From: Mycolicibacterium tusciae JS617
GTDB taxonomy: Bacteria > Actinomycetota > Actinomycetes > Mycobacteriales > Mycobacteriaceae
Reading direction: 5' to 3'
Length of the DNA: 64,000 nucleotides
Assembly (NCBI RefSeq): GCF_000243415.2
Contig: NZ_KI912270.1
Location: 2,356,001 to 2,420,000, forward strand
Positions 1 through 64,000 of this stretch are shown here, piece by piece; position 1 is the stretch's first letter; each line of letters starts with the position of its first letter. Both the position numbers and the translations under genes were made by a program. The notes under the pieces were generated by a model. It saw only the letters and a program-made list of their open reading frames with translations, had not been told where the DNA came from and did no database searches.

Positions 1-79
1 TGTGCGCAGTGCATCGCCGCTCGGGGTGGGCACTTCGTGCCCACCGGTCGATAGGTTCGCGGTTCGATAGGTCAGTCAT
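1..79 (-). CDS. Small island protein, 5' part only (runs off left edge)
   Basis: An ATG at 77-79 (minus) is preceded by a strong GGAGG ribosome-binding site (84-88). The first 26 codons are open to the window edge and begin MTDLSNREPIDRWARSAH. I do not recognise the protein. It is the next leftward gene after the primase/helicase, across the repeat-rich intergenic region. A 9-bp perfect stem (25-33 with 37-45, loop ttc) lies inside the coding part. The gene could continue as a phage-type accessory protein, but no function can be given from 26 residues. Confidence 0.5.
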   Translation of the reverse strand, partial: MTDLSNREPIDRWARSAHPERRCTAH

Positions 80-226
80 TGTGGCCTCCTTCGGCAAGAC
101 TTCCGCGAGTTCGCAACTCCACCTGAATGGACACCGGAGAGTTCCGCTGGCGCGATCAGCAGAAGCTCGAAGCATCTAAATCGCTTTGCCACCGAATACC
201 TTCGAGAACGAGTCAGGAAGGTCGAG

Positions 227-380
227 GTGTACAGCGTGTACCGAATCCATGGTTTGGCTAATCCACCCTGGAGGTGACTCGCACGCGATTGACAATTTCC
301 CTTTTGACCTGGTGAAGGGGGCCAGGCGGGTTGCACAATCTTATGCCCACACGTACACGTAGTACACCGTGTACACGGTG
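227..380. repeat. Inverted hexamer arrays, candidate replication origin or operator
   Basis: This is the only non-coding stretch over 300 bases (80-404). GTGTAC occurs at 227-232 and 236-241. Its reverse complement GTACAC occurs at 353-358, 362-367 and 371-376. Spacing is 9 bp within each array and the two arrays face each other across about 110 bp of DNA that is less GC-rich than its surroundings. A perfect 16-bp palindrome, CACCGTGTACACGGTG, lies at 365-380. The position immediately 3' of the primase/helicase gene is where SaPI-type origins carry two iteron sets. The alternative is an operator array for the gene starting at 79. Confidence 0.5.
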
Positions 381-404
381 ATAGCCGTCTGCCTAGTCCC
401 ATAT

Positions 405-1166
405 TCATTGGTTACCAACGCCTTCCCCGGCCAGCCGCAGCAAGAAACCGCACGGGCCGCTGTTCTCTGACGGCAGCTTGTCGATGCGGCCGGTGTCGAC
501 CAATAACTCCTCAGCCTTGTCAAATAGGAGGCGGTCGCGTTGGTGGATCGTCTTTCGTAACATGCTGCGAGAGAGCTCCCCTCCGTTGGCTTTCAACTTG
601 CGCTCGATGTTGTGAGCGACTCGCTGTATCCGCTCCGCTTCCTCGCTCTGCACCACTTCGGTCTTGGCGATCTCGCGGATACCGTCCGCGCGGCCACGGG
701 TCGCGTTCTCCGCGTAAACCTTCGAGCGCAATACATCAGCCACGCGACCGCGAGTTAGGTCAGATATGGCCATCACAATCCCAGCGAGCGACCAATCATC
801 TTGGTTGATCTCATCCGTTCGGCCATCTAGCCACATCAATGCAGCCGCAACTTTCAAACGGCAAAGCAGCCGATGACCGTCCAGTGGGTCAACCTCGCCG
901 CCGCGCAGCATTTCAACGCGGTGAGAGTCCACTGCCCGCCTTGCATCATCGGGCACCCCCAAAACCTGCAGTTCGATATCCGACACTCGAGCGTCGAGCA
1001 GACTTGGAGAAGACCCGCGGGCGGCAGCCCGTTGCTTTGGCCAGGCACCGAGGTGTCGCGGGGCAGGCAACTCCGGTAGGTCATTTGGCGCTTCAACGTC
1101 GCTGGTGGGCAACCACACGAAGCGCTGAGGTGTACCGCCATCAACATCGTCGAGCAGTGGCTTACC
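405..1166 (-). pseudogene. 3' fragment of primase/helicase gene, cut off by the IS21 insertion
   Basis: This is the C-terminal 253 codons of the island primase/helicase, beginning GKPLLDDVDGGTPQRFVWLP and ending EGVGNQ. Removing 1172-3817 and one copy of GCGAC joins it in frame to the 5' fragment (3818-5419), giving a 787-residue protein. It has no start of its own. An open frame does continue into the IS left end up to 1283, but that extension is IS sequence, not native protein. The fragment looks alpha-helical and charged near the end, as in replication helicases, but I see no catalytic motif here. Confidence 0.85.
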
Positions 1167-1171
1167 GCGAC

Positions 1172-1256
1172 TGTCGCCTGCCAGGAGCATGGGACCAGCG
1201 TGAGCTGATTTTGCCAGGGTGATGGGACCACCTGGATTGCCAGTTATGGGACCACC
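1172..1256. repeat. IS21 left end with three transposase-binding-type repeats
   Basis: Three copies of a TGCCAGG...ATGGGACCA motif lie at about 1179-1196, 1211-1232 and 1237-1256. The middle copy is identical to the inverted copy at the outer right end (3790-3811). Confidence 0.8.
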
Positions 1257-1330
1257 GGCGCGTCGCGTCGGTGGTCCCTTCATCTGTTCGTTTGATCGCC
1301 GTGACGGTTCAAGTCACGGAGGCGGCGGGC

Positions 1331-2957
1331 ATGGCTTTTCGGGAGGTCAGTGTGAACGAGATCAGGGAAGTGCTGCGGGTGTGGCTGGGGGTCGCCGGGT
1401 TGCCGGCACCGGGTTACCGCACGATTGCCGCGCATTGCGGCGTGGACCGCAAAACGGTGCGCCGCTACGTCGAGGCCGCGCAGGCGGCTGGTTTGCGCCG
1501 TAGCGACAGCGTCGAGGCTGTCGATGACGGGTTGATCGGGGCGGTCGCCGACGCGGTGCGCCCAGTACGCCCGGATGGTCACGGCGCGGCGTGGGAACAG
1601 TTGGTGGGGTTCGAGCAGCAGATCACCGCGTGGGTAGCCGGCGACGGTGAACAACGTCCGTTGACGATCACCAAGATCCACACCCTGCTGGCTCGCCAAG
1701 GCTGCCTGGTGCCGTATCGCACGTTGAACCGATTCGCCGGTGAGCGTTGCGGTTTCGGTGCCAAGGACACCACGGTGCGGGTCACCGATGGGGATCCCGG
1801 GGTGGAATGCCAGATCGATTTCGGCTACCTGGGGATGCTCACCGATGCCGATGATGGGCGGCGCCGCAAGGTGCACGCGTTGATCTTCACCGCCGTCTAC
1901 TCCCGGCACATGTTCGTGTGGCTGTCCTACTCCCAAACCCTGGCGGCGGTGATCGCCGGCTCTGAGGCGGCGTGGGGATTTCTTCGGCGGCGTGTTCGCG
2001 GTGCTGATCCCGGACAACTTGAAGCCGGTGATCGCCGCTGCTGATGCGGTCAACCCGCGATTCACCCAGGGGTGGCTGGACTACGCCAGCCATGTCGGAT
2101 TCCTCACCGACCCGGCCCGCGTGCGCTCTCCGAAGGACAAGCCGCGGGTGGAACGGGCGGTGCAGTACGTGCGCGGAAACTTCTGGGACGGTGAAACATT
2201 CACTAGCCTCGAGGAGGCGCAGCAGGCTGCGACGGCGTGGTGTGTGCGTACTGCCGGCACCCGCATCCACGGCAGCACCTGTGCACGCCCGCTGGAGGTG
2301 TTCACCACCGCCGAGCAGGCCCTGCTGCTGCCGGCGCCGGGTGTCTACGACGTGCCGGTGTTCAAAGCGGTGAAGGTGCACCGCGATTTCCACGCCGAGG
2401 CGGCCAAGGCGCTGTACTCGCTGCCCGAGCACTGGATCGGGCACACCCTCGACGTCCGTGCCGACAGTGAGCTGGTGAAGTTCTATCACCGCGGTGTGCT
2501 GGTGAAAGTCCATCCCCGCCAGCCTCCGGGTGGCCGCAGCACCGACCGCGCCGACTTACCCGAACACAAAGCCGTCTACGCGATGCGGGACCTGGCGGCG
2601 TTGATCGCTACGTGCGCCGCACACGGCCCCAACATCGGGATCTACGCCGAACGCATCCTGGATGACCCGCTGCCCTGGACCCGGATGCGCACCGTTTACC
2701 GGCTCCAAGGCCTGGTCCGCCGCTACGGCGCCGACCGCGTCGAACGGGCGTGCTCACTGTCGCTGGACCTCGATGTCGTCTCGGTCAACAAGATCGCCTC
2801 CATGCTGCAGCGCGGCACCGAGAGCACCGCCCCGCAACTGCCACGAGCAGTCGGACAGGCAACTACCCGTTTCACCCGATGCCCCTCGGAATTCAACACT
2901 CCAACAACATCATTGACCATCGTCACCGACGAAACCACACCGCAGGAGATCCGCTGA
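1331..2957 (+). pseudogene. istA-like transposase, frameshifted
   Basis: This is the IS21 DDE transposase. The start chosen is ATG 1331 (MAFREVSVNEIREVLRVW) behind GGAGG. An N-terminal helix-turn-helix is followed by the first catalytic Asp region (QIDFGYLGML). The frame then breaks near 1979-1985: GGATTTCTTC carries one extra base compared with the expected Gly-Phe-Phe codons. The protein resumes in the next frame at FAVLIPDNLKP (second Asp) and PRVERAVQYVR (Glu), and continues to the stop at 2957. Both halves keep family motifs. The break could be an inactivating insertion, a sequencing error or, less likely, programmed frameshifting. Confidence 0.85.
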
Positions 2958-2958
2958 C

Positions 2959-3756
2959 ATGACGACCCACCGCGCACCCGCCGACCCAGTCGGCGCTGAC
3001 CTGACCCGACTGCTCAAAGCCCTCAAACTCGGTGCTCTGGCCGACACCCTGCCCGAACGGGCCGCCCTGGCCCGCCAGCACAAACTCAGCCACATCGGAT
3101 TCCTCGAAACACTTCTCGCCGACGAGGTATCCCGACGCGAATCCCGTTCAGCTGCCCTACGGGCGACCAAAGCCGGACTCGACCCGACGATGCGCTTCGA
3201 CACCTGGACCGCACAAGACGACCTGCGCTACGACCGCACCCTGCTCGGCGACCTGACCTCGCTACGATTCCTCGACGCCGGACAGTCCGCGATCATCCTC
3301 GGACCCGTCGGCGTAGGCAAGACACATCTAGCAACCGCACTGGGACACATGGCGATTCGACGACGCTACACCGTACAGTTCGCCCGATCCGACAAACTGT
3401 TCACCCGGCTACGCGCCGCCCGCCTCGACAACACCGTCGACGCCGAGATCCGTCGACTAACCGCCATCGACGTCCTCATCATCGACGACTTCGCACTCAG
3501 GCCCCTCGGCGCCACCGAAACCAGCGACTTCTACGAAATCATCGTCGAACGACACCGCGCCAAAACGACCATCGTGACCTCCAACCGAGAACCCGCCGAA
3601 TGGCTGACCATGACCGCCGACACCCTGCTCGCACAATCAGCCATCGACAGACTCACCGCCACCGCCCACACCCTCGTCATCGAAGGACCGTCCTACCGGC
3701 AACGCACCCGACCCGGCCAGCTTGACCCAGACCACCCCGACGAGCATCCTCAATAA
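2959..3756 (+). CDS. IstB-like helper ATPase of IS21
   Basis: This 265-residue protein is the normal length for IstB, the AAA+ helper that assembles on target DNA and directs the IstA transposase. Walker A is GPVGVGKTH and Walker B is VLIIDDF. An Arg-rich region and the TSNREP sensor-like segment follow. It starts 1 base after the istA stop, so the two are translationally coupled. It looks intact even though its partner istA is broken. It sits opposite in orientation to the interrupted primase gene. Confidence 0.93.
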   Translation: MTTHRAPADPVGADLTRLLKALKLGALADTLPERAALARQHKLSHIGFLETLLADEVSRRESRSAALRATKAGLDPTMRFDTWTAQDDLRYDRTLLGDLTSLRFLDAGQSAIILGPVGVGKTHLATALGHMAIRRRYTVQFARSDKLFTRLRAARLDNTVDAEIRRLTAIDVLIIDDFALRPLGATETSDFYEIIVERHRAKTTIVTSNREPAEWLTMTADTLLAQSAIDRLTATAHTLVIEGPSYRQRTRPGQLDPDHPDEHPQ

Positions 3757-3764
3757 CGCGCCAC

Positions 3765-3817
3765 GGTGGTCCCATCCCCCTGGCAATCAGGTGGTCCCAT
3801 CACCCTGGCAAGCGACA
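3765..3817. repeat. IS21 right end with two inverted terminal-type repeats
   Basis: GGTGGTCCCATC(C/A)CCCTGGCAA occurs at 3765-3786 and 3790-3811, inverted relative to the left-end copies. The outer tip is GCGACA at 3812-3817, followed by the target duplication GCGAC. Confidence 0.8.
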
Positions 3818-5419
3818 GCGACCGGGCTGCACACCGACCGTTAAACACAACCGATATCGGTGTGCGCAGAGGCGAACCGCCTTCTCGGGATCTGCGTACG
3901 AGAACCCCAGTTCTTCGCCGCTATAGGCGGATCTCAGCTGCGGAAGCAACGTGGAGCTGCTGCGCGTCGTCAGCGCGATCAGATTGTCTACCTCAGGGGC
4001 ATCGAAGACCACCGACGTCCTTAACCCTTCTTGAACCCACGGCCCCGTGCGGCCGCCCACGCGGTGCTTGTAGGCAAACATCTTCGCCATGCCCTCGCCG
4101 CTTCCGAGTGTTGCGGTGAATGTCGCCGGCTCGGTATTCAGCCAGTCCTCCGCAGCCGCGCTGGCCCCGCCTTTGCCGGCACCACTCGGTCCCACCAGTG
4201 CCACAAAAAGATTCAAGCTGGCGTGCGAGCCAACCATTGGCGGCAGCACAACTGTCGGCGGAATCGCTGCAACGGCACGAGCTAGGACGTAGCCAAGCAT
4301 CGCCCATGGCCCGACCCGACGGGCGCGGGCGAACTGCCGAACGCTGCGCAAATTGTCTCTTGCTGTCCAGAAAGGTTCGTCATGAATCGTGCGACCGCTA
4401 TGTTCGTGGCCATTCAACTCGGCCCGCGCTTGACGGGCGGTTTTCGCTGCTGCGATCTGAGGACCGAAGGCGAATGCCTTCACGAGTTCAAACTGCGGCG
4501 CGTCTTCGCCCGTCGCTTCTCGTAGTTGCCGCATCCTTTGGGCCAAAACCGAGTAGCCGTGTTGGTGATCGGCCTCGGTGATACAGCCGAGCCGAACTGC
4601 ACAAGCCAGACGCACACTTTGACTGAGAAGCCACTGGTGCCGTCCGCTTTCGGGAACATCGATGTTCCAGCCATTGATCATTTCCGCTGCATATGAGCAG
4701 GTTTCGTCCGCGTACTCCCAGTCGTCCGGGTTGCTTTTCGGTGCCGTTATCCTCGTGGTTTCGCCATTGACCACAAACTGACTCAGCCTTGAGTCCATCT
4801 CCTTCAGCGTCAGGGCTTCACCGTTGTCGGCGTGACAGACGACTGGAATTGGGTCGTGCTTACAGTTAAACGTGTTCGGGACGCGCAACACGCGAGGCAG
4901 GTCGAATACTGCATCAGCGGCCGCCCCGAGCGCCCGCGCGGTTTCTTTCACCAACCGCCCCCAACGCTTCGACAGCACGCTGACCGTTTCTCGATTGTCG
5001 TCATTGATGAAGCCATCGCGGACCGGCCAGTAGGCATGCAGTCCGCCGCCGCTATTCGTGACTGCCGAAGGTCGAACGTGGAGCATCGACGACAGCACGT
5101 CGATGATCTGACGGGCGGTCGACTCGTCTCCGCAGCCGTTGACTTTGAAGTCGAGGTCTGCGACCAGCGCCGCGAGCCGAGTCACGTCGTCGACTTTGCC
5201 GCGCCCGCCATTGCGCCGTTCCGGACCCTTGACCGGGTTGACGCCAAAGTAGATGTCGGCGTGTTCGGGTAGTGACTTCACCACCACCCGCGCTTGGCTA
5301 GGCGCACAGACTTCCGTGCAAAACGGGCCACCATCAATTCTGTGGCAGATCGACACGTACTCGGCGTCGGTGAAACGAAGAACGTCGAGCAGCAGCTCGG
5401 GAAAGGCACGTGTGGACAA
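3818..5419 (-). pseudogene. Island primase-polymerase/helicase, 5' fragment interrupted by IS21
   Basis: This is the N-terminal 534 codons of an element-encoded replication protein. An archaeo-eukaryotic-type primase domain is suggested by DLD (88-90) and the SGGGLH motif (123-128). A helicase-like ATPase follows, with Walker A GPSGAGKG (410-417) and a Walker B-like VVFDAPEVD (470-478). The reading ends in IS sequence just after VQPGR. The other 253 codons lie at 405-1166. The start is a TTG at 5419, chosen because an in-frame stop lies just upstream; no clear ribosome site is seen. Xis ends 32 bases upstream, so they probably form one operon. Without this protein, autonomous replication of the island is probably lost. 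Confidence 0.85.
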
Positions 5420-5451
5420 GTCGTGGCCGATCTATCGGTAGGAGAAGGCGG

Positions 5452-5679
5452 TCACGCCGGCAGGTCGGTACGGATCTTGCGGTTCTGTCCGATCCACGCC
5501 TCGACATCGCAGCGGCGGTAGTAAACCCGCCGCATCACTTTTACGAAGACAGGTCCGTTTCCCTTGTGCCGCAACGCCGCCCACGTCTGGGCAGTCGTGC
5601 CTTGAAACAGTGTTGACATGGATTCGGCGGGGATCAGCTCGTCTTTCCCGTAATCAGCGAGCTGTCGAACAACGGTCAT
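5452..5679 (-). CDS. Excisionase/helix-turn-helix DNA-binding protein
   Basis: This small protein (75 residues from ATG 5679) has the MerR/Xis-type winged helix pattern: a helix near STLFQGTTAQTWAALRH, a basic wing, then YYRRCDVEAWI. Such proteins bend att DNA and steer the integrase toward excision; phage and plasmid Xis look the same. The start at 5679 has a GAGG-type site 8-9 bases upstream. A longer frame to 5775 would run through the putative operator and is rejected. It is first in the leftward operon with the primase/helicase and divergent from the XRE regulator. Confidence 0.75.
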   Translation of the reverse strand: MTVVRQLADYGKDELIPAESMSTLFQGTTAQTWAALRHKGNGPVFVKVMRRVYYRRCDVEAWIGQNRKIRTDLPA

Positions 5680-5718
5680 CAGCCGTACCTCGCTTTGCCT
5701 GGTGTAATCAAGATGATT

Positions 5719-5798
5719 ACGTACCGTATCCTCTTTGGTGCATCCATTTGAACACGGCAGATCGCAATTGCGCAAGATCGACTTGCTGACGTACCGTA
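5719..5798. promoter_or_regulatory. Divergent xis/XRE control region with a duplicated 10-mer
   Basis: ACGTACCGTA occurs identically at 5719-5728 and 5789-5798, 70 bp apart, in the 125-bp gap between the xis start and the XRE start. The placement fits operators for the XRE repressor that set the lysogeny/excision switch. No footprint evidence is available here. Confidence 0.5.
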
Positions 5799-5804
5799 GT
5801 CAAC

Positions 5805-6269
5805 ATGGGTACACACGCGGTCCAGCGCGGACCAACCGCCGACACTGTCGGCGCCAACGTCAAACGCCTCCGCGAAGAGCGGAATCTTGGGTTGCGTGCC
5901 TTTGCGGGACGCTTGGCCGAGAACGGCCGTCCGCTCACGCATACGGCGCTCGACAAGATCGAGCGGGGCACTCGTCGCGTAGATGTCGATGACCTTATGG
6001 CTCTGTCGGTCGCGCTAGGGGTCTCGCCACTCAGGTTGTTGATGCCCCACACGGCTACCGCCGATGAATACGTGCAGGCGACTTGTCGGCCCAATGAGCC
6101 TGCGCATTTGTTGTGGGATGTTCTGCGCGCCGCACCTTTTCGTGAGACTGACGGCCCTATGAATTACCGTCACTGTCTCGACTCCACGCCACCGTGGGCT
6201 ATCGCAGACCTTGGGATCACTGTCGCGACTGTTGATTTCAATCGAGAGACCGACAATGGCAACGATTGA
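5805..6269 (+). CDS. XRE-family transcriptional regulator (island repressor candidate)
   Basis: A 154-residue protein with an N-terminal HTH_3 domain (about residues 14-75): GANVKRLREERNLGLRAFAG, then ALDKIERGTRRVDVDDLMAL and LGVSP. The C-terminal half has no family I recognise and could serve oligomerisation or sensing. It is divergent from xis/primase and overlaps the integrase start by 14 bases, so integrase and repressor share a transcript. By analogy with Stl/cI-type repressors it probably represses the leftward replication genes, binding the duplicated 10-mer at 5719/5789. Confidence 0.8.
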   Translation: MGTHAVQRGPTADTVGANVKRLREERNLGLRAFAGRLAENGRPLTHTALDKIERGTRRVDVDDLMALSVALGVSPLRLLMPHTATADEYVQATCRPNEPAHLLWDVLRAAPFRETDGPMNYRHCLDSTPPWAIADLGITVATVDFNRETDNGND

Positions 6270-7368
6270 GAAGTACCAGACATCAACGGGTGTAACCCGT
6301 TACATGGTCCGATACCGGACACCACAGCACACGCAAACCAAAAAGCGCGGTTTCACCACGAAGCGAGCCGCCGAGGCGTTCGCCAACACAGTCGAAGTCG
6401 AGAAGCTCACCGGCAATTACGTCGCCCCGTCGCTCGGTCAGGTCACGATGGGCGAGTTGGGTAAAGAATGGCTAGCTCGCCAAGCGCACCATAAAGCGAG
6501 TTGGTCGGCGCGGCTGGAATCGGTATGGCGCGTCCACGTGGAGCCCAAATGGGGCCGCCGTCGCATCGCTGACATTCGTCCGACCGAGGTCCAGAAGTGG
6601 GTAGCCGAATTGAAGCTCTCGCCATCGTCCGTAGCTCACGCCCATACAGTGCTCGCGGGCATCCTTGACGGGGCCGTAGCTGACCGCCGCCTCGGCGCCA
6701 ATCCGGCCAGAGGTGTGAAGCTACCTCGCAAGACGCCGAAAGTTCGTAACTACTTGACTGCCAAGCAAGCGTCGGCACTAGCCGACGAGTCCAAGTATCC
6801 CGACATCGTTCTCCTGTTGGCGACCACCGGCCTGCGGTGGGGAGAGATGGCGGCACTCCGGGTTCGTGATGTCGACCTCGGTCGTAGCCGGATTCGTATC
6901 GAGCGTTCGGCATCGAAGGTGAATTCGAAATCGATCATCGGCACCACCAAGACCCACACGGCCCGTTCGGTGGCGGTCTCAGCGTCGGTGCTCAAGCTTT
7001 TAGCTCCGGCGATGGTCGGCAAGTCCCCCGATGAGCTGTTGTGGAGTCGTGCCGATGGGCGGCCATTGCGACCCCCGACGACGACGCATTGGTTTGGTGC
7101 GGCGATCAAACGCTGCCAAGCGGCGGATGACAAGTTCCCTCGGGTCACCGTCCACGATCTACGGCACACGGCGGCGTCATTGATGATCGCCTCCGGTGCA
7201 AACGTCAAGACAGTGCAGTCCCAGCTTGGGCACAAGACGGCGACGATGACGCTCGATCTGTACGGGCACCTGTTCCCCGACGACCTCGACGACATAGCCA
7301 ACAAAATGGACGACCTGGTATCGGGGTGTGCCCAAAATGTGCCCAAAAAGGAAGCAGGCCAGGGCTAA
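6256..7368 (+). CDS. Tyrosine site-specific integrase
   Basis: A 370-residue phage-type recombinase. The N-terminal arm-binding domain is rich in basic and aromatic residues (VTRYMVRYRTPQHTQTKKRG). A SAM-like core-binding domain follows (about 60-150). The catalytic domain shows Arg in TGLRWGEM, HxxR in HDLRHTAAS, His in QLGHKTA and the nucleophilic Tyr in LDLYGHLF. The start is ATG 6256; an upstream in-frame start at 6211 is possible but lies inside the XRE gene. The stop codon sits in the loop of the hairpin that follows ssrA. It should catalyse integration at the tmRNA 3' end. Confidence 0.95.
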   Translation: MATIEKYQTSTGVTRYMVRYRTPQHTQTKKRGFTTKRAAEAFANTVEVEKLTGNYVAPSLGQVTMGELGKEWLARQAHHKASWSARLESVWRVHVEPKWGRRRIADIRPTEVQKWVAELKLSPSSVAHAHTVLAGILDGAVADRRLGANPARGVKLPRKTPKVRNYLTAKQASALADESKYPDIVLLLATTGLRWGEMAALRVRDVDLGRSRIRIERSASKVNSKSIIGTTKTHTARSVAVSASVLKLLAPAMVGKSPDELLWSRADGRPLRPPTTTHWFGAAIKRCQAADDKFPRVTVHDLRHTAASLMIASGANVKTVQSQLGHKTATMTLDLYGHLFPDDLDDIANKMDDLVSGCAQNVPKKEAGQG

Positions 7369-7385
7369 AACATACCCTGGCCTGC
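7354..7385 (-). terminator. Hairpin terminator for ssrA, formed from the integrase tail
   Basis: The 11-bp perfect arms GCAGGCCAGGG (7354-7364) and CCCTGGCCTGC (7375-7385) flank a 10-base loop. Read on the minus strand it lies 12 bases after the mature tmRNA end and is followed by TTCCTTTTT, a good intrinsic terminator. On the plus strand it also overlaps the last integrase codons and its stop. Confidence 0.75.
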
Positions 7386-7396
7386 ATCGTCTCCAG

Positions 7397-7762
7397 TGGA
7401 GCTGCCGGGAATCGAACCCGGGTCCTACGGCATTCCCTCGAGGCTTCTCCGTGCGCAGTCCGCTATGCCTCTACTCGGATCTCCTGATCACGCGAACAAG
7501 TCAGGATGACGATCCCAGTCGCTGTTTGATGTCCCCGTAGGTCCCGCGACCGAACCTATGGGTTTGTCCCTCTAGATGACGCCAGGGTCCGGGTCGAGGG
7601 CTCTCCCGGTCTGACGGACTCACAGTCGCTTATGCAGCGAGAGCGAAGTCGCGCTGATTGGAATCGGCGCTTAATTGGTTGCAACGACGCTTACGGTGGT
7701 CTCTTGCCTGCACCGGCACGCTTCCCTTGATTCGATGCGCGAAGTCGAAACCGTTCAGCCCC
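7397..7762 (-). ncRNA. ssrA: Transfer-messenger RNA (tmRNA)
   Basis: The 5' end GGGGCTGAACGGTTTCGACT and the 3' T-arm/acceptor GGTTCGATTCCCGGCAGCTCC are diagnostic and pair as a 7-bp acceptor stem. The internal tag frame (7630-7668, minus) encodes ADSNQRDFALAA followed by TAA, close to the mycobacterial proteolysis tag. Length is about 366 nt. The RNA rescues stalled ribosomes together with SmpB, whose gene is at 27807. After the discriminator A the genome reads CTG rather than CCA, so CCA is probably added post-transcriptionally; the integrase-side junction lies immediately beyond. Confidence 0.97.
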
Positions 7763-7769
7763 TCGCACC

Positions 7770-7801
7770 CCTGCCGACTTTCGGCAGGACATTTCATTCT
7801 A
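7770..7801 (-). promoter_or_regulatory. Likely ssrA promoter -10 and 5' leader hairpin
   Basis: A TAGAAT -10-like hexamer lies at 7796-7801 (minus). Between it and the mature tmRNA 5' end is an 8-bp stem (7770-7777 with 7781-7788, 3-base loop), probably part of the precursor removed by RNase P-type processing. No good -35 is visible. Confidence 0.45.
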
Positions 7802-7982
7802 CCTGTGAGCACAACACGCGCCAGCGAATAAATAGTCCCAGGTAGATCACGTAGTCGACGTGCGCCACGACGGGATCTGCCCATGGCCGCGTCGCCGCCT
7901 AAGTGACGGCGTCACGAGCAGTAACGCCCATGAAATCTGGAGGCGACGTCGGTGTATCTGTGTCGACATACGGTGCCGACGT

Positions 7983-9281
7983 ATGAAGCTTCTGACTCAT
8001 CCCGCGATCCAGATCGGCATCGCCGCGATCGGCGGCATCGTGTTCGGCCTGATCGTCGGCGACTGGGCGGCCAATCTGAAGTTCATTGGCGACCTGTTCA
8101 TCCGCCTGATCCAGATGTCGATCGTGCCGCTGGTGATGGCGTCTGTGATCGTGGCGACCGGCTCGATGACCGGCACGGGCACCGGCAGGATCGCCTTCCG
8201 CACGTTCAAATGGATGATCGGATTCTCTGCAGTTGCAGCCGTTCTGGCCTGGCTCCTCAGCTCTCTCATCCAGCCGGGCGCGGGCATGGTGTACGACCTG
8301 CCGCTCGAATCCGGCTTGGAGGAATCCGCGCAGGAGGCGTTGGGTTGGCAGGACACCCTGCGCAACTTCGTCTCCACCAACATCTTTGACGCAATGGCGA
8401 CGGCCACGATGGTGCCCATCATCGTCTTCTCGCTGTTGTTCGGGATCGCGCTGCGGATTCAGATAAACAAGACCGGCGACGACAGGGTGCTGAGCTTCAT
8501 CGACCAAATTCAGCAGATCGTGCTGACGATGATTCGCCTGGTGATGTACATCGCCCCGGTCGGCGTCTTCTGCCTCCTCGCATCGCTCGCAGGCGATGTG
8601 GGCATATCGGTGGTGACCACCGCCCTGAAGTACCTGGGCACGACGCTGATCGGTGTCCTCATCCTTTTCGCGTTGTTCGTCCTGGTCGTCTCAGTGCGCA
8701 CAGGTCTGAGCCCGTTGAAGCTGCCGAGCAAGCTCGTCGAGCAGACCGTCATCGCCATCACCACGACGAGTTCGGCGGTCACGTTCCCCACGGTGCTGAA
8801 GAACACCGTCGAGAAGGTGGGTGTCAGCCAGAAGATCGCCAACTTCACCCTGTCGATCGGGTTGACGATGGGCTCGTACGGAGCCGTCCTGAACTACACG
8901 ATCGTGGTGATGTTCCTGGCGCAGACGGGCGGAATCGACCTGAGCATCGGGCAGATCGCGCTCGGCATGGGGCTCGCGATTCTGCTCAACATGGGGACGA
9001 TCACCGTTCCAGGCGGCTTCCCGGTCGTCGCCACGTTCCTCGCGGCATCGCTCAGCCTTCCCGTCGAGGCGATCGGCCTCCTGATCGCCGTCGACTGGTT
9101 CACCGGCATCATGCGCACGTTCCTCAATGTCAACGGCGACACCTTCGTGGCGATGCTAGTCGCGAATGCTGACGACGAGATCGACCGTGACGTCTACAAC
9201 GGCCCGAAATCGGTGACAGCAGAAGAGCTGAATCTCGACGATTACGGCGATTTGATGGCCCGGGCGGATCAAGCCGACTGA
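7983..9281 (+). CDS. Dicarboxylate/amino-acid:cation symporter (DAACS family)
   Basis: A membrane carrier of about 432 residues of the GltP/DctA type that takes up C4-dicarboxylates or acidic amino acids with Na+ or H+. The signature re-entrant loop is TTTSSAVTFPTVLKN. The second helical hairpin region and a cytoplasmic DDYGDLM-type tail are present, with eight or so hydrophobic segments. ATG 7983 was chosen because the family starts just before the first membrane helix (MKLLTHPAIQ). Upstream in-frame codons are Arg-rich and unlike the family. No strong ribosome site is seen near this ATG. It stands alone between ssrA and the leftward isomerase-like gene. Confidence 0.88.
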   Translation: MKLLTHPAIQIGIAAIGGIVFGLIVGDWAANLKFIGDLFIRLIQMSIVPLVMASVIVATGSMTGTGTGRIAFRTFKWMIGFSAVAAVLAWLLSSLIQPGAGMVYDLPLESGLEESAQEALGWQDTLRNFVSTNIFDAMATATMVPIIVFSLLFGIALRIQINKTGDDRVLSFIDQIQQIVLTMIRLVMYIAPVGVFCLLASLAGDVGISVVTTALKYLGTTLIGVLILFALFVLVVSVRTGLSPLKLPSKLVEQTVIAITTTSSAVTFPTVLKNTVEKVGVSQKIANFTLSIGLTMGSYGAVLNYTIVVMFLAQTGGIDLSIGQIALGMGLAILLNMGTITVPGGFPVVATFLAASLSLPVEAIGLLIAVDWFTGIMRTFLNVNGDTFVAMLVANADDEIDRDVYNGPKSVTAEELNLDDYGDLMARADQAD

Positions 9282-9286
9282 CGTTG

Positions 9287-10138
9287 TCAGATCACGTAAT
9301 TGAGGTGCTCGACGACGCGCCTGCCCACGGCCTCGTCGCCGCCGTAGGTGATCGCGTCGGCGTGCTGTGCCAGTGGGGTGCGTCCACCCGCGAGTCGGCT
9401 GAACAGCAGGCCGTCGAGCTGGATCGTCGATGTCGGGTCGTCGTCGCCGAAGTCGTCGACCACCTTGGCTCTGCCCTCGACCGCCACGTTGATCGTGCGG
9501 CCCAGCGGTCCCGTCAGCTCAAGCGAAACACGCGACCCGTCGGGCGCGCCGCCCAACTTGCCGACGACGAAGCCCATGCTGGCCGCCATCTCGTCCAGCG
9601 CCAAATCGCCCGCAGGCCCGACGAGCTCACTGACGCTGGCAGGCGCTCCGATGGCGTCGCGGATATCGTGCTCGTGCATCCAGCAGTCGAAGATGCGCAC
9701 CCGCATGAAACGTCCGTAGCTGTCCGGCCCGGCCGGGGTGAAGGTGACGTCATTCCACTGCGCATTGGGCAGATCCGACAACGCCTTTCGCCGCCCGGCC
9801 GTCGTCTCACGGAACGCCTCGAGCAGCTCTGCCGCGCTGAGGTCTCGGAGCTTGCGTACCCAGCGCTCGTTCATCACGCCGATGTCGTTGCGGACATGTT
9901 CGAGCGTCGACACGTCGATGTCGGCCTCTGGGGTGTCGACGCCCTGCATCATCGACTCCGTACCGACGAGGTGAGAGATCACGTCGTGCACGCTCCACCC
10001 GGGCAACGATGTCGCCGTCTGCCACTGGCTCTCCCCCAGTTCCTCGATGAGCGCATCGAGGTCTCTCCACACCCCGAAGAGACCGGCGAGGACGGCGGGT
10101 TTGTCGAGCACTGTCACGGGACGCGAGGGGCTACTCAC
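9287..10138 (-). CDS. Mycothiol-dependent maleylpyruvate isomerase-like protein
   Basis: About 283 residues. The N-terminal four-helix DinB/MDMPI domain shows W-x-x-H-D-x-x-x-H (WSVHDVISHL) and a C-terminal metal/thiol-site motif CWMHEHDIRDA typical of the actinobacterial family that uses mycothiol as cofactor. Individual substrates are usually unknown. The GTG start at 10138 (VSSPSRPVTVL) is my choice; an in-frame GTG at 10159 is also possible. It follows two acyl-CoA dehydrogenase genes on the same strand with a 53-base gap, so it may be the last gene of that operon. Confidence 0.8.
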   Translation of the reverse strand: MSSPSRPVTVLDKPAVLAGLFGVWRDLDALIEELGESQWQTATSLPGWSVHDVISHLVGTESMMQGVDTPEADIDVSTLEHVRNDIGVMNERWVRKLRDLSAAELLEAFRETTAGRRKALSDLPNAQWNDVTFTPAGPDSYGRFMRVRIFDCWMHEHDIRDAIGAPASVSELVGPAGDLALDEMAASMGFVVGKLGGAPDGSRVSLELTGPLGRTINVAVEGRAKVVDDFGDDDPTSTIQLDGLLFSRLAGGRTPLAQHADAITYGGDEAVGRRVVEHLNYVI

Positions 10139-10191
10139 CTGCCCGACGCTAGCGCCCACGGCGTGCGAGCGTGCGCGAAATTGCCGTCTCG

Positions 10192-11358
10192 TCAGACCGC
10201 GGTGCCGTCAGCCACCCACGGCACTTTGTCGGCTGTGGCGTTGTCCAGCACCATCGCGGCGACGCGGTCCCGATGCTCCTCGGCGCTGCCCAGCAACACC
10301 GCGTTGGTGGTGGCGCGCTTGTAGTAGAGGTGCGCTTGATGCTCCCAGGTGAACCCGATTCCGCCGTGCACCTGAATGGTGTCGGTGGCGACATGGCTGC
10401 CGGCGGCCGAGCAGACTGCTTGCGCGATGCTGGTCGCCAATGCCGCGTCGTCGGATCCGTCGGTCAGCGCCCAGATAGCGTGATACGCCGTCGATCTGGC
10501 GTGCTCGACATCGACGAGCAGATTCGCGAGCCGATGCTTGACGCCCTGGAACGATCCGATCGGCCTGCCGAACTGCAGCCGGGTCTTCGCGTATTCGACC
10601 GATAGATCGAGTAGATGCTGGGCGGCGCCGACCTGCTCGATGGCCAACAGCGCCGCGCCGACCTGCAGTGAATGGTCCAAGACGCGCTGGGTTTCGTCAG
10701 TCCCCGCGATCAGGGTCGCTTTCGCCTTGGTGAACGTGACGTTCGCCTCGGGACGCGTGAGGTCGAGCGTGGCCAGCGGCGTGCGCTCGACTCCGTCCGC
10801 CGCGGCGTCGACGGCGTACAGAGCGACCCCGTCGGATCCCCGCGCGGCGACCAGCAGGACATCGGCTGCGCCACCGTCGACCACCTGAGCGACCGTGCCC
10901 GACACAGCGTCGTTCTCAACGGTTACTGCGACCGCATCCGGATCGAATACGCCTGCCCGGTCCACCATCGCGACGGCCGCGGTGCGCCGCCCCTCGACGA
11001 GCTCGCCGAGCAGCTCGTCTCGCGCCTCGCCGGACGGGGCGGCCACCAGCGCGGGGATTGCGAGGTAGACCGTGCCGAACAGCGGGCCGCACGCCAGCCG
11101 CGCGCCGAGCTCCTCGATGGCAACCGCCTGATCGACCAGTGTGCCGCCGACACCACCATCGGCTTCGGGCACGGACAGGCCCAGCACACCGAGCTCGCCG
11201 CCGAGCCGCGCCCACACCTTCGGGTCGAAGGGCGGGTCGGACTCCATGAGTGCCCGGATCTTGTCCTCACCGAAGTGGTCGGCGCTGAACTTGCGCACCG
11301 CATCGCGCAGTTGCGTTTGTTCATCGGTGAACTTGTACTCGCCCTGGAACTCAGCCAC
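10192..11358 (-). CDS. Acyl-CoA dehydrogenase, pair member 2 (FadE type)
   Basis: About 388 residues. It has the ACAD fold: an N-terminal helical domain (FTDEQTQLRDAVRKF), a middle beta domain less conserved than usual, and a C-terminal FAD-contact region (IQVHGGIGFTWEHQAHLYYKR). GTG 11358 is chosen because AGGAG lies 7 bases upstream; it overlaps the stop of the partner gene by 8 bases. Mycobacterial FadE genes in such overlapping pairs often form heterotetramers with one competent catalytic chain, as in the ChsE enzymes. The pair could act on a steroid or branched acyl-CoA, but the substrate is not visible from sequence. Confidence 0.88.
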   Translation of the reverse strand: MAEFQGEYKFTDEQTQLRDAVRKFSADHFGEDKIRALMESDPPFDPKVWARLGGELGVLGLSVPEADGGVGGTLVDQAVAIEELGARLACGPLFGTVYLAIPALVAAPSGEARDELLGELVEGRRTAAVAMVDRAGVFDPDAVAVTVENDAVSGTVAQVVDGGAADVLLVAARGSDGVALYAVDAAADGVERTPLATLDLTRPEANVTFTKAKATLIAGTDETQRVLDHSLQVGAALLAIEQVGAAQHLLDLSVEYAKTRLQFGRPIGSFQGVKHRLANLLVDVEHARSTAYHAIWALTDGSDDAALATSIAQAVCSAAGSHVATDTIQVHGGIGFTWEHQAHLYYKRATTNAVLLGSAEEHRDRVAAMVLDNATADKVPWVADGTAV

Positions 11359-12544
11359 GGGGAATCTCCTTCCACGGCATGCCCGAATCAGCACGCAGAT
11401 CGCCGGGCAGTCCGAGAATGCGCTCGCCGAGGATGTTGCGCATCACCTCCGACGTGCCGCCTTCGATGGTGTTCGCGCGGCTGCGCAGGTACTTCTGCTG
11501 GATGGGACCCTGCCAGTCGCGTTCTCCAGTGGGCGCGCCCTGCGAGTAGCCGCGGTACAGAAGTCCTTCGGGCCCAAGGAAATCCATGCACCACTCATAG
11601 ATCTGCTGATTCAGCTCGGCACCGACCAGCTTGCCGATCGAGCCTTCCGGGCCAGGGCCACCGACGGTGGCGGCGGCCCGCGAGCGCTCCGAGGTAAGTC
11701 GTTGGGCTTCTGAGCGCAGCCACAGCTGCGTGAGCCGGTCCCGCAACACCGGCGTGTGCCGCCCGGGGCGTGACGCCCACAGCGCGGTGGCGTCGGCGAT
11801 GGTGCCCGCACCCCGCCGGCTGCCGCTACCGCCGAGAGCGGTGCGCTCGTTCATCAGCGTCGTCATCGCGACGTTCCAGCCGTTGCCCACCTCACCGAGA
11901 CGGTGCTTGTCGGGAATGCGCGCGTCGGTGAAGTAGACCTCGTTGAATTCGGCCTGCCCGGTGATCTGGCGCAGCGGGCGGGTCTCCACACCCGTGCCAT
12001 GCATATCGATGACGAAGTAGGACAGTCCCTTGTGCTTGGGCACATCCGGGTTGGTGCGGGCCAGCAGCAGCCCCCAGCGGGCGCGGTGGGCCAGGCTCGT
12101 CCACACCTTCTGACCGTTGATCACCCAGTCATCACCGTCGCGCACCGCGGACGTGGCCAGGCCGGCCAGGTCAGACCCGGCGCCAGGCTCCGAGAACAGC
12201 TGACACCACAGGTCCTCGGTGGTGGCCAGGGGCCGCAGCCACTCGCGCTTCACCTCCTCGGTCTGCGCGTGCTCGCGGATCGTGGGTGCGGCCATGCCGT
12301 AGCCCATCGGATTGAGCCCGAGCGGCACCGGTCCGCCCGCACCCTGCAGGATCCGATCCGCGACGGCCTGCAAACCGCGAGACACTCCGAGCCCGCCGAG
12401 GCCTTCGGGGAAGTGCACCCAGGACAGGCCGGCGTCGTAACACGCGCCCAGATATTCCTGGACCGGTGCCTTTTTTGGGTCGTGGTCGGTGACCACTCCC
12501 CGCGCCAGCTCGGCGACCCGTTCGGCATCAGCGTCATTGCTCAT
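11351..12544 (-). CDS. Acyl-CoA dehydrogenase, pair member 1 (FadE type)
   Basis: About 397 residues. ACAD motifs include LFSEPGAGSDLAGLAT (FAD/substrate), WVINGQKVWTSLAHRARWGL and RSRANTIEGGTSEVMRNIL at the C-terminus. The start at ATG 12544 (MSNDADAERVAEL) was chosen because the upstream in-frame extension is not ACAD-like and holds the intergenic promoter region. It is the first gene of the leftward operon with the partner at 10192. Layout and length resemble mycobacterial heteromeric pairs such as FadE17/FadE18, but I cannot assign the orthologue firmly. Confidence 0.9.
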   Translation of the reverse strand: MSNDADAERVAELARGVVTDHDPKKAPVQEYLGACYDAGLSWVHFPEGLGGLGVSRGLQAVADRILQGAGGPVPLGLNPMGYGMAAPTIREHAQTEEVKREWLRPLATTEDLWCQLFSEPGAGSDLAGLATSAVRDGDDWVINGQKVWTSLAHRARWGLLLARTNPDVPKHKGLSYFVIDMHGTGVETRPLRQITGQAEFNEVYFTDARIPDKHRLGEVGNGWNVAMTTLMNERTALGGSGSRRGAGTIADATALWASRPGRHTPVLRDRLTQLWLRSEAQRLTSERSRAAATVGGPGPEGSIGKLVGAELNQQIYEWCMDFLGPEGLLYRGYSQGAPTGERDWQGPIQQKYLRSRANTIEGGTSEVMRNILGERILGLPGDLRADSGMPWKEIPRG

Positions 12545-12719
12545 ACCAGTCACGATAGAAACTCGACACCCGTCGAGACACAGCGGGGCGGTCAAACGTC
12601 TCGTTTCACGATTGTTATTAAGGTTTGTCTCAGCTGTCACACGGGTAACACAAGTAACAAGGGAGATGTGGTTCACCACAACTCCAAATAATGAAGAAAG
12701 AGTGGAATGGGATATTCGA

Positions 12720-13184
12720 ATGCACACTGTCCTTTACTGCAGCCCAAGTGGCGTCGTTTATGAAACTCGGGCCTATAGCAAGGCCGATATCGACAAGCTC
12801 GTGGCCACTAAGGGTTTGCACTGCTTGAGCAGCACAGACCGGCAGTTCGACTTCTGGTTCTCCGCGGCGCCGCACACGTGCCAACGCCAAACCAACACGA
12901 TTGCCACTGAATTACTCATGGCAACAACGGATTTCACCGCACGAACAGTGCCGCTTCTGCGCGGATGCGTGGTTATCGCCACTCACGACTCAGACGGCGA
13001 CCTCGACGGACTCAGCTGGCAACAACTGGACCTGCTGGCCGCGAAGAACCGCACGATCACCAATCGACAGGCACGCATCCTCGCCCGCCGAGTCGCGCGG
13101 GATGCGGATAAGCAGCGGCAAAGCGCCGACCGTGTCGGCGACCGCCTCGTGCAGGCCCAGCCGCAGCTGGCCTCCGTCGAGTAA
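12720..13184 (+). CDS. Hypothetical protein, accessory
   Basis: About 154 residues from ATG 12720 (MHTVLYCSPSGVVYETRAY). I do not recognise it. The N-terminal half is mixed alpha/beta with three Cys. The C-terminal 50 residues are charged and helical (LAAKNRTITNRQARILARRV). The region just upstream is less GC-rich than the surrounding chromosome, consistent with transferred DNA. Alternative starts are GTG 12702 and ATG 12666. It is divergent from the FadE pair and convergent with the AbiEi-like gene. Confidence 0.5.
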   Translation: MHTVLYCSPSGVVYETRAYSKADIDKLVATKGLHCLSSTDRQFDFWFSAAPHTCQRQTNTIATELLMATTDFTARTVPLLRGCVVIATHDSDGDLDGLSWQQLDLLAAKNRTITNRQARILARRVARDADKQRQSADRVGDRLVQAQPQLASVE

Positions 13185-13205
13185 GCGAGGTCGGCCTCTG
13201 CTCGG

Positions 13206-14078
13206 CTACGAGAACGTTTCGCGCTTCTCGGTCATTGAGCGGGTGCACATCCTGCGCTGCTGCAGCGCGGCACGTACGCGCCTGATGGCGGAGATTGCAG
13301 TGTGGTCCGGTGGTATGCGGAAATGCAGCCACCCGAGTCGCTGAAACAACTCGTCGGTCGCAATCCGCTGGACCGCGCGGTAACGATCAGTGTCTTCGGC
13401 GTAGAAGCAGTCGACACCCACCTTCGGCCCGTCCCAGCCCATCGCGATCACCGCCTCCCATAGGTCGTCGCCCACAACGATGCTGGTGCGCGGCCGCGGC
13501 AGGCCCGCGTCGATGAGCCGCAGGCGCAACTGTGACTGCTGTTGGCTCCTCGCACCGCCGTCCATCAGCCCGCTTGCGATGCGCGCAGCCCTTATTCCGC
13601 GTGCGCCATGGTAGCGATCTTCTAGAAATCTGATCTCGTCACGTGTTAGCCCAGTTACTGCAGCGAGCGCGTCGATGTGCGCAACCGCGGAGTCGCGCTC
13701 CAAATGACGTCCTAGGTCGAGCGCGGTGCGCGCCGGCGAGGCAACCGGAAGATTGCCCACCCGCACGACCTCATCCTCGCCGATCCGTTCCTCGCGGATC
13801 GCAACTCCCGGTCTGCGCCGGCCGTGCTTGGCGATCAGCTCGACCGGCACCGTATCGTCAATCCAGCTGACGCCATGCAAAGCGGCGGCGGCCAGCCCGG
13901 TGACGATGCCTGTCCGTCCGGTCCACAGCCACGCCGCCACGGTGCGGGCATAGAGATCCCGCCATGCGTCTTTACGCAGATAAATGTCCGGATGAATAGC
14001 GCTGTAGTTCCATCGCAACGCGCCGCGAGAAATGGCGCCCCGTGCGACCGCTTCGCTCCCAATGAATGGACCCCGCAT
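13206..14078 (-). CDS. AbiEi-like/DUF559-type hypothetical protein
   Basis: About 290 residues from ATG 14078. The N-terminal half matches the winged-helix plus AbiEi-type pattern common in mycobacteria (LYARTVAAWLWTGRTGIVTG, AALHGVSW). The C-terminal part (GVDCFYAEDTDRYRAVQRIA, LFQRLGWLHFRI) resembles the PDDEXK/Vsr-like end of the DUF559 family, where D-x-x-R-x...GW is conserved. Such genes are abundant in Mycobacterium and their role is unknown. A defence or toxin function is possible by name only. No antitoxin-like partner is adjacent. Confidence 0.65.
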   Translation of the reverse strand: MRGPFIGSEAVARGAISRGALRWNYSAIHPDIYLRKDAWRDLYARTVAAWLWTGRTGIVTGLAAAALHGVSWIDDTVPVELIAKHGRRRPGVAIREERIGEDEVVRVGNLPVASPARTALDLGRHLERDSAVAHIDALAAVTGLTRDEIRFLEDRYHGARGIRAARIASGLMDGGARSQQQSQLRLRLIDAGLPRPRTSIVVGDDLWEAVIAMGWDGPKVGVDCFYAEDTDRYRAVQRIATDELFQRLGWLHFRIPPDHTAISAIRRVRAALQQRRMCTRSMTEKRETFS

Positions 14079-14098
14079 GTCGTGATGGTCCCGAGTAC

Positions 14099-14197
14099 CA
14101 CTGACGCTTTTCAGTGCTATCGCCCATTTCGACGCTATGGCTGTGGATAACGCCAGATACGTCTCCGCCGCAGCCCTGACGTCGAAATGGGTGATAG
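14099..14197. repeat. Small hairpin plus 18-bp inverted repeat in an intergenic gap
   Basis: CACTGA/TCAGTG (14099-14116) forms a 6-bp stem. Next to it CTATCGCCCATTTCGACG (14117-14134) is inverted at 14180-14197 with one mismatch, enclosing 45 bases. The structure lies in the 166-bp gap upstream of the AbiEi-like gene. It could be a miniature inverted-repeat element, a cruciform operator or a structured leader. Confidence 0.65.
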
Positions 14198-14244
14198 GAC
14201 CGCGCACGGTACTCGGTCTTGTGACCAGGAGGCGGACCTGGACC

Positions 14245-15057
14245 CTAGCGTGACGGCGGAGCAAATCCCGACTGCGCCACCGAGACTGAGATGCTGCTGC
14301 CGATCTCGCCGTGCTCGTCGAACAGTATCGCCGAACCGGTCGCGATTCCGTCCTGAGTGGAATGGCTCTGCGATGCCAGGCCGATCAAGGGCCCGTCCGG
14401 TAGGCGGCTCAGCGTCAGCGTGTAGTCAGCGTTGATGAACTTCAGGCCCTCCGAGCTCCAATTGACCAACGAGGCCGTCACGTCGGCGGCCATCGCCGCC
14501 CGGGTGAAGGGCGTCAGCGGCTCATCGTCGAACAATGGCTGCGTCAACCTCAGCCACGTGTACTTCGCGCCGCCTTCACCCGGCCAGTCTTCGTCCGGAT
14601 TCTGAATCGACAGCCCCCAGCCGTAGGTGCGGACGAACAATGGATTGTCATTCGGCCGCACATCCGTTGGAATCGGCGGCATTTGGACCTGGGGTGACCA
14701 GATGGTCCCGGTCGGCTGGTCGCCACGACGAAGGAAAAGACCCGTCGCCTGGCCGACGATCTTGTCATCCTGGCGAATGACCGCCTCGACGAGACGTAGC
14801 CGCTTTCCGCCGCGGATCTCGCGGGTGTGCACCTCGACGGGCGCGATGCCGGCCGGCCTTGGTAGATCGACCGTCAAGCGTGCGGGAAGGAAATCCGGGT
14901 CGTCGACGAACCCTTCGACGGCCCAGCCCAAGAGACCGCCGACCACATGCCCGCTGAGGAGCGCACCCCAGCCGCCCCTGGCTATCGACCGTGGGTGGTA
15001 ACTGTCGCCGCGACGCTCGAAATACGCGGTGCTCGGCGTGATCGTCGACTCAGCCAA
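14245..15057 (-). CDS. Acyl-CoA thioesterase-like protein (double hot-dog)
   Basis: A 270-residue protein of the TesB-like thioesterase family common in mycobacteria. The N-terminal hot-dog starts at GGWGALLSGHVVGGLLGWAVE and a second repeat contains SLVNWSSEGLKFINADYTL. These proteins hydrolyse acyl-CoA, or have lost the catalytic Asp/Gln/Thr set; I cannot decide which from the motif alone. It lies downstream of the SGNH hydrolase on the same strand with a 47-bp gap. Confidence 0.75.
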   Translation of the reverse strand: MAESTITPSTAYFERRGDSYHPRSIARGGWGALLSGHVVGGLLGWAVEGFVDDPDFLPARLTVDLPRPAGIAPVEVHTREIRGGKRLRLVEAVIRQDDKIVGQATGLFLRRGDQPTGTIWSPQVQMPPIPTDVRPNDNPLFVRTYGWGLSIQNPDEDWPGEGGAKYTWLRLTQPLFDDEPLTPFTRAAMAADVTASLVNWSSEGLKFINADYTLTLSRLPDGPLIGLASQSHSTQDGIATGSAILFDEHGEIGSSISVSVAQSGFAPPSR

Positions 15058-15104
15058 CGGTGATGCTCCTACGATTCGGTTGTCTAACTAAATCGCCATC
15101 AGTA

Positions 15105-16265
15105 TCACCTAGGGCCGTCCAGCATCCGCAGCGTCCCCGCGAACCTCTCCCCGATGATGAGCCGATGCGTCGCCGCGTCGGGATGCAGTCGGTCGGTCAG
15201 CGGATGAGCCTCGGCATCTGCCGGGCCATAGAGCGTCAACCCGTCGACGTAGCTGATCGCAGGGTCGTCGGCCTGCCTGCGGGCGACGATCGCGGCCAGC
15301 TGCGCGCGGATGTACGTGAGTGTCAGTCGCCCCAGCCCGCCGGGTCTGGTCGCCTCCGCCGGATCACCCGTCGCGACGAAGCGCACCTCGCCGCGGGCCA
15401 GCGCGTCGACGTCGAAAGCGCCCGGCCCCGGGGTGGTTTCGTGGATTGGACAGTACAGCGGACCGACGACGATCAGCGGGTTGTCGGGATGTCCCTCGCG
15501 GATGGTGTCCAGGAATCCGTGCACGGCGGGACCGAAGGCGCGCTGCCGCATCAGGTCCGCGTTAACGAGGTTGATGCCCAGCCTGACGCTCACGATGTCG
15601 GCGGGCTGATCCCGGATGGCGCGCGCCACGAACGGGTCGAGCAGCGCGCTGCCGGAAAACCCCAAGTTCACGAGATCCACTCCCGCCAGACTGGCGGCAA
15701 GCGCGGGCCACGTCGTACTCGGACTCAGGGCGTTCGACCCCTGGCTGATGGAACTTCCGTGGTGGACCCAGCGTTTCCGCTCCTCCGTCGGCACGCCGAC
15801 CGTGGCATCCGTGCGCAGCGCCACCAGTTCGATGCGCTCGTAGTGCGGCAGCCAGATCTCGACGTCCTTGTCACCGGCGGGCAGGTCGAACCGGATCGTC
15901 GCGACCGGGCCCGGCTCGACCCGGGTGTCCCCGGTGGCCGGGTCGATGCGCACCACGTCGCCGCCGCTCGTCGCGGCGTGCTGGACCAAGCGGCCGTTGA
16001 CGACGAGATCGACTGTGCCGTCGGGCCGCTCCGGCACCCCGATCAGTACCACCCGCGTACGGATGACGTCGAACTCGAGCACCGTCGCGGCCGTCCGAAG
16101 GGCGAAACGCACTCCTGACGGCTGCGATTGCGCCCCGAGCAACTGCGGGTCGTCACACTGCGCGCGGGCTCGAGCCGGGAGTCGATGCGGCAGCCAGCCC
16201 CGCTCGGTGCGCTCGAGGTCGGCGAGGCCGCGCAGCAGGCGGGCCTCGATCTGGTGCTGGATCAG
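15105..16265 (-). CDS. SGNH/GDSL-family hydrolase, probable CTG start
   Basis: About 386 residues. The SGNH blocks are HHGSSISQG (nucleophile Ser), GFSGSALLDP, VRLGINL and a C-terminal DRLHPDAATH (Asp/His). An N-terminal jelly-roll-like region precedes them, as in two-domain actinobacterial esterases. The first conventional start is TTG 16142. The frame continues upstream through family-like sequence (TERGWLPHRLPARARAQC) with no ATG, GTG or TTG. A CTG at 16263-16265 has GGAGG seven bases upstream, so I use it. Substrate unknown. The S9 peptidase ends 60 bases upstream on the same strand. Confidence 0.75.
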   Translation of the reverse strand: MIQHQIEARLLRGLADLERTERGWLPHRLPARARAQCDDPQLLGAQSQPSGVRFALRTAATVLEFDVIRTRVVLIGVPERPDGTVDLVVNGRLVQHAATSGGDVVRIDPATGDTRVEPGPVATIRFDLPAGDKDVEIWLPHYERIELVALRTDATVGVPTEERKRWVHHGSSISQGSNALSPSTTWPALAASLAGVDLVNLGFSGSALLDPFVARAIRDQPADIVSVRLGINLVNADLMRQRAFGPAVHGFLDTIREGHPDNPLIVVGPLYCPIHETTPGPGAFDVDALARGEVRFVATGDPAEATRPGGLGRLTLTYIRAQLAAIVARRQADDPAISYVDGLTLYGPADAEAHPLTDRLHPDAATHRLIIGERFAGTLRMLDGPR

Positions 16266-16325
16266 CTTCGCGCCTCCATTGTTTGGCAGACCATCCGCTC
16301 GTTTGCCTCATCGGTCAACGCGCCG

Positions 16326-18269
16326 TCACCCCTTCTTACCGCCGCCGAGGTGCTTAGCCAAGAAGCGGTCGACGGCGTTGAACATGTCGATGACGTTGTC
16401 CGGGTTGACGAAGCCGTGGCCCTCGTCCTCCTTCACCATGTACTCGACCTCGACACCGCGGCCGCGCAACGCCTCGACGAGGTTGTCGGATTCGGCCTGC
16501 ACGACGCGAACATCGTTGGCGCCCTGGATGACCAGCAGCGGCGTACGGATCTGGTCGACCTTCGTGATGGGCGATCGGGCCAGCATGTCCGCCAATTGCT
16601 CCGGATCGTCGGGGTTGCCGACGAACAAATGCCAATTGTTCGCCAGATGCGGGCGGGCGATCTCGGGCAAAGTCCGCATGAAGTTGGACAGGTCCGAGAC
16701 GCCGACGTAGTCGATCGCGGCTGCGAACACGTCCGGGGTGAACGTGACGCCGACCAGCGTCGCGTAGCCGCCGTAGGAGCCACCGAAGATGGCGACCCGT
16801 TCCGGATCCGCGTAGCCCTGGTCGACGGCCCAGTTGACGCCGTCGATCAGATCGTCGTGCATCTTGCCCGCGAACTCGCCGATCGCGGCCTTCTGGAACG
16901 CCTTGCCGTATCCGGACGAACCGCGGAAGTTGACCTGCAGCACTGCATATCCGCGGTTGGCCAACAGTTGCACCGCCGGGGCATACATCCATCCATCGCG
17001 CGCCCACGGTCCGCCGTGCACCGTCAGGACCAACGGAAGCGGCCCTTCGCCTTCTGACCCCACCGGCAACGTCAGATACGAATGCAGATCCAGCCCGTCA
17101 CGCGACGGAATGGTCACCGGACGCATCGGCGCCAGCCGGTCCGGATTCAGATGCGGGTACGGGCGGTACAGCAGCCGGCCCTCGCCGCTGTCGTGGTCAT
17201 ACAGGTAGGTGACGCCGGGGTCGCGGTCGTGGTTGAAGCTGACGATCCACTTCCTTCCCTTGATGTCCGACGACAGCGCTCCGATGTCACCGTCGGAGAG
17301 CTTCTCCAAGCCGGCGAGCACATCGGCGAATCCCGGGTCCAGCGCGTGAATGACCTGTCGCTCACCGAGATACCGAACACCGAGCAGTTCTCCGGTAGCC
17401 CGGCTCTGGATGAGCGGTTCGGGCAGGCCCGGCCACACCTGGGCGCGCGTGTCAACGTCGAACGTCGGGTGACTGTCGACCGCGTACTGCTTGCCGTCGG
17501 CCACGTCGAGCCGAACCAGCCGGGTGCGATCGGTGCCCTCGTTCGACCCCATCCAGATCCCGCTGCCGTCCGGCGTGACGACCATGGGGTACATCCCCAT
17601 GGTGTAGTCCCTGCCGTCATAGTTCGCGACCGAGCGAAGCGACCCGTCGTCGTCCCACTGCAGAATCTCGAGATCGCCTTCGGTGCTCAGCTTCGTCGCG
17701 AACAGGTCGCCGCGACGACTCGTCAGCCACCCGATCACGTCACCGGGATTCTGGGCCAGCATCATCAATTCGCCCGATGCGATGTCGAGTTCGTAGGCGT
17801 CCATCCGCATCGGATTGCGCCTGTTGGAGTGGACGAGCGCCTTCCCCGGCTTTTCGGGGAGCAGTTCGAAGGCTGCCATCGCGCCGGGGAACGGGGTGAG
17901 GTCGACGGCCGCGGCCTCCGGGTCATCGAGATCAACACGGAAGATGTGCCAGTTCTCGTCACCACCGGTGTCCTGCAGGTACAGCAGCCAGCGCGGGTCA
18001 TCGGTCCACGAGAAGTGCAGGATGCTGCGGGTCTCGTCGGCGGTCACGCGCCGGGCGTCGGCGCCGAACTCGCTTCCGGGGCGAGCGGAGCGAGGGGAAT
18101 CGGACGGGGCTTCCAGGGACGCCACCCAGATGTTCAGGCGGTCCTGCCACGGCGCGAGGTAGGCGACGCGGGTACCGTCCGGGGAGATCGTGGCCGCGGC
18201 CCTGACGGGTGACTTGAACAAGTCTTCGACGGAGATGCGCTCGGGTTTGTTCACGTCTCCATGGCACAC
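16326..18269 (-). CDS. S9-family peptidase (prolyl oligopeptidase/acylaminoacyl peptidase type)
   Basis: About 647 residues. An N-terminal beta-propeller (repeats such as SPDGTRVAYLAPWQDRLNIW and HFSWTDDPRWLLYLQD) is followed by an alpha/beta-hydrolase domain. The catalytic Ser is in GGSYGGYATL, Asp is expected near LLVIQGANDVRV, and His is in KEDEGHGFVNPDN. Such enzymes are cytosolic and cut short peptides. The start could be GTG 18269 or GTG 18254 (VNKPERISVEDL). It is divergent from the MerR gene with a very short gap, so MerR may control it. Confidence 0.9.
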   Translation of the reverse strand: MCHGDVNKPERISVEDLFKSPVRAAATISPDGTRVAYLAPWQDRLNIWVASLEAPSDSPRSARPGSEFGADARRVTADETRSILHFSWTDDPRWLLYLQDTGGDENWHIFRVDLDDPEAAAVDLTPFPGAMAAFELLPEKPGKALVHSNRRNPMRMDAYELDIASGELMMLAQNPGDVIGWLTSRRGDLFATKLSTEGDLEILQWDDDGSLRSVANYDGRDYTMGMYPMVVTPDGSGIWMGSNEGTDRTRLVRLDVADGKQYAVDSHPTFDVDTRAQVWPGLPEPLIQSRATGELLGVRYLGERQVIHALDPGFADVLAGLEKLSDGDIGALSSDIKGRKWIVSFNHDRDPGVTYLYDHDSGEGRLLYRPYPHLNPDRLAPMRPVTIPSRDGLDLHSYLTLPVGSEGEGPLPLVLTVHGGPWARDGWMYAPAVQLLANRGYAVLQVNFRGSSGYGKAFQKAAIGEFAGKMHDDLIDGVNWAVDQGYADPERVAIFGGSYGGYATLVGVTFTPDVFAAAIDYVGVSDLSNFMRTLPEIARPHLANNWHLFVGNPDDPEQLADMLARSPITKVDQIRTPLLVIQGANDVRVVQAESDNLVEALRGRGVEVEYMVKEDEGHGFVNPDNVIDMFNAVDRFLAKHLGGGKKG

Positions 18270-18319
18270 CCTGACGCTGCGGCACAGTCAACTCGACGCC
18301 GATGATCCATGATGGAATC

Positions 18320-19072
18320 GTGGCCTGGAGCACCCGCGAACTCGCCGAACTGGCCGGCACCAGCCTGCGCGCGGTACGGCACTACCACCAGGTCGGGCTG
18401 CTCCCCGAACCTGAACGTCACAGCAACGGTTACAAGCAGTACTGCGCCGCGCACCTCGTCCGGCTGGTGCGCATCAAACGGCTCGTCGATCTCGGCTTCT
18501 CCCTCCCCCAGATCGCCGCGATGGGTGAATCCGACGACCACCCCGAACAGGCATTGCGCGAACTCGACGCCGAACTCGCCGAGACGATCGACCGCCTTCA
18601 GCGCGCCCGCGACGAACTCGGTGAGCTGCTGAAGCTCTCGGCGCCCACCGATCTGCCGCCCGAATTCGTCGCGCCCGACACCGCGGCCAAGATGACCGAC
18701 GCCGATCGCGCGCTCGTCGTCGTCTTGAGCCGCGTGCTCGGGCCGCGCGGCATGCAGATCTACGCGGACATGATGCGTGAGACACCCGAGGACCCCGCGG
18801 CGACCGAGCTGGACAACCTGCCCGCCGATGCCGACGAGGCGACACGCCGCGAACTCGCCGAACGGCTCGTCCCCTACATCCGGGCGATCAACGAAGCGCA
18901 CCCCAGCCTCGCGGAGTCCCGGTCGGACGCACCGCGAGGAGAACGTTTCGCGGACAAGGCGATTGGCGCCGCGATGGTCGACCTGTACAACCCTGCTCAG
19001 CTGGATGTGCTACGCCGCGCAGGCGCTATTGTGCGCGACCTCAGTGCGCAAGCAGGTTCACGAGACGGCTGA
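18320..19072 (+). CDS. MerR-family transcriptional regulator
   Basis: About 250 residues. The N-terminal MerR helix-turn-helix and wing (STRELAELAGTSLRAVRHYH, then VGLLPEPERHSNGYKQY) is followed by a coiled helix (about 80-110) and a long C-terminal domain of unknown ligand. GTG 18320 fits the family start; ATG 18302 is also in frame. It is divergent from the S9 peptidase and its 3' end overlaps the convergent FAD oxidoreductase by 32 bases. The target promoter is probably the shared short intergenic region. Confidence 0.85.
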   Translation: MAWSTRELAELAGTSLRAVRHYHQVGLLPEPERHSNGYKQYCAAHLVRLVRIKRLVDLGFSLPQIAAMGESDDHPEQALRELDAELAETIDRLQRARDELGELLKLSAPTDLPPEFVAPDTAAKMTDADRALVVVLSRVLGPRGMQIYADMMRETPEDPAATELDNLPADADEATRRELAERLVPYIRAINEAHPSLAESRSDAPRGERFADKAIGAAMVDLYNPAQLDVLRRAGAIVRDLSAQAGSRDG

Positions 19073-20057
19073 ACACGCTAGGAAGTGCCTGCGCGGCAGG
19101 CACAATGGCCGAGCGCACCGAACTATGCGCGCTCGCCGCGAGCAGGCCTGCGGTCAATATCCGATAGCGCCGCGTAAGTCTGCGCCACTGCCGGTCGTAG
19201 TCATCGGGGCAGTCGCGCACGACGCAATCCGCCAGCAGCTCAGCGGCGCCGAAAGCCAACCCCATGCCTTCACCGGTGAGCGCGTCGATGTAGCCGGCGG
19301 CATCGCCGACCAACAGCACCCGGCCCGCCGCCCGGCCCCGAACGTTCTGCCGCAGCGGTCCCGCGGCCCGGTCCTGGCCGTGGGTGTGACCGGCGACCCT
19401 GTCGCGCAGCTCGCCGAACGACTCGAAGTGGCGGTCGAACCCACCGCGCCCAGCACTCAGGATCGCGATCCCGACGCAATCGTCGGCCACGGGCGTCACA
19501 TACGCCTCGGCGTCGCGCGACCAGTGCACCTCGACCGAATTCGTCCACGGCGCGATCTCGTAGTGCCTGCGGATCCCCCACCGACGCGCACCCGTCGTCG
19601 CCGCGGACAATCCCATTGCCTTGCGGATCGGTGAATGCAGGCCGTCTGCCGCCGCCAGATATCTCGCCTCGAATCCCCCGGCGCACACCGACTCCGCGCC
19701 CGCAGTGATGGCGCCCAGCTCACCGTGCACGAGCTTCACCCCGGCCGACTCGGCGGCCCGCCACAGCGCGGCGTGCAGCACTGTCCTACGCACACCGCGT
19801 CCAACGCCCGCCTGGAAGGGCGCATCGACCCTGTGGCGGCCGTCGACGTAACTGATCCCGTGCAGCGGGTGTCCCACCGCCGTCACACCGAGGCGGTCCA
19901 GATGCGCGACGGTGTGGGGCATCATGCCTTCCCCACATGCCTTGTCCAACACCCCCGCTCGTCGTTCGACAACAGCGACGTCGAGTCCGGCCCGGGCGCC
20001 ATAGAGCGCCGTGGCCAGGCCCGCAGGGCCGCCGCCCGCCACCAGCAGGTCGATCAT
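19041..20057 (-). CDS. FAD-dependent oxidoreductase/hydroxylase (srsC-like position)
   Basis: About 338 residues. N-terminal Rossmann dinucleotide motif LLVAGGGPAGLATALYGARAG, and the second FAD motif GRVLLVGDAAGYIDALTGEG. Family is geranylgeranyl reductase/PHBH-type flavoprotein. ATG 20057 overlaps the methyltransferase stop as ATGA. It is the last gene of the type III PKS operon. In Streptomyces srsABC and Actinoplanes agq clusters a flavoprotein at this place hydroxylates the alkylphenol to a quinol/quinone, and I infer the same role here. Confidence 0.85.
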   Translation of the reverse strand: MIDLLVAGGGPAGLATALYGARAGLDVAVVERRAGVLDKACGEGMMPHTVAHLDRLGVTAVGHPLHGISYVDGRHRVDAPFQAGVGRGVRRTVLHAALWRAAESAGVKLVHGELGAITAGAESVCAGGFEARYLAAADGLHSPIRKAMGLSAATTGARRWGIRRHYEIAPWTNSVEVHWSRDAEAYVTPVADDCVGIAILSAGRGGFDRHFESFGELRDRVAGHTHGQDRAAGPLRQNVRGRAAGRVLLVGDAAGYIDALTGEGMGLAFGAAELLADCVVRDCPDDYDRQWRRLTRRYRILTAGLLAASAHSSVRSAIVPAAQALPSVFSRLVNLLAH

Positions 20058-20563
20058 CTCAGGCTCGCCAGTGCGCCGTTCTCGACCTTGATGCGGGTGC
20101 GCAGCAGCTCCGCGTTCAGCGCGGTGAACACCAGGGCGGTGATCCAAGCCGAATGCACCAATGGCAATGCGATTCCCTCGAGCACGACCGCGACGTAGTT
20201 GGGGTGGGGTATCAGCCGGTACGGCCCGCCGGTCACCCGCGGTGCCCCGGGGACGACGATGACGCGCGTGTTCCACTGGTGCCCCAGCGTGCTGATGCAC
20301 CACCAGCGCAAGACCTGCGCTGCCAGCACCACCGCCAGCATCGGCCAGCCCAGCGCAGGAATGAACGGCCGCGCGAACGCAAACACCTCAACCAAGCACC
20401 CCGCCAGCAGGCCGATGTGCAGTACCACCATGACCGGATAGTGACCGGCGCCGAATTCGACTCCGCCGCGGTTTCGACTCCACGCCCAGTTGCGTCTGGA
20501 GACAACCAGTTCAGCCAACCGCTCGACGGCGATTACCGCGATCAACAGGACATACCAGAACAT
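20054..20563 (-). CDS. ICMT-like membrane O-methyltransferase (srsB-like position)
   Basis: About 169 residues with four or five hydrophobic helices. The isoprenylcysteine carboxyl methyltransferase-family signature is GHQWNTRVIVVPGAPRVTGG, then PYRLIPHPNYVAVVLEG (SAM-binding). Starts near the PKS stop: ATG 20563, or GTG 20569 overlapping as GTGA. The stop overlaps the next start. Bacterial homologues next to type III PKS genes methylate phenolic hydroxyls of alkylresorcinol-type lipids in the membrane. That role is inferred from context. Confidence 0.85.
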   Translation of the reverse strand: MFWYVLLIAVIAVERLAELVVSRRNWAWSRNRGGVEFGAGHYPVMVVLHIGLLAGCLVEVFAFARPFIPALGWPMLAVVLAAQVLRWWCISTLGHQWNTRVIVVPGAPRVTGGPYRLIPHPNYVAVVLEGIALPLVHSAWITALVFTALNAELLRTRIKVENGALASLR

Positions 20564-20565
20564 GG

Positions 20566-21624
20566 TCACCGCCACCGCAGCAGCACGAGTTCAGAGCAGA
20601 ATCCCGGCCCCATAGCCATGAGTAAGCCGGGGCTACCCGCGGGCGGGCGCTTGGCCATCGTGTCGCGCAGCACGTGCAGCACTGAGGCTGACGACAAGTT
20701 GCCGACCTCGGCCAGTGATCGCCAGGTCAGTTCCAGCGCATCGTCGGCCAGACCCAACGTGGCGGTGATCGCCTCGATCACCTTCGGGCCGCCGGGATGA
20801 CTCACCCACGTCCCGATATCGTCGATCGTGAGGCCATGGGCCGCAAGGAATTCGGTGACATCGTCGGCCAGATAGCGCTCGACCACCACAGGCACGTCTG
20901 GCGACAGCACCAGCCGGAAGCCACTGGCTCCCACATCCCAGCCCATGGTGCGCAATGAGTCCGGATACAGGTGGCTGCGCGAATCGATCACTTCGGGGCC
21001 GGACGCCCCGATCTGAGCGGCTTTGCGATCGCCGACCGCGACGACGGCTGCGGCGCCGTCTCCAAAGAGAGCGCTACCCACCAGCGTCGCCATCGAAGGC
21101 TCGGATTTTGGGGTGAGCGAGCACAGTTCCACTGCGAGCAGCACCGCGACACCATCAGGGTCGCCGCGCAGATAGTCGTGGAGACGTGCCGTACCCGCCG
21201 CGCCCGCCACGCATCCCAGCCCGAACAGCGGCACACGGCGCACGTCCGGCCGTAGCCCGATCCGACCGGCGATCCGCGCGTCGACGGTCGGCACCGCGAG
21301 TCCGGTGACCGTCGTCGTCACGAGTAGGTCGACATCGGACGGTTCCAGCCCCGCGTCTGCGAGCGCTCCGGTGATTGCGGCGGATCCGAGTTCGACGGCG
21401 TGCTCGATGAATACGTCATTGGCGGCGCCGAAATCGGTGAGCCCGGCGTAATCCTCCAGTGGGAGCACCATGTGCCGACTGTCGACCTTCGCACTGTCGT
21501 GTACTGCACGGATGAAGTCACCATGTTCTGAGAACCCTGGTATCGCCAGCAACGCCTCGGTCACTTCGGCTTGCGTATAGCGGCGTTCTGGTAATTCTCC
21601 GCGAACGGCTGCAATGACAGTCAT
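20566..21624 (-). CDS. Type III polyketide synthase (chalcone/alkylresorcinol synthase type)
   Basis: 352 residues, the normal size. The catalytic triad is visible: Cys138 in [13 protein letters not shown], His276 in [10 protein letters not shown] and Asn309 in VGNLSSASV. The C-terminal GPG-type loop is [13 protein letters not shown]. Such enzymes extend an acyl-CoA starter with malonyl-CoA and cyclise it to alkylpyrones or alkylresorcinols. The start is ATG with GGGAGA upstream. It follows an MMPL gene by 46 bases and couples to a methyltransferase and a flavoprotein. It is probably a phenolic-lipid synthase like SrsA/AgqA, not the pyrone-type Pks18. Confidence 0.93.
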
Positions 21625-21670
21625 GTCTCACTCTCCCTTTTCCTGGACACGCATTCCGAGGCCCGTTGGT

Positions 21671-23944
21671 TCACTGCGAGCCGATGATCGAAGCCGACCG
21701 CGGCGTCTGCTTCGAAGTGAGGCCGTCTTCGATGCCGAAGCGGTCATGAATCTTGGACATCCATCTGGGTGCCCACCAGTTCCACTCGCCCATGGCATGC
21801 ATGAACACCGGGAGCAGCACCATCCGCACCAGGGTGGCGTCGACCAGGATCGCCAATGTCAGGCCGAGGCCGAACATCCGCATGAACGACACCTGGGCGG
21901 CGATCAGCGCGGCGAATGAGATGCACATGACGACGGCGGCCGCTGTCACTACCCGGCCCGTGCGCGCAATCCCCAGCGCGACGCTCTCGTCGCTGTTCGA
22001 CGACTTCAGCCGGAACTCACGGATACGGGAGACCAGGAAGACCTCGTAGTCCATCGACAAACCGAAAGCGATGCAGAACAACAACACCGGAATGTTGGCG
22101 ACGAGGACTCCGGTCGCAGTCGTTCCGAGTGCGCCCAGGTGCCCTTCCTGGAAGATCCATACCATCGCGCCAAAGGCTGCGGAAAGCGACAGCACGTTGA
22201 GCACCAACGCTTTCAGCGGGATCACCACGCTGCCGGTGAGCAGGAACAGCACCGCGAACATGATCACCGCGATGAGCCCGAGCACGACCGGCAACGCAGA
22301 TGTGATCGCGTCGACGCTGTCCCGGTTTACCTGCGCGGTGCCGGCGAAGAGCACATCCCGGCCGCCGGGCCCCCCGACTGCGTGGAGAGCGTCGAGTTGG
22401 GCTTCCGATGATTCGGAGAACAGCGGGGCGGTGCTGTGCACGGTCAGATGCGCGCTTCCGTCGGCCACCCGGGCGGGCGTCACCCCTGCCACGTCGGCGA
22501 CGTTGGCCAGGCTCCTTGCATATCCGTCGATCTCCGCAGGCATCAGCCCACCGGCATCGGGCACCACAACGCTGACAGCGGTGGTCGAGTCGTCGGAGAA
22601 CTGGGCGCGCAGGTCATCACCGACCTGGTGCGCCGATGCTGACTCGGGTAGCACCCGGTCGTCGGGGAAGCCCCATTTCACGGAAAGGAACGGGGCACCG
22701 AGCAGCACGAGCAGGACGACGACGGCCGATCCGGCGGGCAGCGCGTGTCGCATGACGGCTTTGGTCCAGCGATAGAGGGGCTGCTGCTCGACCGCACGCG
22801 CGACGGGTTCGGGCCGTTTCAGTACCCGGCGGGCCAGCCGGCGAATATCGAAGGCCTGCAATCGATCACCCAACATGACGAGCGCCGCCGGAGTCACGAA
22901 CAGCGCGGCGAGTGCGGCGAGTGCGACGGTCGCCACTCCCGCGTAGGCGAACGACTTGAGGAAAGCCATTGGGAATACGATCATCACGGCCATCGACAGG
23001 GCCACGATGGTCGCCGAGAACACGACGGTGCGCCCTGCCGTCGCCATGGTCGTAACCAGCGCGTCCTCGGGCTCGGCGCCGTCCGCCAGCTCGTCGCGGT
23101 ATCGGCTGACGATCAGCAGCGTGTAGTCGATCGCGAGAGCCAAACCCATTGCAGCGCTGAGGTTCAGCGCGAAGATAGAAACATCCGCAAAATTGGTCAC
23201 ACCACGGAGCACTGCAAGCGCCCCCAGGATCGCCATGCCGCCGACGGCAAGCGGGATCGCCGCGGCCAACGCGCCGCCGAACACCCAGACCAGGACGGCG
23301 AAGCTGATGGGAATCGCCAATGACTCCATGACCAGCAGGTCGCGCTGCGATTGTTCGGTGATCTCGACATTCATCATCGCTTCGCCGCCCGCGCGTACCG
23401 TCACACCGTCTCGGTCGCGAACGAGCCCGTCGGACAGGGACTTTGCGTACTCCTGGGTCTTGCTCTCGTCGCCGGCGATACCTATGACGATCAGCCCCGA
23501 GTTGCCGTCCTTGCTGACCAGCGCGGTGCGCTCGGGCTCGGGCGCGGTCCACAACGACGTCACCGACGCGACGTGCGGCGAGCGTGTCAGTTCGTCGACC
23601 ATCTCGGTCCCTACTGCGCGCGCGGCAGCACCGTCGGCCCCGTCCGGCGCGCTGACGGTGATCACCATCGCGACATCACCGACGCCGAACTTGTCTGTCA
23701 GCAGTTCGGACGCCTTAGCCGATTCCGAGGAGGGGTCTTCGAGACCGCAGGCACACAGGCTCTTTGCGACCGGCACGCCGAAGATGCCCGCCGCCACCGC
23801 CACGAGCGCGGCGAGCACGAGCATCCGCCGGGGGGCGGCGCTTGCCAGATGGGCGATGCGTTGCAATATTCCACCCTTCGAAGGGGAGGCACCCACGCCC
23901 GGCCCAGTCGGGATTGCCTGCTCTGTCCCTATGACGACAACCAC
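21671..23944 (-). CDS. MMPL-family (RND) transporter
   Basis: 757 residues in two repeats, each a first helix, a periplasmic loop and a five- to six-helix bundle. The proton-relay Asp-Tyr pairs are in AIDYTLLIVSRYRDE (about residue 273) and SMDYEVFLVSRIRE (about 630). Length and single-gene form resemble the shorter MmpL11/MmpL13-like or YdfJ-type exporters rather than the large MmpL3. It is first gene of the operon with the type III PKS, so it probably exports the product. GTG 23944 is the assumed start. The operators lie at 23970-24049. Confidence 0.93.
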   Translation of the reverse strand: MVVVIGTEQAIPTGPGVGASPSKGGILQRIAHLASAAPRRMLVLAALVAVAAGIFGVPVAKSLCACGLEDPSSESAKASELLTDKFGVGDVAMVITVSAPDGADGAAARAVGTEMVDELTRSPHVASVTSLWTAPEPERTALVSKDGNSGLIVIGIAGDESKTQEYAKSLSDGLVRDRDGVTVRAGGEAMMNVEITEQSQRDLLVMESLAIPISFAVLVWVFGGALAAAIPLAVGGMAILGALAVLRGVTNFADVSIFALNLSAAMGLALAIDYTLLIVSRYRDELADGAEPEDALVTTMATAGRTVVFSATIVALSMAVMIVFPMAFLKSFAYAGVATVALAALAALFVTPAALVMLGDRLQAFDIRRLARRVLKRPEPVARAVEQQPLYRWTKAVMRHALPAGSAVVVLLVLLGAPFLSVKWGFPDDRVLPESASAHQVGDDLRAQFSDDSTTAVSVVVPDAGGLMPAEIDGYARSLANVADVAGVTPARVADGSAHLTVHSTAPLFSESSEAQLDALHAVGGPGGRDVLFAGTAQVNRDSVDAITSALPVVLGLIAVIMFAVLFLLTGSVVIPLKALVLNVLSLSAAFGAMVWIFQEGHLGALGTTATGVLVANIPVLLFCIAFGLSMDYEVFLVSRIREFRLKSSNSDESVALGIARTGRVVTAAAVVMCISFAALIAAQVSFMRMFGLGLTLAILVDATLVRMVLLPVFMHAMGEWNWWAPRWMSKIHDRFGIEDGLTSKQTPRSASIIGSQ

Positions 23945-23969
23945 AGGATCACCCGCCCCATCTGCTATT

Positions 23970-24049
23970 TCAACAGCTGTTGAGATTTGTCATCCGCTGA
24001 TGACTTAATACTTTAGGGCCATGTGTTCATGAAGTCAACAGCTGATGAC
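23970..24049. promoter_or_regulatory. Three related palindromes, candidate TetR operators
   Basis: TCAACAGCTGTTGA (23970-23983) is perfect. GTCATCCGCTGATGAC (23989-24004) has perfect 6-bp arms. GTCAACAGCTGATGAC (24034-24049) has a single arm mismatch. All share GTCA(A/T)C...G(T/A)TGAC and lie in the 118-bp gap between the MMPL operon and the divergent TetR gene. They probably control both. Confidence 0.75.
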
Positions 24050-24062
24050 ATAGCATTTGGCA

Positions 24063-24626
24063 ATGGCTGAACCGAGACCACGCAACGCCGCCAAGACTCG
24101 GGCCGACATCTTGGCCGCCGCGCGCCGCCGATTCGCGACGGACGGGTACGGCCCCACCACGCTGCGCGCCATCGCAGCCGACGTCGGTGTCGATGCTGCT
24201 CTGGTGAGTCGCTACTTCGGCAGCAAGGAGGACCTGTTCGCGACAGCGACCGAGTTCAAGATCGACCTACCGGATCTGGGCGGCGCGGAGGCGAAAGACA
24301 TCGCGGCCATGTTGTTGCCACGGTATTTCGCGGTGTGGGAGGACGACCACACCTTCTTGGCGCTCTTGCGCACGGCGGGAACCAGCCGAGTCGCCGCCGA
24401 CACGATCAATCAGACCTTGGCCACGAATGTCGCGCCGACATTGCGCGCTATCACTCCGGACAACGACAGTGTGCGGATCGCGCTACTGGACGCATTCGTC
24501 ATCGGCCTGGCGATGACCCGAAAGGTACTCGCCAATCCGCCGATCGCGAGCCTGAGTCGCGAAGAGCTCAGCAGGTGGGCCGGACCCGTCTTTGCCCAAT
24601 TGCTCGTCGGCTCGTCGCCGCCGTAG
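24063..24626 (+). CDS. TetR-family repressor, divergent from the PKS/MMPL operon
   Basis: 187 residues. TetR HTH near residues 10-55 (RADILAAARRRFATDGYGPT, VGVDAALVSRYFGSKEDLF). The C-terminal ligand domain is of the QacR-like/TetR_C type. ATG 24063 was chosen over TTG 24057. It faces the MMPL-PKS-methyltransferase-flavoprotein operon across a gap with three palindromes, so it is probably its local repressor and autoregulates. The ligand may be the phenolic lipid or a precursor. Confidence 0.92.
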   Translation: MAEPRPRNAAKTRADILAAARRRFATDGYGPTTLRAIAADVGVDAALVSRYFGSKEDLFATATEFKIDLPDLGGAEAKDIAAMLLPRYFAVWEDDHTFLALLRTAGTSRVAADTINQTLATNVAPTLRAITPDNDSVRIALLDAFVIGLAMTRKVLANPPIASLSREELSRWAGPVFAQLLVGSSPP

Positions 24627-24638
24627 CGTCGTCCCCCA

Positions 24639-26915
24639 TCACGTCAGCGCGCGCGGGATGGCGAGAGGGTCAGCCGGCGTCAAACGGAGTTCGGATATCG
24701 GCACGGGGCGCCCGAACAGGTGCCCCTGGGCCAGGCGGCCACCGGCGCGGTACACCGCGTCGGACTGCGCGACAGACTCAATGCCTTCAGCGATCACCGT
24801 CAAACCCAGCTCGCTGCACAGTCCGATCACCGAGCGATACAGCGTCAGGTCGCGCGCCGGATCGGCGGTTGCCAGACCGCGGTCCAGCTTGACGATCTGC
24901 ACCGGCAGGGCGTGCAGATACAGCAGCGAGTTGAACCCCGCGCCGAAATCGTCCAGCGCAACCTTGACTCCGAGCGCATTCAGCCGGTTGATCTGCGCCG
25001 CGGCGTGGGCGACGTCGACGATCGGCAGCGTCTCGGTGATCTCCACGACAAGCCGGCTCGGCGGGAGGTGATAGCGCGTCAGCGCCCCGTGCACCTGTTG
25101 CTCGAAACCGGGGTTACCCAGCCGCCCTGCACCGATGTTCACGTGGATATCGACGTCCAGGCCCGCCTTTCGGATATCGCGACACGCCAAATCGAGCACC
25201 AGCGCATCGAGGTCGGCCCCGAGCCCGGCCGCCTCCGCCACAGAGACGAATGTCTCGGGTGACATCTCGACTCCGTTCGGCGCGGTCCATCTCGCCAGGG
25301 CCTCGACCGCGACCGGCTTGCCGTCGGGCAGCTGCACCACGACTTGGTAGACGAGGCGGAAGCCTGGCGGAGCGCCTCCGGCGGCTTCGCGAAGCGCGGT
25401 CGGGAAATCGATGGCCAGCCCGGAGGACGGTTGATAGACCACGGCGGTGTCCTTACCGACCCGCTTACCCGCGTACATCGAGATGTCCGCCTGCCGAAGC
25501 AGATCGTCGGACGTCTGGGCCACGCCATCGGTTCCGGGCCTGACGAGTCCCATACTGGCCTTGACCCGCACCGAGGAACCGTGCAGAGCGAACGGATCCC
25601 GCAGCGCGACGCGCAGACGCTCGGCCGCGACCTCCAGCTGTTCGGGTTCACCGTCGATCAATATCGCAAACTCGTCGCCGCCGATCCGTGCCAGCGTGTC
25701 GGTGTCGCGCACGCATCGTTTGAGGCGCTGCCCGATGGAGACGAGCAATTCGTCACCCCCCGCATGCCCGAACCGGTCGTTGACCTCTTTGAAGTCATCG
25801 AGGTCGATGAAGATCAGCACGAACCCGCCGTCCCGCATCGCCTCGTCGAGCCGTTGGGTGAACAGAATCCGGTTCGGGAGGCCGGTCAGTGCGTCGTGGT
25901 GCAGCTGATAAGCCAGCCTGTGCTGCGCCCGGTACAACCGCTGCGTCAGCATTTGCTGAGCGCGCATCGCAACCACCTGGCGGACGGCCACCAGGAAGAC
26001 CATCACCACCGCCGCGACGATGGCGAACGGATCCAGCGGACGTCCCATGAGCACATGGAACGCGAACAAAAGTGCGATCCCGAGGAACCCACAGTAGGGC
26101 AGTATCAACCGTGCCAAGTCGCCGCCACGGTTCGCGCGAGCTTCGTTCCGGGGCGAGGGCTCGAGCATCGCGAACGCGATCATCAGCGGGCCGAGGATGA
26201 ACCCGATGCCGCCCCACAGATCCCCGTTGTCAAGGTCCGTGGATCGCAGGTAACTGACCACCCTGTCGGCCGCGGCCATGGTTACGAGGCCGCCTGCCAT
26301 GAACAGATAGTTCGTCCGAGATGGGCTGCTCGGATCGTAGATCATCGCGATGACCACCACCGCCGCCACGAGAAGCACCTCGGCCAACACGAACCCCAAC
26401 TCGACGGCCGTTACGCCTGAGCGGGGAAGCGATGCCGTCGAACCGGTGTTGAAACCGCCCATGGCCGCCAGGATGAGGAACGACATGCCTGCGACGACCC
26501 CGTCGAGGACATTGACGACGAACGGGGCCCGTAACACACCCTCGGTCTGTCCGGTCACCTCGCCGGAACGGACAAGCAGGGCCACCGAGCCCACAGCGAA
26601 CGCCGGAGCCCCCAGGTAGGCGACGCTGGCTGCGAGGGGCGCCACCCCCGCGGAATCGGTCCACCACAGAACCTGACCCACGAGCCAGCACACAATCGCC
26701 GCCACATAGGCCAGTCGCCACCAGCGCGCAGAGCCACTTACCCGCCGCGCCACCACGATTCCGCAGGCCACCGCGCCGAGGCCGGCGGCCAGCTGCAACG
26801 CCGCTTCGCCCCGATGGGCCGCCGAATGACCCCACAGTCCCATGGCATTTATCACCGCCAGCGCCGCGACGAACGCGGCGAGGTATACGAGGGGCCGTCT
26901 GGCGTTGGGTACCAC
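24639..26915 (-). CDS. Membrane GGDEF-EAL cyclic-di-GMP protein
   Basis: 758 residues. The N-terminal part has about ten hydrophobic segments (MASE-like sensor), then a GGDEF domain with the intact active-site motif RIGGDEFAIL, then an EAL domain with VEALARW, EITET, DDFGAGFNSL and EGIES metal/catalytic blocks. Both diguanylate cyclase and phosphodiesterase sites look intact, as in the bifunctional mycobacterial enzymes such as MSDGC-1. GTG 26915 has a GAGGAGG site. It runs opposite to the TetR gene and ends 12 bases from it. Confidence 0.93.
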   Translation of the reverse strand: MVPNARRPLVYLAAFVAALAVINAMGLWGHSAAHRGEAALQLAAGLGAVACGIVVARRVSGSARWWRLAYVAAIVCWLVGQVLWWTDSAGVAPLAASVAYLGAPAFAVGSVALLVRSGEVTGQTEGVLRAPFVVNVLDGVVAGMSFLILAAMGGFNTGSTASLPRSGVTAVELGFVLAEVLLVAAVVVIAMIYDPSSPSRTNYLFMAGGLVTMAAADRVVSYLRSTDLDNGDLWGGIGFILGPLMIAFAMLEPSPRNEARANRGGDLARLILPYCGFLGIALLFAFHVLMGRPLDPFAIVAAVVMVFLVAVRQVVAMRAQQMLTQRLYRAQHRLAYQLHHDALTGLPNRILFTQRLDEAMRDGGFVLIFIDLDDFKEVNDRFGHAGGDELLVSIGQRLKRCVRDTDTLARIGGDEFAILIDGEPEQLEVAAERLRVALRDPFALHGSSVRVKASMGLVRPGTDGVAQTSDDLLRQADISMYAGKRVGKDTAVVYQPSSGLAIDFPTALREAAGGAPPGFRLVYQVVVQLPDGKPVAVEALARWTAPNGVEMSPETFVSVAEAAGLGADLDALVLDLACRDIRKAGLDVDIHVNIGAGRLGNPGFEQQVHGALTRYHLPPSRLVVEITETLPIVDVAHAAAQINRLNALGVKVALDDFGAGFNSLLYLHALPVQIVKLDRGLATADPARDLTLYRSVIGLCSELGLTVIAEGIESVAQSDAVYRAGGRLAQGHLFGRPVPISELRLTPADPLAIPRALT

Positions 26916-26964
26916 GCGCCTCCTCTCCCCTATACCTCGTTTTTGAAGTACAGGGACGCGACCG

Positions 26965-27810
26965 CTAACCGGCAGCGATCATCGCGACTGCGGTCAACGC
27001 TAGCGCCATACCCATCGCTTGCGAGCGAGTTACGCGCTCACGAAGCACAACAATTGCCAGCAAAACCGTCGCCGCCGGATACAGCGCGATCAGGACGCCG
27101 GCCAGCGACAGCATGCCGGACTGCAACGCCAGCAGGGTGGCGACGTTGGCCACGGTGTCGAGCACCGCTGCGGTAAGCGCAAGTCTTAACGGCACACCGC
27201 GTTCGATCGTTAGATTGGCGGTGAGCGTCGCCGCCAGCAACACAATCGCCGTCGCGGCGAGCCTGCCGAAGACCAGGGGCCACAGCTTGGCGTCGACGGG
27301 CACCTGGTCGAGGAAAACGAAGTTCATTCCGAACGCCACGCCGGACCCAACCGTCAGCCACGCGACCTTCGCGGTGAACTTGTGCGGTCTCACATCCTCA
27401 TCGGAAGCATCCCGACTGACGAGCACAACCGCCGCCAACGCCACCACGACGCCCACTACCGCCAACGCACCTGGCCGCTCACCGAGCGCCAGGCCGACGC
27501 CGACGGGAATACCGGCCACAAGTATCGCCGTCAGCGGCGACACCACCGAGATCGGACCTGCACCCAATGCCGCGTAAAACCACCAGACGCCGAACGCCTG
27601 CGCGACGCCGGAGATCAACCCCCACACCACCGCCGGAGTCGAGACCACTCCCCCGGCAGGTATCGCCAGCACCGTCAGGAGGATCAGCGCCACCGGATAG
27701 GAGATGACCACCACCCGCAGCGCAGCGACTCGGCGTGAGGCGATACCCCCCACGAAATCGCTTATGCCGTAACCGAGCGCCGCGACTAGCGCGGTAACGA
27801 AGCTGATCAG
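26965..27810 (-). CDS. EamA/DMT-family transporter, probable CTG start
   Basis: About 281 residues with ten hydrophobic helices in two EamA repeats ([20 protein letters not shown] and [18 protein letters not shown]). It exports or takes up small metabolites of unknown identity. The first conventional in-frame start, GTG 27753, would remove 19 residues that form the first helix ([15 protein letters not shown]). A CTG at 27808-27810 overlaps the smpB stop as CTGA and has AAGGG six bases upstream, so I use it. Translational coupling to smpB is implied. Confidence 0.75.
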
Positions 27811-28310
27811 GTCATACCCTTGGCGCGGCGACCGAGTTCACGGGTGATCTCGCGGTCGGCATCGCGCTTGGCCATATCCTGCCGCTTGTCGCGGGCTTCC
27901 TTGCCTCGCGCCAATGCCAACTCGACCTTGACCTTGCCGTCGGAGAAGTAGAGCGACAGCGGGACCAGGGTGAGGTTGCCGTCGCGGATCCGTCCGATCA
28001 GATTGTCAATCTGGCTGCGGTGCAACAACAATTTGCGGTTGCGCCGGGGCGTGTGATTGGTCCAACTGCCGTGGTGATACTCCGGGATGTGCAGGTTGCG
28101 CAGCCACACCTCGCCGTCGTCGATGGTGGCGAAGGCGTCGGCCAGCGATGCCTGCCCGTCCCGGAGGCTCTTCACCTCGGTGCCCACCAACTGCACGCCG
28201 GCCTCGAAGGTCTCGAGAATCGAATAGTTGTGGCGCGCTTTTCGATTCGTCGCGACGATCTTGTTGTTGGACTTTCCGGCGTCCGCTGCCGAGCTAGATT
28301 TTCTGGCCAT
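27807..28310 (-). CDS. smpB: SsrA-binding protein SmpB
   Basis: 167 residues, normal length. Binds tmRNA (ssrA at 7397) and delivers it to stalled ribosomes. The SmpB OB-fold core is seen at [38 protein letters not shown] and [20 protein letters not shown]. The basic C-terminal tail [20 protein letters not shown] inserts in the mRNA channel. ATG 28310 follows the ftsX stop by 2 bases, so it belongs to the ftsE-ftsX operon, as in M. tuberculosis Rv3100c-Rv3102c. Confidence 0.97.
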
Positions 28311-28312
28311 GG

Positions 28313-29209
28313 CTATCTTCGGACGTACAGCCGCAGCGTGGCATACGCGGTGACGCCCGACATCGCAAGACCCAGGAACAACATCCACGGCGCGCTGAAG
28401 TACACCACGTCCGCATAATCCACCTTGGCGATCAGATTGGCCCGATAGAACTGGTCGAGGGCATTCTCCAGGAACAATGCGCGGACCAGGACGAGCCCGA
28501 CGATCGCGATGACCACGCCGACGAACGCCGCCAGCATCGCCTCGACCAGGAACGGCAGCTGGGTGTACCAGCGGCTGGCACCGACCAGTCGCATAATGCC
28601 GATCTCGGTCCGGCGGGTATACGCGGCCACTTGAACCATGTTGGCTATCAGGAGGATTGCTCCGATCGCCTGCACGAATGCCACCGCGAACGCGGCATTC
28701 CTGACGCCGTCGAGGACGGCGAAGAGCCGGTCGATCAAGACCTTCTGGTTGAGGACCTGCTGCACCCCGGGCTGGCCCGCCATCGCCTCGTCGAACTTCT
28801 GATGCTGCTCGGGGTCGTCGAGCTTGACGATGAACGACGACGGGAAGGCGTCCTGGCCCGCGAACTCCTTGAACTCCGGGAACTTCTTCACCGCGTCGGC
28901 GTAGGCCTCTTCACGGTTCAGGAACCGCACCGAGCGCACATCGTCGCGGTCCTCGATCTTCTGCCGCAACGCCTTGCACGGATCGGCGTCACAGGTGGGG
29001 TCGTTGGCGGAGACGTCATTGGTCAGGAATACCTGGCTCTCCACGCGATCCAGGTAGATGTCGCGCGACTGGTCGGCCAGCCGCACCACCAATAGCCCGC
29101 CGCCGAACAGGCCGATCGAGATCGCGGTCGTCAGGATCATCGCGATCGTCATCGTCACATTGCGACGGAACCCGGTGAGGACCTCATTGATGAGGAATCC
29201 GAAGCGCAC
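28313..29209 (-). CDS. ftsX: Cell division protein FtsX
   Basis: 298 residues. Four transmembrane helices with a large extracellular domain containing a Cys pair ([15 protein letters not shown]). With FtsE it forms an ABC-type complex that activates cell-wall hydrolases (RipC in mycobacteria). The GTG start at 29209 overlaps the ftsE stop by one base. The FtsX permease signature is visible in [20 protein letters not shown] and [17 protein letters not shown]. Confidence 0.97.
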
Positions 29210-29898
29210 TAGCGGTCCATTCCGTAGACGCCGCGCTGCTCATCGCGAACGAGTCTGCCCAATTCCAATTCCACGACGCGCTGGCGCATCGAGTCGACGA
29301 TGTGGTGGTCGTGGGTCGCCATCACCACCGTCGTCCCGGTGCGGTTGATGCGCTCGAGTAGATCCATGATGTCCTTGCTGGTCTCGGGGTCCAGGTTGCC
29401 GGTCGGCTCGTCGGCCAGCAGCACCAGCGGCCGGTTGACGAACGCTCGGGCGATCGCCACCCGCTGCTGCTCACCACCGGATAGCTCAGTGGGCAGGCGG
29501 TTGGCCTTACCCGAGAGGCCGACCATCTCCAATACGTCGGGCACCACGCGATTGATCACCTCTGAGCGCTTCCCGATGACCTCCAGCGCGAAGGCGACGT
29601 TCTCGAACACCGACTTCTGCTGCAGCAGCCGGAAGTCCTGGAACACACAACCCAGCACCTGCCGCAGGCCCGGGATGTGGCGGCCGGCCAGCTTGTTGAC
29701 GTGGAACTTCGATACCCGAATGTCACCCGAGGAGGGTGTCTCCTCGGCGAGCAGCAGCCGCATGAAGGTCGACTTGCCCGAACCCGATGGCCCAATGAGA
29801 AAGACGAACTCACCCTTGTCGATCTTGACCGACACATTGTCGAGCGCGGGTCGCGCCGACGACTTATACATCTTCGAGACATGGTCAAGGGAGATCAT
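29209..29898 (-). CDS. ftsE: Cell division ATP-binding protein FtsE
   Basis: 229 residues from ATG 29898 (a GTG one codon upstream is possible). ABC ATPase with Walker [11 protein letters not shown]-loop QDFRLLQQK, signature LSGGEQQR and Walker [15 protein letters not shown], then H-loop ATHDHH. Powers FtsX to control peptidoglycan hydrolysis at the septum. The sequence is close to M. tuberculosis Rv3102c. First of the ftsE-ftsX-smpB run. Confidence 0.97.
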
Positions 29899-29934
29899 CA
29901 CGGCACGCCAGTGTAGCGGGGGAAGTCTTTCGCC

Positions 29935-30387
29935 CTAGCTGGGCGGAGACGGGGGAGGCGGTGTCAGTCCGGGAAACGTCGGCACCGGAGGCAGGGTGAT
30001 CGGCCCCAGCGGGCCCGAACCGTCGGGATCCACCACGTTCGTCGGGGTGGTTCCCGTCGGCTCCGTCGGCTCCGTGGGACTCGTCGTCGGCGACGTGGGG
30101 CTGGTCGTCGTGGTTTCAGTCGGGCTGGTCGTGGTCGGTGTGGTGGTCGTCGTGGTCGTGGTGGTGGACGGCGGTTCTTTGGGTCGGCGCACGTTCGTGC
30201 GCGGCACCCACGTGTAGTTCGGATCCGGTACGAAACCGGGCGGGACGACCGCAGGCGCAGGCGCCTCGGGGGCGGGCGGTTCCGCGTGGAAGGTCTGGTC
30301 CACCCAGAACAGCGCGACGAACGCGACGATGAGCACCACCGTCGAGACCCGCATCCGGCCAAGCCGCAATTTTCGCCAGGAGCTCAT
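29935..30387 (-). CDS. Pro/Thr-rich membrane-anchored protein (Rv3103c-like)
   Basis: 150 residues. A single N-terminal helix (about residues 13-31, VSTVVLIVAFVALFWVDQ) is followed by a low-complexity Pro/Thr/Ser tail including a run of nine Thr and a PPPPSPPS end. It may be a cell-wall-spanning or O-mannosylated protein; the position matches the Pro-rich membrane protein Rv3103c between the mscS-type gene and ftsE. Overlaps the mscS stop by 4 bases. No function is known. Confidence 0.85.
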   Translation of the reverse strand: MSSWRKLRLGRMRVSTVVLIVAFVALFWVDQTFHAEPPAPEAPAPAVVPPGFVPDPNYTWVPRTNVRRPKEPPSTTTTTTTTTPTTTSPTETTTTSPTSPTTSPTEPTEPTGTTPTNVVDPDGSGPLGPITLPPVPTFPGLTPPPPSPPS

Positions 30388-31367
30388 GGCTTCTTTGCCT
30401 CTGCGGACCCTTGCGTTCCTTCTTCGGCGCCACCCGTCGTCGCCGGGTGCACGATCGCCCCGACCATCGGGGTGGCGCCGTCTGTCGGTGCCCCGATCCC
30501 CGCGCGGCGAAGCGCGGCGACGACGAGCACGCGAATCCGGCGCCCCACGTCGAACTGCTTGCCCGGCAGTGTGCGCGCCACCATCCGAAGATTCACCGTT
30601 TCCAGCCCGATGCTCTCCACACCCATCAGTTGAGGCGCATCTAGCATGAGTGCGCTCAACGTGGGATCCTCGGTCGCTTTCTGCGCGACGCCGTGAAGCA
30701 ATTCGTTGACAGCGTTGAGGTCCGCCGACGTCGGCACGGGAATGTCGATGACCGCGCGTGCCCAGTCCTTGGACAGGTTCAGCGACCGGACAATGTTGCC
30801 GTTCGGGATGGTGTACATCTCGCCTTCAGCGGTGCGGATCTTGGTCACCCTTAGCGTGACCTCTTCCACCGTCCCCAGCGACTCCTCTGCCGCCCCGACC
30901 ATGCTGAGCTGTACGAGATCGCCGAAACCGTACTGCCTTTCGGTGATGATGAAGAACCCCGCCAGCAGATCCTGCACCAACTTCTGCGCGCCGAAACCGA
31001 GCGCGGCACCCAGCACCGCGGCGGGTGCCACCAGCGATCCCACCGGAATCGCCAGAATGTCGGTGATCTGAACCGCCACCATGATGAACAACAGCGCCAC
31101 CGACACCCAGGAGATGACCGACGCAACGGCCTGCCGGTGCTTCGCACTCTCGGTGCGCACCAGCTGATCGCTTTCCTGATACTCGGCGTCGATGCGACGA
31201 ACGACTCGCCGCGCGGCCCAGTTGATGAACCGGGCCGCCAGCAGTCCGCCGATGAGCAACAGCGCGATGACGACACCGCGGTCGAGGATCCAGCTGCCGA
31301 TGTCGCCCTGCCAGAAACCGGTCCACCGGTCTGCCAGAGCGAGTGCGGTCAGGTTGCTATTCGTCAT
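30384..31367 (-). CDS. Mechanosensitive ion channel of MscS family
   Basis: 327 residues. Three or four N-terminal helices are followed by the pore-lining TM3-like segment ([20 protein letters not shown]) and [15 protein letters not shown]. The MscS beta domain ([20 protein letters not shown]) follows. It opens on membrane tension and relieves hypo-osmotic stress. Syntenic with Rv3104c. ATG 31367 overlaps the prfB stop by 11 bases, so they are co-translated. Confidence 0.93.
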
Positions 31368-32472
31368 CTCGCCTGTTGCGCCAACGAATTCCGGCCTCGA
31401 GGAAGCCGTCGATATCGCCGTCTAATACGGCGGCCGGATTACCGACCTCGTACTCGGTGCGCAAGTCCTTTACCATTTGATACGGGTGTAATACGTAGGA
31501 GCGCATCTGATTTCCCCAGGAGCTTCCGCCGTCGCCCTTCAAGGCGTCCATCTCGGCGCGCTCTTCTAAACGCTTGCGCTCCAATAACTTTGCCTGGAGA
31601 ACCCGCATTGCCGAGACCTTGTTCTGCAACTGCGACTTCTCGTTCTGGCAGGTGACCACGATACCGGTCGGAATGTGCGTGAGTCGAACCGCAGAGTCGG
31701 TGGTGTTCACCGATTGGCCGCCCGGTCCGCTGGATCGGTACACGTCGACGCGCACGTCACCCTCGGGAATGTCTATGTGATCGGTGGTTTCGGTGACGGG
31801 CAACACTTCGACTTCGGCGAAAGACGTTTGGCGCCTGCCCTGATTGTCGAACGGACTGATCCGCACGAGCCGATGTGTGCCCTGCTCCACCGACAACGTG
31901 CCGTAGGCGTACGGCGCGTGCACCGCGAACGTTGCGCTCTTGATTCCGGCTTCTTCGGCGTAGGACGTATCGAACACCTCGACCGGGTAGTTGTGCTGCT
32001 CGGCCCATCGCACGTACATGCGCATCAACATCTCGGCCCAGTCCGCCGCGTCCACCCCGCCCGCGCCGGAGCGGATATTCAGCAGCGCCTCACGCGCGTC
32101 GTACTCACCGGACAGCAGCGTGCGGACCTCCATCGCCTCGAGGTCCTCACGCAGCTTCTTGAGCTCGGTGTCGGCCTCGGCTTGGGCTTCCGCGGCACCT
32201 GATCCTTCTTCTTCGGCGGCCATCTCGTAGAGCACGGGCAGGTCGTCGAGGCGCTGCCGAAGTTCCTCGACGCGGCGCAACTCGCCCTGGGTGTGGGATA
32301 GCTCGCTGGTGACCTTCTGAGCCCGGGACTGGTCGTCCCACAGGTTCGGGTCGGAGGCCTCGTGTTCGAGTTTTTCGATGCGAACCCGCAGACCCTCGAC
32401 GTCGAGCACCCGCTCCACCGTGGTCAGGGTGGAGTCGAGTGCTGCGATGTCGGCTTGCCGGTCGGGATCCAC
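31357..32472 (-). CDS. prfB: Peptide chain release factor 2
   Basis: 371 residues. Catalyses peptide release at UGA/UAA. The GGQ motif is in [18 protein letters not shown] and the codon-recognition tripeptide is in LVRISPFDN (SPF). Starts at GTG 32472 and is open throughout, so the +1 programmed frameshift used in E. coli near codon 25 is absent. It is followed by the mscS-type gene and divergent from fprA, as around Rv3105c. Confidence 0.97.
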
Positions 32473-32623
32473 GGGAATTCAGGGTACCTGTGAGAGATCC
32501 CGACACAGTTATCGTGACTAGCGGCGATCGGGCAGCGTGCGCGTTTAGCATCGGAGATGGCAACAGCCCTGCCGCGACGCGACAGCCCCTTGCGCGTGGC
32601 CGGGCAGCGACAGAAAGCTATCA

Positions 32624-33988
32624 ATGCGCCCCTATCACGTGGCGATCGTCGGCTCAGGCCCCTCGGGGTACTTTGCCGCCGCTTCGCTTTTGAAATTCGC
32701 TGACGCCTCAGAAGGGTCGGATGTCCGCGTCGATATGTTGGAGATGCTGCCCACGCCGTGGGGCCTGGTGCGCTCCGGTGTTGCGCCCGACCACCCGAAG
32801 ATCAAGTCGATCAGCGCCCAGTTCGAGAAGACGGCGCTCGACCCCCGCTTCCGGTTCTTCGGCAACATTGTGGTCGGCGACCATGTGCAGGCCGCTGAGC
32901 TCGCCGAACGCTACGACGCCGTGATCTACGCCGTCGGCGCGCAGTCAGACCGGTCGCTGGGCATTCCCGGCGAGGACCTGGATGGCAGCGTGCCCGCCGT
33001 CGACTTCGTGGGCTGGTACAACGCTCACCCTGATTTCGCGGATCTTGCGCCGGACTTATCGTGCCGTCGCGCTGTTGTCATTGGCAACGGCAACGTCGCC
33101 CTGGATGTGGCGCGGATATTGGTCACCGATCCCGACGTGCTTGCGGCGACCGACATCGCCGACCATGCTTTGCAGATCCTGCACGACCGCGGCGTCGAAG
33201 AGGTTCTCATCATCGGCAGGCGCGGGCCGCTGCAGGCCCCGTTCACCACGCTGGAACTGCGGGAGCTCGGCGCGCTGGAGGGTCTTGGCGACGTCGACGT
33301 GATCATCGACCCCGCGGATTTCGCCGATATCTCCGATGAGGATCTGGACGCCGCAGGCAAGACCATCAAGAACAACATCAAGGTGTTGCGCGGATACGGT
33401 GAGCAGACGCCAAAGGGTGCCAAGCGCCGGATTGTGTTCCGGTTCCGCACCTCCCCGATCGAGATCAAGGGCACCGACAAGGTCGAGGCCATCGTGCTGG
33501 GACGCAACGAACTTGTCGTCGAGGACGGGCGCGTCGTCGCCAAGGACACCGGCGAACGCGAGGAAGTGCCCGCCCAACTGGTGGTGCGGGCCGTCGGCTA
33601 CCGCGGGGTGAAATTGGACGGTCTGCCGTTCCACGAGCGCAACGGCACGATTCCGCATACCAAAGGCCGCATCGAGAGCCGCCGCAACGAGTACGTCGTC
33701 GGCTGGATCAAGCGCGGACCCACCGGAGTCATCGGTAGCAACAAGAGCGACTCGCAGGAAACCGTCGACACTCTGGTCGCAGATCTGTCGTCGGCGTCGC
33801 TGTCAGACTTCGGCAGCGATCACGGTCAGCAGCTGGCGGAATGGCTGGTCGAGCGGCAGCCGAAGGTGATCACCGACGACCACTGGAAGCTGATCGACGA
33901 ACACGAACGCACATCCGGTGAGCCGCACGGTCGGCCGCGGGTGAAGCTGACCAGCGTCGCGGACCTGTTGCGCATCGCCCACGGCTGA
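32624..33988 (+). CDS. fprA: NADPH-ferredoxin reductase FprA
   Basis: 454 residues. FAD motif VAIVGSGPSGYFAAASLL at the N-terminus and an NADP-binding motif near VVIGNGNVALDVARIL. The adrenodoxin-reductase-like C-terminus includes GWIKRGPTGVIGSNK. It moves electrons from NADPH to ferredoxin, feeding cytochrome P450 and Fe-S enzymes. The orthologue is Rv3106. Divergent from prfB across about 150 bp holding both promoters. Confidence 0.97.
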   Translation: MRPYHVAIVGSGPSGYFAAASLLKFADASEGSDVRVDMLEMLPTPWGLVRSGVAPDHPKIKSISAQFEKTALDPRFRFFGNIVVGDHVQAAELAERYDAVIYAVGAQSDRSLGIPGEDLDGSVPAVDFVGWYNAHPDFADLAPDLSCRRAVVIGNGNVALDVARILVTDPDVLAATDIADHALQILHDRGVEEVLIIGRRGPLQAPFTTLELRELGALEGLGDVDVIIDPADFADISDEDLDAAGKTIKNNIKVLRGYGEQTPKGAKRRIVFRFRTSPIEIKGTDKVEAIVLGRNELVVEDGRVVAKDTGEREEVPAQLVVRAVGYRGVKLDGLPFHERNGTIPHTKGRIESRRNEYVVGWIKRGPTGVIGSNKSDSQETVDTLVADLSSASLSDFGSDHGQQLAEWLVERQPKVITDDHWKLIDEHERTSGEPHGRPRVKLTSVADLLRIAHG

Positions 33989-33993
33989 GACCG

Positions 33994-34359
33994 CTAGTTC
34001 AAGAAGTCGCGGTGGGTCTGCGTCGGCGGAGGTGGACCCGCCTGCGGCGCGAATCGCCAGTTGTCCGGGTTCTTCGGCGAGTAGACGACGGGAAAGAGCT
34101 GCGACATGGTCGGCCACTGATCGACGTCGACCGCCATGCGCTGATAGATCACGTGCTCGTTGACCGTCGGTCCGTTGATCACACCGGTGATCGTGACGAA
34201 CTGCTCTCCGGTGACGTCGGTTGGGCGCGGGCTGACGCCGGTGACCAGCAGCTGGCCCTCCATCCAGTCGCTGCCTGTGCGGCGGCGCCTCATAATCCAG
34301 GGGGCCGCGATGAGAGCGAGCACTCCGAACATCACGACAAGCATCCCGATTTCCCACAC
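33994..34359 (-). CDS. Small membrane protein, unknown function
   Basis: About 121 residues with a single N-terminal helix ([20 protein letters not shown]), a short basic stretch (RRRRTGSD) and a soluble domain ending [14 protein letters not shown] do not recognise the family; it resembles actinobacterial conserved hypotheticals that sit beside fprA/hisN. GTG 34359 was chosen; longer in-frame starts overlap hisN. Convergent with fprA. Confidence 0.65.
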
Positions 34360-34382
34360 ACCGACATGGTAGGACGGCAGGC

Positions 34383-35162
34383 ATGACAACGGTCCGCGAT
34401 GACATGGCCTTCGCGCTACAGATGGCCGACGCCGCCGACGCGCAGACGCTGGATCGGTTCGGGGCGCTCGATCTACGCGTCGAGACGAAACCGGACCTCA
34501 CCCCCGTGACGGACGCCGACCGGTCGGTCGAGGAGCTGGTGCGCGCCGCATTGTCCGCGCAACGACCCGACGATGTCGTCCTCGGTGAAGAGTTCGGCGG
34601 AACAGCGGTTTTCACCGGTCGTCAATGGGTCGTCGATCCCATCGACGGAACCAAGAATTTCGTCCGCGGCGTCCCGGTGTGGGCCACGTTGATCGCCTTA
34701 CTCGAGGACGGGGTCCCCATAGTCGGCGCCGTCAGCGCTCCGGCATTGCACCGGCGGTGGTGGGCCGGCCGCGGCGAAGGCGCGTTCACGTCCTTCGGCG
34801 GCCAGACCCGGCGCATTTCGGTGTCGGGCGTCGACGACATCGCGTCGGCAAGCCTCACGTACTCGGATCTCACCACCGGCTGGGATGGACTGCGCTCGCG
34901 ATTCGTGGAGCTGACCGACGAGGTGTGGCGAGTGCGGGGCTATGGCGACTTCTGGTCCTATTGCCTAGTCGCCGAGGGCGCGGTCGACATCGCCGTCGAG
35001 CCCGAGGTGAAGCTGTGGGATCTGGCGGCGCTCGACATCCTGGTGCGCGAGGCCGGTGGCTTGTTCACGGACATCGCCGGGCAAGCGGGTCCGCACGGCG
35101 GCAGCGCGGTGGCCACCAACGGGCTTCTGCACGACGCGGTGATGGCGCGACTCGGTCGGTGA
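34383..35162 (+). CDS. hisN: Histidinol-phosphatase, inositol-monophosphatase superfamily
   Basis: 259 residues. The IMPase metal-site motifs are [21 protein letters not shown] and the late [16 protein letters not shown]. In mycobacteria the histidinol-phosphate phosphatase of histidine synthesis is this IMPase-type enzyme (Rv3137, HisN). An inositol-phosphate role cannot be excluded from sequence alone. The start is ATG 34383 with a GGCAGG site. Divergent from the small membrane protein. Confidence 0.9.
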
Positions 35163-35251
35163 GTCCGGTGTTCGACGAGGCGATAGGCCACCCAACAGGG
35201 CTGAACGCGCCTAGCCTTGCGTCGGCGGGGATTGCCGGGAGGGGACCTTAG

Positions 35252-36688
35252 GTGCAGCAGCTGAGCTGGACAGACGACATGTTGCTGCGCGCCGAGCGGC
35301 CCGAGACTCCGATGCAGATTCAAATGCTGCTGATCTACGACCCGGCAACCGCGCCCGGTGGCCGTGTCACCTACAAAGGCATCCTCGAAGAGATCGAGAG
35401 CCGGTTGCATCTCGCGCCGACCTTCCGACGGCGGCTGACCGAGCTTCCGGGCGGCCTGCACATGCCGTACTGGGTGGACGATCCCGACTTCGATCTCGAG
35501 TACCACGTCCGTCACATCGCGCTACCGCAACCGGGAGACTGGCGGCAGTTGTGCATCCAGATCGCGCGCATCCATGCCCGGCAGATCGACTTGCGTCACC
35601 CACCGTGGGAGATGACCGTCATCGAAGGGCTGAACTCGGTGCCCGGCGTCCCGACGGGATCGTTCGCGGTGGGCCTGAAGTTGCATCACTGCGCGGCCGA
35701 CGGGATGGAAAGCGTCGAACTGATGGCCGCCCTGCACGATCTCGCACCCGAGGGTCCGCGTCCCGATCCGCCCGAAACCCCCTGGAAACCAGGCGAACTG
35801 CCGTCGACGGCGACGCTGGTGTCGAAGACCGCGGTCAATATTGCGCAGTATCCGTTGCGCGCGACCAGCGTCGTGGTTCCCAGCGCTCTTAAGGCAGTAC
35901 GCGAGTTGGCCGGCCTGCCTGCCAAACTTGCCGGCGGTGTCGCCTCGGCGCTGGGGCCGGGGTCCGGTTCACTGTTCGCCCCGACCACCCGATTCAACGA
36001 TTCCGCCTCACCCCACCGGGTTTTCGAGGCGCGTTTCCATGACCTCGCCGATTTTCAGCGCATCAAGGCCAGTGTGCCCGGGGCGACGATCAATGACGTC
36101 GCGGTCGCTTACGTCGGCGGGACGCTACGGCACTACCTCGAAGGCCACGACGAGTTACCCGACGACACCCTCGTTGCCGCCTGCCCGGCGTCGATTCGGG
36201 ATTCCAGCGAGAAGGGGGCCGGGGGAAACCGGTTGTTCGGCAGACTGCAGTCGCTGCAGACAGATTCGCCGGACCCGCACGAGCGGCTGGCATCGATCGT
36301 CGCGGAATCGTCGGCCTTCCGCGAGAACTCCGATACGTCGAACACCAGCCGACTGATGGAGCTCGTCGGCCTGGTCCCCACCACGTTGTTGGGCCTGACG
36401 GTCAAGGCGGCGTCCGCGATGCCGTTCAGTGGTCCGACGATCGCCAACACCACCGTGAGCAACGTGCCGGGCCCCGACGTGCCGATCTATTTCGCGGGCG
36501 CTCACCTTGTCCAGGTGACGGGCATGGGGCCGCTGATCGCGGGAATGAACCTGTTTCACGTCATCGCGAGCTACAACGGAACCGTCTCGATGGGCGTCAC
36601 CGCGGACCGCGACGCACTACCGGACCCCGCGCACTACGCCGAGTGCATGCAGGCCGCGTTCGACGAGCTCTTCGCCACGACCAAATAG
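35252..36688 (+). CDS. WS/DGAT-family wax ester synthase/diacylglycerol acyltransferase
   Basis: 478 residues. The catalytic motif HHxxxDG is HHCAADG and the family C-terminal motif is SNVPGPDVPIYFAG. It esterifies fatty alcohols or diacylglycerols with acyl-CoA to make storage lipid (the Tgs/WS family). GTG 35252 has GGGAGGGG upstream. Mycobacteria carry many paralogues, so I give no gene symbol. A 90-bp gap separates it from hisN. Confidence 0.95.
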   Translation: MQQLSWTDDMLLRAERPETPMQIQMLLIYDPATAPGGRVTYKGILEEIESRLHLAPTFRRRLTELPGGLHMPYWVDDPDFDLEYHVRHIALPQPGDWRQLCIQIARIHARQIDLRHPPWEMTVIEGLNSVPGVPTGSFAVGLKLHHCAADGMESVELMAALHDLAPEGPRPDPPETPWKPGELPSTATLVSKTAVNIAQYPLRATSVVVPSALKAVRELAGLPAKLAGGVASALGPGSGSLFAPTTRFNDSASPHRVFEARFHDLADFQRIKASVPGATINDVAVAYVGGTLRHYLEGHDELPDDTLVAACPASIRDSSEKGAGGNRLFGRLQSLQTDSPDPHERLASIVAESSAFRENSDTSNTSRLMELVGLVPTTLLGLTVKAASAMPFSGPTIANTTVSNVPGPDVPIYFAGAHLVQVTGMGPLIAGMNLFHVIASYNGTVSMGVTADRDALPDPAHYAECMQAAFDELFATTK

Positions 36689-36753
36689 CGCCACCCCGAT
36701 CATGCTCGCGGGCCGACGGTGACCGTGTGACTTGCACGACAAAACGGGCGACC

Positions 36754-36798
36754 TTACTCACGAGTCAGTTCCGATACCTTACTCTGGAGTCAGTTCCG
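36754..36798. promoter_or_regulatory. Tandem operator-like repeats upstream of fadE24
   Basis: TTACTC(ac/tg)GAGTCAGTTCCG occurs at 36754-36773 and 36779-36798, 25 bp apart. Each contains an ACTC-N2-GAGT inverted repeat. They lie 39-83 bases before the fadE24 start and suggest cooperative repressor binding. Confidence 0.7.
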
Positions 36799-36836
36799 CG
36801 ATTGCGAACGTCACTCTTCACAGCGAGGCAGTTGAA

Positions 36837-38234
36837 ATGACCAATACCCTGCCGTCGAAAAACGGATCCACCCCGCAGCCCAAGCGGACAGGCAAGGAAA
36901 GCGCCGTCGGCAAGCGCAGGCACAAGCGCACCGCGACCGACGTGGGCCTGGCCCTCGTCACGCCGCTGGTCGGCCAAGAGTTCCTCGATCGCTACAACCT
37001 GCGCGATCCGCTCAATCGCGGTCTCAAATACGGCGTCAAGCAGGTGTTCTCTGTCGCGGGCGCGGCCAACCGTCAGTTCAAGCGCGTGTCCAGTGCCCAA
37101 GGTGGGCCGACACGGCTCAAGAAGAGCGGCGCCGACTACTTCGATCTCACTCCCGACGACGAACAGAAGATGATCGTCGACACGGTCAGCGAGTTCGCCG
37201 AGGAAGTGATGCGACCGGCGGCTCACGACTCCGACCGCTCCGCGACCTATCCCCCAGATCTGGTCGCCAAGGCCGCCGAACTCGGCGTGACAGCCATCAA
37301 CGTCCCCGAGGACTTCGAAGGAATCGCCGCCCAGCGCGCCGCGGTCACCAATGTGCTGGTGGCCGAGGCACTGGCCTACGGGGACATGGGACTTGCGCTG
37401 CCCATCCTGGCGCCCGCCGGTGTTGCGTCAGCGCTCACCCATTGGGGCAGCGCGGATCAGCAGGCGACCTATCTGAAGGAGTTCGCCGGCGAGCACGTGC
37501 CGCAGGCGTGCGTCGCGATCTCTGAGCCGCACCCGCTATTCGATCCGACCGCGCTGAAGACGACGGCGGCGCGCACCCCCAGCGGCTACCGACTCGACGG
37601 CGTCAAGTCGTTGGTGCCCGCTGCTGCAGACGCCGAATTGTTGATCGTGGCCGCACAACTCAACGGCAAGCCAGCCCTGTTCATCGTCGAATCATCGTCG
37701 AAGGGCGTCACCGTCACTCCGGATCCGAGCATGGGTATCCGGGCCGCGGCGCTCGGACAGATCGAGCTCGACCATGTCACCGTGCCGCTGTCAGCGCGGC
37801 TGGGTGAGGACGGTGCCGGCGAAGCCGACTATTCGGAGGCCATCGCGCTGGCGCGCCTTGGCTGGTCGGCACTTGCGGTCGGCACGGCGCACGCGGTGCT
37901 CGACTACGTGGTGCCATATGTCAAGGAGCGCCACGCATTCGGTGAGCCGATCGCGCACCGGCAGGCAGTCGCATTCATGTGCGCCAACATGGCGATCGAG
38001 TTCGACGGTCTGCGGTTGATCACCTGGCGCGGAGCGTCGCGTGCCGATCAGGGTCTGCCGTTCGCCCGGGAAGCGGCGCTGGCCAAGCGGCTCGGCACCG
38101 ACAAGGGCATGCAGATCGGACTGGACGGTGTGCAGCTGCTCGGCGGCCACGGCTACACCAAGGAGCACCCGGTTGAACGCTGGTACCGCGATCTACGCGC
38201 GATCGGTGTCGCCGAGGGCATTGTTGTCATATAG
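36837..38234 (+). CDS. fadE24: Acyl-CoA dehydrogenase FadE24
   Basis: 465 residues from ATG 36837. The N-terminal extension is basic (QPKRTGKESAVGKRRHKRTA). The ACAD fold follows, with Glu-type FAD and substrate segments (AISEPHPLFDPTALKTT) and the C-terminal LGGHGYTKEHPVERWYRDLR. It is followed by fadE23 and preceded, through an acyltransferase, by hisN; the hisN...fadE24-fadE23 order is that of Rv3137/Rv3139/Rv3140. The pair is known to respond to isoniazid in M. tuberculosis. The substrate is unknown. Confidence 0.88.
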   Translation: MTNTLPSKNGSTPQPKRTGKESAVGKRRHKRTATDVGLALVTPLVGQEFLDRYNLRDPLNRGLKYGVKQVFSVAGAANRQFKRVSSAQGGPTRLKKSGADYFDLTPDDEQKMIVDTVSEFAEEVMRPAAHDSDRSATYPPDLVAKAAELGVTAINVPEDFEGIAAQRAAVTNVLVAEALAYGDMGLALPILAPAGVASALTHWGSADQQATYLKEFAGEHVPQACVAISEPHPLFDPTALKTTAARTPSGYRLDGVKSLVPAAADAELLIVAAQLNGKPALFIVESSSKGVTVTPDPSMGIRAAALGQIELDHVTVPLSARLGEDGAGEADYSEAIALARLGWSALAVGTAHAVLDYVVPYVKERHAFGEPIAHRQAVAFMCANMAIEFDGLRLITWRGASRADQGLPFAREAALAKRLGTDKGMQIGLDGVQLLGGHGYTKEHPVERWYRDLRAIGVAEGIVVI

Positions 38235-38279
38235 CGCAGTCATCTGACCCTGTAGTCATCCCTCATAACCGAAAGTCAA

Positions 38280-39494
38280 ATGATGGCAATCAATTTGGAA
38301 CTGCCGAAGAAGCTCGAAGCAGTGATCGACATGGCGCACAACGGCGCCGCCGAGATGCTGCGACCGATCTCGCGCAAGTGGGACCTGCGGGAGCACGAGT
38401 ATCCGATCGAGCTCGACACTCTGGCAACCCTCTTCGAGGGCATTTCGCAGGCCAACGCCATCGCCTTCGCCGGCGCCGAAGCGTTTGCGGCCGGCGAGGC
38501 CAAGGACACCAACCACAACGGCGCCAACATGTCGGCCGTGCTCAATGTGATGGAAATCAGTTGGGGCGATGTGGCTTTGATGCTGTCGGTACCGCGCCAG
38601 GGCCTCGGCAACGCCGCGATCTCCAGCGTCGCCACTCGCGAACAGCTCGACGGGCTCGGCAAGGACGTGTGGGCCGCGATGGCCATCACCGAACCCGGGT
38701 TCGGCTCCGACTCTGCGGCCGTGACGACGACGGCCAAGGAGGATGGTGACGAGTACGTCATCAACGGCGAGAAGATCTTCGTCACCGCAGGATCGCGGGC
38801 CACCCATATCGTCGTCTGGGCGACGCTGGACAAGTCGTTGGGCCGCGCGGCGATCAAGTCGTTCATCGTGCCGCGCGAACACCCCGGCGTCACCGTCGAG
38901 CGCCTTGAAGACAAGCTCGGCATCAAGGCTTCCGACACCGCGGTGATTCGCTTCGATAACGCGCGCATCCCCAAAGCCAACCTGTTGGGCAGCCCCGAGA
39001 TCCACGTGGACAAGGGCTTTGCCGGAGTGATGGAGACCTTCGACAACACCCGCCCCGTGGTGGCGGCGATGGCCGTCGGCATCGCCCGCGCCGCGCTCGA
39101 GGAGTTGCGCAAGACGCTCACCGAGGCCGGGGTGGAGATCTCCTACGACAAGCCTTCGCATGCACAGAGCGCGCCCGCCGCGGAGTTTCTGCGGATGGAA
39201 TCCGATTGGGAGTCGGCGTATCTACTGATGGTGCGCTCCGCGTGGCAGGCCGACAACAACATCCCGAACTCCAAGGAAGCCTCGATGGGCAAGGCCAAGG
39301 CCGGCCGCGTCGCCAGCGATATCACGCTCAAGGCTGTCGAATTGGCAGGCACCGTCGGCTATTCCGAGCAGACGCTGCTGGAGAAATGGGCGCGCGACAG
39401 CAAGATTCTCGACATCTTCGAGGGCACACAGCAGATTCAGCAGCTGGTGGTGGCTCGACGACTGCTGGGTCTTTCGTCGTCCGAACTGAAGTAG
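38280..39494 (+). CDS. fadE23: Acyl-CoA dehydrogenase FadE23
   Basis: 404 residues. ACAD motifs: MAITEPGFGSDSAAVTTTA, EYVINGEKIFVTAGSRATHI and the C-terminal KILDIFEGTQQIQQLVVARR. ATG 38280, or the next codon 38283. A 45-bp gap after fadE24 makes co-transcription likely. The two resemble heteromeric mycobacterial FadE pairs. A hairpin terminator follows, shared with the convergent YhdH-like gene. Confidence 0.9.
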   Translation: MMAINLELPKKLEAVIDMAHNGAAEMLRPISRKWDLREHEYPIELDTLATLFEGISQANAIAFAGAEAFAAGEAKDTNHNGANMSAVLNVMEISWGDVALMLSVPRQGLGNAAISSVATREQLDGLGKDVWAAMAITEPGFGSDSAAVTTTAKEDGDEYVINGEKIFVTAGSRATHIVVWATLDKSLGRAAIKSFIVPREHPGVTVERLEDKLGIKASDTAVIRFDNARIPKANLLGSPEIHVDKGFAGVMETFDNTRPVVAAMAVGIARAALEELRKTLTEAGVEISYDKPSHAQSAPAAEFLRMESDWESAYLLMVRSAWQADNNIPNSKEASMGKAKAGRVASDITLKAVELAGTVGYSEQTLLEKWARDSKILDIFEGTQQIQQLVVARRLLGLSSSELK

Positions 39495-39517
39495 TCCCCT
39501 ACTCCCCAGCTTGCGCG

Positions 39518-39539
39518 TGGGCCCAGCGGTGTGGGCCCA
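39518..39539. terminator. Bidirectional terminator-like hairpin after fadE23
   Basis: TGGGCCCA (39518-39525) and TGGGCCCA (39532-39539) pair with a 6-base loop in the 58-bp gap between two convergent genes. The following T-tract is weak. Confidence 0.6.
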
Positions 39540-39552
39540 TTCGTCGGCGAGG

Positions 39553-40560
39553 TCAGAAGCCGTCGTGCACGACGACGCGGGTTCGGCCGGTGACGCCGCC
39601 GCCGATGATGGTGCGCAGCGTGTGCGGGGCGTCGAGCACCGAGACGTCCTTGGTGATCTCGCCGAGGTGGCGTGGCTTGAGCTCGCCTGCGAGCTGACGC
39701 CACACGTCACGGCGCGCGTCGATCGGTAGCAGCACCGAGTCGATCCCCGCCAGGGTGACACCCCGCAGGATGAACGGCATGACCGTCGTCGGCAGGTCAG
39801 CCGACCGAGCGAGGCCTGAAATCGCCGCGGTGCCACCGTAATTCAATGTGCTCAACGCGTAGGCGAGCGTGTCGCCGCCGACGCTGTCGACAACGCCTGC
39901 CCACTGCGACTTGCCCAGCGCCCGAACCTTCTCCCCCTCGACGGGCAGCCGGCCGATCACCTGATTGGCGCCGAGTGCCATCAGCCAGTCATGGGCGTCG
40001 GACTTGCCCGTCGAGGCGACCACCTCGTAGCCGAGGCCGGCCAGCAGATCGACGCTCACGCTGCCCACCCCGCCCGTCGCGCCGGTGACCAGAATCGGGC
40101 CATCGGCCGGCTTCACTCCCGCCGCGCGAATCGCGTTGACGCTCATGGCTGCCGTGAATCCCGCCGTGCCGATGGCGGCGGCCTGCGCCGTCGTCAAGTC
40201 GTCGAGCTTCACCAGATACTCGGCCGGGTAGCGCGCGGTGTCGGCATAGCCACCGTGGCGGCCGGTGCCGATGTCGTACCCGTGGGCGACGACGCGGTCG
40301 CCGACGGCGAACTCTGAGGACGAGCTGGTGGTCACGGTTCCCGCGACGTCGATGCCGGGAATCAGCGGGTACCCGCGCGCCACGCCGCCCTTGGGCGTGA
40401 TGGCGAGGGCGTCCTTGTAGTTGATCCCCGAGTACTCGACGGCGATCTGTACGTCGCCGTCCGGCAGGAAGGACGCGTCGACGACCTCGTGCTGCAGCGT
40501 GATGGAGCCTTCGGCGTCCTGGTGTGCGACCAACGCATTGACTTCAGACATGGAACTCAT
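39553..40560 (-). CDS. YhdH/acryloyl-CoA reductase-like quinone oxidoreductase
   Basis: 335 residues of the zinc-free medium-chain dehydrogenase family. The N-terminal GroES-like fold is seen at YSGINYKDALAITPKGGVAR and YPLIPGIDVAGTV. The NADPH-binding Rossmann motif is ILVTGATGGVGSVSVDLLAG. Such enzymes reduce acryloyl-CoA or alkenals. The start could be ATG 40560 or 40551. M. tuberculosis has a different MDR gene (fadB4) next to fadE23, but I do not claim orthology. Confidence 0.88.
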   Translation of the reverse strand: MSSMSEVNALVAHQDAEGSITLQHEVVDASFLPDGDVQIAVEYSGINYKDALAITPKGGVARGYPLIPGIDVAGTVTTSSSSEFAVGDRVVAHGYDIGTGRHGGYADTARYPAEYLVKLDDLTTAQAAAIGTAGFTAAMSVNAIRAAGVKPADGPILVTGATGGVGSVSVDLLAGLGYEVVASTGKSDAHDWLMALGANQVIGRLPVEGEKVRALGKSQWAGVVDSVGGDTLAYALSTLNYGGTAAISGLARSADLPTTVMPFILRGVTLAGIDSVLLPIDARRDVWRQLAGELKPRHLGEITKDVSVLDAPHTLRTIIGGGVTGRTRVVVHDGF

Positions 40561-40576
40561 TCCATCAGACGCAAAA

Positions 40577-40612
40577 GTCCCCGATCACCCGGGCAAGCCG
40601 AGTGTCGGGGAC
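40577..40612 (-). terminator. Intrinsic terminator of the antigen 85 gene
   Basis: GTCCCCGA (40577-40584) pairs with TCGGGGAC (40605-40612), extended by an inner CAC/GTG pairing. On the minus strand a TTTT run follows. It separates antigen 85 from the YhdH-like gene. Confidence 0.75.
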
Positions 40613-40625
40613 CTTGCGATAGTCG

Positions 40626-41705
<1,080 letters not shown>

Positions 41706-41883
41706 CTACTGAGCCCGGTGGCCGGTTGAGCGGACCGAGAAAATTTCAGTTGTCGCGTGTGCAGTAAAACATGTGACCAGCATGGGAGAAAGTCCGATCG
41801 ACGTCGTCGGCGCGTTTCCTGTGAACATCGCGCCTGGCGTTCGCGTCTGTGTGACCGCCCCTTCGCACCGTAGGCTGCTGGGC

Positions 41884-42441
41884 ATGGCAAAGGCCCGCGC
41901 CACCCGCCTGGCCGTGGATGACTGGATCCAGGCGGGCTATGAGGTCCTTGCCGAAGAAGGCATCAAATCGCTCAAGGTGGACCGGCTGTGCAGCCGTCTC
42001 GGGGTGACCAAAGGCAGCTTTTACTGGCATTTCGCCGATATCGCCAGCTATCGCATTGCGCTCGTCGACGCGTGGGGCGCCTCGCGGGACGAGGAACGGA
42101 GCCACTTCGGCACGTACACGGACGTCCCGCCGAGGGAGCGGCTCTCGCAAATGATGACGACCCTCGTGGACGCTCGTCACTGGACGCTCGAGCGCGCCAT
42201 GCGTGAGTGGGCACGCACCGACGAGGCCGTCGCCGCGAGTGTGCGCGCCGCGGACCGCCGTGTACTGCTCGCCGTCCGGCAGGCATTTCTGGACTATGGG
42301 TTCGATGCCGAGGAGGCCGATCTGCGCGCGACCGCGACGTTTGCGGTCGGAATCGGGTTCCTGCATCTGTCCGGGCCGCAGCCCAGCGCCCGGGATGCGG
42401 CGCGGCGGGAACGGTTCCTGGACATCATGCTGACGCACTGA
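41884..42441 (+). CDS. TetR-family transcriptional regulator
   Basis: 185 residues from ATG 41884. HTH (about 10-55): WIQAGYEVLAEEGIKSLKVD, then LCSRLGVTKGSFYWHFADI. The C-terminal domain is of unknown ligand. An in-frame start at 41773 would add 37 residues with no family similarity and is not used. It precedes the flavin monooxygenase gene and may regulate it through the palindrome at 42528-42539. Confidence 0.9.
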   Translation: MAKARATRLAVDDWIQAGYEVLAEEGIKSLKVDRLCSRLGVTKGSFYWHFADIASYRIALVDAWGASRDEERSHFGTYTDVPPRERLSQMMTTLVDARHWTLERAMREWARTDEAVAASVRAADRRVLLAVRQAFLDYGFDAEEADLRATATFAVGIGFLHLSGPQPSARDAARRERFLDIMLTH

Positions 42442-42527
42442 TTTCCGTCGATACTGCGTACAGATCGTGAATCGAGCCAAATCGCGATCTGTGCGCAGTC
42501 TCGGCTGGTCAGGCAGCCCGGTTTCCG

Positions 42528-42539
42528 TACTAAATAGTA
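42528..42539. promoter_or_regulatory. Small palindrome upstream of the flavin monooxygenase gene
   Basis: TACTA-AA-TAGTA lies 16 bases before the ATG at 42556, in an AT-rich stretch within GC-rich DNA. It could be a TetR-type operator overlapping a -10. Confidence 0.45.
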
Positions 42540-42555
42540 TGGTAGCGTCGCCGCT

Positions 42556-43728
42556 ATGACCGCGGTCTCGGCCAGCCCGGCCATCACTCCGGAGTTTGTG
42601 GCCCGGCTCGCCGACCGTGCGCAGGAAGCCGAGCAGATCCGCCGACTGCCTGCCGAAACCGTCGCCGACCTCACCGCGTCAGGCTTCACCGACCTGCTGA
42701 AGCCTGCCCGTTTCGGCGGTCAACAAGCCGAATTTTCCGCAATCCTCGACCCGGTCCGGCGGATGGCGCACGGCTGCGCGTCAAGCGCGTGGACCATCGG
42801 CTTCTACGCGCTGCACAACTGGATGCTTGCCCTGTTCGACGAGCGTGCCCAGGAGGAGGCGTTTGCAACGCGTCCGTTCCTCGCGCCCGCGCCCCTAGCC
42901 CCGACGGGTCGAGGGGTCCCGTCGGGCGACGGCATTCGGCTGACTGGCCGGTGGTCGTGGGCGACGGGCGTGATGGACGGCAACTGGATCATGGTGGGCG
43001 CGCTGTGCGGCCCCGAGGAAGATCCGGCTGCCATTTATCCGGCATTGGCACTGCTGCCCATTGAGGACGCCCACATCGAGGACGTCTGGCACACCGACGG
43101 CATGCGGGCAACCGGATCCAATGACGTCGTCATCACCGATGCATTCGTCCCGCAGCACCGCCTTGTCCGGGTTGCCGACATCTATTCCGGCACCGCGCCG
43201 GGTGCCGGCCTGCACGACGCCGACACCTACCGATGGCCGATGGTCCCCGCACTGTCGCTTCTGGCGGCGATGCCTGCGCTGGGCAGCGCCGAGCGCGTCG
43301 CCGAGATCTTCGCCGACCGGCTCGGCGAACGCATCCTCGCGTACGAGGGCGTTGCACAGAAGGACAAACCGCTCGCACAGGCTCGGCTCGGCGAGGCACG
43401 AGTCCGACTGCGTGCCCTGCGCGGGCTGCTCGCGAACACCGTCGCCGACATTGAAACCGTCGTCGCCTCAGGCGAACCCGTGCCCCGGCCGGTGCGCGCC
43501 GAGGCGCGCCTGGCGGCCGCGCACATCGTGCACGAATCGCGGATCGTGATCGCCAACCTGCTCGAAGCAGCGGGCGCCAGCGTGCACTTTGCCGATAACC
43601 CGCTGCAACGCATCAAACGTGACGTCGATGTCCTTGCCGGTCACGTGGTGTTCGACTACGACACCAGTCGCGAACTCGCCGGAGCGCTCACACTGGGTAT
43701 GAAGGTCTCACGCACCGCAATGGTCTAG
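42556..43728 (+). CDS. Acyl-CoA dehydrogenase-like flavin monooxygenase (group D)
   Basis: 390 residues. ACAD-fold hydroxylase of the HsaA/HpaB-like group, which uses reduced flavin from a separate reductase. Visible pieces are HGCASSAWTIGFYALHNWML, WATGVMDGNWIMVG and a C-terminal DNPLQRIKRDVDVLAGHVVF with the conserved QR.RD.....H pattern. Phenolic or N-containing substrates are typical of the family. An F420-type oxidoreductase gene follows after 12 bases and may be functionally linked. Confidence 0.85.
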   Translation: MTAVSASPAITPEFVARLADRAQEAEQIRRLPAETVADLTASGFTDLLKPARFGGQQAEFSAILDPVRRMAHGCASSAWTIGFYALHNWMLALFDERAQEEAFATRPFLAPAPLAPTGRGVPSGDGIRLTGRWSWATGVMDGNWIMVGALCGPEEDPAAIYPALALLPIEDAHIEDVWHTDGMRATGSNDVVITDAFVPQHRLVRVADIYSGTAPGAGLHDADTYRWPMVPALSLLAAMPALGSAERVAEIFADRLGERILAYEGVAQKDKPLAQARLGEARVRLRALRGLLANTVADIETVVASGEPVPRPVRAEARLAAAHIVHESRIVIANLLEAAGASVHFADNPLQRIKRDVDVLAGHVVFDYDTSRELAGALTLGMKVSRTAMV

Positions 43729-43740
43729 GGAAGGGGAACT

Positions 43741-44127
43741 ATGGCCGATCTACGCGATCAGATCACGAAGGGCTTCCACAAGAACGTGGCGAACCGAATG
43801 ATGCGGTTGATGCCGTTCCAGACGCTGCTGGAGACGACCGGGCGCAAGTCCGGGGAGCCCCGCCGGACCCCACTTGGCGGACGCCGCGAGGGTGATCAGT
43901 TCTGGTTCGTCTCGGAGTTCGGCGACAAGTCGCAGTACGTGAAGAACATCCAGGCCGATCCGAAGGTCCGCGTCAGGCTGAATGGCAAGTGGCACAGCGG
44001 CACGGCCCACCTGGTACCGGAGGACGATCCGCACGCGCGGTTGCACTCGCTGCCGCAGTTCAACAGCTTCGGCGTGCGGACCTTCGGAACCAATCTGCTG
44101 AGCATTCGGGTGGATCTGAAGGGTTGA
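43741..44127 (+). CDS. Deazaflavin (F420)-dependent nitroreductase-family protein
   Basis: 128 residues, a typical DUF385/Ddn-family size. Conserved segments are LLETTGRKSGEPRRTPLGGR and FWFVSEFGDKSQYVKNIQAD, which form the F420-binding split barrel. Ddn-type enzymes reduce quinones and nitroimidazoles with F420H2. RBS AAGGGGAA precedes the ATG. It follows a flavin monooxygenase and precedes the promoter region of the eight-gene operon. Confidence 0.92.
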   Translation: MADLRDQITKGFHKNVANRMMRLMPFQTLLETTGRKSGEPRRTPLGGRREGDQFWFVSEFGDKSQYVKNIQADPKVRVRLNGKWHSGTAHLVPEDDPHARLHSLPQFNSFGVRTFGTNLLSIRVDLKG

Positions 44128-44165
44128 CCTCAGCCCAAAAGTAAAACTAATATCACTTTTAGTTT
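44124..44165 (+). promoter_or_regulatory. Promoter and overlapping operator of the eight-gene operon
   Basis: -35 TTGACC (44124-44129), 18-base spacer and -10 TAATAT (44148-44153). AAACTAA (44144-44150) is inverted as TTAGTTT (44159-44165) over the -10, a TetR-operator-like arrangement. The TetR at 48620 in the operon is the obvious candidate regulator. Confidence 0.65.
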
Positions 44166-44204
44166 AGCCTCAGCCTGGATGGCCAATTTGTCGACGGAGA
44201 CGCC

Positions 44205-45296
44205 ATGGAATCCTTTGTTCACCTGCGAAAAGGCCGCACTCCCCGGCGTCTGCATGCCGACCTGGAGGGCCTGAAGGACGACGAACTCGGGCGCGGCGGG
44301 TTCACCGGCCGCACCGCGAACATGTATCGCCGCAATGACCCGACGGCATACCGCTCCGTCGGCCCGTTGCGGCCCGTCGACGTGCTGTCCTCGGAGCTCA
44401 AACCCAGCGATGCCAGCGACGCCGCGGGCGGTCCGCTGCTGATGTTCAGCAATGCCGACTGCCTAGTCATGTTGTCGAGGCGCACCGAAGCGATGCCGTT
44501 CTTCGTCCGCTACGTCGACGGAGACCTGCTCAGCTTTGCGCACAGGGGCTCGGGCCTGCTGGAGACGGAGTTCGGGCCACTGCGCTACCGCGAGGGCGAC
44601 TGGGTCTATATCCCCAAGGCGTGCACCTTCCGCCAGGTGCCCGACGAAGAGTCCACGCTGCTGATGATCCAGGCCACCGACGAGTTTCGGGTGCCGGCGC
44701 CGGGTTACCTGGGACGCCATTTCCCATTCGACCCGTCGCAAGCCGTCATTCCCGAGGCCAGTCCCGTCGACGATGACGGCCGCGACGAGTACGAGGTCCG
44801 GCTGATCCATGAAGGGGGTCCGACAACCCTTTACTACCAACACAATCCGCTCGACGTGGAGGGTTGGCGCGGCGACAACTTCGCCTTCACCTTCAACATC
44901 GAGGATTACAATGTGGTCACCTCGAACAGCGTGCATCTGCCGCCGACTGTGCACCTTTTCATGGAGGCGACCGGCGTCTACGTGATGAACTTCCTGCCCA
45001 AGCCCGCCGAGGGAGTGCCCGGCACCGAGCGCACACCCTGGTATCACCGCAACGTCGACTTCGATGAGATCGCGTTCTTCCACGGCGGATCGCTGTACGG
45101 CATTCCGATGCCTCCCGGCCTGGTATCCCATGCGCCACAAGGGGTTCACCACGGGGCCCCGGAGAAGGCCCGCGAGCGAGCGCGGCGCAAGTTCGACGAC
45201 TACGACAAGGTCGACTGGTCGGTGATCGCGATCGACACCCGGCGCAGGCTCGTCCCATCCGAAGAGGTATTGGCGAGCGATCTGGGGCAGCACTAG
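44205..45296 (+). CDS. Homogentisate 1,2-dioxygenase-like cupin protein
   Basis: 363 residues. Bicupin fold of the HGD family, with the LLMFSNADCLVMLSRRTEAM region, YREGDWVYIPKACTFRQV, and metal-ligand-type HRNVDFDEIAFFHGG and VHHGAPE near the C-terminus. Canonical HGD cleaves homogentisate. The gene context (CoA transferase, HMG-CoA-lyase-like) and its length, below the roughly 430-445 residues of classical HmgA, suggest another aromatic or quinol substrate. First gene of a tightly coupled operon. Confidence 0.75.
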   Translation: MESFVHLRKGRTPRRLHADLEGLKDDELGRGGFTGRTANMYRRNDPTAYRSVGPLRPVDVLSSELKPSDASDAAGGPLLMFSNADCLVMLSRRTEAMPFFVRYVDGDLLSFAHRGSGLLETEFGPLRYREGDWVYIPKACTFRQVPDEESTLLMIQATDEFRVPAPGYLGRHFPFDPSQAVIPEASPVDDDGRDEYEVRLIHEGGPTTLYYQHNPLDVEGWRGDNFAFTFNIEDYNVVTSNSVHLPPTVHLFMEATGVYVMNFLPKPAEGVPGTERTPWYHRNVDFDEIAFFHGGSLYGIPMPPGLVSHAPQGVHHGAPEKARERARRKFDDYDKVDWSVIAIDTRRRLVPSEEVLASDLGQH

Positions 45297-46510
45297 TGAC
45301 CACCGCCGTCAAGTACGAGTACGACCGTATCCCGTATCTGGTTGCCTACCAGAACACTTCAGGCGTTCGCGACGTGTACGGCGGCGTCGCCGAACTCGTC
45401 GTACTCGAAAGCCACCTGCTGCGGCCAAAGGGCCCAGAGCCGTCTGCCGCCGGAGCCGCCCCGGCGGCGACATCAGATACGGTGCTGGTGTTCATGCATC
45501 CCATCGGTGGCGGGGCGTATCTACCGATGATGAACGCGCTTGCCCGCGCGGGACATCACGTCATCTACTGCAACAGCCGCTTCCGCGGCACCGACTCTGC
45601 TCTGCTGATGGAGAAGGTGGTCGAGGATCTCGGCGAGTGCATCAAGGATGCGAAGAATCGGCTGGGCTATTCGAAGGTGGTCCTCGCAGGCTGGAGCGGC
45701 GGCGGCTCGCTGTCGGTGTTCTACCAGCAGCAGGCCCAGAACCCGACCGTGACGGCCAGCCCGTCCGGTGATGGCCCCGACCTCACCAAGCTCGGCCTGA
45801 TCCCAGCCGACGGCATCATGCTGCTCGCCGCGCACGTCAGCCGCCACGGCACGATGACCGAGTGGTTGGACGCGTCGATTCTCGACGAGTCCCACCCGTC
45901 GAAGCGGGACCCCGAGTTGGACTTGTACAACCCGGACAACCCGAACCAGCCGCCATACTCCGCCGAGTTCCTGGAGCGCTACCGTGCGGCTCAGATCGAC
46001 CGTAATCGCCGAATCACCAAGTGGGTCAAAGGCAAACTGGCGAAACTGGCCGCTGACGGCCGCCCCGAGGACGAGTTCGCGTTCGTCGTACACGGCACCA
46101 TGGCCGATCCGCGCTGGCTCGACCCGACCGTCGATCCGAACGATCGCACCCCGGGACAGTGCTATCTGGGCGATCCTGCGGTGGTGAACAACAGCCCCGT
46201 CGGCCTGGCCCGATTTTGCACGCTGCGCAGCTGGCTGTCGCAGTGGAGCTATGACGACGCCAACGGGGACGCAGTGCGCGCCGGCCCCGACATCGCGGTG
46301 CCCGCTTTGGTCATCGGCAACCTGGCCGATGATGCGTGCACACCCAGCCACACGCGGCGACTGTTCGACGCGATCGGGCATCCTGACAAGGAGATGTACG
46401 AGATCACCGGTGCCAACCACTACTACTCCGGGCCAGACCAGCGCGGCACGCTGCGCGAGGCCGTTGGCATCTGCACGGACTGGCTGCACAGGCACGAGTT
46501 CTCGAAGTGA
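45296..46510 (+). CDS. Alpha/beta-hydrolase
   Basis: 404 residues. The nucleophile elbow is GWSGGGSL and late Asp/His candidates are NLADDACTP and GANHYYSGP. GTG 45296 overlaps the stop of the dioxygenase gene by one base. Hydrolases beside ring-opening dioxygenases usually split the ring-cleavage or ester product. I infer a C-C bond or ester hydrolase role, with the substrate unknown. Confidence 0.85.
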   Translation: MTTAVKYEYDRIPYLVAYQNTSGVRDVYGGVAELVVLESHLLRPKGPEPSAAGAAPAATSDTVLVFMHPIGGGAYLPMMNALARAGHHVIYCNSRFRGTDSALLMEKVVEDLGECIKDAKNRLGYSKVVLAGWSGGGSLSVFYQQQAQNPTVTASPSGDGPDLTKLGLIPADGIMLLAAHVSRHGTMTEWLDASILDESHPSKRDPELDLYNPDNPNQPPYSAEFLERYRAAQIDRNRRITKWVKGKLAKLAADGRPEDEFAFVVHGTMADPRWLDPTVDPNDRTPGQCYLGDPAVVNNSPVGLARFCTLRSWLSQWSYDDANGDAVRAGPDIAVPALVIGNLADDACTPSHTRRLFDAIGHPDKEMYEITGANHYYSGPDQRGTLREAVGICTDWLHRHEFSK

Positions 46511-47712
46511 GTGTCACCGGGCCGCTTGACGGCATCAGGGTGATCGAGGTCGGCACGCTGATCTCCGGGCCGTTCGCGGGTCGGCTGCTCGGCGACATGG
46601 GTGCGGAGGTCATCAAGATCGAACCGCCGGGAGCGCCGGACCCGTTGCGTACGTGGGGCCAGGCCGAGCTCGACGGCCACCACTTCTTCTGGACGGTGCA
46701 CGCGCGCAACAAGAAAGCGGTCACGCTGAATCTACGAATGGAAGGTGGCCGCGCCCTATTCCTAGACCTCGTCGAGCGCTCCGACATCATCGTGGAGAAC
46801 TTCCGTCCCGGGACGCTGGAGAAGTGGGGCCTCGGCTATGACGTGCTGCATCAACGCAACAAGGGCATCATCCTGGTGCGGGTTTCGGGATACGGGCAGA
46901 CCGGACCCGAAGCGCACAAGGCCGGTTACGCCTCGGTCGCCGAGGCGGCCAGCGGCCTACGCCATATGAACGGGTTCCCCGGCGGACCTCCCCCGCGACT
47001 GGCACTGTCGCTCGGCGACAGCCTGGCCGGGATGTTCGCCGCCCAGGGCGCACTGGCCGCGCTCTATCGGCGCTCAGTTACCGGCGAGGGTCAGGTGGTC
47101 GACGCGGCGCTCACCGAATCCTGTTTGGCGGTACAGGAATCCACGATTCCAGACTACGACGTGGGCGGCGTCGTCCGCGGGCCGTCCGGTACCCGCCTGG
47201 AGGGCATCGCCCCGTCCAACATCTACCCGACCGCCGACGGCAGCTGGGTCGTCATCGCGGCCAATCAGGACACCGTGTTCCGCAGACTGTGTGCCGCGAT
47301 GGGACAGCCCGAGCTCGCCACCGACGACCGGTTCGTCAATCATGTTGCCCGCGGACGCAATCAAGACGAGCTCGACAAGATCATCGGCGACTGGGCGGCC
47401 ACCCGCCAGCCCGCCGACATCATCGCCACCCTCTCGGAGGCCGGGGTGATCAGCGGACCGATCAACACCGTCGCCGAAGTCGTCGAGGATGCACAGCTGC
47501 AGGCCCGCGGGATGATCGCCGACCACTGGGACGAACGCATCGGACGAAACGTCAAGGGCCCCGGAGTGGTACCGGTGCTTTCGGACACGCCGGGGACCAT
47601 CCGCAGCGCCGGGTCAGCCCGGCCCGGCCAGCACAACGACGAGATCTACGGCGGCCTGCTCGGTCGCAACGATGCCGAGCTGGCCGAGTTGCGTGAGGAG
47701 GGCGTCCTATGA
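46507..47712 (+). CDS. CaiB/BaiF-family CoA transferase
   Basis: 401 residues. Class III CoA-transferase motifs: IRVIEVGTLISGPFAGRLLG, DMGAEVIKIEPPG, LRHMNGFPGGPPPRLALS and GDSLAGMFAAQGAL; the catalytic Asp is in GDSLAGM. Moves CoA between carboxylic acids, here probably activating an acid from the upstream steps. Overlaps both neighbours by 4 bases (GTGA, ATGA). Confidence 0.93.
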   Translation: MSVTGPLDGIRVIEVGTLISGPFAGRLLGDMGAEVIKIEPPGAPDPLRTWGQAELDGHHFFWTVHARNKKAVTLNLRMEGGRALFLDLVERSDIIVENFRPGTLEKWGLGYDVLHQRNKGIILVRVSGYGQTGPEAHKAGYASVAEAASGLRHMNGFPGGPPPRLALSLGDSLAGMFAAQGALAALYRRSVTGEGQVVDAALTESCLAVQESTIPDYDVGGVVRGPSGTRLEGIAPSNIYPTADGSWVVIAANQDTVFRRLCAAMGQPELATDDRFVNHVARGRNQDELDKIIGDWAATRQPADIIATLSEAGVISGPINTVAEVVEDAQLQARGMIADHWDERIGRNVKGPGVVPVLSDTPGTIRSAGSARPGQHNDEIYGGLLGRNDAELAELREEGVL

Positions 47713-48617
47713 CCGCACTACCGACACATGTCGACATTCGCGACGTTTCGCTGCGCGACGGACTGCAGATCGAGGACCCGATCCCGTTGTCGGCCAAGCT
47801 CGAACTGCTCGCCGCCGTCGCCGCCACCGGGGTGCGGGAGATGGAGGCGACGGCCTTCGTCTCGCCGTCGAAGGTGCCAGCGCTGGCCGACGCGGCCGAA
47901 CTCGCCGCCGAGCTGCACAATTTTCCCGGCATCGAGTTCTCGGCGCTGGTGGCCAGTCCCAACGGTGCCAAACGCGCGATCGCCGCGGGCCTGCACTCGA
48001 TCGAGTATGTGGTGTCGGCTGCCGACGGTCACAGCCGCGCCAACGTGGGACGCACCACCGCGGAAGCCACCGCACAGATACCCGAGATCGTCGCGATCGC
48101 CCATGACAGCGGCGTGAGCGTCGAGGTCATCATCGCCACCGCGTGGGACTGCCCCTTCGACGGCCCGACGCCACCGCAACGCGTCCTGGACATCGTGGCT
48201 GCGGCCTGCATCAACGGCGCCGACCGCCTGGCGATCGCCGACACCATCGGCACCACCACGCCGCGGCGAGTCAGCGACCTCGTCGCGCTGGTTCGCCCCC
48301 AGATCGGCGACATCCCGCTCGGGGCCCACTTCCACAACACCCGTGGCGCCGGCCTGGCCAGCGCGTACGCCGCAGTCGCCGCCGGTATCACCCGTCTTGA
48401 CGCTTCGATCGGCGGTCTCGGTGGCTGCCCGTTCGCGCCGGGCGCCAGCGGCAACATCGCCACAGAAGATCTGGTGTACCTGTTACGGGACAGCGGGATT
48501 GGAGTCGACATCGACCTGCAGGCCGCCATCGCCGCCGCCCGCATCGCGCAGGTTGCCGTCGGGCACGGCCTACCGAGCTCGCTGCTGCGTGCCGGCGACC
48601 GAATACTCGACACCTGA
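47709..48617 (+). CDS. HMG-CoA lyase-like aldolase (MvaB/HMGL family)
   Basis: 302 residues. DRE-TIM metal-binding metallolyase: the N-terminal RDVSLRDGLQIEDP (metal Asp) and the conserved HFHNTRGAGLASAYAA, with GGLGGCPFAPGASGNIATED. It cleaves 3-hydroxy-3-methylglutaryl-CoA-type thioesters to acetyl-CoA and a keto acid, or a homologous substrate. It follows the CoA transferase with ATGA overlap, so the two likely act consecutively. Confidence 0.9.
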   Translation: MTALPTHVDIRDVSLRDGLQIEDPIPLSAKLELLAAVAATGVREMEATAFVSPSKVPALADAAELAAELHNFPGIEFSALVASPNGAKRAIAAGLHSIEYVVSAADGHSRANVGRTTAEATAQIPEIVAIAHDSGVSVEVIIATAWDCPFDGPTPPQRVLDIVAAACINGADRLAIADTIGTTTPRRVSDLVALVRPQIGDIPLGAHFHNTRGAGLASAYAAVAAGITRLDASIGGLGGCPFAPGASGNIATEDLVYLLRDSGIGVDIDLQAAIAAARIAQVAVGHGLPSSLLRAGDRILDT

Positions 48618-48619
48618 CC

Positions 48620-49237
48620 GTGCCCGTCGAGACGCTGAGCGCCAAGGGCCGCCAGACCAGGGAGGCCCTCGAACAGGCCGCCCGGAAACTCTTCGCCGAG
48701 CGCGGCTTTCACGGCACCACGCTGGGTGACATCACGTCGGCGGCCGGGAAGTCGCCCGCGTCGTTCTACCGCTATTTCGCCGACAAGGAAGATCTGCTGG
48801 CCGCACTCGCCCAGTCCTTCCTGCACGAGGTGGTCGCACCGTCGGGGTTGAGCGTGCACCTGCCGGACTCACCGGAGGACGACACGTTCTTCCGCGCCGT
48901 GGTCACCGGCTACTGGAACATGTTCAAGCAGAACATCGGCATCATGATCGCGGTCGCCCAACTGGCGGCGACACAGCCGCGTTTCGCCGCTGTGCAGAAC
49001 GAGTTCCGGCGCTTCGGCATCGATATCGTCGCCGCCTCCGTGCGCCGAGCCCAGGAACAGGGCTACGGTTCCGAACTGGATCCCGAACACACCGCGGCGG
49101 CGATCGCGCTGCTGTTCGAGAACTTCACCACCGTATTCGTCGGCACATCCGGTCTCGGGCTCGGGCTTGAGATCGGGGACGAGGACGCGATCGCCACGCT
49201 GTCGAGGATCTGGAAGAAGACGCTCTACGGGTTCTAG
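48620..49237 (+). CDS. TetR-family regulator inside the operon
   Basis: 205 residues from GTG 48620, 2 bases after the lyase stop. HTH (about 12-58): EALEQAARKLFAERGFHGTT, then ITSAAGKSPASFYRYFADKE. Encoded within the catabolic operon, it probably autoregulates from the AAACTAA/TTAGTTT operator at 44144-44165. The ligand is expected to be a CoA thioester or phenolic intermediate of the pathway. Confidence 0.92.
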   Translation: MPVETLSAKGRQTREALEQAARKLFAERGFHGTTLGDITSAAGKSPASFYRYFADKEDLLAALAQSFLHEVVAPSGLSVHLPDSPEDDTFFRAVVTGYWNMFKQNIGIMIAVAQLAATQPRFAAVQNEFRRFGIDIVAASVRRAQEQGYGSELDPEHTAAAIALLFENFTTVFVGTSGLGLGLEIGDEDAIATLSRIWKKTLYGF

Positions 49238-49261
49238 AGCCAGGACGTCAAAGGAGAAACA

Positions 49262-50500
49262 GTGGATTTCACCCTCCCGGAGCATCTTCCGGGCCTGCTT
49301 GCCGAGATGGACGCATTCATCGAGGACGAGATAAAGCCGCTGGAACGCGAAAACATGCAGTACTTCGACCAGCGCCGCGAGTACGCCCGCACGGACTGGG
49401 ACAACGACGGCATTCCGCGCCGGGAGTGGGAAGACCTGCTGGGTGAGATGCGCAGGCGCGCTGATGCTGCAGGCTGGCTGCGCTACGGTCTGCCGTCGCA
49501 GTTCGGTGGCCGGGACGGAAGCAACATCGACATGGCTGTCATCCGGGAACATCTGGCGCAGAAGGGACTCGGATTGCACAACGACCTGCAGGACGAATCG
49601 TCGATCGTCGGGAACTTTCCCCAGGTCATCATGATGGACCGGTTCGGCACCGACGTTCAGAAGGCCGACTGGATCGAGGCCATGCTGACCGGCAAACGGT
49701 CGATGGCGTTCGGGCTGACCGAGCCCAACCACGGGTCCGACGCCACCTGGCTGGAGACCACGGCTGTGCGAGACGGCGACGAGTGGGTCATCAACGGCGC
49801 CAAACGGTTCAACACCGGCGTGCACCGCGCCACTCACGACCTCGTCTTCGCCCGCACCTCCGGTGAGCCGGGCCAGGCCCGCGGCATCACGGCGTTCCTG
49901 GTGCCGACCGACACACCCGGATTCACGGTGCCGTACTACTGGTGGACGTTCAACATGCCGACTGACCACGGTGAGGTCGAGCTGAAAGATGTCCGGGTAC
50001 CGGCCGACGCGGTGCTCGGCGAACTGGACCGCGGCCTCGAAGTCGGCCAGACCTTCCTGCACGAGAACAGGATTCGGCAGGCCGCCAGCAGCCTCGGTGC
50101 GGCCCAGTACTGCATCGACCGCGCCGTCGAATACGCGAACGAACGCAAGGTATTCGGCAAGCCACTGGCGGTGAACCAGGCCGTGCAGTGGCCGCTGGTC
50201 GAATTGCAGACCGAGGCACAGATGGTGCGGTTGCTGGTGCGATTCGCCGCCGCGGAGTTGGACCGCAACCACCACATGGAGGTCTCCGACAAGGTGTCGA
50301 TGGCCAACTACCGGGCCAATCGGCTGGTCTGCGACGCCGCCGACCGCGCAATGCAGGTGTTCGGTGGTGTCGGCTATAGCCGTCACCAACCGTTCGAGCA
50401 CATCTACCGACACCACCGCCGCTACCGCATCACCGAGGGCGCCGAGGAGATCCAGATCCGACGGGTGGCCCAGCGGCTCTTCGGATTCGGGCGCAGGTGA
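49262..50500 (+). CDS. Acyl-CoA dehydrogenase
   Basis: 412 residues. ACAD motifs: FGLTEPNHGSDATWLETTAV, EWVINGAKRFNTGVHRATHD and the C-terminal VFGGVGYSRHQPFEHIYRHH. GTG 49262 has AAGGAG seven bases upstream. Together with the next two genes (APH-like kinase and DUF6285) it forms the ACAD-APH-DUF6285 set repeatedly seen in actinobacteria and proteobacteria, recalling human ACAD10/11. Confidence 0.93.
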   Translation: MDFTLPEHLPGLLAEMDAFIEDEIKPLERENMQYFDQRREYARTDWDNDGIPRREWEDLLGEMRRRADAAGWLRYGLPSQFGGRDGSNIDMAVIREHLAQKGLGLHNDLQDESSIVGNFPQVIMMDRFGTDVQKADWIEAMLTGKRSMAFGLTEPNHGSDATWLETTAVRDGDEWVINGAKRFNTGVHRATHDLVFARTSGEPGQARGITAFLVPTDTPGFTVPYYWWTFNMPTDHGEVELKDVRVPADAVLGELDRGLEVGQTFLHENRIRQAASSLGAAQYCIDRAVEYANERKVFGKPLAVNQAVQWPLVELQTEAQMVRLLVRFAAAELDRNHHMEVSDKVSMANYRANRLVCDAADRAMQVFGGVGYSRHQPFEHIYRHHRRYRITEGAEEIQIRRVAQRLFGFGRR

Positions 50501-51456
50501 AGGACCGGCTCGAGGCAGTGCTCCGCCCCGCGCTGGGCGACGGTGTCGTCGTCGAGAACCTGCGGGCGTTGACCGGCGGGGCGAGCAGGACCACGTGGGC
50601 GTTCGACGCCGTCACCGATGAGCGGCAAGCGCTGATACTTCGCACCGGACCGCCGGACGATGTGCACGCGAGCATGGAGTTGGAGGCCGCTGTGCAGCAG
50701 CGTGCGGCCGCCGCAGGCGCTCCTGTCCCCCAGATCGTGACTGCCGCCAATTCCGCTGCTGCACTGGGTAATCCGTACCTGATCTGCAATGCGATCGCCG
50801 GAGAGACGATCGTCAGGCGGATCTACCGAACGCTCGACGACGCGGGCCGTGACCAGTTGCTTCGCCAGTGCGCGCAGGCGCTGGCGGACATCCACCGCGC
50901 CGATCCCGCCGACTTGGGCCTGAGCGAGTCCGACCAGCTCAGCGAATGGCGCGACCGGCTCGACGAAATGGGTGACACCACAGCGACGTTCGAATGGGCG
51001 TTTCGCTGGCTGGCCGCGAATCGCCCGTCGCCGTCACCGCACGTGCTCGTGCACGGTGACTTTCGGATGGGCAATCTGATCGTCGACGAGAGCGGGCTGG
51101 CGGCGGTCCTGGACTGGGAGCTGGTGTACACCGGCGAGGTGTACGAGGACTTGGCCTGGTTCTGCATCCGGGCGTGGCGCTTCGGCGCACCCGAAGACCT
51201 GGGTGCGGGTGGGCTGGGCAGCATCGAAAGTTTCCTGTCTGCCTACGAATCGGCGGCCGGCACCGAGCTCGATCGCGACGTGTTCCGCTGGTGGCTGACC
51301 GTCGCCACGCTGCGGTGGGGTGTGATCTGCCGATTCCAGGCCGAACGGCATCTGTCGGGCCAGACACCCTCGGTCGAGTTGGCCGCGATCGGTCGCCGCG
51401 TCGCCGAAACCGAATGGGACGTTCTGGATCTGCTGACGGGAGGTGGTCCCCGATGA
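50497..51456 (+). CDS. Phosphotransferase-family (APH-like) protein
   Basis: 319 residues. Kinase motifs HGDFRMGNLIVDES (HxDxxxxN) and AVLDWE (metal Asp) are intact, with an N-lobe GGASRTTW pattern. In the ACAD10/11-type partnership the kinase phosphorylates 4-hydroxyacyl-CoA so that the dehydrogenase can process it; I infer the same here. GTG 50497 overlaps the ACAD stop, and its own stop overlaps DUF6285 (ATGA). Confidence 0.9.
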   Translation: MKDRLEAVLRPALGDGVVVENLRALTGGASRTTWAFDAVTDERQALILRTGPPDDVHASMELEAAVQQRAAAAGAPVPQIVTAANSAAALGNPYLICNAIAGETIVRRIYRTLDDAGRDQLLRQCAQALADIHRADPADLGLSESDQLSEWRDRLDEMGDTTATFEWAFRWLAANRPSPSPHVLVHGDFRMGNLIVDESGLAAVLDWELVYTGEVYEDLAWFCIRAWRFGAPEDLGAGGLGSIESFLSAYESAAGTELDRDVFRWWLTVATLRWGVICRFQAERHLSGQTPSVELAAIGRRVAETEWDVLDLLTGGGPR

Positions 51457-51788
51457 CCGGGCTCTACGGACGGCCGACGGCTGCCGAACTGATCGCGGCC
51501 GTCGCCGATTTTCTCGACAACGAGGTGCGCGAGGCGATTGAAGGCCCGGTCAACTTCCACGCGCGCGTCGCCTCGAACGTGTTGCGCATCGTCGAACGCG
51601 AACTGCTCGACGGGTCCACCGCCGACGTCACCTCGGCTCTTGATGGTCTGGGCTACGGCGACGAAAACGAGCTCGCAATGGCCATCCGCGCCGGCGATCT
51701 CGACGACCGTGGCGCGGACGTATTGGCGGCCCTGCGCACGATCGTGCGGCGCCGCCTCGATGTCGCTCACCCCGGCTATGCCGAGTGA
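51453..51788 (+). CDS. DUF6285-type small protein
   Basis: 111 residues, helical (GRPTAAELIAAVADFLDNEV, NVLRIVERELLDG). It consistently follows ACAD/APH gene pairs, probably as an accessory subunit, but no biochemical role is known. Start ATG 51453 within ATGA. Last gene of the operon. Confidence 0.8.
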   Translation: MTGLYGRPTAAELIAAVADFLDNEVREAIEGPVNFHARVASNVLRIVERELLDGSTADVTSALDGLGYGDENELAMAIRAGDLDDRGADVLAALRTIVRRRLDVAHPGYAE

Positions 51789-51837
51789 ATCGGGCGCGGA
51801 AACCGACCTTCACGGGCGATACGCGCGCCGAATTCGC

Positions 51838-52467
51838 TCAGAGGCGGCGGGCGCGGACGAGCCAGGCCGGCTCATCGACCACCGTTCCTTGCGGCAGCCC
51901 GATGGCCTCGGCCTGCGGCTCCTGGACGACACCGCGGTAGGTGGTTTCATCGAGCGCCTCCAGCGCCCAGCCGTCGCTGAACGCCTCGCGGATCGTCGCC
52001 TCACTGACCTCAGGCCCGAATCCGCGGCCCTTGTCGGACAACGCGAGCACGTGCACCACCGCGTCGGGCACGCATACGGCATGCAGGCCTGCGACGTATC
52101 TGGCCCGATCTGCGTCATCGAAAATGTGAATCAGCGCGCTGTCGACGATCGTGTCCTAGCGCGGCTCGACACCGAGGTTCAGCGCGTCAGCGACTTCGAA
52201 GCGGGCGTCGACCCCCTTGGTGGCCGCGTTCTCGCGGGCCTGCTCGATCGCGGTCGGCGCAGCGTCCACTCCGACTACGTCGTAGCCCAACCGGGTAAGC
52301 AGGATCGTGTGCTCACCGGTTCCGCAACCGGCGTCGAGCACTTTGCCACGTACCAGGCCTGCACGCTCGAGGCCGACGATCGCGGGCTGCGGCTCGCCGA
52401 TCACCCACGGCGCGGTGCGGGTCTTGTAGGCGTCGTCAAATCGGGAGAAGGTTGGGGTGGAATCCAT
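51838..52467 (-). pseudogene. SAM-dependent methyltransferase interrupted by an in-frame stop
   Basis: The N-terminal part (52467 down to 52159) has the SAM motif VLDAGCGTGEHTILL and VVGVDAAPTAIEQAREN. TAG at 52156-52158 then stops it at VEPR. The same frame continues with family-like DTIVDSALIHIFDDADRARY to the stop at 51838 (210 codons including both stops). A single nonsense codon, or a sequencing error, is the simplest reading. Confidence 0.8.
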
Positions 52468-52516
52468 GAAACCCAGGGTTCTACCTCAACCTGGCTTTAG
52501 GTCAAGGAGATCAAGA

Positions 52517-52915
52517 ATGGCCAGCACGGATTCCGGCTCGATCGTCGACGTCGCCGATCAACTGTTCGGCGCGATCGCAGCCAGTGACATCGCCACGGTG
52601 AAGCAGCTGTTCGACGACGACGTGCTGGTCTGGCACTCGGGCGACACCAGGGACAGCGCGAAAGAGCGCGCCTCAAAGGTCATCGACTGGTTCATCAATG
52701 CGACCATCGATCGCCGCTATGAGATCCTCGACCGACAGTTCTTTGACGGCGGTTTCGTGCAGCAGCACATCCTGCACGCCAACGGCAGCAACGGCGGATC
52801 GATCAAAATGCGCGTCTGCATCGTTATCAAGGTGGGCACCGACGGGCTGATCACCCGCATCGACGAGTACTTCGACCCGGCGGAAATGGCCCCACTGCTA
52901 GATTCGACGAACTGA
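52517..52915 (+). CDS. NTF2-like/SnoaL-like protein
   Basis: 132 residues from ATG 52517 with AAGGAG upstream. Cone-shaped alpha+beta barrel pattern: VADQLFGAIAASDIATVKQL, FDDDVLVWHSGD and ITRIDEYFDPAEM. The nuclear transport factor 2-like family covers isomerases and unknowns; no catalytic residue set is assignable. It is divergent from the methyltransferase pseudogene and precedes the YceI gene by 11 bases. Confidence 0.82.
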   Translation: MASTDSGSIVDVADQLFGAIAASDIATVKQLFDDDVLVWHSGDTRDSAKERASKVIDWFINATIDRRYEILDRQFFDGGFVQQHILHANGSNGGSIKMRVCIVIKVGTDGLITRIDEYFDPAEMAPLLDSTN

Positions 52916-52926
52916 CAGGAGACGAC

Positions 52927-53460
52927 ATGGCAAGCCTCAGCGAATTTTTCAGCGATCCAGCTTCGGCCGGGGCGTGGACGGCCGTCGCCGATCAATCCGC
53001 CATCGAGGCGAAGAGCAAGTCCTTCTGGGGCGCAATGCCGGTGAAAGTCCGCTTCACCGAGTTCAGCGGCGACGGCCAAGTCACCGCCCCCCAAACGGTT
53101 TTCGGCCGCATCGATGTCAAGGCCGCATCGCTGCGCACCGGAATGGGAAAGCGGGACGACCACCTGCGCTCCGCTGATTTCTTCGAGGCCGAGAAGTTCC
53201 CGGACATCAGCGTGGTGGTCACCGGCGCGGACGCTGTCGACGTCGACACCGTCAGTCTGCGTGCACAAGTGACCATCAAGGACACGACAAAGCCGCTGGA
53301 GCTCAAGGCGAAAGTGGCGCCGGTCGGCGACGGCGGAATGCGGCTGTCGACACAGGCGACGATCAACCGCCAGGACTTCGGCGTCGACGGCAACATGATG
53401 GGGATGATCGGCGACAACGTGACGATCTCGGGCGACATCGTGTTCCGGCGCGCGGGCTAG
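52927..53460 (+). CDS. YceI-family protein
   Basis: 177 residues. Lipocalin-like beta barrel of the YceI family, which binds isoprenoid/polyprenyl lipids. Typical segments are VFGRIDVKAASLRTGMGKRD, HLRSADFFEAEKFPDISVVV and TIKDTTKPLELKAKV. No signal peptide is seen, unlike E. coli YceI, so it is likely cytosolic. Start ATG 52927 with AGGAGA upstream. Confidence 0.9.
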   Translation: MASLSEFFSDPASAGAWTAVADQSAIEAKSKSFWGAMPVKVRFTEFSGDGQVTAPQTVFGRIDVKAASLRTGMGKRDDHLRSADFFEAEKFPDISVVVTGADAVDVDTVSLRAQVTIKDTTKPLELKAKVAPVGDGGMRLSTQATINRQDFGVDGNMMGMIGDNVTISGDIVFRRAG

Positions 53461-53477
53461 GCCGTACGATCGGGCGC

Positions 53478-53876
53478 ATGGTCGAGCCATCGCCGCTTCG
53501 GGTCCTCGTCTACAGCGACAATCCCAGGACCCGAGAACAGGTGCAGCTCGCGCTCGGCAAGCGCGTGCACCCGGATCTGCCCGAGCTGACATACGTCGAG
53601 ATCGCTACCGGTCCGATGGTGATTGTGCAGATGGACAAGGGCGGTTTCGATCTGGTGATCCTCGACGGAGAGGCCAGCCCCGTGGGCGGCATGGGAATCG
53701 CCAAACAGCTCAAGGACGAGATCGCCGACTGCCCGCCTGTGCTCGTCCTCACCGGACGACCCGATGACCGTTGGCTAGCCAACTGGTCGCGCGCCGAGGC
53801 TGCGGTACCCCACCCGATCGACCCGATTCGGCTCGGCGACGCGGTGGTGTCGCTACTGCGCACACCCGTGCAATAA
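53478..53876 (+). CDS. Orphan response-regulator receiver protein (Rv3143-like)
   Basis: 132 residues, a receiver fold only. The acceptor Asp is likely in LVILDGEAS and the Thr in LVLTGRPD. The usual Lys-Pro is replaced by His-Pro (AAVPHPID) and the N-terminal acidic pair is reduced to SDN. It sits immediately before nuoA, as Rv3143 does in M. tuberculosis, where it is reported to interact with the Nuo complex. No output domain. Confidence 0.9.
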   Translation: MVEPSPLRVLVYSDNPRTREQVQLALGKRVHPDLPELTYVEIATGPMVIVQMDKGGFDLVILDGEASPVGGMGIAKQLKDEIADCPPVLVLTGRPDDRWLANWSRAEAAVPHPIDPIRLGDAVVSLLRTPVQ

Positions 53877-53993
53877 CTGGAACCACCAAAACCGCTGTCG
53901 CCCATGCTCATTAAGGACACGCCGACGTAGCAGATGTGTGATCTTAGCCATACTAACCCCAAGGTGTGGCGCTCATCGCTGGGCCCGCTAGGG

Positions 53994-54009
53994 TGTGGGT
54001 AAGCTCACA
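53994..54009. promoter_or_regulatory. CRP-like site upstream of nuoA
   Basis: TGTGGGTAAGCTCACA matches TGTGA-N6-TCACA with one mismatch, 32 bases before nuoA. A half site (TGTGATCTTAG) begins at 53937. Possible cAMP-receptor-protein control of complex I. Confidence 0.5.
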
Positions 54010-54040
54010 TCGACAGCCCACGAGGGAGCGTTTGCTCGGC

Positions 54041-54412
54041 ATGGATTTGTACACCCCAATACTGGTGCTCGGCGCCATCGCGGCGGCGTTCGCGATCGGC
54101 TCGGTCGGCATTGCGCTGCTGATCGGCCCGAGGCGCTACAACCACTCCAAACTCGAGGCCTACGAGTGCGGCATTGAGCCGGTCCCTGAACTGGCCAGCG
54201 CTCACTCGGCAGGCCAGCGGTTCCCGATCAAGTACTACCTGACCGCGATGTTGTTCATCATCTTCGACATCGAGATCGTTTTCCTGTATCCGTGGGCCGT
54301 CGCATTCGACAATCTCGGACTGTTCGCGCTGGTAGAGATGCTTCTCTTCATGGTGGTGGTGTTCGTCGCCTACGCGTACGTCTGGCGTAGAGGAGGCCTG
54401 GCATGGGACTAG
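54041..54412 (+). CDS. nuoA: NADH-quinone oxidoreductase subunit A
   Basis: 123 residues, three transmembrane helices. Family motifs [11 protein letters not shown] and [20 protein letters not shown] are clear. Part of the membrane arm next to the quinone site. Start ATG 54041 ([10 protein letters not shown]); GGGAG lies 12 bases before it, and a TTG at 54032 is possible. First gene of the nuoA-N operon; the stop overlaps nuoB by 10 bases. Confidence 0.97.
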
Positions 54413-54957
54413 AAGAGAAGCTGCCCGGCGGGATTCTGCTTTCGACGGTCGAGCAGGTCGCCGGCTATATCCGGAAGGGCTCGCTGTGGCCCGCGACCTT
54501 CGGGCTCGCCTGCTGCGCGATCGAGATGATGGCGACGGCGGGTCCGCGCTTCGACATCTCGCGATTCGGCATGGAGCGATTCTCGGCGACACCACGGCAG
54601 GCCGACCTGATGATCGTCGCAGGTCGCGTGAGCCAGAAAATGGCGCCGGTGCTCCGCCAGATCTACGACCAGATGGCCGAGCCTAAATGGGTGCTGGCGA
54701 TGGGTGTGTGCGCCTCCTCAGGAGGCATGTTCAATAACTACGCGATCGTGCAGGGCGTCGACCACGTCGTCCCGGTCGACATCTACCTACCCGGATGCCC
54801 GCCTCGGCCCGAGATGCTGCTGCACGCAATCCTCAAGCTGCACGACAAGATTCAGGAGATGCCGCTCGGCGTTCACCGCGAGGAGGCGATCCGCGAAGCT
54901 GAGAAGGCCGCACTATCGGTCACACCGACCATCGAGCTCAAGGGTTTGCTGCGGTGA
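54403..54957 (+). CDS. nuoB: NADH-quinone oxidoreductase subunit B
   Basis: 184 residues. Holds the N2 [4Fe-4S] cluster with the tandem Cys in LACCAIEMM, then VCASSGGMF and YLPGCPPRP. Transfers electrons to quinone. The start overlaps nuoA. The stop TGA shares a base with the nuoC ATG. Confidence 0.98.
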
Positions 54958-55676
54958 TGAGCCCCGGCGAAGAGCAAACAACCTCGACTGAGAACACTGG
55001 TCAGCAGGCAAATATCGAACCGCCCGAGGTCATCGGGGTACGCCGCGGCATGTTCGGGGCCAGTGGCTCCGGCGATACGTCGGGCTACGGCCGTCTGGTC
55101 CGTCCGGTCGCGCTGCCAGGCAGTTCACCACGCCCCTACGGCGGCTATTTCGACGAGGTCGTCGACACGCTGGCCGCGGTACTCGGCGAGGACGGCTACG
55201 CCGCGTCGATCGAGCGGGTGGTGGTCTTCCGCGACGAGCTGACGCTCGAAGTTCGGCGCGAGGAGCTACCCGCGGTGGCGCAAGCCCTGCGTGACGATCC
55301 CGGTCTGCGATTCGAGCTGTGCCTCGGAGTCAGCGGCGTGCACTATCCCGACGACAGCGGCCGTGAGCTGCACGCGGCGTACCCCCTGCTGTCGATCACC
55401 CACAACCGCCGGATCCGCGTGGAAGTCGCCACACCCGACGACGACCCGCACATCCCCTCGTTGTACGCGGTCTATCCGACCGTCGACTGGCACGAGCGCG
55501 AAACCTACGACTTCTTCGGCATCATCTTCGACGGCCATCCCGCCCTGACGCGTATCGAGATGCCCGATGACTGGGTAGGACACCCGCAACGCAAGGACTA
55601 CCCGTTGGGCGGTATCCCGGTCGAGTACCACGGCGCCGAGATCCCGCCGCCCGATCAGCGGAGGTCGTACAACTGA
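54957..55676 (+). CDS. nuoC: NADH-quinone oxidoreductase subunit C
   Basis: 239 residues. Peripheral-arm subunit with the conserved [19 protein letters not shown] and [13 protein letters not shown]. The N-terminal extension before RRGMFG is mycobacterium-like and low in conservation. Start ATG 54957 rather than GTG 54954; TGATG junctions on both sides. Confidence 0.97.
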
Positions 55677-57028
55677 TGAGCACATCCCCCACCCCGCCCA
55701 ACCCTTCTAAATCGGGCGGTACCGAAACAGTTGTCGTCGTCGGCGGCCAGGACTGGGACCAGGTTGTCGAGGCCGCAAAGCAGAGCGCGGCTTCGCACGC
55801 CGGAGAACGCATCGTCGTCAACATGGGCCCGCAGCACCCGTCCACCCATGGAGTGCTGCGACTGATCCTCGAGATCGAAGGCGAGACGATCGTCGAGATC
55901 CGTTGTGGCATTGGGTATCTACACACCGGCATTGAGAAGAACCTCGAGTTCCGCACCTGGACGCAGGGTGTCACCTTCGTAACTCGGATGGACTACCTCT
56001 CACCGCTTTTCAACGAGACGGTGTACTGCCTCGGGGTGGAGAAGCTACTCGGCGTCACCGATGACATCCCCGAGCGCGCCAGCGTCATTCGCGTGATGAT
56101 GATGGAACTCAACCGGATTTCCTCACACCTGGTCGCCCTGGCCACCGGCGGCATGGAGCTGGGTTCCATGGGCGCGATGTTCTACGGGTTCCGCGAACGC
56201 GAGCAGATCCTGTCGATCTTCGAGACCATCACCGGGCTCCGGATGAACAATGCCTACATCCGGCCCGGCGGCGTGGCGATGGACCTGCCGGACGAGGCCA
56301 TCCCGGAGATCCGCGACATGCTCAAGCTGATGCCCAAGAGGCTCAAGGACCTCGAGGACCTGCTGAGCGAGAACTACATCTGGAAGGCGCGCACCCAGGG
56401 CATCGGCTATCTAGACCTGACGGGGTGCATGGCGCTGGGCATCACCGGCCCCTGCCTGCGCTCCACGGGCCTGCCCCACGACCTGCGTAAGTCGCAGCCC
56501 TACTGCGGGTATGAGACCTACGACTTCGACGTGATCACCGACGACGCCTGCGACTCGTATGGCCGCTACCTGATCAGGGTCAAGGAGATGCACGAGTCGT
56601 TGAAGATCATCGAGCAGTGCGTCGAACGCCTCGATGTGCCGACTCCCGGACCCGTGATGATCCAGGACAAGAAGTTGGCGTGGCCCGCCGATCTGAAACT
56701 CGGGCCCGACGGACTCGGCAACTCCCCCGAACACATCGCCAAGATCATGGGCCACTCGATGGAGGGGCTGATTCACCACTTCAAGCTCGTCACTGAGGGG
56801 ATCCGGGTCCCCGCGGGGCAGGTCTACGTCGCGGTCGAGTCGCCGCGCGGTGAACTCGGCGTGCACATGGTTTCCGACGGCGGCACCCGCCCGTACCGCG
56901 TGCACTACCGGGATCCTTCGTTCAACAACCTGCAGGCCGTGGCGGCGATGTGCGAGGGCGGCATGGTCGCCGACGCCATCACCGCGGTGGCTTCGATCGA
57001 CCCGGTAATGGGAGGCGTGGACAGGTGA
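55676..57028 (+). CDS. nuoD: NADH-quinone oxidoreductase subunit D
   Basis: 450 residues, the 49-kDa subunit that forms the quinone cavity with NuoB. Core motifs: [29 protein letters not shown] and the C-terminal DPVMGGVDR. An N-terminal extension of about 45 residues is typical of mycobacteria. Start TGATG with nuoC, stop overlaps nuoE. Confidence 0.98.
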
Positions 57029-57894
57029 CTGTGTTCCTCGAGCTTGGTCAGCGTCCCGATGAGCCCGGCCCACCGATCCGTGGCGCCAAGACATACCCGG
57101 CCGAGGTGACCGCGCGACTGACGGCCGACGCCGACAAGGTCATCGCCAAGTATCCGCACCCTCGCTCGGCATTGCTGCCGTTGCTGCACCTCGTCCAGTC
57201 CGAGGACGGATGTCTGACACCCGCAGGTATCGCGTTCTGCGCCAAGAAGTTGGGGCTGACCGACGCCGAAGTGACAGCGGTCGCCACGTTCTACTCGATG
57301 TACCGCCGCACACCGACCGGTGAATACCTGGTCGGCGTGTGCACCAACACACTCTGCGCAATCATGGGTGGAGATGCGATTCTCGAAGCGCTGCAAGATC
57401 ATCTGGGCGTTCACGCCGGCGAGACAACCGAGGATGGCCGGGTCACTCTCGAGCATATTGAGTGCAACGCCGCATGCGACTACGCGCCGGTAGTGATGGT
57501 CAACTGGGAGTTTTTCGACAACCAGACACCGTCGTCGGCCCGCGACCTCGTCGACGGATTGCGCGAGGGCCAACCGCCCATCCCGACCCGCGGCGCGCCG
57601 CTGTGCACTTTCAAGGAGACCGCGAGAGTCCTTGCAGGCCTCCCGGATCCGGAAGCGGCAGCCGCGCAGACCCCGACCGGGGACGCCACCCTCGCCGGAT
57701 TGCGGATCGCCAAGGAGCGCGGCATGGAGGCACCGGCGGCCGACGCAGTGACGGATTCGCACAGCGGCCCCGACGACGAGAAGGTCGCCGCCGAGGCGAC
57801 CAAGAACCAACCCGCACCGGGTCCGTCGGCGAACATACCGGCAGAGCCGAAGGAACCCGAAACCGACCCGAAGGCAACGGATTCGAACACATGA
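57025..57894 (+). CDS. nuoE: NADH-quinone oxidoreductase subunit E
   Basis: 289 residues, GTG start at 57025. The [2Fe-2S] thioredoxin-like core has [10 protein letters not shown] and the second pair in [11 protein letters not shown]-terminal tail of about 60 residues rich in Ala, Glu and Pro follows, which is longer than the E. coli subunit. It works with NuoF to accept electrons from NADH. ATG of nuoF overlaps its stop by 3 bases. Confidence 0.97.
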
Positions 57895-59207
57895 CGCCAC
57901 TAACGCCCGTGTTGAGCCGGTTCTGGGACGAGCCGGAGCCCTGGTCGATGGAGACCTACCGTCGTCATGACGGCTACGTCGCGCTCGAACGCGCGCTCGC
58001 CATGGACCCCGACGACCTGATCGCGACCGTGAAGGATTCGGGTCTGCGCGGGCGCGGTGGTGCAGGCTTCCCGACAGGTACCAAGTGGTCGTTCATTCCG
58101 CAGGACGACACCGGCGCCGGCGCCAAGCCGCACTACCTCGTCGTCAACGCCGACGAGTCCGAGCCCGGTACTTGTAAAGACATTCCGTTGATGCTGACCA
58201 CCCCGCACTTTCTGGTGGAGGGTGTCATCATCGCCGCGTATGCGATCCGGGCGCACCATGCGTTCATCTACGTCCGCGGCGAGGTGTTGCCGGTGCTGCG
58301 GCGGCTGCAGGCGGCGGTCGCCGAGGCATACGACGCGGGCTATCTGGGCACCGACATTCTGGGCTCGGGCTTCGACCTGGAACTGATCGTGCATGCCGGC
58401 GCGGGCGCCTACATCTGCGGTGAGGAGACGGCGCTGCTGGACTCCCTGGAAGGCCGTCGCGGACAGCCGCGCCTACGCCCGCCGTTTCCCGCAGTCGCCG
58501 GCCTGTACGCCTCTCCGACGGTGGTCAACAATGTCGAATCCATCGCCAGCGTGCCACCCGTGCTGCTCAACGGTGTGGACTGGTTCCGGTCGATGGGCAC
58601 GGAAAAATCACCCGGCTTCACGCTGTATTCGCTGTCGGGTCACGTCACCACGCCCGGACAGTACGAGGCGCCACTGGGCATCACGATGCGCGAACTGCTC
58701 GATTATTCCGGCGGAATCAGGGCCGGCCACAAGCTGAAGTTCTGGACGCCCGGCGGCTCGTCCACACCGCTTCTGACCGACGAACACCTCGACGTGCCAT
58801 TGGATTACGAAGGCATGGCGGGGGTCGGAACAATGCTCGGCACCAAGGCACTGCAGGTGTTCGACGAAACTACCTGTGTGGTCCGCGCGGTGCGCCGTTG
58901 GACGCAGTTCTACGCACATGAATCGTGCGGTAAGTGCACACCGTGCCGGGAAGGCACGTACTGGTTGGCGCAGATCTACGCGCGCCTGGAGACCGGAGCG
59001 GGCACCGAGGCCGACATCGACAAGCTGCTCGACATCGCCGACAACATCAACGGAAAGTCGTTCTGTGCGTTGGGTGACGGTGCGGCCGCACCGATCCTGT
59101 CGTCGATCAAGTTCTTCCGCGACGAGTACTACGAGCACCTGGCGGGCGGCTGCCCGTTCGATCCGCACGCGTCGACTCTGATGGCAACAGAAGGGGTGGG
59201 GGTCTAG
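57891..59207 (+). CDS. nuoF: NADH-quinone oxidoreductase subunit F
   Basis: 438 residues. Binds NADH, FMN and a [4Fe-4S] cluster. FMN/NADH motif GLRGRGGAGFPTGTKWSF and the cluster motif ESCGKCTPCREGT with a distal Cys in GKSFCALGD. Starts at ATG 57891 in the nuoE stop and ends directly before the nuoG ATG. Confidence 0.98.
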   Translation: MTPLTPVLSRFWDEPEPWSMETYRRHDGYVALERALAMDPDDLIATVKDSGLRGRGGAGFPTGTKWSFIPQDDTGAGAKPHYLVVNADESEPGTCKDIPLMLTTPHFLVEGVIIAAYAIRAHHAFIYVRGEVLPVLRRLQAAVAEAYDAGYLGTDILGSGFDLELIVHAGAGAYICGEETALLDSLEGRRGQPRLRPPFPAVAGLYASPTVVNNVESIASVPPVLLNGVDWFRSMGTEKSPGFTLYSLSGHVTTPGQYEAPLGITMRELLDYSGGIRAGHKLKFWTPGGSSTPLLTDEHLDVPLDYEGMAGVGTMLGTKALQVFDETTCVVRAVRRWTQFYAHESCGKCTPCREGTYWLAQIYARLETGAGTEADIDKLLDIADNINGKSFCALGDGAAAPILSSIKFFRDEYYEHLAGGCPFDPHASTLMATEGVGV

Positions 59208-61595
59208 ATGACGGTGACCGAACCGGCCCACGACGCCCCGCCCGTCGAGATGGTGAACCTCACCATCGACGGTGCCGAGGTGAGTGTGCCCAAGGGCACC
59301 TTGGTGATTCGGGCTGCCGAACTGATCGGCATCCAGATCCCGAGGTTCTGTGACCACCCGCTGCTCGATCCCGTGGGCGCCTGCAGGCAGTGTCTGGTCG
59401 AGGTCGAGGGGCAACGCAAGCCCATGGCCTCGTGCACCATCACCTGCACACCGGACATGGTGGTGCGCACGCAGATGACGTCGGAGTCTGCGGACAAGGC
59501 CCAGCAGGGAGTAATGGAACTGCTGCTGATCAACCATCCCCTCGACTGCCCGGTGTGTGACAAAGGCGGTGAATGCCCGCTGCAGAACCAGGCGATGTCC
59601 AACGGCCGCCCCGAGACTCGGTTCGAAGACGTCAAGCGAACGTTCCCCAAACCGATCAACATCTCATCCGAAGTGCTGCTGGATCGGGAACGCTGCGTGC
59701 TGTGCGCGCGATGCACCAGGTTCTCCGAGCAAATCGCCGGCGACCCGTTCATCGAACTGCTCGAACGCGGTGCGCTGCAACAGGTGGGCATCGCGCCCGG
59801 CGAGCCGTTCCAGTCGTACTACTCCGGAAACACGGTGCAGATATGCCCGGTCGGCGCGCTCACCGGCGCGGCCTACCGGTTCCGCGCTCGCCCGTTCGAC
59901 CTGGTGTCCAGCCCCAGCGTGTGCGAACACTGCTCGTCGGGGTGCGCCCAGCGCACCGACCACCGCCGCGGAAAAGTCATGCGCCGATTGGCCGGTGACG
60001 ACCCGGAGGTCAACGAGGAGTGGAACTGCGACAAGGGACGCTGGGCGTTCAACTACACGACCCAGGGTGACCGCATCACCACTCCCCTGGTCCGTGAGAA
60101 GGGCGAGCTGCGACCGGCCTCGTGGTCGGAAGCCATCAACGTGGCGTGTACCGCACTCGCCGCCGCACGCGGTAACGCGGGGGTGCTGGTCGGCGGACGG
60201 CTGACCGTTGAGGACGCGTACGCGTACTCGAAGTTCGCCCGAATGGTGTTGGACACCAATGACATCGACTTCCGTGCCCGCGCCCACAGCGCCGAGGAGG
60301 CCGATTTCCTGGCCGCGCACATCGCGGGCCAGCCGATGACGGTGACCTACGCCGACCTCGAAAACGCGCCCGCTGTGCTGCTGGCCGGGCTGGAGCCCGA
60401 AGAGGAATCGCCGATCGTGTTCCTGCGGTTGCGTAAGGCGGTCCGCAAGAACGGACTTGTTGTGAAGGCGATCGCGCCGTTCGCCACGCGATCGCTTGGC
60501 AAGATGCGCGGTGAACTGATTGCGACGGTCCCCGGCGGTGAGGGCGCGGCACTTGACGCTCTGACCGATGACGCACAGCTGAAGCTTCCGGGTGCCGTCA
60601 TCCTGGTCGGCGAGCGCCTGGCAACCTCGCCCGGAGCGCTTTCTGCCGCAGCCAGATTGGCCGCCGCGACCGGCGCCCGACTGGCATGGATACCCAGACG
60701 GGCCGGTGAGCGCGGTGCGCTGGAGGCGGGGGCACTGCCCGGTCTGCTGCCCGGTGGTCGACCGGTCAGCGATGTCACTGCCCGCGAACAGACCGCCAAC
60801 GGATGGCATGTCGGTGAGCTGCCGAGCACGCCCGGACGCGACACCGCCGGCATCATCACCGCGGCCCGCAAGGGCGAGTTGGGCGCGCTGCTGGTTGGCG
60901 GCGTCGAATTGGCCGACCTCCCCGATCCGGATGCGGCCCTGGCGGCGATCGACGCCGCACCGTTCGTGCTGAGCCTCGAGCTGCGGGAGAGCGCGGTCAC
61001 CGAACGCGCGGACGTGGTCTTCCCGGTGGCCCCAGTCGTGGAGAAGGGCGGTGCGTTTGTCAACTGGGAGGGCCGGATTCGCCCGTTCGAGCCGGCGCTG
61101 CAGACCAACGCCACCCCCGATCGGCGGGTCCTGCAGTTCCTCGCCGACGAGCTCGGTGTCGACCTGAACCTGCCGACGGCGCTTGCCGCGGGTGAGGAGA
61201 TGGCGCAGCTGGGACTGTGGTCGGGTCAACGGTCAGGCGGGCCATCGGTGTCGCCGTCGCAGCCCGAGAAGCCCGACACGGGCCACGCGGTGCTGGCCGG
61301 CTGGCGCATGCTGCTCGACGACGGACGCCTGCAGGACGGCGAACCACACCTGGCCGGCACCGCCCGGCAACCGGTCACCCGGATGTCAGCGGTCACCGCG
61401 AGCGAGATCGGCGCTGCGGACGACGATCTGGTGACCGTGCGTACAGAACGCGGCGAGATTACGCTGCCCCTGCTGATCACCGACATGCCCGACGGCACCG
61501 TGTGGCTGCCGATGAACTCACCCCAGTCGGCGGTATACCGGCAGCTCGGTGTGACGACAGGAACCGTCGTGTCGATCGGGCGGGCCTCGATATGA
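59208..61595 (+). CDS. nuoG: NADH-quinone oxidoreductase subunit G
   Basis: 795 residues. Ferredoxin-like N-terminus with Fe-S motifs ([20 protein letters not shown]), a Cys/His cluster ([15 protein letters not shown]), [17 protein letters not shown] and the additional N7-like CEHCSSGC, then a molybdopterin-oxidoreductase-like body without the cofactor. Carries the electron chain from NuoF to NuoI. Stop overlaps nuoH. Confidence 0.98.
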
Positions 61596-62860
61596 CCTAC
61601 CCCGACCCCACGCTCTTCGGGCACGACCCGTGGTGGCTGATCCTGATGAAGGCCCTGGGAATCTTCGTCTTCCTGATGCTGTCCTTGTTGGTGGCGATCC
61701 TGCTCGAGCGCAAGATTCTCGGCTACATGCAGATGCGCCCGGGGCCGAACCGCGTCGGACCGTGGGGACTGCTGCAATCACTGGTCGACGGCGTCAAGCT
61801 GGCGCTCAAAGAGGGCCTCATCCCCGCCGGTGTGGACAAGTTCATCTACCTTGCGGCGCCGGTCATCTCCGTGGTTCCCGCGTTCATCGCGTTCTCCGTG
61901 ATCCCGATGGGCGGCGAGGTGTCGATCTTCGGCCACCGAACCGCGCTGCAGCTGACCGACATGCCGATGGCGGTGCTGTTCGTTCTCGCCGCGACTTCGA
62001 TCGGGGTGTACGGAATCGTATTGGCGGGCTGGGCTTCCGGTTCCACCTATCCCCTGTTGGGTGGTATTCGGTCGAGCGCGCAGGTGATCTCCTACGAGGT
62101 CGCCATGGCCCTGTCGTTTGTCGCGGTCTTCATCTACGCGGGCACGATGTCGACCTCGGGCATCGTCGCCGCACAGCAGGGTCTATGGTTCATCTTCCCG
62201 TTGCTGCCGTCGTTCTTCATCTATCTGATTTCGATGGTCGGCGAAACCAACCGCGCGCCTTTCGATCTGCCCGAAGCCGAAGGTGAGCTGGTCGGCGGGT
62301 TCCACACCGAGTACTCGTCGATCAAGTTCGCGATGTTCATGCTCGCCGAATACGTCAACATGTTCACGGTGGCGGCGTTGGCGACGACGTTGTTCTTCGG
62401 CGGGTGGCACGCTCCGTGGCCGATCAACATGTGGGACGGCGCCAACACCGGCTGGTGGCCGCTGCTGTGGTTCGTCGCCAAGGTGTGGGGCTTCATGTTC
62501 GTCTTCTTCTGGCTGCGCGGCACGTTGCCCCGGATGCGCTACGACCAGTTCATGGCGCTGGGCTGGAAGGTCCTGATTCCGGTATCGCTGGTCTGGATCG
62601 TGATCGTGTCGTCCGTCCGCGGCCTGCGTAACCAGGGCTGGAACCAACTCACCACGGGACTGATCACCGTGGGAGCCGTGATCGCACTGCTGCTGTTGTT
62701 CGCCCTGTGGAGAACGGTGCGCACCAGAAACATTCGGAAGATCCCCGAGCCGGTGCTGGAGCCGGGCATATACCCGGTGCCACCCATGCCCACGAAAGTC
62801 ACGGCTGCACGGGAGATGGCCTCGACGCAGATGACTTCAAAGGAGAAAACGGATGCCTAA
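61592..62860 (+). CDS. nuoH: NADH-quinone oxidoreductase subunit H
   Basis: 422 residues with eight or so helices. Quinone-pocket motifs: [19 protein letters not shown] and [20 protein letters not shown]. The C-terminal hydrophilic tail ([20 protein letters not shown]) is a mycobacterial feature. ATG 61592 inside the nuoG stop; overlaps nuoI by 8 bases. Confidence 0.98.
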
Positions 62861-63377
62861 GTTCCTCGACGCGATCGCCGGTTTCGGCGTCACGTTCAGC
62901 ACCATGTTCAAGAAGCGAATCACCGAGGAGTACCCGGAAAAGCCCGGCCCCGTGGCCAAGCGCTACCACGGCAGGCACCAACTCAACCGCTACGACGACG
63001 GCCTGGAGAAGTGCATCGGCTGCGAGTTGTGCGCATGGGCCTGCCCGGCGGACGCCATCTTCGTCGAGGGCGCGGACAACACCGAAGACGAACGATTCTC
63101 TCCCGGTGAGCGTTATGGCCAGGTCTACCAGATCAACTACCTCCGCTGCATCGGGTGCGGCTTGTGCATCGAGGCGTGCCCGACCCGGGCTCTGACGATG
63201 ACCAACGAGTACGAGATGGCCGACGACAATCGCGCCGACTTGATCTGGGGCAAGGACAAACTGCTCGCCCCGCTGAAGTCCGGCATGCTGCCCCCACCGC
63301 ATCCGATGCAACCGGGGAGCACCGACGAGGACTACTACCGCGGCAACATCAAGCCTGTGACCGAGGACGCCACGTGA
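62853..63377 (+). CDS. nuoI: NADH-quinone oxidoreductase subunit I
   Basis: 174 residues. Two [4Fe-4S] ferredoxin motifs, [12 protein letters not shown] and [12 protein letters not shown], complete. Bridges the peripheral arm to NuoB. The N-terminal amphipathic stretch ([20 protein letters not shown]) docks to the membrane. Stop overlaps the nuoJ GTG. Confidence 0.98.
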
Positions 63378-64000
63378 CGCTGGAGTTCTTCGCGTCAGCC
63401 GCCGCTGACGTAGCCGGCCACACCTCCACCACAGAAGCCGTGTTGTTCTGGGTGCTGGGCACCGTCGCGGTCGCCGGAGCGGTGGGCGTCGTCGCCGCAC
63501 CGAAAGCGGTGTACTCGGCGATGTTCCTGGCCACCACGATGATCGTTCTTGCGGTCTTCTACATCGCGCAGGACGCGCTGTTCCTCGGCGTCGTGCAAAT
63601 TGTGGTCTACACCGGCGCGGTGATGATGTTGTTCCTGTTCGTGCTCATGCTCGTCGGCGTCGACACCTCGGAGTCACTGGTCGAAACCATTCGGGGACAA
63701 CGCATCGCGGCCATCGCGATCGGCGTCGGTTTCGGCGTCCTGCTCATCGCCGGGATCGGCAGTGTCTCGGTGGGCGGATTCGTCGGGCTGGAGCAAGCCA
63801 ATGCCGGCGGCAATATCCAGGGCCTGGCCGTCCTCATCTTCACCGAATACCTGTGGGCCTTCGAGTTGACCGGCGCGCTGTTGATCACCGCAGCCCTCGG
63901 CGCAATGGTGCTGGCCCACCGCGAACGCTTCGAACGCCGCAAGACCCAGCGCGAGTTGTCCGAGGAACGCTTCCAACCGGGCGGATACCCGACGACCTTG
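63374..64000 (+). CDS. nuoJ: NADH-quinone oxidoreductase subunit J, 3' end outside window
   Basis: GTG 63374 within the nuoI stop (GTGA). 209 codons are present and still open at the window edge. Five helices, including the conserved [20 protein letters not shown] with its pi-bulge region. Membrane-arm proton-transfer subunit. The hydrophilic end ([18 protein letters not shown]) is reached, so the stop should be close by. Confidence 0.95.

Follow-up and report, generated by a model that had tools for sequence, protein, structure and literature searches.

Why does a type III polyketide synthase (PKS) gene stand beside genes for an MMPL-family transporter and a divergent TetR regulator in a mycobacterium, and what would such a gene set make? 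We addressed this in Mycolicibacterium tusciae JS617, in a stretch of 64,000 nucleotides (the window) where an earlier note had read a self-contained system that makes, methylates, oxidises and exports a phenolic lipid. The srsABC-like gene set, the exclusion of a Pks18-type enzyme and the co-conservation of the MMPL gene support that reading, with a product and an export step that we infer. The locus is probably (we put this at about 0.7, judging from sequence) a polyketide-quinone operon of the pkqABC/srsABC type, joined by an MMPL transporter of its own and by a TetR repressor encoded alongside. The three enzymes represent an already known kind of operon; the linked MMPL gene and the TetR operators are the new part.

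Layout of the locus

An ORF check of the window confirmed the genes and coordinates given earlier (Table 1), and Pfam assigned all five (Chal_sti_synt_N/C, ICMT, FAD_binding_3, MMPL, and TetR_N with TetR_C_16). The methyltransferase and flavoprotein genes lie directly downstream of the PKS gene on the same strand, and the MMPL stop precedes the PKS start by 46 bp, as had been noted. Overlapping stops had also been described: the ICMT and flavoprotein genes do overlap, as ATGA, but the PKS and ICMT genes overlap only with the GTG start, there being a 2-nt gap when ICMT starts at ATG 20563. For the flavoprotein, 20057 is the most likely start, rather than the longest-ORF start, 20303. A MerR gene and an S9 peptidase gene flank the set on one side, and a GGDEF-EAL gene lies beyond the TetR gene on the other. 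The short gaps, together with a predicted promoter before the MMPL gene, suggest co-transcription of the MMPL, PKS, ICMT and flavoprotein genes.

Table 1 Features of the locus, in window positions.
Feature	Position	Strand	Basis
Flavoprotein, FAD-dependent oxidoreductase with PHBH/halogenase-type fold, PkqC/SrsC position	19041..20057	-	ORF, Pfam, NCBIfam, motifs
ICMT-family membrane methyltransferase, PkqB/SrsB position	20054..20563	-	ORF and Pfam; alternative start GTG 20575
Type III PKS, 352 aa, C138/H276/N309/W229	20566..21624	-	ORF, Pfam, alignment, tree
MMPL-family RND transporter, 757 aa, MmpL3-like core	21671..23944	-	ORF, Pfam, NCBIfam, structure match
Putative operator O3, TCAACAGCTGTTGA	23970..23983		Palindrome; between promoter and MMPL start
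Putative operator O2, GTCATCCGCTGATGAC	23989..24004		Palindrome; just downstream of predicted -10 box
Predicted sigma-70-type promoter, TTGACT-17-TAAAGT	24010..24038	-	1 found; shuffles mean 0.1
Putative operator O1, GTCAACAGCTGATGAC	24034..24049		Palindrome; overlaps predicted -35 box of operon promoter
TetR-family regulator, TetR_N and TetR_C_16	24063..24626	+	ORF and Pfam; alternative start TTG 24057

The enzyme genes resemble known polyketide-quinone operons

Anand et al. reportedly described pkqABC and polyketide quinones in M. smegmatis in 2015. As described in PMC9927152, PMC5916927 and PMC8730385, pkqABC (PKS MSMEG_0808) is a single operon of three genes, encoding a type III PKS, a methyltransferase and an oxidoreductase, with MMPL not among them. 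The window locus shares this layout and, as in M. smegmatis, has Trp at the ArsB-281 position and belongs to a genome with one type III PKS (for M. smegmatis, according to PMC5916927). It differs in having the MMPL gene ahead of the PKS gene, then a divergent TetR gene with three putative operators.

The srsABC-like gene order proposed earlier also held: the set is present in 17/17 loci fetched from other actinomycetes and in one named Streptomyces. The clusters compared here are srsABC of Streptomyces griseus and those of the sco7671 type; PMC9927152 describes clusters of this kind. The named locus, from Streptomyces sp. NBC_01237, has the same PKS–ICMT–flavoprotein order, with 61% (PKS), 67% and 52% identity, but carries a divergent UbiA-family gene instead of the MMPL gene (L225; L213 as well). 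We drew the likeness to pkqABC and srsABC from gene layout and published descriptions.

The PKS is closer to Pks11 than to Pks18

The intact Cys138-His276-Asn309 triad noted earlier is exact, and it is invariant in 121/121 aligned PKSs. The enzyme does not group with Pks18-type pyrone synthases, a point the earlier note had raised: the nearest solved structure is Pks11 (535 bits versus 133 for Pks18), and we rejected a Pks18-type alkylpyrone synthase. In the PKS tree (this and the other trees come from quick searches, with SH-aLRT support and no bootstrap), Pks11 nests inside the mycobacterial clade, and the PKS of one presumed M. smegmatis relative (L150) lies in the same mycobacterial clade (support 100) as the window PKS; the PKSs of two such relatives are 70–71% identical to it. 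Pks11 and Pks10 (MMAR_2474/MMAR_2470 type, M. tuberculosis and relatives) share a family with the window PKS, but in the loci grouping with Pks11 the ICMT, flavoprotein and MMPL genes are missing. Published genes of that type adjoin type I PKS genes (PMC5916927), which do not flank the window PKS; its adjoining genes are MMPL, ICMT and FAD.

Trp229 aligns with the Trp of Pks11, both within an MGWDVG motif, and its equivalents are W230 of MMAR_2474 and W281 of ArsB, a Trp tied to resorcinol formation in PMC5916927. The same paper reports that MMAR_2474, a related enzyme, formed both pyrones and resorcinols in vitro. Because Pks11 was deposited as an alpha-pyrone synthase and MMAR_2474 gave both product types, homology does not fix the product of the window PKS. 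Its end product might be a methylated alkylpyrone or a resorcinol methyl ether instead of a quinone, serving as a lipid of the envelope and taken there by the MMPL protein, in keeping with the nearest solved structure to that transporter being a lipid exporter. We consider this improbable, since Trp229 matches the resorcinol formers and since a hydroxylase-fold flavoprotein, which would be superfluous for a pyrone lipid, accompanies an ICMT in 101 of 120 sampled loci (the best 80 of 416 relatives by similarity to the window PKS, plus 40 down a ranked genus-sample list). Trp alone is no predictor of the pathway, as 8 of the 19 loci in this sample without the ICMT and FAD pair keep it too.

The flavoprotein is a probable ring hydroxylase, having the GxGxxG, DG and GD motifs and the PHBH-type fold of class A flavoprotein hydroxylases. 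The fold is also of the halogenase type, and a flavoprotein halogenase would imply a halogenated phenolic lipid. FAD-dependent halogenases typically carry a WxWxIP motif and a catalytic Lys at about residue 75. Here there is no WxWxIP, the only Lys residues are K39, K108 and K146, none near residue ~75, and of these three just K39, within DKACGEG, falls in an invariant column; we regard halogenation as very improbable.

A distinct MMPL group accompanies many mycobacterial loci

The transporter matches PF03176 in two stretches (263 bits) and has two DY pairs, D273-Y274 and D632-Y633; such pairs form the proton relay in MMPL/RND transporters. Its nearest solved structure is MmpL3 (318 bits), the trehalose monomycolate exporter, with which it shares the transporter core and both DY pairs. 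It is nevertheless not an MmpL3 ortholog, scoring 379.3 bits against an NCBIfam equivalog cut-off of 1400.

The earlier note had proposed to examine whether the MMPL gene is co-conserved with the core genes. Among 92 distinct mycobacterial core loci, drawn from the best 80 of 416 relatives and the 40 of the genus sample, 62 carry it; the 92 count distinct PKS sequences only, as some species occur in both sets. The other 30 show no MMPL gene in the upstream DNA examined, at least 2.3 kb each. The gene set is therefore not obligate, the more so as L101 and L036 lack one of ICMT and FAD. In fetched flanking DNA, the MMPL gene is absent at all 17 core loci from other actinomycetes, and also beside the three core genes in the two presumed M. 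smegmatis relatives. Those two genomes contain an MmpL3 piece 98% identical to PDB chain 6n40, which we take to be M. smegmatis MmpL3. On the PKS tree, MMPL presence and absence require at least 10 changes; the distance correlation is explicable too by shared descent and linkage. A literature search over partial texts found no description of an MMPL gene within such a PKS cluster, though one may exist.

Polyketide quinones have been proposed as alternate electron carriers in actinobacteria at low oxygen. In PMC9927152, those of M. smegmatis and Streptomyces MNU77 are described as electron carriers. As published for M. smegmatis, the product could remain in the inner membrane and serve there as an alternative carrier in respiration, the MMPL protein being no true exporter and serving leaflet distribution or disposal of excess or oxidised product. 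With 30/92 loci showing no MMPL gene, the pathway may run without one in those species. We give this a minor share of the probability, though a larger one than the other alternatives: a separate MMPL group kept in 62/92 loci suggests that this transporter regularly acts on the product. Against our own reading, a respiratory quinone needs no exporter, so an MMPL gene is hard to square with the published role.

The JS617 genome also holds a second, unlinked MMPL gene (67% identical), with TetR and methyltransferase genes beside it, a context that recurs among unlinked copies fetched from mycobacteria (that TetR in 15/17, that methyltransferase in 14/17). This would fit an MMPL–TetR drug-efflux pair standing next to the PKS operon by chance. 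PKS-linked MMPLs, however, split from unlinked mycobacterial MMPLs in the tree. A first tree had placed the unlinked copy of JS617 inside the PKS-linked group; we dropped that placement when adding 17 unlinked copies separated the two kinds. The placement of the regulator in relatives, described below, also opposes a chance pairing, which we think very unlikely.

Putative TetR operators recur at fixed spacing

A divergent TetR gene beside three palindromes had been reported, and both a pattern scan against shuffles and recurrence in relatives bear this out. The putative operators follow TCA-N8-TGA, spaced by 45 and 20 bp. Allowing at most one mismatch, the window contains 6 strand-wise matches, all at O1–O3 (shuffles mean 0.08, largest 2), although these controls flatter the operators: the pattern, like the score used for the relatives, derives from the very sites it was meant to detect, and the comparison was with single-base shuffles. 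Recurrence at fixed spacing is better, independent support. TetR orthologs with 74–87% identity lie divergent to the PKS operon in four relatives (L002, L023, L037 and L135), in all of which the three putative operators recur and TTGAC within O1 is conserved. A scan over 400 bp found the triple in 3/140 loci; it missed L037, where the promoter is farther upstream and where a separate comparison revealed the operators. Two of the four relatives, L023 and L037, have the TetR ortholog and operators ahead of a PKS operon without MMPL, which argues that TetR belongs to the PKS operon. Genome-wide, 21 strand-wise matches with at most one mismatch, against 14 for a reversed control pattern, single out no site beyond the PKS locus, and we rejected a wider TetR regulon.

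A proposed pathway and its meaning

On this comparative evidence it is very probable that the four-gene operon produces a long-chain phenolic lipid, turns it into a quinone by methylation and oxidation, and has a dedicated transporter to move it and a local repressor to control the genes. We infer the substrates, product, cargo, transport direction, repression and ligand as follows. The PKS would extend a fatty-acyl-CoA starter with malonyl-CoA, perhaps also methylmalonyl-CoA, to a long-chain alkylresorcinol, which the membrane ICMT-type enzyme would O-methylate. Ring hydroxylation by the flavoprotein would yield a hydroquinone, oxidising to an alkyl-benzoquinone, and the MMPL protein, driven by the proton-motive force, would carry the phenolic or quinone lipid from the inner membrane to the periplasm or outer mycomembrane. 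Bound to its three operators over the promoter, TetR would repress the operon; a ligand, perhaps a lipid or quinone of the pathway itself, would lift this repression.

A more tentative suggestion, which we hold as possible but doubtful, is that many mycobacteria have an MMPL subfamily devoted to sending the polyketide quinone, or the resorcinol from which it derives, out to the medium or the outer mycomembrane. There it would act as a lipid of the envelope or shuttle redox equivalents outside the cell, in addition to its respiratory role. The M. smegmatis lineage, where the pathway was studied and this transporter appears to be missing, would then show only part of the function. If about two thirds of the clusters (62/92 sampled) do bring an exporter missing from the lineage of the laboratory model, the place and job of the product would need re-examination, and an uncharacterised MMPL group would gain a defined, testable cargo. 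The conserved three-operator promoter would also provide a direct way into the question of when the pathway is induced.

An operon with a probable transporter of its own

The locus comprises four genes on one strand and a divergent TetR gene (see table). It is most likely a repressor-controlled operon in which an alkylresorcinol would be made, methylated and then hydroxylated to a quinone, which would be passed to a transporter encoded in the operon itself. The sequences directly show the gene content, the catalytic residues, the operator-like sites and their conservation across relatives; product, repression, transport and ligand we infer. The MMPL and type III polyketide synthase (PKS) genes are 46 bp apart, the PKS and ICMT genes 2 nt apart from the ICMT ATG (overlapping instead if GTG at 20575 is used), and the ICMT and FAD genes share an ATGA overlap. 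The 7.3 Mb genome has one type III PKS gene.

The convergent MerR-family gene overlaps the 3′ end of the FAD gene by 32 bp (19041-19072) with its own 3′ end; among 120 loci compared, a MerR neighbour was seen only in M. neglectum (L002). The GGDEF-EAL gene ends 12 bp from the TetR gene end.

Features of the locus and its flanks (window positions)
Feature	Position	Strand	Remark
MerR-family gene	18302-19072		convergent
FAD oxidoreductase (flavoprotein)	19041-20057	minus	fourth in order of transcription
ICMT-family methyltransferase	20054-20563	minus	third in order of transcription
Type III PKS	20566-21624	minus	second in order of transcription
MMPL	21671-23944	minus	first in order of transcription
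TCA-N8-TGA sites	23970-23983, 23989-24004, 24034-24049		between TetR and MMPL
TetR gene	24063-24626	plus	divergent from operon
GGDEF-EAL gene	24639-26915	minus

The enzyme core is of a known kind

The enzyme core is of an already known kind. According to passages in PMC9927152 and PMC5916927, the M. smegmatis operon pkqA-C yields polyketide quinones and is homologous to the Streptomyces srs operon; its PKS is given as MSMEG_0808 in PMC8730385. Sampling across the class gave a PKS match in 68 of 197 genomes, 10 of them in the window's genus. Loci of 13 kb from 17 of the remaining 58 all encoded ICMT and FAD homologues (the FAD gene being divergent in one), and none of these 13 kb stretches contained the MMPL; more distant MMPLs (37-44%) occurred elsewhere in three of the four such genomes searched whole. 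The PKS, ICMT and FAD proteins of Streptomyces sp. NBC_01237 are 61, 67 and 52% identical to the window's, and a UbiA-family prenyltransferase gene stands divergent from the PKS at its locus (L225:5013-5882). Another non-mycobacterial cluster has such a divergent gene (L213:5154-5960), and none is among the named neighbours of the window operon.

Cys138, His276 and Asn309 of the window PKS are invariant in all 121 aligned PKSs, the window counted. Among solved proteins it is closest to Pks11 of M. tuberculosis (535 bits), with Pks18 at 133 bits. A Trp position (Trp230 in MMAR_2474, Trp281 in ArsB) has been tied to resorcinol formation (PMC5916927, section 8; PMC9927152, section 8), and Trp229 of the window PKS occupies it. 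In 110 of the 121 PKSs this residue is Trp; the other 11 have Tyr or Phe, and each of those comes from a locus lacking the ICMT and FAD genes. The converse fails: Trp is kept in 8 of 19 pairless loci, and five of the 8 belong to the Pks11 group.

A second PKS-ICMT lineage occurs in Mycobacterium (L219, L220, L221; PKS identity 53-58%), grouping with non-mycobacterial PKSs and including a flavoprotein in L220. In the genome of L220 and L238 (G025:C1:773025-783193), the second-lineage PKS has, at a distance of about 7 kb, an MMPL of the type found away from PKS loci, by chance or through a looser link.

A conserved array of probable TetR operators

Three TCA-N8-TGA sites separate the TetR and MMPL genes. 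The pattern drawn from them had 6 strand-wise matches in the window against a shuffle mean of 0.08, and exact matches genome-wide were confined to these three places and one other. The one promoter predicted by a scan (TTGACT-17-TAAAGT) has a -35 box overlapping the first site and a -10 box ending just before the second. Four relatives (L002, L023, L037, L135) carry a divergent TetR orthologue (74-87% identity) close to the operon and all three sites, spaced by 45 (44 in L037) and 20 bp; the sequence between sites differs, and the first site is weaker in L023. The best-three score, itself drawn from these same sites, was reached in 0 of 2,000 single-base shuffles of each of the five promoters. 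In L023 and L037, which lack the MMPL, the TetR and operator-like sites precede the PKS itself, so this regulator most probably governs the PKS operon and not a pump alone. At four further loci (L013, L017, L021, L026) the MMPL is preceded by an in-line TetR with about 60% identity, and L005 has a divergent one (61%) 1.7 kb off; the operator triple was not found at these five.

Distribution of the linked MMPL

We compared 120 mycobacterial loci, comprising the best 80 of 416 by similarity to the window PKS and 40 from a ranked genus sample. Both ICMT and FAD genes were present in 101, where an MMPL was directly upstream in 56, at a greater upstream distance (about 1 to 1.7 kb) in 9 and absent from the compared upstream DNA (at least 2.3 kb) in 33, with 3 loci too short. 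The other 19 lacked an MMPL in 16 cases and had one in 3, two of which end at a contig edge. When each distinct PKS sequence is counted once, an MMPL stands at 62 of the 92 core loci (53 directly upstream, 9 farther off). Among the 30 top genus-sample places, window included, 21 have it no more than 141 nt upstream and 8 have none; the remaining one (L091, G143) shows only a partial match, 344 nt before the PKS, which may be a copy in decay. MMPL presence requires at least 10 changes on the PKS tree, so the linked MMPL comes and goes, by gain, loss or both. Pairwise distances over 57 loci correlate for MMPL-PKS (r 0.845), PKS-FAD (0.893) and PKS-ICMT (0.752), and shared linkage alone could explain the first.

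In L074, the one far-MMPL locus given a Pfam run, an O-methyltransferase (Methyltransf_3) gene (2934-3686, minus) is situated between MMPL and PKS, which are about 1.7 kb apart. ORFs of about 290 aa just 5′ of the PKS (L074:3613-4488, L038:5020-5901) have no Pfam match; they could be miscalls or members of an unknown family.

In two genomes (G069, G529), a piece of MmpL3 matches PDB chain 6n40, the M. smegmatis protein, at 98% identity. Both have PKS-ICMT-FAD (L150, L244) and no MMPL in the DNA fetched; two M28-peptidase genes take its place in L150. If these genomes are its sisters, the linked transporter is probably missing from M. smegmatis, the species used to study the pathway.

Linked and unlinked MMPLs

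A second MMPL of the M. tusciae genome, unlinked to the PKS and 67% identical to the cluster MMPL (L172, C4:380000-396000, at 5466-9071), has its own TetR and methyltransferase alongside. All 16 other mycobacterial genomes searched have at least one MMPL copy away from the PKS locus (60-70% identical); of 17 unlinked copies fetched, 15 have an L172-type TetR nearby and 14 an L172-type methyltransferase. In a 76-row tree, a short branch (SH-aLRT 95) split 17 unlinked copies from the 58 PKS-linked MMPLs plus one further unlinked copy, L239. This split gives moderate support to the view that the linked MMPL is a dedicated subfamily; in an earlier, smaller tree the unlinked copy of the window's genome fell among the linked ones. 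Forcing all 58 linked rows into one clade cost just 0.02 log units (AU p 0.367), so the tree does not fix the place of L239.

L239 (G079:C1:6790700-6799700) is the sole unlinked MMPL falling with the linked ones; as the PKS locus there (L161) has no adjoining MMPL, the gene may have moved away.

The linked MMPL retains both DY pairs that form the proton relay of MmpL3. Although MmpL3 is its best match among solved structures, it is not MmpL3 itself, scoring 379 bits where the NCBIfam cut-off is 1400.

New here are the separate group of linked MMPLs and the conserved array of probable TetR operators. An exporter would be superfluous for a quinone used only in the inner membrane, which makes the transporter the real puzzle and the chief reason for interest in the locus.
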